From positions 1-34,741 of the forward strand of contig NZ_JAIVAE010000021.1 in assembly GCF_020171785.1 (NCBI RefSeq): 34,741 bases of DNA, given 5' to 3'. The position numbers were made by a program, and so were the translations under genes. Under the pieces are notes generated by a model. That model was not told where the DNA came from. It saw only the letters and a list, made by a program, of their open reading frames with translations, and ran no database searches. The DNA comes from Guptibacillus hwajinpoensis. GTDB taxonomy: Bacteria > Bacillota > Bacilli > Bacillales > Guptibacillaceae. Each line of letters starts with the position of its first letter. Positions within the stretch are counted from its first letter, which is position 1. This document shows, one piece after another, positions 1 to 34,741 of this stretch.

Positions 1-113
<113 letters not shown>

Positions 114-124
114 AATGATAAAAA

Positions 125-156
125 GGCGAGAGACCAAACGGTGTCTCGCTTTTTTT
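125..156 (+). terminator. Terminator of the upstream rRNA operon
   Basis: The arms GCGAGAGACC and GGTGTCTCGC pair with one G/G mismatch around a short AAAC loop. A run of seven T residues follows. It lies directly after the 5S gene and ends the rRNA operon. Confidence 0.9.
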
Positions 157-393
157 GTATGGTTTTATGGATGAGTTTTCACTTGCTCCAAGCTCTCATT
201 CATATCGTTCGCGGAATTATTTAAAATATCACGGAATAAAAACGATAAAAACGTAATTCATCTCTATCAATACATAGCTTTTATCTTTTTGAAGAGAATA
301 AATCGAAAATTTCGAATGCTATTCCTTGAAATTAACGCTTAGAAGACGTACAGTTAATGAAAAAGAATTTTATTTAATGGAAGGGGAAAATAA

Positions 394-1533
394 ATGGATT
401 TTCATTTCGATACAAAAGCCGTACGTTTTCCAAGAAAGCCGAAAGCCGATACAGCAAGTAAAGTCCAGCCGATTTATCAAACCTCTGCATTTGTGTTTGA
501 GGATCTCGATGATTTGGAATCATTTTATGAAGGTAAAAAAGACTATTTGTACACACGCGTTAGTAATCCGAATACAGATGATCTAGGAATGGGTGTAGCA
601 GACCTCGAGGGTGCTCCTAAGGGTATTGCGACATCTTCTGGCTTATCTGCTATTCTTGCTGGGGTGCTTTCCGTTGTCAAAGCTGGCGATCACATCGTCG
701 CATGTGAAGATCTTTACGGAGGAACCTATTCGCTTTTTCATGGAGAACTTCCTGACTTCGGAATAGAAGTCTCTTTTGTGGATTTTACAGACAAAGAAGA
801 AATTGAGAGTGCGATACGACCAAATACGAAATTGCTTTATACTGAATCTGTCACAAACCCTCTATTAAGAGTCGAGGATTTAGACCTTCTTAAAAATCTT
901 GGCCAAAAACATAAACTTATTACTATGGTAGACAATACGTTTGCTACACCTTATCTTCTTCAGCCTTACCAACTAGGAATTGATCTTGTTGTACATAGCG
1001 CAACAAAATATATTGGCGGTCATAGTGATGTAACAGCAGGTGTACTAGTAGGAAGAGAAGATCTGATGGCCAAGGCAAAAGCCAAAGTGATTAACCTTGG
1101 AGCTAATCTTAGTCCATTTGAAGCATGGCTAGGTTGCCGTGGGTTAAAAACGATGAGTGTACGAATGGAACGTCACGTGAGGAATGCAGCTATCCTTGCA
1201 AGTGAATTAATAAATATTAACGGGATTAAAAATGTTTATTATCCTGAATATGTAGCTGAAAGAGGTTCGGGAGCTATGGTTTCCATTGAGCTAGATGATG
1301 AAACCGATGTGAAAACATTCTTCAAGTCACTAGGATGGGTAAAGATTATACCAACTCTGGCTGGGTTAGATACAACGGTTTCTTATCCGATTGCTACTTC
1401 CCACAGAACAGTACCAGAAGATACTAGACAGAAGCTTGGAATCAATAAACAGCTCGTTCGCATTTCTGTAGGAATTGAAAACGAAAATGATATTGTTGAT
1501 GCATTCAAAAATGCTGTAGAGAAATCCCTGTAA
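394..1533 (+). CDS. PLP-dependent transsulfuration enzyme (cystathionine gamma-synthase / beta- or gamma-lyase family)
   Basis: A 379-residue Cys/Met-metabolism PLP enzyme of the usual family length. Visible motifs are YTRVSNPN (residues 53-60), ATSSGLSAI (79-87), the cofactor-stacking tyrosine in DLYGGT (Y108), VDNTFATPYL with the pyridine-binding Asp180, and SATKYIGGHSD with the Schiff-base Lys205. The family handles cystathionine, homocysteine or methionine in the cytosol; which reaction applies cannot be read from these motifs. The start has a good ribosome site (GGAAGGGG, 8 bases upstream). It stands alone between an rRNA operon and a tRNA pair and has its own terminator. I saw no S-box or T-box leader in the 237 bases upstream, so its control is unclear. 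Family confidence is high, substrate confidence low. Confidence 0.9.
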   Translation: MDFHFDTKAVRFPRKPKADTASKVQPIYQTSAFVFEDLDDLESFYEGKKDYLYTRVSNPNTDDLGMGVADLEGAPKGIATSSGLSAILAGVLSVVKAGDHIVACEDLYGGTYSLFHGELPDFGIEVSFVDFTDKEEIESAIRPNTKLLYTESVTNPLLRVEDLDLLKNLGQKHKLITMVDNTFATPYLLQPYQLGIDLVVHSATKYIGGHSDVTAGVLVGREDLMAKAKAKVINLGANLSPFEAWLGCRGLKTMSVRMERHVRNAAILASELININGIKNVYYPEYVAERGSGAMVSIELDDETDVKTFFKSLGWVKIIPTLAGLDTTVSYPIATSHRTVPEDTRQKLGINKQLVRISVGIENENDIVDAFKNAVEKSL

Positions 1534-1546
1534 CAGGGGTTTTTTC
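1522..1546 (+). terminator. Terminator overlapping the stop codon of the PLP enzyme gene
   Basis: CCCTG (1526-1530) pairs with CAGGG (1534-1538), extended outward by A-T pairs and a T-G pair, followed by a T-rich tail. The TAA stop codon (1531-1533) is the three-base loop, so the terminator is built from the last sense codons. Confidence 0.85.
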
Positions 1547-1561
1547 TTTTGTTTCTAATGC

Positions 1562-1590
1562 TTGCATTCATTACATTTATCTGGTATAGT
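1562..1590 (+). promoter_or_regulatory. Sigma-A promoter for the tRNA pair
   Basis: TTGCAT (1562-1567) and TATAGT (1585-1590) are separated by exactly 17 bases, about 90 bases upstream of the initiator tRNA. No open reading frame lies between, so the promoter most likely drives the two tRNA genes. Confidence 0.75.
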
Positions 1591-1677
1591 ATTATTTGTG
1601 TCCATATGACATACTAATTCATGTCATAACATGCACAGCCTTATGAAGCAGGTGCAACACATTTATATTTACATTGT

Positions 1678-1755
<78 letters not shown>

Positions 1756-1883
1756 AAATTTACCTACGTCGATTAATCTTCCTTGTTAAATTTTTATTGT
1801 AGTCTCTTTAGAGGCAACCTAAACTGATAACTTGGTATTATTTCTCACAATCGTAAGTGTACATTGTTCAAACATTACATACT

Positions 1884-1959
1884 GGTCTCGTGGTGTAGCG
1901 GTTAACATGCCTGCCTGTCACGCAGGAGATCGCGGGTTCGATTCCCGTCGAGACCGCCA
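1884..1959 (+). tRNA. tRNA-Asp (GTC)
   Basis: A 76-base cloverleaf with acceptor GGTCTCG/CGAGACC, anticodon GTC at 1917-1919, T-loop GGTTCGATTCC and an encoded GCCA end. It is followed within 11 bases by a terminator, so it is the last gene of this small tRNA unit. Confidence 0.96.
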
Positions 1960-1969
1960 TTTTTTCAAG

Positions 1970-1992
1970 AGCGATTAGATCGCTTTTTTTTT
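1970..1992 (+). terminator. Terminator after tRNA-Asp
   Basis: AGCGAT (1970-1975) pairs with ATCGCT (1979-1984) around a TAG loop and runs into nine T residues. It ends the tRNA transcript. Confidence 0.9.
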
Positions 1993-2095
1993 ATACTTAA
2001 ATTTATGTACCCTTCTAAATATCTGAAGAAAATATAAGTTTTTTGAAACAAATATGTGAATTTGTTGTCAAGTAAGATAAACTGATAGAAAAAGC

Positions 2096-2125
2096 ACCTT
2101 AGGATGAAATTCCTAAGGTTTTTTT
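2096..2125 (+). terminator. Strong terminator or attenuator just upstream of thiL
   Basis: A perfect 9-bp stem, ACCTTAGGA (2096-2104) with TCCTAAGGT (2111-2119), a TGAAAT loop and seven T residues. It lies about 20 bases before the thiL start and 104 bases after the tRNA-Asp terminator. No gene is visible between the two terminators. It may be a second stop for tRNA or rRNA read-through, or an attenuator in the thiL operon leader. An ATG at 2104 lies inside the stem and cannot plausibly be the thiL start. Confidence 0.85.
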
Positions 2126-2151
2126 ATAAAATAGAAAGAGAGATGAGTGTG

Positions 2152-3129
2152 GTGAAAGATGAATTTGCGTTTATTCAATCCATTACGCCAGCTTATACAT
2201 TTCGAAAAGAATTGATTCAGGGGATTGGAGACGATGCGGCTCTTTACCACATTGAATCCGATTGGGATGAAATCGTCTGTACCGATACTATGGTCGAAGG
2301 CATCCATTTTAAGAAGAGTACGTTATCCCCTTTTCAAACCGGTCGAAAAGCGCTTGCTGTTAATATAAGTGATATTGCTGCAATGGGTGGTATTCCGATG
2401 TTTTATCTTGTATCGATTTCTGTGCCACAAACGGGATGGTCATCGAAACAGCTAAAAGAAATATACAAGGGGATTAAAGAGATCGGCGACCTATATGAGA
2501 TGGACATGATCGGTGGCGATACAGTATCTACGAGAGGCGATCTTCATATTGCGATTACTGTTATCGGTAAAGTCGAAAAAGGACGTAAACTTCTTAGGAG
2601 TAATGCGAAGGCAGGTGACGTCGTATTTCTGACTGGACCTGTGGGTGGTTCGGCTGCTGGACTTTCTTCATTACTTAAGGGTGAGGGCAGTGATGGAGCC
2701 TATGTTCAGTTCCACCAGGAGCCCCACCCTCGTGTCAAACAAGGGCGTATTCTCGCCAAGAGTGGATATCGCATTTCGTTAAACGACGTGAGTGACGGAA
2801 TAGCAAGTGAGTCTCACGAGATTGCAGAAGCAAGTGACGTTTCCATTGTCCTTAATCAAGACGCAATTCCGGCGCCTGAAGGGTTTGAGGCATACTCCTC
2901 TTTTCAAAGGTTAGAATGGATGTTAAATGGCGGAGAAGATTATGAATTGATCGGCACTGTCGCGGAGGATGACTGGGCAAAAGTGGTTGAAGTTTTTCAA
3001 GAACACCAGGAATCCATCTATAAAATTGGCCATGTAGAAGATAAAGGAACAAGTGTATGGATGAGTTATAAAGATCAAAAATTCAAATTGGACAAGAAGG
3101 GTTACAATCACTTCTCGTCTAAAGAATAG
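2152..3129 (+). CDS. thiL: Thiamine-monophosphate kinase
   Basis: Phosphorylates thiamine monophosphate to thiamine pyrophosphate with ATP, the last step of the cofactor pathway. The AIR-synthase-like fold shows GIGDDAAL, the metal/phosphate segment DTMVEGIHF, DIAAMGG, GGDTVS and the C-terminal NDVSDGIASE. From GTG 2152 the protein has 325 residues, the length I recall for B. subtilis ThiL, whose N-terminus (DEF...) aligns. ATG 2143 and GTG 2149 are in-frame alternatives; none has a strong ribosome site. The frame continues upstream to 2104, but that part is a terminator hairpin. First gene of the thiL-tsaE-tsaB-rimI-tsaD operon, ending 9 bases before tsaE. Confidence 0.93.
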   Translation: MKDEFAFIQSITPAYTFRKELIQGIGDDAALYHIESDWDEIVCTDTMVEGIHFKKSTLSPFQTGRKALAVNISDIAAMGGIPMFYLVSISVPQTGWSSKQLKEIYKGIKEIGDLYEMDMIGGDTVSTRGDLHIAITVIGKVEKGRKLLRSNAKAGDVVFLTGPVGGSAAGLSSLLKGEGSDGAYVQFHQEPHPRVKQGRILAKSGYRISLNDVSDGIASESHEIAEASDVSIVLNQDAIPAPEGFEAYSSFQRLEWMLNGGEDYELIGTVAEDDWAKVVEVFQEHQESIYKIGHVEDKGTSVWMSYKDQKFKLDKKGYNHFSSKE

Positions 3130-3138
3130 GTGATGAAC

Positions 3139-3609
3139 ATGAGTGGATATGCTTTCATCATGAAATCTCCAGAAGAAACGATGGCGTTTGGCAGAAAGCT
3201 TGCTGACAAGCTAAAGCCAGGCTGTGTGTTAACACTTGAAGGAGATTTAGGTGCTGGCAAGACAACCTTTACGAAGGGAATCGGAAAGGGGTTAGGGGTT
3301 ACGAAAATAGTGAATAGCCCTACCTTTACGATTATAAAAGAATATGAAGGAAACATTCCTCTTTTTCACATGGACGCTTATCGTCTTGAAGAGAGTGATG
3401 AAGACCTTGGTTTTAGCGAATACTTTGAAGGAGAAGGCGTGACAGTGGTCGAATGGGCAAAATTCATTCAGGATATGCTGCCAGAACAGCTCCTCAGAGT
3501 AGAAATTTATCATCAAAGAGATTCAGAACGTCGGCTTATCTTAAGACCATTTGGTTCTTTTTATGAGTCGTTATGTAAGGAGTTGCAACATGAAAGTACT
3601 AGCCATTGA
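3139..3609 (+). CDS. tsaE: t6A biosynthesis ATPase TsaE
   Basis: The ATPase partner of the TsaB-TsaD complex, which makes N6-threonylcarbamoyladenosine at position 37 of ANN-decoding tRNAs. A P-loop GDLGAGKTTF sits at residues 35-44, followed by the family segments NSPTFTI, HMDAYRLE and VVEWAKF. The start at ATG 3139 is chosen because AGGTGA lies at proper spacing, using bases that span the thiL stop; GTG 3130 and ATG 3133 are less likely. The resulting 156 residues match the family. The gene overlaps tsaB by 20 bases. Confidence 0.93.
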   Translation: MSGYAFIMKSPEETMAFGRKLADKLKPGCVLTLEGDLGAGKTTFTKGIGKGLGVTKIVNSPTFTIIKEYEGNIPLFHMDAYRLEESDEDLGFSEYFEGEGVTVVEWAKFIQDMLPEQLLRVEIYHQRDSERRLILRPFGSFYESLCKELQHESTSH

Positions 3610-4285
3610 TTCTTCGAACTACTGCATGGGTGTGTCCATTATGGTGGATGGCACGGTTGTCGGAGAACTGATAACAAATATAAAGAAAAACCATTCGGTT
3701 CGGTTAATGCCAGCTGTTGAGCAACTGTTAGAAGAAGTTCAAGTGAAGCCTGCTGACCTTGATCGAATCGTAGTGGCAAAAGGACCAGGTTCTTATACAG
3801 GACTGCGCATTGGCATTAGCATTGCTAAGACGTTAGCGTGGACGTTATCCAAACCTCTTGTCGGAGTGTCTAGTTTAGAAGTACTGGCCCAGAATGGGCG
3901 TTATTTCTCTGGAGCCATCGTTCCATTTTTTGATGCAAGACGCGGACAAGTGTATATGAGTGTGTATAAAGCGAATGGAATAGAAGTTGAAAGAGAAACG
4001 GAAGATCAGATTGTGCTATTTGAAGAGTGGCTTCAGGAAAATAAAGATCGATATGAGCGTTTTTTATTTATTAGCGGAGATCTAACAATGCACAAAGAAG
4101 GAATTAAAGCAATATTGGGTGACAAAGCAGTGTTCGCACCCTCGAGTAGTTTAAATGCTAGGCCTGCTGATCTTGCAAGGTTAGGGGCAAGTCATGAACC
4201 GGTGGAAGATGTTCATCAGTTTACACCAAACTATGTAAGAATGGCTGAAGCTGAAGCAAAGTGGCTAGCTTCACAGAAAAAGTAG
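3590..4285 (+). CDS. tsaB: t6A biosynthesis protein TsaB
   Basis: An inactive-paralogue partner of TsaD that scaffolds the threonylcarbamoyl-transfer complex. The 231-residue protein starts with the ASKHA-fold signature VLAIDSSNYCMGVS and carries KGPGSYTGLRIGI, typical of TsaB. The start at 3590 has a near-perfect AAGGAG (3577-3582) inside the end of tsaE; the frame's earlier start at 3551 has no ribosome site. The 20-base overlap with tsaE suggests coupled translation. The next gene, rimI, follows after 10 bases. Confidence 0.94.
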   Translation: MKVLAIDSSNYCMGVSIMVDGTVVGELITNIKKNHSVRLMPAVEQLLEEVQVKPADLDRIVVAKGPGSYTGLRIGISIAKTLAWTLSKPLVGVSSLEVLAQNGRYFSGAIVPFFDARRGQVYMSVYKANGIEVERETEDQIVLFEEWLQENKDRYERFLFISGDLTMHKEGIKAILGDKAVFAPSSSLNARPADLARLGASHEPVEDVHQFTPNYVRMAEAEAKWLASQKK

Positions 4286-4295
4286 GGGATTTGCG

Positions 4296-4754
4296 ATGAA
4301 TGATACGGTATCGTTTCGATCGATGACCATTGAAGATATTGAGGCTGTGATGCGGATTGAGCACGCAACTTTTCCAACACCATGGAGCAGATCTGCTTTT
4401 TATAATGAAATCGTCATAAATCATTTCGCGACTTATCTTCTACTGGAAGTTGGAGAAGAAGTAGCAGGCTATTGCGGGGTATGGGTCATTATTGATGAGG
4501 CGCATATTACGAATATCGCTCTTCATCCAGAGTATCGCGGGATGAAACTAGGAGAAGCGCTTCTAAACAAAGCAATTCATTTTGCAAAATCACGCGGGGC
4601 ATTAAAAATAACACTTGAGGTTCGCGTGTCGAATATCGTAGCGCAAAATCTATATCGGAAATTTGGTTTTGAAGAAGGCGGCATTCGCAAAAATTATTAC
4701 ACAGATAATCAAGAGGATGCGCTAGTAATGTGGGTGAATTTAAATGGAAAATAA
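4296..4754 (+). CDS. rimI: Ribosomal protein S18-alanine N-acetyltransferase RimI-like (GNAT)
   Basis: A 152-residue GNAT acetyltransferase. The acetyl-CoA pyrophosphate loop is at residues 81-86 (RGMKLG), preceded by the strand ITNIALHP, and the C-terminal [12 protein letters not shown] segment is typical of RimI. In E. coli RimI acetylates the N-terminus of ribosomal protein S18; the target here is inferred. The start has AGGGG upstream. Its place between tsaB and tsaD is conserved in Bacillaceae. It overlaps tsaD by 11 bases. Confidence 0.9.
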
Positions 4755-5760
4755 ACATGAAATTATATTAGGAATTGAAACAAGCTGCGATGAAACAGCA
4801 GTTGCGATCGTAAAAGATGGGAAAGAAGTATTAGCGAACGTGGTAGCGTCTCAGATTGAAAGTCATAAACGTTTTGGAGGCGTCGTCCCTGAAATTGCTT
4901 CAAGGCATCATGTGGAGCAAATGACATTGATTCTTGAAGAAGCTTTAAATGAAGCAGGACTTACAATGGATGAGATTGATGGCATTGCTGTGACTGAGGG
5001 CCCCGGACTTGTGGGGGCACTCTTAATCGGTGTAAATACAGCCAAAGCGCTTGCTTTCGCTCACCAGAAGCCACTAATCGGTACACACCACATTGCAGGG
5101 CATATTTATGCCAATCAGCTTGTAGCAGAGTTAACTTATCCACTGCTAGCGCTGGTAGTGTCTGGTGGGCATACGGAGCTTGTTTATATGCCGTCTGAAG
5201 GTGAGTTTGAGGTAATCGGTGAAACACGTGATGACGCAGCTGGAGAAGCTTATGATAAAGTCGCAAGAACGCTACAGCTTCCTTACCCGGGAGGACCACA
5301 TATTGATCGATTGGCAGCTGAAGGAGAACCATCAGTTCCACTGCCTCGTGCCTGGCTTGAAAAAGGGTCATATGATTTTAGCTTTAGTGGTTTGAAGTCG
5401 GCGGTTATTAACACTGTTCATAACGCGAAACAACGTAACGAAGAACTGAAACCGGAGGATCTTGCGGCAAGTTTTCAGGCTTCTGTTGTCGAAGTACTGG
5501 TTACGAAGACGTTGCGAGCGGCTGAAGAGTATGGCGTGAAACAAGTTCTTCTTGCTGGTGGTGTAGCAGCAAACAAGGGCCTAAGAAGTTCTTTATTAGA
5601 AGCTTTTGAAGATAGCGGTAGAGAGCTTGTGATTCCACCATTGTATTATTGTACGGATAATGCTGCGATGATTGCAGCTGCTGGAACGATCGCTTATCGA
5701 AAAGGTAAACGTTCTAGCCTTCAACTTAACGCAAATCCGGGATTAGAACTGGGAATCTAA
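4744..5760 (+). CDS. tsaD: tRNA threonylcarbamoyltransferase TsaD
   Basis: The catalytic subunit that transfers the threonylcarbamoyl group to A37 of tRNA, working with TsaB and TsaE from the same operon; formerly called Gcp. The 338 residues are normal for the family. Visible are GIETSCDET (residues 10-18), [10 protein letters not shown], the metal-binding HIAGH (H116 and H120), VSGGHTEL and [10 protein letters not shown]. The start lies inside the end of rimI with a GGGTGA ribosome site. Its last codons form the left arm of the operon terminator. A cluster of DnaA-box sequences begins 74 bases downstream. Confidence 0.96.
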
Positions 5761-5773
5761 TCCTGGTTTTTTT
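5737..5773 (+). terminator. Terminator of the thiL-tsaD operon
   Basis: An 11-bp stem (5737-5747 with 5756-5766, one G-T pair) built from the last tsaD codons and the bases after its stop, followed by seven T residues. The stop codon lies in the right arm. Confidence 0.88.
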
Positions 5774-5833
5774 GTTATAAAGCGTCTAATTGTCGTTTTG
5801 GCTGAACGGGAAAGAGGATGTTAATAAGAACAA

Positions 5834-6005
5834 TTATCCACAATCAGGAGAATAGTGTGGACATTATAAGAGAAAGCTTAATCCAATGAGGTTCTCTTAA
5901 ATTGTGGATAACTAGTTAGTGTCTTGTTGATAATGTTAATAATTTTTAGAAAATGAGGTTTGTCAGCTATTCAATTGTGCATAAGTGTGTGGATAGTGTG
6001 AATAT
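5834..6005. promoter_or_regulatory. Cluster of DnaA-box sequences between tsaD and the ABC-F gene
   Basis: Three exact matches to the DnaA-box consensus TTATNCACA occur: TTATCCACA at 5834-5842 (plus), and its reverse at 5903-5911 (TTATCCACA) and 5976-5984 (TTATGCACA). One-mismatch copies lie at 5925-5933, 5988-5996 and 5997-6005, the last two directly adjacent; a weaker copy is at 5856-5864. This 299-base gap holds no gene. From memory, the same gcp-ydiF gap in B. subtilis is one of a few DnaA-bound clusters outside oriC that restrain replication initiation. Function here is inferred. Confidence 0.75.
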
Positions 6006-6026
6006 GTCGGAAAATTCTTGCCTAAT

Positions 6027-6058
6027 AAAAAAACAGTCCACTGTGGACTGTTTTTTTT
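6027..6058 (-). terminator. Terminator of the ABC-F gene, possibly two-way
   Basis: A perfect inverted repeat, ACAGTCCAC and GTGGACTGT around a single T (6033-6051), flanked by A residues on the left and T residues on the right. It lies directly after the stop of the minus-strand ABC-F gene and could stop transcription from both sides. Confidence 0.85.
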
Positions 6059-6059
6059 A

Positions 6060-7982
6060 TTAGGCTTCCTGTAATTGTTCCCATTCTTCCATGAGTGTTT
6101 CCGTCACATGCCGCAAATGATCCATTTCTTCATTTAACTTCATTACTTTTTCATGATCTTCGAAGACGTCTGGAATACATAACTCTTCTTCGATTGCAGC
6201 AATGCGTAATTCAGCGTCATCCACTTCTTTTTCAATCTCTTCAATTCGTCGGAGCATTTGACGTTCTTGGCGTTTTGTTTCTTTATCTTGCTTAAAGCTA
6301 GATTTGCCAGATGAAAGAGATTGAGTAACTTCATTATTTTGTTGTTCAAGCGCTGCAAGTTCAGCAAGTTCCTGCTTTTTTTCAACATAATAATCATAGT
6401 CACCTAGATAAGGTGTAACACCATCCGTTGAAAGCTCGATAACACGCGTTGCGATTCTGTTAATAAAGTATCGATCATGTGAGACAAATAGGATTGTACC
6501 TGGGAACTGAATCAGCGCGTCCTCCAGTATTTCTTTGCTATCAAGGTCAAGATGGTTTGTTGGCTCATCCAGAATGAGAAGGTTGGATTTTTTCATCATT
6601 AATTTGGAGAGAGCAAGTCGGCCTTTTTCGCCACCACTTAAATCAGAAACGTTCTTCAACACATCATCGCCGGTAAATAAGAAGCGACCTAGTACGGCGC
6701 GAATATCTTTCTCATCAGTAAGAGGGAAATCATCCCAAAGTTCTTTTAAAACGGTCTTGTTCGAGTGGAGGTTGGTTTGTTCTTGGTCATAAAAACCGAT
6801 TTGAACATTGCTTCCGTAATGAATATCGCCGTCGAGTAGCGTCTCCCCTGATACGATTGCTTTTAGCAATGTTGATTTTCCTATTCCGTTCGGACCTACA
6901 AGAGCGACACTTTCTTGTCGCTTTAAATCAAATGTTAGGTGATCGTTTATAACATTTTTAGGGTATCCGATCGATAATTCTCTCAGGGTTAGGACATCAT
7001 TACCTGTCTGTTTATCAATACCAAATGTAATGTTGGCTGATTTTTCATCACCTTTAGGCTTATCAAGACGTTCCATCCGATCGAGCTGTTTGCGACGACT
7101 TTGCGCGCGTTTCGTTGTTGAAGCGCGGACAATGTTTTTCGCAACAAAGTCTTCTAGCTTGGCAATTTCTTTTTGTTGTTTCTCAAACTCCTTAAGTTGC
7201 TGCTCATAACGTTGTTCTTTTTCATCAAGATAGTAACTATAGTTACCTTCAAAACGTTCCGCACGGTGTCTAGAAATCTCGTACACTTTAGTTACAATTT
7301 TATCGAGGAAATAACGATCGTGAGAGACAATTAATAAGGCACCAGAATAGTTTTGAAGGTAGCCTTCAAGCCATGTAAGTGTTTCAATATCTAGATGGTT
7401 TGTCGGCTCATCTAGAATAAGTAGCTCAGGTTTTGTAAGCAAAAGCTTTCCGAGAGCGAGTCGTGTCTTTTGTCCACCGCTAAGCGTTGAGATTTTTGTA
7501 CTGTAATCAAAATCTTTAAAGTTAAGTCCGTGTAATACGGTACGAATGTCTGCTTCGTACTTATAACCACCTTGATCTTTAAAGGCAACTTGAAGCTCGT
7601 CATATTCTTTTAAAATTCGCTCGTATTCAACCTGATTTTCGTACACTTTTGGATTACCCATCTTTTGTTCATATTGTCTAAGTTCTAATTCCATCTTTTG
7701 AAATCGTTCAAAGACGCTTAGCATTTCATCCCAGATCGAAAGTCCAGATTCGAGTCCAGTGTCTTGCGCCATATAACCAACAGCCACATCTTTTGGTTTA
7801 ATAATATCGCCTGAATCATATGAAAGTTGCCCGGTTATCATCTTTAGCAGAGTAGATTTACCAGCGCCGTTCCGCCCTACAAGCGCAACGCGGTCTCGTG
7901 ATTGTACTTCTAATTTAATATTCGATAAAATGGTATCAGCACCAAATGATTTCGTGAGTCCATTTACTTGCAATACGATCAT
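6060..7982 (-). CDS. ydiF: ABC-F family ATPase (YdiF-type)
   Basis: A 640-residue soluble protein with two ABC ATPase domains and no membrane segments, the ABC-F arrangement; family members act on the ribosome as translation factors or antibiotic-protection proteins. Domain 1 has Walker A GRNGAGKST (36-44), signature LSGGQKTRLALG and LLILDEPTNHLD. Domain 2 has GPNGIGKST, LSGGEKGRLALS and a second LLILDEPTNHLD. Between them is a basic, glutamine-rich linker, and the C-terminus is a charged coiled coil, as in YdiF. The ribosome site AGAGGTGA is 7 bases before the ATG. Position next to tsaD supports YdiF identity. Whether it gives antibiotic resistance cannot be told. Confidence 0.9.
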   Translation of the reverse strand: MIVLQVNGLTKSFGADTILSNIKLEVQSRDRVALVGRNGAGKSTLLKMITGQLSYDSGDIIKPKDVAVGYMAQDTGLESGLSIWDEMLSVFERFQKMELELRQYEQKMGNPKVYENQVEYERILKEYDELQVAFKDQGGYKYEADIRTVLHGLNFKDFDYSTKISTLSGGQKTRLALGKLLLTKPELLILDEPTNHLDIETLTWLEGYLQNYSGALLIVSHDRYFLDKIVTKVYEISRHRAERFEGNYSYYLDEKEQRYEQQLKEFEKQQKEIAKLEDFVAKNIVRASTTKRAQSRRKQLDRMERLDKPKGDEKSANITFGIDKQTGNDVLTLRELSIGYPKNVINDHLTFDLKRQESVALVGPNGIGKSTLLKAIVSGETLLDGDIHYGSNVQIGFYDQEQTNLHSNKTVLKELWDDFPLTDEKDIRAVLGRFLFTGDDVLKNVSDLSGGEKGRLALSKLMMKKSNLLILDEPTNHLDLDSKEILEDALIQFPGTILFVSHDRYFINRIATRVIELSTDGVTPYLGDYDYYVEKKQELAELAALEQQNNEVTQSLSSGKSSFKQDKETKRQERQMLRRIEEIEKEVDDAELRIAAIEEELCIPDVFEDHEKVMKLNEEMDHLRHVTETLMEEWEQLQEA

Positions 7983-8246
7983 GTTCGTTCACCTCTAATT
8001 CCTTCCTTATATCCGTGAAAAGCGGATTGTAAGGATAAGCTGATCTCCTCGTGTATCACCGATCGTTCGGCATTATCCGACGTTCCCTTAAGTTTACCGC
8101 AGAGAGGACAAGCTGAGCAACTAAACGAATGTTCATGACATAACAAAAAAAGTCATCAAAAAAACAGCAAAATCGCAAGAAATGGTGTATAGTCACAAGT
8201 AGCAGCAATATCCTTCAATCATCTCAGTATGAGGAAAGGGGCAAAC

Positions 8247-8729
8247 ATGAGTTCATTTACTCACTTTAATGAAGAAGGCCGAGCAAGAATGGTCGATATT
8301 ACTGATAAAACTCCCTCTGTTCGAACGGCTACCGCACGTACGAGCGTTCAGGTGAGTGAACCAATTTATTCAGGTATCCAAGCGGGAACGATGAAAAAAG
8401 GCGATGTACTTCAAGTCGCTCAAATTGCCGGCATTATGGCAGCAAAAAAAACATCTGATCTCATCCCTATGTGTCATCCGATAGCGCTTTCTGGCGTTGA
8501 CCTTCATTTTGACTGGCAGGATCATTCCCCATCTTACGAGCTGATCATCGAGGCTCATGTGAAAACGAGCGGGAGTACTGGCGTTGAAATGGAAGCGCTG
8601 ACGGCAGCATCCGCGGCGGCATTAACTGTTTATGATATGTGCAAAGCGGTGGATAAAGGCATCGTTATCGGGGAAACCTATCTTGTTACGAAAACAGGAG
8701 GTAAAAGCGGGGATTATACGCGCGAATAA
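8247..8729 (+). CDS. moaC: Cyclic pyranopterin monophosphate synthase MoaC
   Basis: Catalyses the second half of the first step of molybdenum cofactor synthesis, forming cyclic pyranopterin monophosphate after MoaA. The 160 residues show the family core [15 protein letters not shown] (His77), [20 protein letters not shown] and MCKAVDKG, with active-site Lys51, Asp130 and Lys133. ATG 8247 follows GAAAGGGG and matches the usual N-terminus; an earlier ATG at 8229 is not preferred. No other moa gene is present here. A possible -10, TATAGT, lies near 8190 without a clear -35. Confidence 0.94.
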
Positions 8730-8768
8730 GGTGACGATGGAGCGCGGAGATCAATATGGAGGTAGTGT

Positions 8769-9407
8769 ATGGATATTGATCAAACAAAAATTCCGCAGGC
8801 GACAGCAAAAAGACTGCCGCTCTATTATCGATATTTAAAAAATCTAAGTGCATCTGGAAAACAGCGTGTTTCCTCAGCAGAACTTAGTGATGCCATTAAG
8901 GTAGATTCCGCTACAATCCGCAGAGATTTCAGTTATTTTGGTGCTCTTGGTAAAAAAGGGTATGGGTACAACGTCCATTATTTGTTATCCTTTTTTAGTA
9001 AGACCCTTGATCAGGATGAAACGACTAAGGTTGCGCTGATTGGCGTAGGTAATCTTGGAACTGCCTTTCTACATTACAATTTTATAAAAAATAATAATAC
9101 AAAAATTGAGCTCGCTTTTGATGCCGATTCCGAAAAAGTCGGACAGGAAATTGGCGGAGTACCCGTTTATCATATTGATGAATTTAAAAAGCGACTTAAA
9201 GAAAATGACGTATCGGTTGTTATTTTAACTGTCCCTGTCCATGTCGCTCAGTCAATTGCCGATCAAATGGATGAGACAGGCATCAAAGGAATATTAAACT
9301 TCACCCCAGCTCGTCTAACTGTTCCGGATCATATACGAGTGCATCATATTGATCTAGCAGTCGAATTACAAGCACTCGTCTATTTCATGAAGCATTACCC
9401 AGTATAA
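8769..9407 (+). CDS. rex: Redox-sensing transcriptional repressor Rex
   Basis: A repressor that senses the NADH/NAD+ ratio and controls fermentation and respiration genes. The 212 residues have an N-terminal winged helix with recognition helix [12 protein letters not shown] (residues 47-58), then a Rossmann domain with GVGNLG (92-97) and a C-terminal domain-swap helix ending [10 protein letters not shown]. The start has a good GGAGG ribosome site. I looked for its operator pattern (TTGTGA...TCACAA) in the gaps of this window, including before lctP, and did not find one. It lies between moaC and tatA as in B. subtilis. Confidence 0.95.
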
Positions 9408-9431
9408 CGACATGATAAGGAGGTGACACGC

Positions 9432-9614
9432 ATGGGAATGGGTGGCGCAAGTATCGCATTAGTTGCCGTGGTTGCTTTGATAATATTCGGACCGAAGAAA
9501 TTACCTGAGCTAGGTAAAGCAGCAGGTAACACGCTTCGTGAGTTTAAAAACGCAACAAAAGGTTTAGCGGATGATGACGATGAACCAAATGATAAGAAAA
9601 ATAACGACAAGTAA
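9432..9614 (+). CDS. tatA: Twin-arginine translocase subunit TatA
   Basis: A 60-residue protein with one N-terminal membrane helix (about residues 5-19), the FGP hinge followed by KKLPELGKAAG, an amphipathic helix and an acidic/lysine tail. It oligomerises with TatC to export folded proteins with twin-arginine signals. The start ATG 9432 is set by an ideal AAGGAGGTGA at 9417-9426; an upstream GTG lies inside that site. No TatB gene is seen, as in minimal Gram-positive Tat systems. By position it corresponds to TatAy of B. subtilis. Confidence 0.93.
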   Translation: MGMGGASIALVAVVALIIFGPKKLPELGKAAGNTLREFKNATKGLADDDDEPNDKKNNDK

Positions 9615-9634
9615 TCGGTTAGGACGGATAGTGA

Positions 9635-10399
9635 ATGGAGGATCAGAAGCAATCCATCTATGATCATTTAGAGGAATTAAGAAAACGGGTTATTATTACT
9701 GTCGTTTTCTTAATTCTTTCCTTTATTGCGGGGCTGTTTCTGGCTAAGCCAGTCATTGTGTTCCTGCAGCATGCTCCTGAAGCGCAGGGTATACCGATGA
9801 ACGCGTTTCATCTGACTGACCCATTAAAAGTGTATTTCAGCTTCGCCTTTTTAATTGCTTTTATTATGACATCACCACTTGCGCTCTACCAGCTCTGGGC
9901 GTTTATATCACCCGGCTTGTTTGAACATGAACGCAAAGTAACATTATCTTATATACCAGCGGTGTTCATTTTATTTCTTGGCGGCGTTTCCTTTTCCTAT
10001 TTTGTACTCTTTCCATTTGTGATCGATTTTGTGGGGAACCTTGCACAAAGCCTAAACATTCAAGAGATGTATGGAGCGAATCAATATTTTAGCTTCTTGT
10101 TTCAGTTAACACTGCCTTTTGGATTTGTCTTTCAGTTGCCTGTCATCGTTCTTTTCTTTACAAGGCTTGGTATGTTAAATCCAGCAATGCTTGTACAGAT
10201 TAGAAAGTATGCGTACTTTGTCCTTCTCGTTATAGCGGGGATGATTACACCACCTGAAATTATTTCACATCTTATGGTAACTGTACCGCTTTTACTACTT
10301 TACGAATTTAGTATCATTGTGTCCCGATATGGTTATCGGAAGAGGTTACAGGCTGAAGCAAAAAGAATTCTTGAGGAAGCTCAGGAAGAAGGAAATTAA
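9635..10399 (+). CDS. tatC: Twin-arginine translocase subunit TatC
   Basis: The 254-residue receptor of the Tat system, which binds twin-arginine signal peptides. It begins with the family motif HLEELRKR (about residues 11-18), and has six hydrophobic segments separated by the expected loops, including SPLALYQLWAFISPGL. It follows tatA by 20 bases and forms a TatA-TatC pair. The short AGGA site upstream of ATG 9635 is modest. A two-way terminator follows, shared with ydiK on the other strand. Confidence 0.95.
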   Translation: MEDQKQSIYDHLEELRKRVIITVVFLILSFIAGLFLAKPVIVFLQHAPEAQGIPMNAFHLTDPLKVYFSFAFLIAFIMTSPLALYQLWAFISPGLFEHERKVTLSYIPAVFILFLGGVSFSYFVLFPFVIDFVGNLAQSLNIQEMYGANQYFSFLFQLTLPFGFVFQLPVIVLFFTRLGMLNPAMLVQIRKYAYFVLLVIAGMITPPEIISHLMVTVPLLLLYEFSIIVSRYGYRKRLQAEAKRILEEAQEEGN

Positions 10400-10411
10400 T
10401 AAATGCCAAAC

Positions 10412-10442
10412 AAAAAGCGGTAGGAATCCCTACCGCTTTTTG
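10412..10442. terminator. Two-way terminator between tatC and ydiK
   Basis: A perfect 9-bp stem, AGCGGTAGG (10416-10424) with CCTACCGCT (10429-10437), with A residues before and T residues after, so it can act for both convergent genes. The ydiK stop codon (10430-10432) is part of the right arm. Confidence 0.9.
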
Positions 10443-10654
10443 TTTTCATCTTTTTTCTTAAGTTGTGTGATCCGTTTTCTAAGGACGAAAAAACGAATGG
10501 CATATACGAAATCCACTGTGGCAAGAACCATCAGTAGAATTGTATAAAAGCTCCACATTTCGCCGTTACTACTAGCACTTTGGATCGCAAGGTACGTAAA
10601 GAGCGACCCGAGTCCTAGATAGAAAAAACCCATAATAGTTGGTGAGAGTTTCAT
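10430..10654 (-). CDS. ydiK: YdiK-like small membrane protein (DUF4305)
   Basis: A 74-residue protein with two hydrophobic segments (about residues 6-24 and 34-55) and a very basic C-terminus (KRITQLKKKDENKKR). The two-helix form, size and place after ydiL and opposite tatC match YdiK of B. subtilis, whose function is unknown. Its ATG overlaps the ydiL stop in an ATGA, with GGAGGA upstream, so the two are translated together. Its stop codon lies inside the terminator stem. Confidence 0.8.
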   Translation of the reverse strand: MKLSPTIMGFFYLGLGSLFTYLAIQSASSNGEMWSFYTILLMVLATVDFVYAIRFFVLRKRITQLKKKDENKKR

Positions 10655-11361
10655 GAAAAGAGTCCTCCAATAAACGATTGCGTCTGATTAAGCTGCTTTT
10701 CCATCTCCATAATATCATCAGCAAAATAGACGTTAATTAACACAACAAATGTATTCATTGTCATGTGTGCAATAATCGGTACGATCAGACGCTTTGTTTT
10801 CACATATAGAAAGGCAAAGGTTAGACCCATTGCTGTATAGATGAGTATGTGGGAAAAGTCAAAGTGAATCGCTGCAAATATAACTGAGCTAAGAATGCCG
10901 GCGATCCAGAAGTTAAATCGTTTGTATAATGATCCGAAAATAACTTTTCGAAAAACGATTTCTTCAAGAATTGGTCCAATAATGGACGTTACAATGATAA
11001 AAATAGGGGAAGCCTTTGCCACTTCAATAAGCATTTCTGTGTTCTCAGAACCAGGATCAATGCCAAATACATTCATCTCGATCATAGCTGCAATAATTTG
11101 GGAAGCATAGGCCATAAATACGCCTAGCACACTCCATCCGACTGCCTGGCCAGGTGAAACGCGAGCAGAGCGTTCAAATGGAACATCAGGAGTGGAGCGG
11201 AGAAGAAACAACATAATAATCAGGGCAGTAAGAAAACTAAAAACTGACCAGGTAACAATGGGATCAGCGATGTTAAATCTCTGAAGTAAAGGAACGCCTA
11301 CAACCCCTGAAAGCTGCATGACAATATAGGTAATCAGTATAGTCCAATAGTGTTTGGCCAA
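10651..11361 (-). CDS. ydiL: CPBP-family intramembrane metalloprotease YdiL
   Basis: A 236-residue polytopic membrane protein of the CPBP/Abi family (CAAX-protease and bacteriocin-processing relatives). The catalytic motifs are present: EEIVFRK (the EExxxR motif), FAAIHFDFSH and a final HMTMN. The substrate is unknown. The start is TTG 11361 with AAAGGAG at proper spacing; an ATG a few bases upstream is out of frame and gives only a short false reading. A 12-bp palindrome GCCTTATAAGGC lies upstream at 11391-11402. It forms an operon with ydiK. Confidence 0.85.
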   Translation of the reverse strand: MAKHYWTILITYIVMQLSGVVGVPLLQRFNIADPIVTWSVFSFLTALIIMLFLLRSTPDVPFERSARVSPGQAVGWSVLGVFMAYASQIIAAMIEMNVFGIDPGSENTEMLIEVAKASPIFIIVTSIIGPILEEIVFRKVIFGSLYKRFNFWIAGILSSVIFAAIHFDFSHILIYTAMGLTFAFLYVKTKRLIVPIIAHMTMNTFVVLINVYFADDIMEMEKQLNQTQSFIGGLFS

Positions 11362-11589
11362 GAATCATTACTCCTTTAAATGGTTTGCGTGCCTTATAAG
11401 GCAATGTGCATACTCGTATTAGTTTAACACACTTTGAAAAGGGAATGCCGTTCATAAGACTTCATAATGTGATTAGAACGACCGAATCGAAACTTATCGA
11501 AAAACGGGACAGAAGTCTTAGCATATTATGTCAGGTTGTGGCGAGTAGGTAAGAAAAGAAAAAACTGAAAAAAAAATCAACTTTACTAC

Positions 11590-11618
11590 TTGCAAAAGGG
11601 TACTGAATTATTTATTAT
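11590..11618 (+). promoter_or_regulatory. Sigma-A promoter of groESL
   Basis: TTGCAA (11590-11595) and TATTAT (11613-11618) with a 17-base spacer. The predicted start of transcription is about 11625, just before CIRCE. The rest of the 337-base gap between ydiL and groES shows no gene. Confidence 0.85.
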
Positions 11619-11627
11619 ATACATGTG

Positions 11628-11654
11628 TTAGCACTCGACGATGGTGAGTGCTAA
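11628..11654 (+). promoter_or_regulatory. CIRCE operator (HrcA binding site)
   Basis: A perfect CIRCE element: TTAGCACTC, a 9-base spacer and GAGTGCTAA. HrcA repressor bound here at the 5' end of the transcript keeps groESL low until heat shock. HrcA itself is not in this window. Confidence 0.98.
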
Positions 11655-11698
11655 AAAACGAATCAAACCATAATTTCCATCTGAGGAGGGTGTTTGAG

Positions 11699-11986
11699 TT
11701 GTTAAAGCCTTTAGGTGATCGTGTTGTCATCGAACCAATTCAATTAGAAGAAAAAACGTCTAGTGGGATCGTGCTTCCGGATTCTGCGAAAGAAAAGCCA
11801 CAAGAAGGTCGCGTCGTATCTGTAGGTAGCGGTGCACTTACTGATGGTGGAGAGCGTGTCGCTCTTGAAGTGTCAGAAGGCGATGCTGTTATTTACAGCA
11901 AATACGCTGGTACTGAAGTAAAGTATGACGGCAAAGAGTATCTAATCCTTCGTGAAAACGACATTCTTGCAGTCGTAAGTAAGTAA
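11699..11986 (+). CDS. groES: Co-chaperonin GroES
   Basis: The 95-residue heptameric lid of the GroEL folding chamber. It begins [13 protein letters not shown] and holds the mobile-loop segment [16 protein letters not shown] and the C-terminal [13 protein letters not shown]. The start codon is TTG 11699, set by the ribosome site GAGGAGGG (11683-11690) and by the conserved N-terminus; as I recall B. subtilis also uses TTG here. Controlled by the upstream promoter and CIRCE. It leads into groEL after 42 bases. Confidence 0.96.
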
Positions 11987-12025
11987 TTACAAAAATAAAA
12001 GCACTACATACATTTAGGAGGGTAA

Positions 12026-13672
<1,647 letters not shown>

Positions 13673-13712
13673 TTCATGCTCCCAGCTGCTCGGAATATCT
13701 GAGTGGATTTAA

Positions 13713-13751
13713 AGCTTCCTCCAGTTTTAGGACTGGGGGGAGCTTTTTTAT
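13713..13751 (+). terminator. Terminator of groESL
   Basis: A 13-bp stem (13713-13725 with 13732-13744, two G-T pairs) around a short loop, followed by seven T residues. Confidence 0.92.
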
Positions 13752-13883
13752 ATGATAATCGAAATGTAATGGTTTTATGAGAGTTAAAGTAATAGACCCC
13801 GCTCTAAAGAAACAGATTCAGCTAGGATTATTCTAATTTTTGGTGAAAAGCATCACTTTAAAAGATTGAATTTTTAAAAAGGC

Positions 13884-13911
13884 TTGTAACTGTAGGTAGA
13901 TTCAGTATAAA
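13884..13911 (+). promoter_or_regulatory. Likely sigma-A promoter of lctP
   Basis: TTGTAA (13884-13889) and TATAAA (13906-13911) with a 16-base spacer. The predicted start of transcription falls at the left edge of the LutR-type palindrome. The 331-base gap from groEL to lctP holds this promoter, two operators and the groESL terminator. Confidence 0.65.
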
Positions 13912-13915
13912 CTAA

Positions 13916-13944
13916 AACAACAGGTCATCTGATGACCTGTTGTT
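13916..13944 (+). promoter_or_regulatory. Perfect 29-bp palindrome, probable LutR operator of lctP
   Basis: Left arm AACAACAGGTCATC (13916-13929) and right arm GATGACCTGTTGTT (13931-13944) are exact reverse complements around one T. There is no T tail, so it is not a terminator. The core GTCATC-N-GATGAC recurs before lutA and has the form of a FadR-type GntR site; the lutR gene lies in between. It overlaps the predicted transcription start, so binding would block initiation. Confidence 0.8.
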
Positions 13945-13956
13945 ATTAACGTTAAC

Positions 13957-13970
13957 TGAAAGCGCTAACA
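13957..13970 (+). promoter_or_regulatory. cre site (CcpA catabolite repression)
   Basis: TGAAAGCGCTAACA matches the cre consensus TGWAANCGNTNWCA at every position. It lies just downstream of the predicted lctP start of transcription, where CcpA would act as a roadblock when glucose is present. Confidence 0.8.
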
Positions 13971-14003
13971 CAAGTTATCGAACTATGAAGTGGAGGTATG
14001 TAA

Positions 14004-15590
14004 ATGCTGTTGCTTGTAGCTTTAAGTGCCATTTTAGCCCCTTTTCTCTTTTTAGTACTCCTTCGGATGCCGGCTAAAAAGGGAATGTTTTTCAGCGCAA
14101 TCATTGTGATCATCTTATCTTTTTTTGTATGGGAAGTAGAGGGAGACGTCATTTTAGCGTCTGTTTTGGAGGGATCGCATAAGGCGCTGACGATTTTATT
14201 TATTTTGTTCGGGGCTATCGCCTTATTAAATACACTTCGGCGAACAGGTGCCGTGAATCGCATTAATCAAGGGTTTCGAAATATTTCTACTGACATGCGG
14301 GTCCAAATTGTCATAGTCGCTTTTCTATTTGGCGCTTTAATCGAAGGGGCTGCAGGATTTGGTACTCCAGCGGCGCTCACGGGACCACTTCTTGTCGCAT
14401 TAGGATTTACACCGATGGCAGCTGCGGCCATTGCTCTGATTGCAGATAGTTCGTCCGTCTCATATGGCGCTGTTGGAACGCCCATTCAAGTTGGACTTAG
14501 TAATCTACCAGATGCGGGTTTGTCTTTTTATCAAGGAATCGGTGTACAGATTGCTTTCTTTGATTTATTTGCCGGCACGTTTATTCCGTTTATATTAGTT
14601 GTCGTTCTCACGGTCTTTTTTGGAAAGAAGAAGGGATTGAAGGATGCGGTTGAGATGCTGCCGTGGACATTGATGATTGGACTTACTTATACGTCATCAG
14701 CGTATCTCTATGCGGTTTTGTTCGGTCACGAGTTTGTTGCGATTCTAGCTTCTCTGACTGGTTTAGTTGTCGCTACGATCACTGCAAAAAAAGGATTTTT
14801 GCTTCCAAAGACATCGTGGCAGGATGCCCTTCAAGAGGATTTTGTCATCGAAGAAAAAGGCTCGAACATGGGATTGGCGTCCGCATGGTCTCCATATTTG
14901 ATTATCGTGGGCCTCTTGTTAATGACGAGAATTGTACCTGCTGTCAAAAACTTTGTATTAAGTTGGGTGGATTTATCATGGACGAATATTTTGGGGATTG
15001 AGGGAATAACTTCAAAGTGGCAGGTCTTGTATTCACCAGGTACGGTATTAATTTTGGCGACTCTACTTGCTGTGGTTATTCAACGAAAATCCTTGGGTCA
15101 TTTTTCGGCCGCTGCAAAAGAATCGATTATATCGATGAAAGATGCTGCATTAGCGTTACTCGCCACCTTAGCTCTTGTACAAGTTTTTACGAACACAGGA
15201 ATGAATGCGAATGATTTGATTAGCATGCCTCAATACATAGCGCAAACCCTTGCGAGTGGATTTGGTTCCATGTGGGTGTTTGCGGCTCCGTTTCTTGGTG
15301 AATTAGGAGCCTTTATTACCGGAAGTGCAACAGTATCAACGCTAACCTTTTCACCGATCCAATATAGCATTGCAGAGGAAACAGCCCTTGCAAAGGATAC
15401 GATTCTATCCTTACAAGTCATTGGCGCTGCTGCTGGTAATATGATTTGTGTTCATAATGTGGTTGCAGCTGGTACAGTTGTTGGTCTTTCTGGAAAAGAA
15501 GGGGATATCATTCGAAAAACGCTATTGCCTGCGTTACTATATGGACTGTTAGTTGGAGTAGCCGCTTTCGTTACGACGATGGTGTTTTAA
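14004..15590 (+). CDS. lctP: L-lactate permease
   Basis: A 528-residue polytopic membrane protein of the LctP family that imports lactate (and glycolate) with protons. Conserved segments [14 protein letters not shown] and [17 protein letters not shown] are present, and the protein is hydrophobic throughout with about 12-14 membrane helices. GGAGG precedes the ATG. It is followed by lutR and lutABC, so uptake, sensing and oxidation of lactate are adjacent. Control by LutR and CcpA is inferred from the upstream sites. Confidence 0.95.
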
Positions 15591-15664
15591 TGACCCGATA
15601 ACTTTTCCAATTGTCTGTTTTAGAGTAAGATAGAAGTAACACATGATGGGAAGTTGGAGTAAGA

Positions 15665-16372
15665 ATGGTGGAATATAAACCGATTCGATCGAAGAAGATC
15701 TATGAACAAGTCGCAGATTCTTTGCTCGAATCGTTAAAAAATGGCACGTTAAAGTCTGGCGATAAACTCGATAGCGTAGAAGTATTAGCTAAAAACTTCA
15801 ATGTTGGAAGGTCGGCTATTCGAGAATCGTTAAGTGCGCTTCGAGCAATGGGTATTCTTGAAATGCGGCAGGGAGAAGGGACGTATGTGAAGTCCTTTGA
15901 CGCCTCGCGTTTTTCGCTTCCTGTATCCGTCGCATTTTTGATGAAGTCAGAAGATCTGAAGGAACTATTGGAAGTACGAAAGATTTTAGAAGTTGGCGCA
16001 GCTGGATCAGCAGCCTCCTCACATAAAGAAGAAGATTTGTTTCCGATGAAGGATGCCCTTAGGAAAATGGAAGAGGCAAAGGGCAGTGGTGAAATTGGAG
16101 ATCAGGCTGATTTAGCGTTTCATATGGCGTTAGTGAAAGCGACTCACAACCACATGCTCATTAATTTAATGAATAGTGTCTCAGAAATTATGATGCAGGC
16201 GATGCGAGAAACGCGAAAACTGCTTCATACGCCTGAAGGTACAGAACGCTTGTTGCAGGAACATCAAACCATATTAGCCGCGATTGAATCTCGTCATGAG
16301 GAAAAAGCACGAGAAGCCATGTTCGCGCACCTTAACAACGTGGAAGCTTCACTAGCTAATTTTATTAAGTAA
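15665..16372 (+). CDS. lutR: Lactate-responsive GntR/FadR-family repressor LutR
   Basis: A 235-residue regulator with a GntR winged helix (SGDKLDSVEVLAKNF, GRSAIRESLSALRAMG, then QGEGTYVK) and a C-terminal FadR-type all-helical ligand domain (FCD). It resembles B. subtilis LutR closely across its length, as far as I can recall that sequence. It probably releases its operators when lactate is present. The start at ATG 15665 has GGAG 6 bases upstream. No clear promoter was found in the 74 bases after lctP. Matching palindromes occur on both sides of the gene. Confidence 0.92.
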   Translation: MVEYKPIRSKKIYEQVADSLLESLKNGTLKSGDKLDSVEVLAKNFNVGRSAIRESLSALRAMGILEMRQGEGTYVKSFDASRFSLPVSVAFLMKSEDLKELLEVRKILEVGAAGSAASSHKEEDLFPMKDALRKMEEAKGSGEIGDQADLAFHMALVKATHNHMLINLMNSVSEIMMQAMRETRKLLHTPEGTERLLQEHQTILAAIESRHEEKAREAMFAHLNNVEASLANFIK

Positions 16373-16411
16373 AGGGATCTGAGTAACACAGTTTCCTTTT
16401 TATTTCTTCTA

Positions 16412-16424
16412 GTCATCAGATGAC
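16412..16424 (+). promoter_or_regulatory. Second LutR-type operator, before lutA
   Basis: GTCATC-A-GATGAC, the same core as the palindrome before lctP apart from the central base and the shorter outer arms. It lies about 30 bases upstream of the lutA start. I could not place a convincing promoter around it, so lutABC may also be read from lutR. Confidence 0.7.
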
Positions 16425-16452
16425 CTTATGTTTAAAATGGGAGGGATTATTT

Positions 16453-17169
16453 ATGAAGGTTTCATTATTTATTACTTGTTTATGTGACACATTCACCCCC
16501 GATGTTGGAAAGGATACGGTGGAACTGTTAGAACGTTTTGGGTGTGAAGTTGATTTTCCCGTCGGACAAACGTGTTGTGGACAGCCAGCTTATAACAGCG
16601 GATACAAAAGCGAGTCAATCCAAGCGATGAAGCAAATGATCAAAGCCTTTGAACAAGCGGAATATGTTGTTGGACCATCTGGTTCCTGCGTCCATATGCT
16701 GAAGGAATATCCGAAAGTGTTAGCTGGTGAACCGGAGTGGGCTGAGCGAGCGCGTAAGCTTTCGGACAAAACATTTGAGCTCACGCAATTTTTGGTGGAT
16801 GTCCTAAAAGTGGAAGACGTAGGCGCTACATTTACTGGAACGGCAACGTATCATCCGTCGTGCCATATGACGCGTTTGTTAGGTGTGAAGGACGCTCCGA
16901 GAATTTTATTAGAAAATGTGAAAGGTCTAAATCTCATTGACCTTCCAATGAAAGAGGACTGCTGTGGGTTTGGTGGAACATTCGCTGTCAAAAATTCACA
17001 CATATCCGGGCAGATGGTCCAAGAGAAAGCCGAGCATATTGAAGAAACGCATGCTGACTACTTAATTGGTGGCGATATGGGATGCGTCATGAATATGGGC
17101 GGTCGGTTACGAAGGAATGGACAGGAAGTGAAGTTTCTTCATATCGCACAAGTATTGAACACTCAGTGA
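16453..17169 (+). CDS. lutA: Lactate utilisation protein LutA (iron-sulphur, CCG domains)
   Basis: The 238-residue subunit of the LutABC complex that oxidises L-lactate to pyruvate in the cytosol or at the membrane. It carries two cysteine-rich CCG modules, [10 protein letters not shown] (Cys41-Cys42) and CCGFGGTF (Cys170-Cys171), as in glycolate-oxidase and heterodisulphide-reductase iron-sulphur subunits. The start at 16453 has GGGAGG upstream and matches the known N-terminus MKVSLF; an earlier ATG at 16420 lies in the operator region. The stop is 12 bases before lutB. Confidence 0.94.
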
Positions 17170-17181
17170 GGAGGGATAGAG

Positions 17182-18606
17182 ATGAGTATTAAAATTGGGC
17201 ATAAACCTTATGCTGAACGAATTCAAGATGGCCTTAATAATGCCTTTATGAGAAAAGCTGTCTCCAGCGCTCAAGGACGCTTCAGATCAGGGCGATTAAA
17301 AGCAGCGGAAGAGCTAGGGGATTGGGAAGATTGGAGGACGCTTGGTGAAGAGATTCGTTCTCACACGATGGAAAACCTGGATTATTATTTGCATCAATTA
17401 AGTGAGCAGGTGGAAAAACGAGGAGGAACCGTCTTTTTTGCAGAAACAGCGAAAGAAGCGAACGAGTACATTCAGGAGATTGCGAAGAAAAAACAAGCGA
17501 AAAAAGTTGTGAAATCAAAATCGATGGTCACTGAAGAAATTGGCCTGAATGAAGCACTCGAAAAAAGCGGTTGTGAAGTTGTTGAATCAGACCTTGGTGA
17601 ATGGATTTTACAGTTGGACGAGGATCCACCTTCTCATATCGTGACGCCAGCGCTTCATAAAAACAAAGAGCAAATTCGCGAAACGTTTATGAAGAAGAAA
17701 GGCTATACTGGTTCGGATGATCCTGTTGAGCTTGCCGCTTTTGCTCGAGAACAACTGCGTCAAGACTTCTTAGAAGCAGATATTGGGGTAACAGGATGTA
17801 ACTTTGCGGTTGCGGAATCTGGAGCAATCACGCTTGTCACGAATGAAGGGAATGCGAGAATGGTAACGTCTCTTCCAGATACCCAAATTTCTGTGATGGG
17901 CATGGAACGAATCGTGCCAACTTGGGAGGACTTAGAAGTCGTTGTTAGCTTGTTGACTCGTGCAGCTGTAGGACAAAAACTGACGAGCTATATTACAGCA
18001 TTAACTGGAACGCGGCTTGAAGATGAAGTAGATGGTCCGGAAGATTTTCATCTGGTTATTGTCGACAATGGACGGTCGAAAATACTAGGAACTGAGTTTC
18101 AGTCAGCTCTTCATTGCATTCGCTGTGCTGCGTGTATTAATGCGTGTCCTGTTTATCGTCATGTTGGTGGGCATTCATATGGTTCGATTTATCCAGGACC
18201 GATTGGCGCTGTACTTACACCTTTGCTGGATGGATACGATGATCATAAAGACCTTCCATATGCTTCGACCTTGTGTGCTGCGTGTACCGAAGCATGTCCG
18301 GTCAAAATTCCGCTTCATGAGCATTTAATCAGACATCGCGAAATCATCGTAGAACGTGAAAAGATGACGACCAAAGCGGAAAAAATGATGATGATGGGTT
18401 TTGCGAAGTGGGCTTCCACTCCTGCCGCATATAAGCTATCGACGAAAATGGCAAGAACGACGTTAAAACCATGGACGAAAGAGGAATATATCGAAAAAGG
18501 ACCTGGGCCGATGAAAGGCTGGACAGAGCAACGTGATTTTCCAGCACCAGCGAGAGAGCGCTTCAGGGATTGGTACCAAAAACGAGAGCAAAGGAGTGAT
18601 CAGTAA
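17182..18606 (+). CDS. lutB: Lactate utilisation protein LutB (4Fe-4S ferredoxin-type)
   Basis: The 474-residue electron-transfer subunit of the lactate oxidation complex. An N-terminal LUD-type domain (residues about 60-300) is followed by ferredoxin-like cysteines: Cys312, Cys315, Cys318 and Cys322-Pro, then Cys365, Cys368 and Cys372-Pro. The length and domain order match the LutB family. A GAGGAGGG ribosome site precedes the ATG. Its stop codon shares one base with the lutC start (TAATG). Confidence 0.95.
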
Positions 18607-19313
18607 TGGCCATTCATCATCGTGAAGCGTTTTTGGACAATCTGGCAGAGCAGCTAGGGCGATCACGGAAAAGGAACGTAGAAGCGCCCCATTATTCCGT
18701 TCATCCGCAGGAGCGCGTGTTTCAAGGAGCAACGCAAGAAGAGCTCGTCGAGAAATTGGAGGAGCAGTGTAAAATCATTCACACGTCTTTTATGAGAACG
18801 GATTTGGAGAGGCTAGGAGATACGTTACGCTCTGTCCTTCTAAACTATGATGTAACGAAAGTAGTTGGTGCAGGTGGATCAAGGAATGAAGCAACCGGCT
18901 TAACAAATTTCTATCAAGAAATTCAATTGGAGGGCTATGACGTTCACATTTGGGATGAAGCGAAAGGGCAAGAAAATGTGTCGTTTGCTGAACGAGCAGG
19001 GGCGGGGATTGTCTTTAGTGATATCACGTTAGCTGAATCTGGAACCGTGACGTTGTTTAACGACCGGTATAATGGTCGCTCCATTAGTTTACTACCAGAA
19101 ACGTTCATTGCGATTATCCCAAAGAGTACGCTCGTACCTCGAATGACGCAGGCGAGTCAATTGATTCATGAAGAAGAGAAGAAAGGGAATCTTGTTCCTT
19201 CCTGCATAAGCTTTGTAACGGGGCCAAGCAACAGCGCGGACATCGAAATGAATTTAATTGTAGGTGTACATGGACCGGTAAAAGCGACTTATATTATTGT
19301 CGATGATCTTTAA
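18606..19313 (+). CDS. lutC: Lactate utilisation protein LutC (LUD domain)
   Basis: The third subunit of LutABC, 235 residues, made of a LUD domain with GAGIVFSDITLAESGTV, SISLLPETFIAIIP and the C-terminal FVTGPSNSADIEMNLIVGVHGP. Its exact catalytic role is not settled, but it is needed for lactate growth in B. subtilis. AAAGGAG lies before the ATG, which overlaps the lutB stop by one base, so translation is likely coupled. A terminator follows and closes the operon. Confidence 0.95.
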   Translation: MAIHHREAFLDNLAEQLGRSRKRNVEAPHYSVHPQERVFQGATQEELVEKLEEQCKIIHTSFMRTDLERLGDTLRSVLLNYDVTKVVGAGGSRNEATGLTNFYQEIQLEGYDVHIWDEAKGQENVSFAERAGAGIVFSDITLAESGTVTLFNDRYNGRSISLLPETFIAIIPKSTLVPRMTQASQLIHEEEKKGNLVPSCISFVTGPSNSADIEMNLIVGVHGPVKATYIIVDDL

Positions 19314-19332
19314 TGTGCCAATTCATTAGCGG

Positions 19333-19371
19333 ACCCTTTTGTAAGTTTATAAAACTGCAAAAGGGTTTTTC
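19333..19371 (+). terminator. Terminator of the lut operon
   Basis: ACCCTTTTG (19333-19341) pairs with CAAAAGGGT (19358-19366); an inner AGTTT/AAACT pairing extends the stem. Five T residues follow. Confidence 0.88.
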
Positions 19372-19458
19372 GCTTGTTTGAAAGGAATATTCTGTATGCA
19401 TTCTTTTTATAGATCGCTATAATGAAAGCTAGAGTTGCCGCCAGAGGAGGCTAAAAGT

Positions 19459-20610
19459 GTGCAGGAGAAACAGAAAAAAGGAAATAAGAAAGGGATGTCT
19501 TCCACAGGGAAAATAGTTGCCTGGATTGTTGGAGGTGTCTTCCTTTTTCTTCTCATCTTAACAGGGATCATCATATGGATGGTGGTGACATATTTTAGTG
19601 GGTTTTTCGCTGATCCTGAAGATGAAATAAACAAGTATATGAAAAAGAAGTATGGGGAAGAAATTACCCTCGTTTATGCTGGCAATAGTAGTAAAGCAAA
19701 CTTAGGAGATACAGAGCATAAAGTCGCTCTAAAAGATAATCCGGACTTTGATTTTTGGATTGATGTTAATGGTTTATTTCGCACAAATGTAGAGGGAGAT
19801 GACTACGAAAAAGGAAAGAAAACTTACGAGAAGTACCAAACGATTGAAGCCGATATGTTGGACATTAGCGAATTTGGATTTACTAGAATAAAAGAAGGAC
19901 AATATAGTACATACCTCGATTATACGGAGGAAGGATTTTATCGCTTAAATGTTCAGGACGATCACTTGCTCAGTCGCTATGGATTAAAAGAAGTAGCGCT
20001 AAAAGATATGATGGAACTGATTGAATGGATTCGATCAAAAGGTGTGGATATTGGTCAATTGATGGTGTTTTGGCGCCCGGATGAAGCGAAGGAAGGCTAC
20101 CAGATGGAGTTACTAATTAAAGATGTCCAGTTGATTTCATCGATAGCGGATTTGAAGAAGGAGATTGCAGAAGAACATCCAAGTACGCTTAGTCACGAGA
20201 TTGAAGAACGATTGATACCGAAAATGAAGACGCTAGACGAAGAGCGTATCATTCCGAACGTTTCCGATCAGGATACACATGAAGCGCATTGGATTAGTTG
20301 CAATGCAATTGATCAGGATGGCAAGTGTTCAAATATGCTTCTAGCGCTTTATTACGAGACGGATGGTTTTTATCCTGGACATCATGACGTTGTTCAAGAT
20401 TTAACGAAAGTATTTGAGTGGATCAAGCCTGAGCTTGGTCAGAATGGGAGCGTCACCATCCAGGTGATTGAAAAAGGTGTAGAGGAGCCACTATTAAATT
20501 TAATCGAACTGAATAAAAGTGATGAGAATGAGATGATAGGCGTTGCCTGGGAAAATGATCAGAAGGAATTTCAAGAATTAAAAATGGAGCAAGGGGAACA
20601 AAAGGAATGA
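19459..20610 (+). CDS. Unrecognised membrane-anchored protein
   Basis: I do not recognise this 383-residue protein. It has a short basic cytoplasmic N-terminus (QEKQKKGNKKG), one membrane helix at about residues 18-45 (IVGGVFLFLLILTG...), and a large, mostly acidic outer part with no cysteine pair typical of lipoproteins. The outer part contains regular charged helices and a segment around MELIEWIRSKGVDIGQLMVFW. The start is GTG 19459 with AGAGGAGG 8 bases upstream; reading from the earlier TTG would place that site inside the gene. A TATAAT at 19418-19423 may be its -10. It lies alone between the lut terminator and an MFS gene. It may act as a sensor or a cell-envelope protein, but nothing in the sequence shows a function. 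Confidence 0.8.
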   Translation: MQEKQKKGNKKGMSSTGKIVAWIVGGVFLFLLILTGIIIWMVVTYFSGFFADPEDEINKYMKKKYGEEITLVYAGNSSKANLGDTEHKVALKDNPDFDFWIDVNGLFRTNVEGDDYEKGKKTYEKYQTIEADMLDISEFGFTRIKEGQYSTYLDYTEEGFYRLNVQDDHLLSRYGLKEVALKDMMELIEWIRSKGVDIGQLMVFWRPDEAKEGYQMELLIKDVQLISSIADLKKEIAEEHPSTLSHEIEERLIPKMKTLDEERIIPNVSDQDTHEAHWISCNAIDQDGKCSNMLLALYYETDGFYPGHHDVVQDLTKVFEWIKPELGQNGSVTIQVIEKGVEEPLLNLIELNKSDENEMIGVAWENDQKEFQELKMEQGEQKE

Positions 20611-20616
20611 GGTTAA

Positions 20617-20632
20617 TCCGCCTTAAGGCGGA
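20617..20632. repeat. Perfect 16-bp palindrome
   Basis: TCCGCCTTAAGGCGGA lies 7 bases after the unrecognised gene and 82 bases before the MFS gene. No T tail follows, so it is not a standard terminator. It could be a regulator site or an RNA hairpin protecting the upstream message. Confidence 0.6.
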
Positions 20633-20714
20633 GGGGATTTCAAACCATGGGTCATCGTCTTACCTTACTGGTTTTCGATACACTTAAGCTATCAAAAAAG
20701 CAGAGGTGTTGGGG

Positions 20715-21974
20715 ATGGCAGTAAAGGAAAGCGTGCTTGAACAAAATGAGCACATGGAGAAAGTCGATTCTATTTTTAGAAACAAAAACTTTCTTCTTTT
20801 ATGGGGAGCGGCGTTTTTATCAAGTTTTGGGATTTCCTTTTTTCTTTTTTCGGAGAGCTGGTATGTCGTCAATGTTTTAAACCTTGAAGCTTCACTAGGT
20901 CTTATCTATATTGCATCGAGCATTCCAAGACTATTGTTTATGGTGATTAGCGGAACAGTGGCCGATCGAATGAGTAAAACAAAAATGATGTTTCTATCTG
21001 ATTTTTCGAGAGGGATTTTGCTTGGTGGTCTTGTTCTTTGGTTTATTGTTGGGGATGTGACATTGTGGACGTTTGTCGGGGTTGCTTTTTTCTTTGGTAT
21101 TCTTGATGCATTTTTCTGGGCTGCAGAAAGTGCTGTGATTCCATCTATCATTCGTAAAGAAAACCTTACGAGAGGCAATTCCATTATCCAAATGACAAAC
21201 CAGTCTTCTTTTATCATTGCTCCTATGCTAGCTGGGTTATTAATCGCGTTCGGCAGCTATGAACTCGTCTTTGCGATAACAGCAATCATGCTGTTTCTTG
21301 GTAGTATGCTAATCTACTTGATGAAGATTCCAAAACGAGCAGTAGAGCAGGAGACGAGTGAACAATCTTTTTTTGAGACTTTTAAAGAAGGGCTTCTTTA
21401 TGTAAAGGGATCAAGAGTCTTAGTCGTGGTCGTACTAACAACCGTTTTTATGAATTTATTTCTTGTTGGTCCCATGTCGATGGGTCTTCCTCTTTTTGTG
21501 AAATCCATTCTGGATGGGGATGCACTGACGTTTAGTTTGCTAGAAGCAGGAGCGGCTGTAGGGATGTTGATCGGCTCCATTGTCGTTGGCGTTCTTAATT
21601 TAACGAAAAGACGTGGCAAAATTGCGCTACTTACTCTTATTGCTTCAGGTCTTGCTTTTCTCGGCCTAAGTTTCTCGTCTGTATTATGGGTGAGTATTGT
21701 TATGCTAGTGCTGTTTGGTGCATGTCTTTCTGCGAGTAATATTCCTTTTATATCTGCGATACAGGGCATGATTGACGAGAAGGTACTAGGACGAGTCATG
21801 GGACTGATCTCTCTTGCTTCGATGGGGCTTATCCCGGTCAGCTATGCCATGACAGCTCTTTTGCTTTCGACAGGAATTGGGATTAATCACATAATGGCAG
21901 GTGGTGCTGTATTAGTTGTTTTGTATGCCTGCTTTGTGTATATAAGGTTTCATGAGTTAAGAAATGTGGATTAA
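20715..21974 (+). CDS. MFS transporter, probable efflux permease
   Basis: A 419-residue major facilitator protein with about twelve hydrophobic segments in two halves. The first loop holds GTVADRMSKTKMM, the family's G-x3-D-R-x2-R/K-type signature, and residues 69-71 of the helix pair around ISGTVADRMSK are conserved in the drug- and enterobactin-exporter branch. The substrate cannot be told. The start ATG 20715 follows AGAGGTG; GTG 20706 and TTG 20709 in frame lie inside that site. It is a single-gene unit closed by its own terminator. Confidence 0.85.
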   Translation: MAVKESVLEQNEHMEKVDSIFRNKNFLLLWGAAFLSSFGISFFLFSESWYVVNVLNLEASLGLIYIASSIPRLLFMVISGTVADRMSKTKMMFLSDFSRGILLGGLVLWFIVGDVTLWTFVGVAFFFGILDAFFWAAESAVIPSIIRKENLTRGNSIIQMTNQSSFIIAPMLAGLLIAFGSYELVFAITAIMLFLGSMLIYLMKIPKRAVEQETSEQSFFETFKEGLLYVKGSRVLVVVVLTTVFMNLFLVGPMSMGLPLFVKSILDGDALTFSLLEAGAAVGMLIGSIVVGVLNLTKRRGKIALLTLIASGLAFLGLSFSSVLWVSIVMLVLFGACLSASNIPFISAIQGMIDEKVLGRVMGLISLASMGLIPVSYAMTALLLSTGIGINHIMAGGAVLVVLYACFVYIRFHELRNVD

Positions 21975-22006
21975 TCAAATAGAAGGGGATTTTTGAGCTA
22001 TCATGT

Positions 22007-22041
22007 ACTCCGTTATCAATGAAGATAATGGAGTTTTTTTA
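22007..22041 (+). terminator. Terminator after the MFS gene
   Basis: ACTCCGTTATC (22007-22017) pairs with GATAATGGAGT (22024-22034) with one G-T pair, followed by seven T residues. Confidence 0.9.
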
Positions 22042-22074
22042 TTGGTAAAATAACCTAATATATTGAAAAATGAT

Positions 22075-22099
22075 GTTTGAATTCAGTCAGTTGGGGAAC
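22075..22099 (+). promoter_or_regulatory. Candidate sigma-B (general stress) promoter of katE
   Basis: GTTTGA (22075-22080), a 13-base spacer and GGGAAC (22094-22099) match the sigma-B pattern GTTTAA-N12-15-GGGWAW at ten of twelve positions. It lies about 48 bases before the catalase start. As I recall, the B. subtilis counterpart katE is sigma-B dependent. Confidence 0.6.
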
Positions 22100-22146
22100 C
22101 GCTCTATATTGAGATTTTACATATCGACATAGCGGGAGGAATTATA

Positions 22147-24174
22147 GTGAGCGAGAATAAAAAGAAAAAGCAACTAGATCAATATAGCACGACTGACGAA
22201 GGCAAAATGACCACAAATCAAGGACTTAAAGTTTCGGAAGACGAATTTTCACTAAAAGCAGGCGAACGCGGTCCAACGCTAATGGAAGATTTTCATTTTA
22301 GAGAAAAAATGACGCACTTTGACCATGAGCGCATTCCTGAGCGTGTTGTACACGCGAGAGGTTTCTCTGCACATGGCGAGTTTGAAGTCTATGAGTCTCT
22401 TGAAGAAATCACAGACGCTGAATTTCTTAAAGATCCTTCCAGAAAAACACCGGTCTTTGTTCGTTTTTCAACAGTGGCAGGTTCAAAAGGGTCTGCTGAA
22501 ACGGTACGAGATGTCAGAGGGTTTTCCACACGTTTCTATACGGATGAGGGAAACTATGACTTAGTTGGAAATAACATGCCTGTATTCTTTATTCAGGACG
22601 CTATCAAATTCCCAGACTTAATTCATGCGGTTAAACCCGAACCTCATAACGGTATGCCTCAAGCGGCTTCCGCTCATGATACCTTCTGGGATTTTATTGC
22701 GAACAATCAAGAATCTGCCCATATGGCGATGTGGGCCATGTCAGACAGAGCCATTCCTAGAAGCCTACGTATGATGGAAGGATTTGGCGTTCATACCTTC
22801 CGTTTTGTAAATGCCAAAGGAGAAGCGCGCTTTATTAAGTTTCACTGGAAACCAAAGTTAGGGATCCATTCCCTTGTATGGGATGAAGCACAAAAAATCT
22901 CGGGTAAAGATGCTGATTTCCACCGTGGAGACTTATATGAGTCTATTGAAAACGGTGACTATCCTGAGTGGGAACTAGGCGTGCAAATCATTAATGAAGA
23001 AGATGAATTTAAATTTGACTTTGATGTACTTGATCCAACGAAAATTTGGCCAGAAGAAGACATCCCAGTCAAAATCGTTGGGAAAATGACATTAAACCGC
23101 AATGTCGAAAACGTCTTTGCTGAAAATGAGCAGGTTGCGTTCCACCCAGGTAACGTAGTAAAAGGGATTGACTTCTCAAATGACCCTCTACTTCAAGGAC
23201 GCTTGTTCTCGTATACTGATACACAGATTAACCGTTTTGGTAGCGCGAATTATCATGAGTTACCGATTAATCGACCTGTTTGCCCGTTCTTTAACAACCA
23301 GCGAGATGGGTTTATGCGCCAAACGATTAACAAAGGTCAAGTAAGCTACCACAAAAATTCTCTTGCTGATAATCAGCCAGAACCAGCGACAGAAGAAGAG
23401 GGTGGCTACGTTCATTATCAGGAGAAAGTAGACGGTCATAAGGTTCGTGCGCGCAGTGAAAGCTTTAAAGATCATTTCTCTCAGGCCGTTCTTTTCTTTA
23501 ACAGCATGAGCGATGTGGAGAAAGAGCATATTAAAAATGCCTTTAGCTTTGAGCTAGGTAAGCTGACAAGTAAGTCCGTTCAGCAACAAGTCGTGGATAT
23601 GCTTGCGAATATTAATCTAGACCTTTCTCAAACCGTCGCTCAAAATATTGGCGCGAAGGAACCTAAAGAAGGTGGATCCGATATTACGAAGTCTTCACCT
23701 GCACTTAGCCAATTAAATACAACGTTTACGGCAGATACTCGAAAAGTAGGCGTGATTGTAGACAATGGCTTTAATGGAAAAGAACTTATACAGGTACTAG
23801 ATAAATTGAAAGAAAAAGGAATTAAGCCTGAACTCATTAGTGATAAGCGCGGTGTGAAAACAGCTACTGATGGCGCTGAAGCTGAGATTGATCATACCTT
23901 CCTGACATGTGATTCTGTTCTATTTGATGCGATTTACGCGGTTGGCGGGAATCAAGAAAGCAAAGGGTTCTATCAATCTGCTAATTACTTCATAAATGAA
24001 GCCTTCTCACACTTTAAACCGATTGGTGGAACGCATGAAGGAATGAAATGGTTAGAGAATAACGACTTAGTCGGTCAACCTGGTGTTGTCACTGGAAAAG
24101 ATATGAGTGAATTCGTAAATGAATTCAGCCAAGCGATTGCGACGCATCGTCATTGGGATCGTGAACTAGTTTAA
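22147..24174 (+). CDS. katE: Large-subunit catalase KatE
   Basis: A 675-residue clade-2 catalase that breaks down hydrogen peroxide in the cytosol. The catalytic His69 is in RVVHARG, the active-site Asn in LVGNNMPVFFIQDA (142-143), and the haem-ligating Tyr356 in RLFSYTDTQ. The extra C-terminal domain (from about residue 530, KVGVIVDNGFNGKEL onward) is the flavodoxin/DJ-1-like module that sets the large-subunit group apart. The N-terminus up to residue 60 is like KatE of Bacillus. The start is GTG with GGGAGG upstream. No frameshift seen; expression probably stress-induced. Confidence 0.96.
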   Translation: MSENKKKKQLDQYSTTDEGKMTTNQGLKVSEDEFSLKAGERGPTLMEDFHFREKMTHFDHERIPERVVHARGFSAHGEFEVYESLEEITDAEFLKDPSRKTPVFVRFSTVAGSKGSAETVRDVRGFSTRFYTDEGNYDLVGNNMPVFFIQDAIKFPDLIHAVKPEPHNGMPQAASAHDTFWDFIANNQESAHMAMWAMSDRAIPRSLRMMEGFGVHTFRFVNAKGEARFIKFHWKPKLGIHSLVWDEAQKISGKDADFHRGDLYESIENGDYPEWELGVQIINEEDEFKFDFDVLDPTKIWPEEDIPVKIVGKMTLNRNVENVFAENEQVAFHPGNVVKGIDFSNDPLLQGRLFSYTDTQINRFGSANYHELPINRPVCPFFNNQRDGFMRQTINKGQVSYHKNSLADNQPEPATEEEGGYVHYQEKVDGHKVRARSESFKDHFSQAVLFFNSMSDVEKEHIKNAFSFELGKLTSKSVQQQVVDMLANINLDLSQTVAQNIGAKEPKEGGSDITKSSPALSQLNTTFTADTRKVGVIVDNGFNGKELIQVLDKLKEKGIKPELISDKRGVKTATDGAEAEIDHTFLTCDSVLFDAIYAVGGNQESKGFYQSANYFINEAFSHFKPIGGTHEGMKWLENNDLVGQPGVVTGKDMSEFVNEFSQAIATHRHWDRELV

Positions 24175-24191
24175 TGGAATAGAATGCAATA

Positions 24192-24222
24192 AAAGAGAGA
24201 GGGAAAAATCCTCTCTCTTTTA
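24192..24222 (+). terminator. Terminator of katE
   Basis: AAAGAGAGAGG (24192-24202) pairs with CCTCTCTCTTT (24210-24220), with T residues at the 3' side. Confidence 0.85.
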
Positions 24223-24238
24223 CTTTGAAAAAAATGAT

Positions 24239-24601
24239 CAACTTTAATGACTCTTCTATGATTTTTTTTAACACTACCGCATGGTTACGTTTCATATCCT
24301 TGGCTACAAATAAAAGAACGAGTCTTTCATTTGTAGCCATTTTCTTGAGTTCTTGTCATTTCGTCTGAGCCGTCTTACTTTCATTAAATTCGTTTTGGTA
24401 CGCTTTCTTAAAGTCTTCAAACTTATCCGGATCATGATCAAACCATTTTCGTAACGAAGAACTTGGTGCGATTTCTTTCATCCAGTCATCTAATGTAGCT
24501 TTCTCTTTTGATATGCCCCTCGGCCATAAACGGTCAATTAGAATGCGATTCCCTTCAAGAGGTTGGTCTTCTGCATAAATTCGTCTAAGGATAACTGACA
24601 T
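24239..24601 (-). pseudogene. DUF488 family gene (YeaO-like) interrupted by an in-frame TGA
   Basis: The first 81 codons (24601 to 24359) encode the DUF488 N-terminal part: RIYAEDQPLEGNRILIDRLW, PRGISKEKA and KWFDHDPDKFEDFKKAY. A TGA at 24356-24358 then ends the frame. With no shift, the same frame continues as QELKKMATNERLVLLFVAKD and RNHAVVLKKIIEESL, which is the family's usual C-terminal half (LLYxAKDxxHNHAVVL). The normal stop is also missing: the frame runs on past the katE terminator into the antisense of katE. A good ribosome site (GGAAGG) precedes the ATG. This looks like a decaying gene, though an 81-residue product could still be made. A sequencing error at the TGA would not explain the lost stop. 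Confidence 0.8.
24301..24339. repeat. 11-bp inverted repeat inside the broken DUF488 gene
   Basis: TGGCTACAAAT (24301-24311) and ATTTGTAGCCA (24329-24339) are exact reverse complements; an inner AAAGA/TCTTT pairing extends the hairpin. On the plus strand it is followed by TTTTC. It lies in sequence that encodes a conserved part of the DUF488 fold, so it may be accidental. Confidence 0.6.
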
Positions 24602-24649
24602 CTAAATTACCTTCCTGTTTTGTTGCTTTCGTTTTAGTCGTCTATCACG

Positions 24650-24692
24650 AAAAAAGAAGTCCATCCTACTCGCTAGGATGGACTTCTTTTAT
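24650..24692 (-). terminator. Terminator of the formaldehyde dehydrogenase gene, possibly two-way
   Basis: A perfect 17-bp stem (24652-24668 with 24674-24690) around CTCGC. On the minus strand it follows the dehydrogenase stop by a few bases and runs into T residues. Confidence 0.9.
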
Positions 24693-24695
24693 GAT

Positions 24696-25913
24696 TTATC
24701 TCTTCAACATCCCGTGCGGGTCGATCACAAACTTCTTCGCTACACCACTATCAAACTCATTGTACCCTTGTGGGGCTTCATCGAGACTGATAACGGTTGC
24801 ATTTACGGCCTTTGCAATATCGGCTTTTCCATTTAAAATCGCCATCATCAATTGACGATGATACTGCATGACAGGTGTTTGCCCTGTTACAAAATGATGA
24901 GCTTTTGACCAGCCAAGTCCAAATCTTACTTTAAGCGAGCCTTGCTTGGCATCTTTATCATCTGCTCCAGGATCCTCGGTTACATATAACCCAGGGATAC
25001 CCATCTTACCTCCAGCTTCTACAACGTCCATCATCGTATTTAGCACAATGGCAGGCTGCTCTTCATTATCAGTTCCGTGTCCATAAGCTTCAAATCCAAC
25101 CGCATCGATCGCACAATCCACCTCAGGTATGCCGAGAATTTGTTCGATTTGTTCACCTGGATCATTGTGTTCTTTGAGATTAATCGTTTCACATCCGAAG
25201 CTACGTGCCTGAGCGAGACGTTCTTCTTTCAAATCTCCTACGATGACAACGGCGGCACCTAGTAATTGAGCGGAATGGGCAGCAGCGAGTCCAACTGGTC
25301 CTGCTCCCGCGACGTACACAGTGGAGCCGGTTGTCACTCCTGCACTAATCGCTCCATGGTAGCCGGTAGGGAAAATATCCGATAGCATCGTTAAATCGAG
25401 AATTTTCTCCATCGCTTTTTCTTTATTAGGGAAGGGGAGTAATTGAAAATCTGCATAAGGGACCATCACGTATTCGGATTGTCCGCCTACCCAGCCGCCC
25501 ATATCAACGTATCCATAAGCAGCACCGGGACGTTCAGGGTTCACGTTTTGACAAATATGGGTATCTTGACGTTTACACATTTTACATCGCCCGCACGCTA
25601 CGTTGAATGGAACGGATACAATATCACCTTTTTTAATAAATTCCACATCTCTACCAACTTCGATTACTTCACCAGTAATTTCATGACCGAGCACTAAACC
25701 AGAGGGAGCTGTTGTGCGACCGCGAACCATATGCTGGTCGCTCCCGCATATGTTTGTCACGATATTCTTCAAGATCACGCCATGTTCACATTTACGACCA
25801 GCATTGCTTTTAGGTACACCAGGACCCTCTCGAAGAACTAAATCTGGATAGCTAATATCCTGAACTTCAACACGACCTGAACCTGTATATACGACACCGC
25901 GATTACCTGCCAT
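24696..25913 (-). CDS. fdhA: Glutathione-independent formaldehyde dehydrogenase (zinc alcohol dehydrogenase family)
   Basis: A 405-residue medium-chain dehydrogenase very similar to the Pseudomonas putida enzyme that oxidises formaldehyde to formate with NAD and no glutathione. Zinc ligands are visible: catalytic Cys56 in NICGSDQHMVRGRTTA and His77 in GHEITGEVIEVG; structural Cys107, Cys110, Cys113 and Cys121. A Rossmann GAGPVGLAAA and the family segments MGGWVGGQSEYVMVPYADF and VRFGLGWSKAH follow. ATG 25913 has an ideal AAGGAGG; reading from 25943 would include that site. Small-aldehyde detoxification is likely; other short aldehydes or alcohols are possible substrates. Confidence 0.9.
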   Translation of the reverse strand: MAGNRGVVYTGSGRVEVQDISYPDLVLREGPGVPKSNAGRKCEHGVILKNIVTNICGSDQHMVRGRTTAPSGLVLGHEITGEVIEVGRDVEFIKKGDIVSVPFNVACGRCKMCKRQDTHICQNVNPERPGAAYGYVDMGGWVGGQSEYVMVPYADFQLLPFPNKEKAMEKILDLTMLSDIFPTGYHGAISAGVTTGSTVYVAGAGPVGLAAAHSAQLLGAAVVIVGDLKEERLAQARSFGCETINLKEHNDPGEQIEQILGIPEVDCAIDAVGFEAYGHGTDNEEQPAIVLNTMMDVVEAGGKMGIPGLYVTEDPGADDKDAKQGSLKVRFGLGWSKAHHFVTGQTPVMQYHRQLMMAILNGKADIAKAVNATVISLDEAPQGYNEFDSGVAKKFVIDPHGMLKR

Positions 25914-25929
25914 TTGTACTTCCTCCTTT

Positions 25930-26262
25930 TTCGTTTTAGACAAAAGGGACGAAAGGCATAGCGTGACCTTATGTACTCACCTCGATCTATTAATTTGAAG
26001 ATTATGAATTCTTCCGGTGTAATGATCTATGATGTGACTTCCCTTTTTCATCCAGGTTAAAACGATTTTCATTTGTGCTAAGCTCACCTAATATGAAAGT
26101 GAAATGAAAATACAGGAAAACTCTCTTCTTATTAACGTCGCTAAAGTATTTTTTGTTACAATAAGGTTATGAGTATTCAGACATTTATTTTTGATAACGT
26201 TATGGAAAAATGATAGGAAATGAGACCTATTTTTAAAATAATTATGGCAGATCAAGACTATT
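25930..26262. other. Divergent intergenic region between fdhA and yeaC
   Basis: About 330 bases without a gene, between two start codons that face apart. Apart from the candidate fdhA promoter, a plus-strand TACAAT near 26157-26162 and a TTGATA near 26194 are possible parts of the yeaC promoter, but neither has a good partner at 17 bases. No hairpin or riboswitch was recognised. Confidence 0.5.
26038..26063 (-). promoter_or_regulatory. Weak candidate sigma-B promoter of fdhA
   Basis: On the minus strand GTTTTA (26063-26058), 14 bases, then GGGAAG (26043-26038), each one base away from the sigma-B pattern. It lies about 125 bases before the fdhA start. Such matches can occur by chance in AT-rich sequence. 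Confidence 0.35.
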
Positions 26263-26272
26263 GGAGGAATCA

Positions 26273-27250
26273 ATGATGAGTTCATCTTACCAGTTTGATA
26301 CGTACCACCCAGCTGTACAGCAAGTGATTGAGAATATTGAAAAGGTAATGGTAGGGAAGAGAGAGGTGACTGAGCTAAGTTTAGTAGCATTGCTTGCCGG
26401 AAGTCATGTGCTTCTTGAAGATGTACCTGGCGTGGGGAAAACGATGATGGTCCGTGCTTTAGCGAAGTCCGTCGGTGCTCAGTTTAACCGCATTCAGTTT
26501 ACGCCAGATTTACTGCCTTCAGACTTAACGGGGGTATCTATCTTTAATCAACGAGAAATGAAATTTGAATTTCGGAAAGGGCCTTTGTTAGGGAATATTA
26601 TTCTAGCAGATGAAATTAATCGAACATCACCAAAAACACAATCAGCTCTTCTTGAAGGAATGGAGGAAGGGAACGTAACGGTTGATGGAGAGACCCATGT
26701 TCTACCACAGCCTTTTTTTGTAATGGCGACGCAAAATCCAATTGAGTACGAAGGAACCTATCCACTTCCTGAAGCACAGCTTGATCGCTTTTTGTTGAAG
26801 TTGCGAATGGGCTATCCTTCTCCTGAAGAAGAACTTGAGGTGCTGAATCGGACGGAGCACGCCCACCCGATCGACTCGATTGGCACGGCTCTCGAGCTTG
26901 AAGAGCTGCTTGATATGCAGAAAAAGGTAAGAGCTGTTTTTGTGGATGAATCGGTCAAACAATACATTATTGATATTGTAAGTCGAACGCGAAATAATAC
27001 GTCGATCTATCTCGGGGCAAGTCCGCGTGGTTCTCTTTCATTAATGAAAGCTTGTCAGGCTTATGCGTTTATGAGGAATCGTGATTATGTTCTTCCAGAT
27101 GACGTGAAATTCTTAGCGCCTTATGTCTTATCTCATCGCGTCATACTTAAATCGGAAGCGACTTTTGAAGGACAAAAGCCTGAGGAGATTATTAAAGAAA
27201 TTCTTCACCGCGTTCGTGTACCAATTCGGAGGGAAGAGAAAGTGAAATGA
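26273..27250 (+). CDS. yeaC: MoxR-family AAA+ ATPase (YeaC)
   Basis: A 325-residue AAA+ ATPase of the MoxR group, chaperone-like proteins encoded with DUF58 and transglutaminase partners. Walker A EDVPGVGKT lies at about residues 49-57 and Walker B IILADEINR is followed by SPKTQSALLEGMEE. GGAGG lies before ATG 26273; ATG 26276 is an equal alternative, and the frame's earlier TTG lies inside the ribosome site. It overlaps yeaD by four bases (ATGA). MoxR partners are thought to fold or activate envelope proteins; the target here is unknown. Confidence 0.92.
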   Translation: MMSSSYQFDTYHPAVQQVIENIEKVMVGKREVTELSLVALLAGSHVLLEDVPGVGKTMMVRALAKSVGAQFNRIQFTPDLLPSDLTGVSIFNQREMKFEFRKGPLLGNIILADEINRTSPKTQSALLEGMEEGNVTVDGETHVLPQPFFVMATQNPIEYEGTYPLPEAQLDRFLLKLRMGYPSPEEELEVLNRTEHAHPIDSIGTALELEELLDMQKKVRAVFVDESVKQYIIDIVSRTRNNTSIYLGASPRGSLSLMKACQAYAFMRNRDYVLPDDVKFLAPYVLSHRVILKSEATFEGQKPEEIIKEILHRVRVPIRREEKVK

Positions 27251-28497
27251 GAGACAAGCTTGCCAATAATAGAGTGTTGAAATTCTTGTTTTTAGGCCTC
27301 CTCTTTCTGCTTACCTTCTCCTATGCAATGTTTCAGGGAGGGTTTGTTAGTTGGTTTCTCTTCTATAGCTTTCTTCCTTTTGGTATTTATTCTCTCCTTC
27401 TCGTTTTTTATCCACTTCAATCGATTAAGATGACGCGCGATATTAGTCATACCGAGTTAACGGATGGTCAGGAGTTAACAATATCGATTCGAATTGAACG
27501 AAAAAGCTACTTTCCACTTTTCTATTTAGTAGTAGAAGATGTGCTACCGGAAAGACTTGTTTCTTTTGCGAAGGAGTCGTCGTCAAACTATCAAAAACGT
27601 TCACTAGTATTATTGCTTCCGATGTTTAGAAGGAACTTAACTTATCGCTATGCTGTTAAATCGATTCCGAGGGGAGAATATCAATTCAGGGAAATTCGTT
27701 GTAAAACAGGCGATTTGTTTGGGTTTGTGCAACATGAGAATAAGGTTGCGCACGAGCAATCCGTTTATGTTCTCCCAAACTATCAAGAGATTTCCTGGTC
27801 TCCGTATAATCAACAGCTTTCGGGAACAAGGCCATCTCCAAGGAAAGCAGATTTAGATTATTCAACTGCCGTGAGCGTACGGGATTATGTACCTGGAGAT
27901 AAACTATCGTGGATCGACTGGAAAGCAACAGCCCGGGGATCAAAACTATTAACCAAGCAATTCGAACAGCAAATCAGTCAGGATTACATGGTCTTTCTTG
28001 ATCGAGAAACGGCTCACTATGGGCGAGTTGAATCCCCGTTGTTTGAGAAGGCGGTAAGCCTTGCCGCTTCTGTAACTAATGCTGCTTTAAAGCAAAATGC
28101 TATGATTGGACTTGTTTCATCAGGAAAGGATCACTCTGTTTTAAACATTAATGGAGGGAAGGCCCAAAGAAGGAGAGTCTTTCATCATCTTGCGCGCGTT
28201 CAAGCGAATGGAAAAACAACATTTGATACGGTTGTGAAAAGGGAAGCTCATCATTTTCCGGCAGGAACAGGTGTGTTGATGATTAGTCCTTCGCTTGATG
28301 GGGCCTTCACCTCTACATTAAAAGAGCTTGTTGCTAGGAAGGTTCAAGTTGAGTTTTTCTTTGTTACCGAACAGATTACACTAGAACAACAAGCAGAGAT
28401 AAACCAGCTTATGCAATATGGAATTAAAGCGCATGTGATTGCGGGAAATTCGTTTAATGAGGAATTAAAAGGGGGTGGGAAGCGTGCAACAAGTTAA
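27247..28497 (+). CDS. yeaD: DUF58 domain membrane protein (YeaD)
   Basis: A 416-residue protein with two N-terminal membrane helices (about residues 12-30 and 35-55), then a soluble part with the DUF58 core YVPGDKLSWIDWKATARGS near residues 215-235 and a von Willebrand-A-like C-terminal fold. DUF58 proteins go with MoxR ATPases. The start overlaps the yeaC stop by four bases, and the end overlaps yebA by 14 bases, so the three are made together. Biochemical role unknown. Confidence 0.9.
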   Translation: MRDKLANNRVLKFLFLGLLFLLTFSYAMFQGGFVSWFLFYSFLPFGIYSLLLVFYPLQSIKMTRDISHTELTDGQELTISIRIERKSYFPLFYLVVEDVLPERLVSFAKESSSNYQKRSLVLLLPMFRRNLTYRYAVKSIPRGEYQFREIRCKTGDLFGFVQHENKVAHEQSVYVLPNYQEISWSPYNQQLSGTRPSPRKADLDYSTAVSVRDYVPGDKLSWIDWKATARGSKLLTKQFEQQISQDYMVFLDRETAHYGRVESPLFEKAVSLAASVTNAALKQNAMIGLVSSGKDHSVLNINGGKAQRRRVFHHLARVQANGKTTFDTVVKREAHHFPAGTGVLMISPSLDGAFTSTLKELVARKVQVEFFFVTEQITLEQQAEINQLMQYGIKAHVIAGNSFNEELKGGGKRATS

Positions 28498-30652
28498 TGA
28501 ACAAACAAACTGGCTTCACGCTCTTCTCCTCTACGGATTAGGTTTTCTATTATTTTGGGAGTGGTTACGACCTCTCTCGATTATTTCAGATACGGGTCAA
28601 ACGGAAATTTTTATTTTGTTTACAGCTTTCTTGTTCTTACTCTCTTATTTCCAACTGCCTTTTTGGCTGTCCTTTCCAATTAAAGGGACAGCAATGGTTT
28701 ATGCGCTACATGCTATGTTTTTCCCTGGACCTTTCTTAGATTTTTTATGGATCGATTATTTTCTATCGGATTTTTCTAAGAACATTGGATTTTTATTCGA
28801 TGGCCATTTTGATAGTCTTTCAAATGTCTTTCGTACGTTTCTGTTTTTCATTTTGCTTTGGCTTATTAGTTACTTGATGCAGTATTGGCTAATCCAAACG
28901 AGACGTATCTTTTTATTTCTACTTGTCACAATTGTCTACATCTCAGTGATTGATACGTTCACAACCTATGAAGCGGATAATGCCATTATACGGATTGTCA
29001 TTATAGGTTTTGTACTACTTGGTCTTTTACAAATCTTACGTATTCAGGAACAAGAAGGAGTTTCATTTTCAAAAGGGCGTTTTCCTGTTTATTGGCTCAT
29101 GCCGCTTATTGTTGTCATTGCATTCTCTTCTTTATTTGGTTATATAGCCCCAAAAGCTGAACCTTTGTGGCCAGATCCCGTTCCTTTTTTGAAAAAGACA
29201 ACTGGTGACGAGGGAGACGGTGGAAATGGGAATGGCATTAATAAGATTGGGTACGGGGAGGATGACTCTCGTCTTGGCGGGCCTTTTGTAATGGATGATA
29301 CGCCAGTTTTCACAGCACAAATTAAAGAGCGCGGATACTGGCGGGTAGAAACAAAAGACGTGTATACCGGAAAAGGGTGGGAATCGTCTGTTCAGGACCG
29401 AGTTATGTTCGAAGGTAGCACCGAAACGTTGTTTGAAAGTGGCGTGGAAGTAGAAGCCTATGATATGAAAATGAACATGACTGGTAACGAGGAATTTGAC
29501 TTTATCGTCCATCCTGGCCAGGTAACAAAGATCGAAACAGGACAAGACGTGCAGCTCCTTGAAAATCCTTTGAGTGGAAAAGTGTTTACGCAAAATCTTG
29601 GCGAATCAGTTGTGCTTGATAATTACAATTTAGACTATGATTCACCTACTTTTTCAGAAAAAATGTTGAGAGAAGCACCAGCTGAATATCCGGAGCGTTT
29701 AGCAAACACATATCTTCAATTGCCAGAATCTCTTCCAGAAAGAATTGGTGATTTGGCGGAAGAGATTACGAGTGATGAAGGAAATCCTTATGATAAAGCG
29801 AGAGCGATTGAAAATTACTTCGTCGGGAATGGATTTGTGTATGAAACGTCTGATGTCGCCATTCCAGGCGAAAATGATGATTATGTAGATCAGTTTCTTT
29901 TCGAAACTCAGCTAGGCTATTGTGATAATTTCTCCAGTTCAATGACCGTTCTATTAAGAAGTATTGGAATTCCTGCGAGATGGGTGAAAGGCTTTACTGA
30001 AGGAGAATTCGTTGACGTAGCAGGTGATTATCGTGAATATGAAGTAACAAATAATAATGCGCATTCATGGGTAGAAGCTTATTTTCCTGAAGTAGGCTGG
30101 GTTCCATTTGAACCCACTCGTGGATTCTCTAATCAGGCAGACTTTGTTAGTGATTATAATGAGGATGAAGCATCAAATACAGAAACGTCTGATCCAGCTC
30201 AATCTGAAGAAGAGCAGCCCGAGCAACAGGAGCAAATGCCAGAGGAACAAGAAACATCCGGAACCTCTTCTTCCTCCTTTGAATGGTCAGTGTGGTATAC
30301 CATCTTAATTACTGTGGTTCTGCTACTTGTATGTTACATCGCATTTAAGAACTACAAGAAATGGTTAAAGAGCTATATCCTTTCAAAATATAAAAAACGT
30401 GATGATGAGAAAGTAATCTCTGAAGCTTACTTCAGACTACTATGGCTACTCGATTTACATGGTATTAAACGAGGTGCAAACCAAACACTTAGAGAGTATG
30501 CTGTTCAAGTTGATCAGAAGCTTCAAACACAAGAGATGAAAGAATTAACCCGTCGTTATGAAGAAAATTATTATCGCGGGCAAACGAACAATGAAGCCTG
30601 GGATGAAATGAAGAAATTGTGGGAAAATTTAATTAAAAAGATGCAATCTTGA
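28484..30652 (+). CDS. yebA: Membrane transglutaminase-like protein (YebA, TgpA family)
   Basis: A 722-residue protein with about six N-terminal membrane helices, an extracellular transglutaminase-like domain, an acidic Glu/Gln/Ser-rich linker, a further membrane helix (WSVWYTILITVVLLLVCY) and a cytoplasmic DUF4129-like tail. The catalytic residues are Cys480 (LGYCDNFSS), His527 (NNAHSWVEAY) and Glu543 in FEPT, the third where Asp is common in other transglutaminases. Start GTG 28484 is preceded by GGGGGTGG inside yeaD; the earlier GTG at 28475 would put that site in the gene. Third member of the MoxR-DUF58-transglutaminase set. The guaA promoter -35 overlaps its stop. Confidence 0.9.
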   Translation: MQQVNEQTNWLHALLLYGLGFLLFWEWLRPLSIISDTGQTEIFILFTAFLFLLSYFQLPFWLSFPIKGTAMVYALHAMFFPGPFLDFLWIDYFLSDFSKNIGFLFDGHFDSLSNVFRTFLFFILLWLISYLMQYWLIQTRRIFLFLLVTIVYISVIDTFTTYEADNAIIRIVIIGFVLLGLLQILRIQEQEGVSFSKGRFPVYWLMPLIVVIAFSSLFGYIAPKAEPLWPDPVPFLKKTTGDEGDGGNGNGINKIGYGEDDSRLGGPFVMDDTPVFTAQIKERGYWRVETKDVYTGKGWESSVQDRVMFEGSTETLFESGVEVEAYDMKMNMTGNEEFDFIVHPGQVTKIETGQDVQLLENPLSGKVFTQNLGESVVLDNYNLDYDSPTFSEKMLREAPAEYPERLANTYLQLPESLPERIGDLAEEITSDEGNPYDKARAIENYFVGNGFVYETSDVAIPGENDDYVDQFLFETQLGYCDNFSSSMTVLLRSIGIPARWVKGFTEGEFVDVAGDYREYEVTNNNAHSWVEAYFPEVGWVPFEPTRGFSNQADFVSDYNEDEASNTETSDPAQSEEEQPEQQEQMPEEQETSGTSSSSFEWSVWYTILITVVLLLVCYIAFKNYKKWLKSYILSKYKKRDDEKVISEAYFRLLWLLDLHGIKRGANQTLREYAVQVDQKLQTQEMKELTRRYEENYYRGQTNNEAWDEMKKLWENLIKKMQS

Positions 30653-30677
30653 CCGTTGTATAGACGGTTGATAGAAT
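30649..30677 (+). promoter_or_regulatory. Sigma-A promoter of guaA
   Basis: TTGACC (30649-30654) and TAGAAT (30672-30677) with a 17-base spacer. The -35 overlaps the yebA stop codon. The predicted start of transcription is about 23 bases before the riboswitch. Confidence 0.75.
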
Positions 30678-30706
30678 GAATCCATAGTTTGAACAGAAAG
30701 TTGTAA

Positions 30707-30777
30707 CCTTCGTATATCCCTGGGAATAAGGCCCAGAAGTCTCTACCGGATCACCGTAAATGATCTGACTATGAAGG
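30707..30777 (+). promoter_or_regulatory. Guanine riboswitch (purine class) of guaA
   Basis: P1 pairs CCTTCGT (30707-30713) with ATGAAGG (30771-30777). P2 is CTGGG/CCCAG with loop AATAAGG; P3 is 30747-30752 with 30762-30767, closed by an A-T pair, with the canonical loop CCGTAAA. The junction reads GACTAT, so the base that pairs with the ligand (30769) is C, which specifies guanine rather than adenine. Guanine binding should turn guaA off. Confidence 0.93.
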
Positions 30778-30797
30778 CAGATACTCCTAGTATATAC

Positions 30798-30841
30798 GCC
30801 AGGATTCTGCCTTTGTACCATGGCAGAGTTCTGGCTTTTTT
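30798..30841 (+). terminator. Riboswitch-controlled terminator of guaA
   Basis: GCCAG...TCTGCC (30798-30811) pairs with GGCAGA...CTGGC (30822-30835), with a small internal loop and six T residues. The alternative antiterminator is visible: AAGGCAGA (30774-30781), which includes the P1 3' strand, is complementary to TCTGCCTT (30806-30813). Ligand-stabilised P1 would free the terminator, an OFF switch. Confidence 0.88.
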
Positions 30842-30940
30842 ATATAACCTGGAGGTAAAGATCGAAAAGCTTATCAATCTTTCGTTTTTCATTCGAATTT
30901 GGAAATGCTACTAGAGACTAAATAGAAGTGAGGGAATTAG

Positions 30941-32479
30941 ATGTTAGAAGAACAGGAATCCATTATTGTCCTCGATTTTGGTGGACAGTACAACCAACTA
31001 ATTGCGAGACGTATTCGTGATCTTGGCGTGTTTAGTGAATTACATCCGAACACCATTACAGCTGAAGAAGTTAAGAAGATTAATCCAAAAGGAATTATTT
31101 TCTCAGGTGGTCCGAACAGTGTTTATGGTGAAGACGCACCGCGCTGTGATGAAGAAATTTTCGAACTTGGTATTCCGGTTCTTGGAATCTGTTATGGTAT
31201 GCAGCTGATGACGCATCATTTTGGTGGAAGTGTAGAAGCAGCAACGCATCGTGAGTATGGTAAGGCTATGCTAACTATTCACGATAAATCTCCTTTATAT
31301 GATGGTCTTCCTGAAGAACAATCTGTTTGGATGAGTCATGGAGATCTAGTGAAAGCTCCACCAGAAGGATTTGAAGTAGCGGCAACGAACCCATCATGTC
31401 CAGTAGCAGCTATGAGTGACGTTTCTCGTCATCTTTATGGCGTTCAATTCCACCCTGAAGTTCGTCATACAGAGTACGGGAATGAATTGCTAAAGAATTT
31501 TGTTTACAAGGTATGTGAATGCAAAGGCGAATGGTCAATGGAGAACTTCATTGATGAGCAAATCGATACAATTCGTGAAGCGGTTGGAAATAAAAAGGTT
31601 CTTTGTGCGCTAAGTGGAGGAGTCGATTCTTCTGTAGTAGCGGCATTAATTCACCGAGCGATTGGTGACCAGTTAACATGTATGTTTGTTGATCATGGTC
31701 TTCTTCGTAAGGGTGAGGCAGACAGCGTCATGAAAACATTTGGTGAAGGATTCGACATGAACCTGATCAAAATTGATGCAGCCGACCGTTTTCTTACAAA
31801 GCTCAAAGGCGTAACGGATCCAGAGAAGAAACGTAAAATTATTGGTAACGAATTTATCTATGTGTTTGAAGAAGAGTCTGAAAAGCTAGAAGACATGTCT
31901 TTCTTAGCGCAAGGAACGCTTTATACAGACATCGTTGAGAGTGGAACAGCCACTGCTCAAACGATTAAATCTCACCATAACGTAGGTGGGTTGCCTGAAG
32001 ATATGAAGCTTGATTTAATTGAGCCGTTAAATATGCTTTTCAAAGATGAGGTTCGCAAAGTAGGGACAGAGCTTGGCCTTCCTGACGAAATCGTTTGGAG
32101 ACAGCCATTCCCAGGTCCGGGTCTTGGTATCCGTGTCATCGGAGAAGTGACGGAAGAAAAGTTAAAAGTCGTTCGTGAATCGGATGCGATTCTTCGTGAT
32201 GAAATTAAAAAGGCAGGTCTTGATCGTGATATCTGGCAGTATTTTACTGCGCTTCCTGATTTCCGAAGTGTAGGAGTAATGGGAGATGCAAGAACTTACG
32301 ATTACACGATCGGTGTTCGTGCTGTAACATCTATTGATGGAATGACCTCTGATTGGGCGCGTATACCATTTGAAGTTCTTGAAATTATTTCTACAAGAAT
32401 TGTCAATGAAGTGGACCATGTTAACCGAGTCGTGTACGACATTACATCAAAGCCACCTGCTACCATTGAGTGGGAATAA
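30941..32479 (+). CDS. guaA: GMP synthase (glutamine-hydrolysing)
   Basis: Converts XMP to GMP with glutamine and ATP in the cytosol, the last step to guanine nucleotides. The 512 residues hold a class-I glutamine amidotransferase domain (nucleophile Cys84 in LGICYGMQ, with His and Glu in FHPEV) followed by the PP-loop ATPase motif SGGVDSS (225-231) and the C-terminal dimerisation domain ending [16 protein letters not shown] lies upstream of the ATG. It is governed by its own guanine riboswitch, so its product pool feeds back on it. Confidence 0.97.
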
Positions 32480-32520
32480 ACACGAACAAAAAATATTATA
32501 ACAGATAGAATGTTCGTGTT
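32479..32520 (+). promoter_or_regulatory. Inverted CGAAC boxes: probable PurR control site for pbuG and guaA terminator hairpin
   Basis: AACACGAACA (32479-32488) and TGTTCGTGTT (32511-32520) are exact reverse complements. The two CGAAC cores (32483-32487 plus; 32512-32516 minus) are 24 bases apart, close to the inverted PurBox pair bound by PurR in B. subtilis. They lie just before the pbuG promoter. The same repeat follows the guaA stop and ends with TTTT, so it may also terminate guaA. Confidence 0.6.
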
Positions 32521-32525
32521 TTGTG

Positions 32526-32554
32526 TTGACGGCGCGTCTGATAGCTGATACACT
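32526..32554 (+). promoter_or_regulatory. Sigma-A promoter of pbuG
   Basis: TTGACG (32526-32531) and TACACT (32549-32554) with a 17-base spacer, 6 bases after the inverted CGAAC repeat and about 27 bases before the riboswitch. Confidence 0.8.
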
Positions 32555-32580
32555 ACAAAAGTAAATAAATAGAACGACCA

Positions 32581-32653
32581 TCCATCGTATAACATCGGGA
32601 ATAAGGCCCGAAAGTCTCTACCAGGTTACCGTAAATAACCTGACTACGAAGGA
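32581..32653 (+). promoter_or_regulatory. Guanine riboswitch (purine class) of pbuG
   Basis: P1 pairs TCCATCGTA (32581-32589) with TACGAAGGA (32645-32653) with one A/A mismatch. P2 is CGGG/CCCG with loop AATAAGG; P3 is CAGGTTA/TAACCTG with loop CCGTAAA. The junction reads GACTAC, giving C at the ligand-pairing site (32644), hence guanine/hypoxanthine type. It is similar to the guaA copy in the loops but differs in the stems. Confidence 0.92.
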
Positions 32654-32724
32654 AACAGAGGAAGTGGTGAAAGAGTATGCTCGTGTAGCAACTCTTAAGT
32701 TGTTCTCTCTTTTCCTATTAGTCC

Positions 32725-32753
32725 GCTCCGGGTAGAGAACCCGGGGCTTTTTT
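32725..32753 (+). terminator. Riboswitch-controlled terminator of pbuG
   Basis: GCTCCGGGT (32725-32733) pairs with ACCCGGGGC (32739-32747) around AGAGA, then six T residues. An alternative pairing of GACTA plus AGGAAA (32642-32655) with TTTCCT plus TAGTC (32711-32723) abuts it and could be the antiterminator. The platform is long, about 70 bases, and holds another hairpin at 32670-32698. The pbuG leader from guaA to its start is 372 bases with no other gene. Confidence 0.85.
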
Positions 32754-32851
32754 CTTTTTGATGAATGGTTACCTTTCCTTAGCAGAGAATAAGCAAAGGT
32801 AACGAGACCTGTTAGAAAGATGGATGAAGGGGAATAAGGGGGAATTAAGAA

Positions 32852-34147
32852 ATGGATCGTTTTTTTCGCTTTCAAGAGCACAATACAACATATAGAAAAG
32901 AAACAATTGCAGGATTAACGACGTTCTTATCAATGGCTTATATTCTATTCGTTAACCCGGCAGTATTGGCTGACGCAGGAATGGATCAAGGCGCCGTTTT
33001 TACCGCTACAGCTCTTGCCGCAGCTCTTGGTACATTAATTATGGGTGTGTTAGCAGGATATCCAATTGCTCTAGCACCAGGAATGGGATTGAATGCGTTT
33101 TTCACCTACTCAGTTGTCACCGTTATGGGTGTACCATGGGAAACAGCCCTTGCCGGGGTACTTGTTTCAGGAATTATCTTTATTATTATTACGATTTTTA
33201 AAATAAGAGAAATGATTATTAACGCGATTCCAATGGAATTAAAATACGCAGCGGCGAGTGGAATTGGACTCTTTATTGCATTTATTGGTCTTCAAAGTGC
33301 AGGAATCGTTCAAAATAACGATTCTACCCTTGTACAGTTAGGGAACCTTCTTGCGGGGCCAACGTTGCTTGCTGTATTCGGATTAATTATCACGGTTATT
33401 CTAATGGTCCGTAACGTTACGGGTGGTATTTTCTACGGAATGGTGATAACAGCAATCGTAGGAATGATCTTTAATCAGGTACCAATACCAGATGGCATTG
33501 TGGGAAGTGTGCCAAGCCTTGAACCAACGTTCGGGGTCGCTTTTGGTCACCTTGGTGATTTGCTAACAATTGACATGCTTGTCGTGGTTTTAACCTTCTT
33601 ATTCGTTGATTTCTTTGACACAGCTGGTACTTTAATTGCTGTAGCAACGCAGGCTGGGATAATGAAAGACAATAAACTCCCAAGAGCGGGAAAAGCTTTA
33701 TTTGCAGATTCATCTGCAACAGTTCTTGGTGCAGTACTTGGAACGTCAACAACGACTGCCTACATTGAATCATCATCAGGAGTAGCAGCTGGAGGACGAA
33801 CGGGCTTTACTTCGGTCGTAACAGCAGGATTTTTCTTGCTTGCATTATTCTTCTCTCCATTATTAGCAGTCGTGACTCCTTCGGTCACAGCACCAGTGTT
33901 GATTATCGTAGGTGTCCTGATGGTGAGCGTACTAGGTAACATTGAATGGAAACGATTTGAGATTGCGGTTCCCGCGTTTTTAACCATTATAGCGATGCCG
34001 TTGACTTATAGCATCGCAACAGGAATTGCGCTTGGTTTCGTGATGTACCCGATCACGATGGTTGTAAAAGGGGAAGGAAAGAACATTCATCCAATTATGT
34101 ACGGACTGTTCTTCGTCTTTATCGCCTATTTTGTATTTTTAGCATAG
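32852..34147 (+). CDS. pbuG: Hypoxanthine/guanine permease (NCS2, AzgA-like)
   Basis: A 431-residue purine permease that imports hypoxanthine and guanine by proton symport. The N-terminus RKETIAGLTTFLSMAYILFV, the NPAVLADAGMDQGAVF segment, ALAPGMGLNAFF and FVDFFDTAGTLI are typical of the PbuG/AzgA branch, with about 12-14 membrane helices. AAGGGGG precedes the ATG. Control is by guanine riboswitch, probably also PurR. With guaA upstream, salvage and synthesis of guanine are regulated by the same signal. Confidence 0.95.
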   Translation: MDRFFRFQEHNTTYRKETIAGLTTFLSMAYILFVNPAVLADAGMDQGAVFTATALAAALGTLIMGVLAGYPIALAPGMGLNAFFTYSVVTVMGVPWETALAGVLVSGIIFIIITIFKIREMIINAIPMELKYAAASGIGLFIAFIGLQSAGIVQNNDSTLVQLGNLLAGPTLLAVFGLIITVILMVRNVTGGIFYGMVITAIVGMIFNQVPIPDGIVGSVPSLEPTFGVAFGHLGDLLTIDMLVVVLTFLFVDFFDTAGTLIAVATQAGIMKDNKLPRAGKALFADSSATVLGAVLGTSTTTAYIESSSGVAAGGRTGFTSVVTAGFFLLALFFSPLLAVVTPSVTAPVLIIVGVLMVSVLGNIEWKRFEIAVPAFLTIIAMPLTYSIATGIALGFVMYPITMVVKGEGKNIHPIMYGLFFVFIAYFVFLA

Positions 34148-34156
34148 TAAGTTTAA

Positions 34157-34182
34157 AAGCAGCCGAACCGGCTGCTTTTTTT
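34157..34182 (+). terminator. Terminator of pbuG
   Basis: GCAGCCG (34159-34165) pairs with CGGCTGC (34169-34175) around AAC, extended by two A-T pairs, with seven T residues. Confidence 0.92.
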
Positions 34183-34242
34183 GTGCGGGGAAAAAGCAAA
34201 GGGAGTCATTGAAAGAATCATTTATTCTTGAAGCGGAGAGAA

Positions 34243-34264
34243 ATTAATCAAACGTTTGTTTAAT
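34243..34264. repeat. Near-perfect 22-bp palindrome in the pre-16S intergenic region
   Basis: ATTAATCAAAC and GTTTGTTTAAT are reverse complements except for one position. The pattern is like operators of TetR-type regulators, but no such gene or target is visible. The stretch 34183-34404 otherwise holds no gene or promoter I can support. Confidence 0.5.
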
Positions 34265-34404
34265 CATTAAAAATTCATTCACTTACTGGGTTAAATGAAA
34301 AGCTTCATTAAATGGAAATGAGTAAATGGGAAGTACGTTTTCTTTACGTGAGATGTTTGAAGCCATCTTTACCAGAATGTTTTCTCTGAATTTGTTAAAT
34401 ACCA

Positions 34405-34433
34405 TTGACCATATCGCATTTTACTGATAAAGT
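34405..34433 (+). promoter_or_regulatory. rRNA operon promoter, first of three
   Basis: TTGACC (34405-34410) and TAAAGT (34428-34433) with a 17-base spacer. The bases after the -10 (TAGAGAACGTTG) recur after the next promoter. Confidence 0.65.
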
Positions 34434-34480
34434 AGAGAACGTTGTTAAGAAAACGACAGCAAACGCATGAAAAAAAGTGA

Positions 34481-34509
34481 TTGACTTCATTTTAATCTTC
34501 ATGTATTAT
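34481..34509 (+). promoter_or_regulatory. rRNA operon promoter, second of three
   Basis: TTGACT (34481-34486) and TATTAT (34504-34509) with a 17-base spacer, 76 bases after the first. It is followed by the same TAGAGAACGTTG. Confidence 0.85.
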
Positions 34510-34568
34510 AGAGAACGTTGCCGCTGAAACAAGCGCGTAACATCATTCAAAACATTTTAAAAAAGTTG

Positions 34569-34598
34569 TTGACATCAAACGGAACAACATGGTATATT
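34569..34598 (+). promoter_or_regulatory. rRNA operon promoter, third of three
   Basis: A perfect TTGACA (34569-34574) and TATATT (34593-34598) with an 18-base spacer. The predicted start lies in TTGGGTCG, a G-rich initiation as in growth-rate-controlled Bacillus rRNA promoters. Confidence 0.85.
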
Positions 34599-34635
34599 AG
34601 TTGGGTCGCTGAAAACGACAACGAAAGAAACGAAT

Positions 34636-34645
34636 TGCTCTTTGA
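34636..34645 (+). promoter_or_regulatory. boxA antitermination element
   Basis: TGCTCTTTGA matches boxA (TGCTCTTTAA) except at one base. It lies in the leader before 16S, where Nus factors load to make rRNA transcription resist termination. Confidence 0.8.
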
Positions 34646-34716
34646 AAACTGAACGAAACGCCATGTAAGTAGTTGTTTCTACGGAAACAAATTGTTTTAA
34701 AAGCTAGATTAAGCTT

Positions 34717-34741
34717 TCTATCGGAGAGTTTGATCCTGGCT
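34717..34741 (+). rRNA. rrs: 16S ribosomal RNA, first bases
   Basis: The start TATCGGAGAGTTTGATCCTG is the conserved 16S 5' end. Only about 25 bases are in the window. It belongs to a different rRNA operon from the 5S at the left edge, in the same direction. Confidence 0.97.

Follow-up and report, generated by a model that had tools for sequence, protein, structure and literature searches.

What does a cluster of DnaA boxes do between tsaD and an ABC-F gene (abcF), at a place where both genes end? This question is raised by a locus of Guptibacillus hwajinpoensis. The window analysed here is one stretch of 34,741 nucleotides from its draft genome; the part examined, positions 5834-6005, has 172 bases, and the gap is the DNA between the stops of tsaD and abcF. 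The original prediction stated that the corresponding gap of Bacillus subtilis, gcp/ydiF, is a DnaA-bound cluster, and the published table agrees: gcp/ydiF is region 4 of 269 in vitro DnaA-bound regions (region 3 in a figure legend) and lies downstream of both genes (PMC4447404). This region contains 10 sites and shows an apparent Kd of 0.15 uM for ATP-DnaA and 0.33 uM for ADP-DnaA, while in vivo binding was seen at only the eight strongest regions (PMC4447404). The array is the counterpart of this B. subtilis cluster, and its kind is therefore known. What is new is the depth of its conservation and the repetition of a single geometry. A literature search by titles and openings of abstracts found no paper on conservation or spacing of such clusters beyond B. 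subtilis, and Okumura 2012 and Ishikawa 2007 may describe such features. As described below, the content of the tsaD/abcF gap is best explained as an old, cis-acting, putative DnaA-binding array.

DnaA boxes between two 3' ends

The gap is 299 bp long and 67% A+T, and the 3' ends of tsaD and abcF face each other across it, which is the same syntenic arrangement as in B. subtilis. A word scan of the window found exact TTATNCACA boxes at three places in the stretch examined, as had been predicted. The predicted number of one-mismatch boxes was three, and we found four, with one more just outside the span (Table). All six boxes between 5903 and 6005 have minus-strand orientation; the right-hand three had been described as sharing one orientation, with the last two adjacent, and this is the case. 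The boxes at 5925 and 5934 are exact in relatives, which supports the view that these one-mismatch boxes are real sites.

Table. Features of the tsaD/abcF gap and its neighbours (coordinates of the window)
Feature	Position	Strand	Remark
tsaD	4744..5760	+	TIGR03723, 447.7 bits
Terminator-like hairpin and T run at the tsaD end	5737..5766	+	-15.8 kcal/mol, z -3.78
Possible extra DnaA box TTATTAACA, one mismatch	5819..5827	-	Less conserved: 6/9 columns identical (same-genus comparison)
DnaA box TTATCCACA, exact, opposed to the main array	5834..5842	+	9/9 columns identical in 8 same-genus sequences
DnaA box TTATCCACA, exact, array offset 0	5903..5911	-	
DnaA box TTATCAACA, one mismatch, offset 22	5925..5933	-	Exact in many relatives
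DnaA box TTATTAACA, one mismatch, offset 31	5934..5942	-	Abuts the 5925 box; exact in a number of relatives
DnaA box TTATGCACA, exact, array offset 73	5976..5984	-	
DnaA box CTATCCACA, one mismatch, array offset 85	5988..5996	-	
DnaA box ATATTCACA, one mismatch, offset 94	5997..6005	-	Abuts the 5988 box; slot filled in about half of the aligned loci
Conserved non-box flank adjoining the last box	6006..6019		Same-genus and aligned-array comparison
Hairpin between A and T runs, between array and abcF, likely two-way terminator	~6023..6062		z -6.70 and -6.04; from folding, absent from the terminator scan output
abcF, ribosomal-protection-like ABC-F protein in the B. subtilis ydiF position	6060..7982	-	NF000355 above cut-off

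With one hairpin at the tsaD end and another before abcF, the boxes sit between two likely terminators. One could suppose that DnaA regulates transcription of tsaD, abcF or an antisense transcript from here, since several further clusters of B. subtilis have DnaA-regulated genes beside them, sda and ywlC for example (PMC4447404). A scan of 5600-6200 also gave five promoter-like matches where 1.8 were expected, and all five were inside the gap. These are consensus matches only, however, and they overlap the AT-rich boxes. Moreover, the place is not that of a DnaA-regulated promoter: no gene start flanks the boxes, both genes end at the gap, and there is a terminator-like hairpin on each side. 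We therefore consider regulation of this kind very improbable.

Exact boxes are not in general excess in this genome (146 in 4.237 Mb on 35 contigs, versus 143 for the reversed word), and so clusters of them stand out. Over the whole window, boxes with at most one mismatch numbered 44 against 36.8 expected, which is no clear excess. At least three exact boxes within 250 bp were found at four places in the genome, whereas random placement of 146 sites gave a mean of 0.005 triples by simulation. Thus, like a B. subtilis-type cluster, the tsaD gap packs three or more boxes into a few hundred bp away from oriC, which is more than chance would give, and the enrichment that the original prediction proposed to look for is present. 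The other three places are upstream of dnaA (C13), the gap beside rlmD (C10), and the gap between ywlC and a gene that we take to be ywlB (C4). Weaker clusters were found between jag and mnmE and upstream of yqeG. Taken together, the tsaD-abcF, jag-trmE, ywlC-ywlB and yqeG-sda clusters mean that counterparts of four of the six B. subtilis non-oriC clusters are present, the last being called from the yqeG side. We also observed that the dense cluster on C4 (L137:2976-3204) lies upstream of ywlC (tsaC type) and extends into it. Since ywlC is another threonylcarbamoyl-adenosine gene, two t6A genes are located beside DnaA clusters, which may be coincidence.

The array is not oriC, because dnaA and dnaN are not beside it but on another contig, C13. 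Clustered boxes in A+T-rich DNA might also mark a latent or accessory replication origin. Scanning for at least three DnaA-trio-like units gave nothing but A-rich runs at the two ends of the gap, in a weak scan that yielded only short runs in the genome's own dnaA-dnaN region too, and use of an alternative origin is described as unlikely in B. subtilis after oriC block (PMC11019786). An origin function of the array is extremely improbable in our judgement.

Conservation and retention of the array

We surveyed relatives of the same order, and tsaD was found in all 120 genomes, own genome included. Downstream DNA was analysed in the first 106; the other 14 were added to the final tally only and are absent from the statistics on box words, template alignment, spacing, density, flank and periodicity. 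At least two exact boxes within 700 bp from the tsaD stop were found in 99 of the 120 genomes (91 of the first 106 and 8 of the later 14). Sixteen more had boxes or a match to the array model further along. In three of these the gap is long and the boxes lie towards abcF (G100, G030, G117), and in two the boxes lie downstream of tsaD at 1.2-1.4 kb (G108) or 0.7-0.8 kb (G038). Seven have a model match 1.6-5.5 kb downstream (G113, G063, G085, G051, G018, G072, G090; G063 is the weakest, with 34 bits), and the other four are G110, G074 (beside abcF on another contig), G081 and G050. No array was found in five genomes in the DNA readable after tsaD: G066, whose 32-bp gap has no boxes, G107 (3.2 kb), G048 (1.7 kb), G034 (0.9 kb) and G026 (43 bp).

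The boxes are concentrated at this place. Exact boxes occur at 6.5/kb over the 500 bp that follow tsaD, compared with 0.34/kb in the 1 kb before, which is tsaD coding sequence, and 0.29/kb more than 700 bp downstream. A similar box density elsewhere, which would speak against a special role of the gap, was not found in the tsaD loci: at least two exact boxes were present in 88 of 106 500-bp windows downstream of tsaD versus 14 of 543 other windows, and part of those 14 may be displaced arrays. Facing tsaD/abcF gaps numbered 89 by the first count and 87 at a stricter abcF threshold. The 74 gaps of at most 1 kb, from 32 families, contained 295 exact boxes, 238 of them on the minus strand. TTATNCACA was the most widespread spaced eight-letter word, present in 73 of the 74 gaps, and 560 rearrangements of its letters, the box itself included, occurred 2.7 times on average compared with 295.

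Outside the order, at least two exact boxes within 700 bp of tsaD were found in 41 of 80 genomes of the class, which represent 43 families; these genomes were drawn from a model-matched set to spread over families, with scores of the array model R1 in view. Such boxes were present in 12 of 16 genomes with a facing abcF and in 29 of 64 in which abcF was not recognised in the stretch read. The remaining 39 had fewer than two exact boxes, a count that refers to copies near tsaD. By 500-bp windows, the comparison was 41 of 78 versus 3 of 328 others, and 23 of 41 families had at least one such genome. Thus, conservation of the cluster at the same place, which had been predicted for one family, extends past that family to the order and the class. 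We did not use the number of R1 matches here. R1 gave 394 matches at E <=0.1 over 398 class genomes, and this was rejected as evidence for the tsaD array because R1 also matches oriC clusters; position beside tsaD was used instead.

Among 80 named loci, at least two boxes within 600 bp were found in five, all with a facing abcF: P. hwajinpoensis, Sporolactobacillus sp. THM7-7, two Saccharibacillus and Paenibacillus sp. BJ-4. None were found among these loci in other Paenibacillus, Enterococcus cecorum, Jeotgalicoccus meleagridis, Shouchella miscanthi (51-bp gap) or Acholeplasmatales, and one Erysipelotrichaceae locus had a single box. Boxes were found in 0 of 25 loci labelled Clostridia from record titles, three of which had less than 600 bp readable.

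Rearranged loci are informative about what the array belongs to. When other genes part tsaD from abcF, the array lies near the 3' end of abcF (G018, G051, G085, G090, G113 and G063); in G072, another gene lies between array and abcF. G110 (L308), a genome with matches to two more pieces of tsaD, has its tsa block turned round, and the order there is abcF 3' end, array, tsa block. The boxes are inverted in place in G042 (L089) and G084 (L052), both of family f29, and the array is also found by tsaD where abcF was not recognised in the stretch read. REARRANGEMENTS show that the array is not tied to one gene or one orientation. This argues for a cis site that acts on DnaA and not on neighbour genes, and the retention of the array where no abcF is recognised nearby, or several kb of genes away from tsaD, is further evidence against its being a regulator of either gene.

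We also found a second array. Thirty of 31 picked loci went into R1 (L112 was omitted); the window was among them and the second array was not. In all 14 genomes of the genus, R1 gave exactly two matches at E <=1e-4, one of which was beside tsaD. In the own genome, the tsaD gap scored 58.7 bits, which is partly a self-match because the window is in R1, and the second match (C10:32583-32686; L138:4583-4686) scored 44.4 bits, compared with 20.6 bits for the oriC cluster. The ywlC counterpart fits the tsaD geometry poorly (17.9 bits versus the 58.7 of the gap), and the jag-trmE and yqeG-sda counterparts had no match among the 150 of 1746 first-look candidates that were scored. The second array lies between facing 3' ends beside rlmD. 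It was found beside rlmD in all five neighbourhoods inspected: G000, G003 and G008 of the genus, G014 of a second genus and G066 of another family. It is about 430-472 kb from dnaA in G007, G008 and G010. In the class-level genomes G141 (L314) and G149 (L315), which belong to different families, second array matches were observed near flagellar and transport genes, presumably fliS-type genes and an amino-acid ABC transporter. Relative G359 has an array of yydA type, provided that the gene, which we named from its protein sequence, is what we take it to be. The second array is not among the top B. subtilis regions in the passages of PMC4447404 used here.

A recurring geometry

Of 106 loci, 82 could be fitted to a single template by ungapped alignment. 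Counted from 5903 in plus-strand coordinates, the minus-strand boxes are at offsets 0, 22, 31, 73, 85 and 94, although not all slots are filled everywhere; the outermost one holds a box with no more than one mismatch in 40 of the aligned loci. Of 45 order families, 31 have a locus in which four or more of the six slots hold such a box, and box columns were 65% identical between families versus 35% for other columns, both in an alignment that itself seeks the template. Outside the order, G149 and G311 again show neighbouring boxes in a 9-42-12 pattern. Within the genus (8 sequences), the share of invariant columns was 89% in the boxes and 36% in the spacers; it was 51% elsewhere in the gap, 79% at the end of tsaD and 73% at that of abcF.

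Since the alignment seeks the template, spacing was tested separately on exact boxes, with each family counted once and positions shuffled within the 74 gaps of at most 1 kb (1000 runs). The 22-bp spacing occurred in 15 families, against a null maximum of 10 for this distance and 13 for any distance. Spacings of 73 bp (12 families, null maximum 7) and 51 bp (12, 8) were also above the null, as was a plus-to-minus distance of 100 bp (5, 4). The plus-to-minus distance of 79 bp was not (5, 5), and neither were spacings of 9 bp (10, 13), 31 bp (9, 10), 52 bp (5, 10) and 86 bp (6, 6). The 9-bp spacing is thus supported by the consensus that includes one-mismatch boxes and is not above the null with exact boxes alone.

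All 13 template distances are at most 0.14 turn from whole 10.5-bp turns, which puts all six boxes close to a single helix face. Outside the order, family-counted distances share this phase (mean cosine 0.51 versus a null of -0.01, sd 0.08), and much of this is inherited geometry. Pairs that are not part of the template were weakly phased: values as high as the observed one came up in 163 of 5000 null draws for the order and 355 of 5000 for the class. In a separate periodicity test on such pairs, null runs were higher in 2000 of 2000 cases for the order and in 1891 of 2000 overall, and the class was marginal (26/2000). Forty genomes without the core distances were periodic (0/2000), but near-template distances were included. 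Our claim of phasing is therefore based on the template distances, which are inherited.

The opposed plus-strand box stands 69 bp away from the array both in the window and in two relatives, 79 bp away in five other members of the genus and 78 bp in one more, and a shift from 69 to 79 bp is ten bases, near one turn. In 18 families this distance falls into three groups (67-69, 76-81 and 86-89 bp), apart from two outliers.

Beyond the last box, the flank at 6006-6019 was invariant in the 8 same-genus sequences. A similar flank was found in 22 of the 40 aligned arrays with the outermost slot filled, which belong to 7 of 18 families. Judging from the sequence, this flank may be a site for another protein. 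We dropped its reading as a Spo0A box, which we take to be TGTCGAA; the flank has TGTCGGA here, and several other families have TGTCAGA.

The cluster had been described as away from oriC. It is indeed at another place than oriC, yet it is origin-proximal, as B. subtilis-type clusters are: tsaD is 250-266 kb from dnaA in the same-genus genomes G007, G008 and G010 (the own genome is a draft). We searched 43 genomes for dnaA and left out G000, G055, G105 and G204, in which tsaD and dnaA are on different contigs. In 25 genomes with at least two boxes within 700 bp and with dnaA and tsaD on one contig, the distance was 218-567 kb, or 0.10-0.33 of the arm (median 0.17), with chromosome size taken from the contig. 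Nearness to the origin was rejected as a selected trait, because the median in 14 genomes without the array was 0.215 and the difference was not significant (Mann-Whitney p 0.21, 39 genomes). The near-origin position could thus simply come with tsaD synteny. A site for chromosome organisation or segregation, at which DnaA and other factors tether the origin-proximal region, would also agree with a location near the origin, with helical phasing and with independence of orientation. The partner that such a site calls for was not found, and the partly conserved flank by the outermost box is the sole hint of another binder. This makes a tethering function improbable, if somewhat less so than transcriptional control.

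Proposed role and known DnaA-binding systems

The array bears on a wider problem, namely how the amount and the activity of DnaA are controlled in Bacillus and related bacteria. A recent review states that B. subtilis lacks Hda, IHF, datA and DARS, raises the question whether it has regulators that balance DnaA-ADP, and reports that roughly ten-fold overproduction of DnaA did not give over-initiation (PMC13220808). Deletion of six non-oriC clusters led to early initiation, strongly so only when all were deleted together, and one restored cluster relieved the effect in part (Okumura 2012, via PMC5295017); early initiation after this deletion is also described in the 2026 review (PMC13220808). 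In B. subtilis, titration is thus supported for the six clusters as a group.

We think it probable that the array is a DnaA-sequestering site that restrains initiation through ordered assembly of DnaA, as the counterpart of the gcp-ydiF cluster. Six co-oriented boxes near one helix face and an opposing box about 70-80 bp off would allow cooperative assembly of DnaA, probably mainly of ATP-DnaA. DnaA bound to the array would be withheld from oriC. Because the site is in the first third of the replication arm, it would be copied soon after initiation, the sink would double, and re-initiation would be restrained. The observation and the main idea of the original prediction were thus right, and we infer shared control through titration of DnaA; that the array has the same role in this organism, with its geometry serving cooperative assembly, would follow from the likeness to B. 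subtilis.

Passive titration needs affinity only, and so the recurring spacing is unexplained by titration itself. The geometry goes beyond that need and could serve cooperative, ordered binding or an activity on the bound nucleotide. In the second case, the array might be a device like datA or DARS that holds DnaA protomers for ATP hydrolysis or ADP exchange. The recurring spacing and phase, which exceed what a passive sink requires, point in this direction, as does the preference of gcp/ydiF for ATP-DnaA, with which 16-fold more DNA was recovered than with ADP-DnaA at 55 nM (PMC4447404). In E. coli datA, too, the spacing between DnaA box and IHF site matters for function (PMC4585315). However, the same geometry is equally expected for cooperative binding, and IHF, datA and DARS are all reported as absent from B. 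subtilis (PMC13220808). A device of this kind is therefore unlikely in our view. A broader proposal, that the 0-22-31-73-85-94 array is a standard element of Bacilli, employed both beside tsaD and, in this genus, at the second place, on which DnaA assembles on one face with an activity of its own (ATP-DnaA-selective capture or turnover), is put forward as a speculation, with a slightly better chance but still doubtful. It was said in 2015 that regions with a strong ATP-DnaA preference were too few to define its basis, and that sequence, spacing and orientation were likely determinants (PMC4447404). The order families with the array are a natural collection for this question, with the exact spacings named.

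Returning to ordered sequestration as the preferred role, we compared the array with two known systems. The B. subtilis gcp-ydiF cluster is alike in lying in the same gap, between the 3' ends of tsaD (gcp) and ydiF, and in having multiple boxes. The likeness rests on this gap and these boxes, and DnaA binding, ATP preference and the six-cluster effect are known in B. subtilis only. The jag-trmE, ywlC-ywlB and yqeG-sda clusters of B. subtilis have counterparts in this genome as well. E. coli datA needs IHF and promotes ATP hydrolysis, and these are the points at which the putative array may differ from it. The two are alike in that datA is a non-coding DnaA-box site near oriC that restrains initiation and in which spacing matters (PMC4585315, PMC5295017). 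If an activity of its own were true of the array, it would be a Gram-positive functional counterpart of datA and not a mere heap of binding sites.
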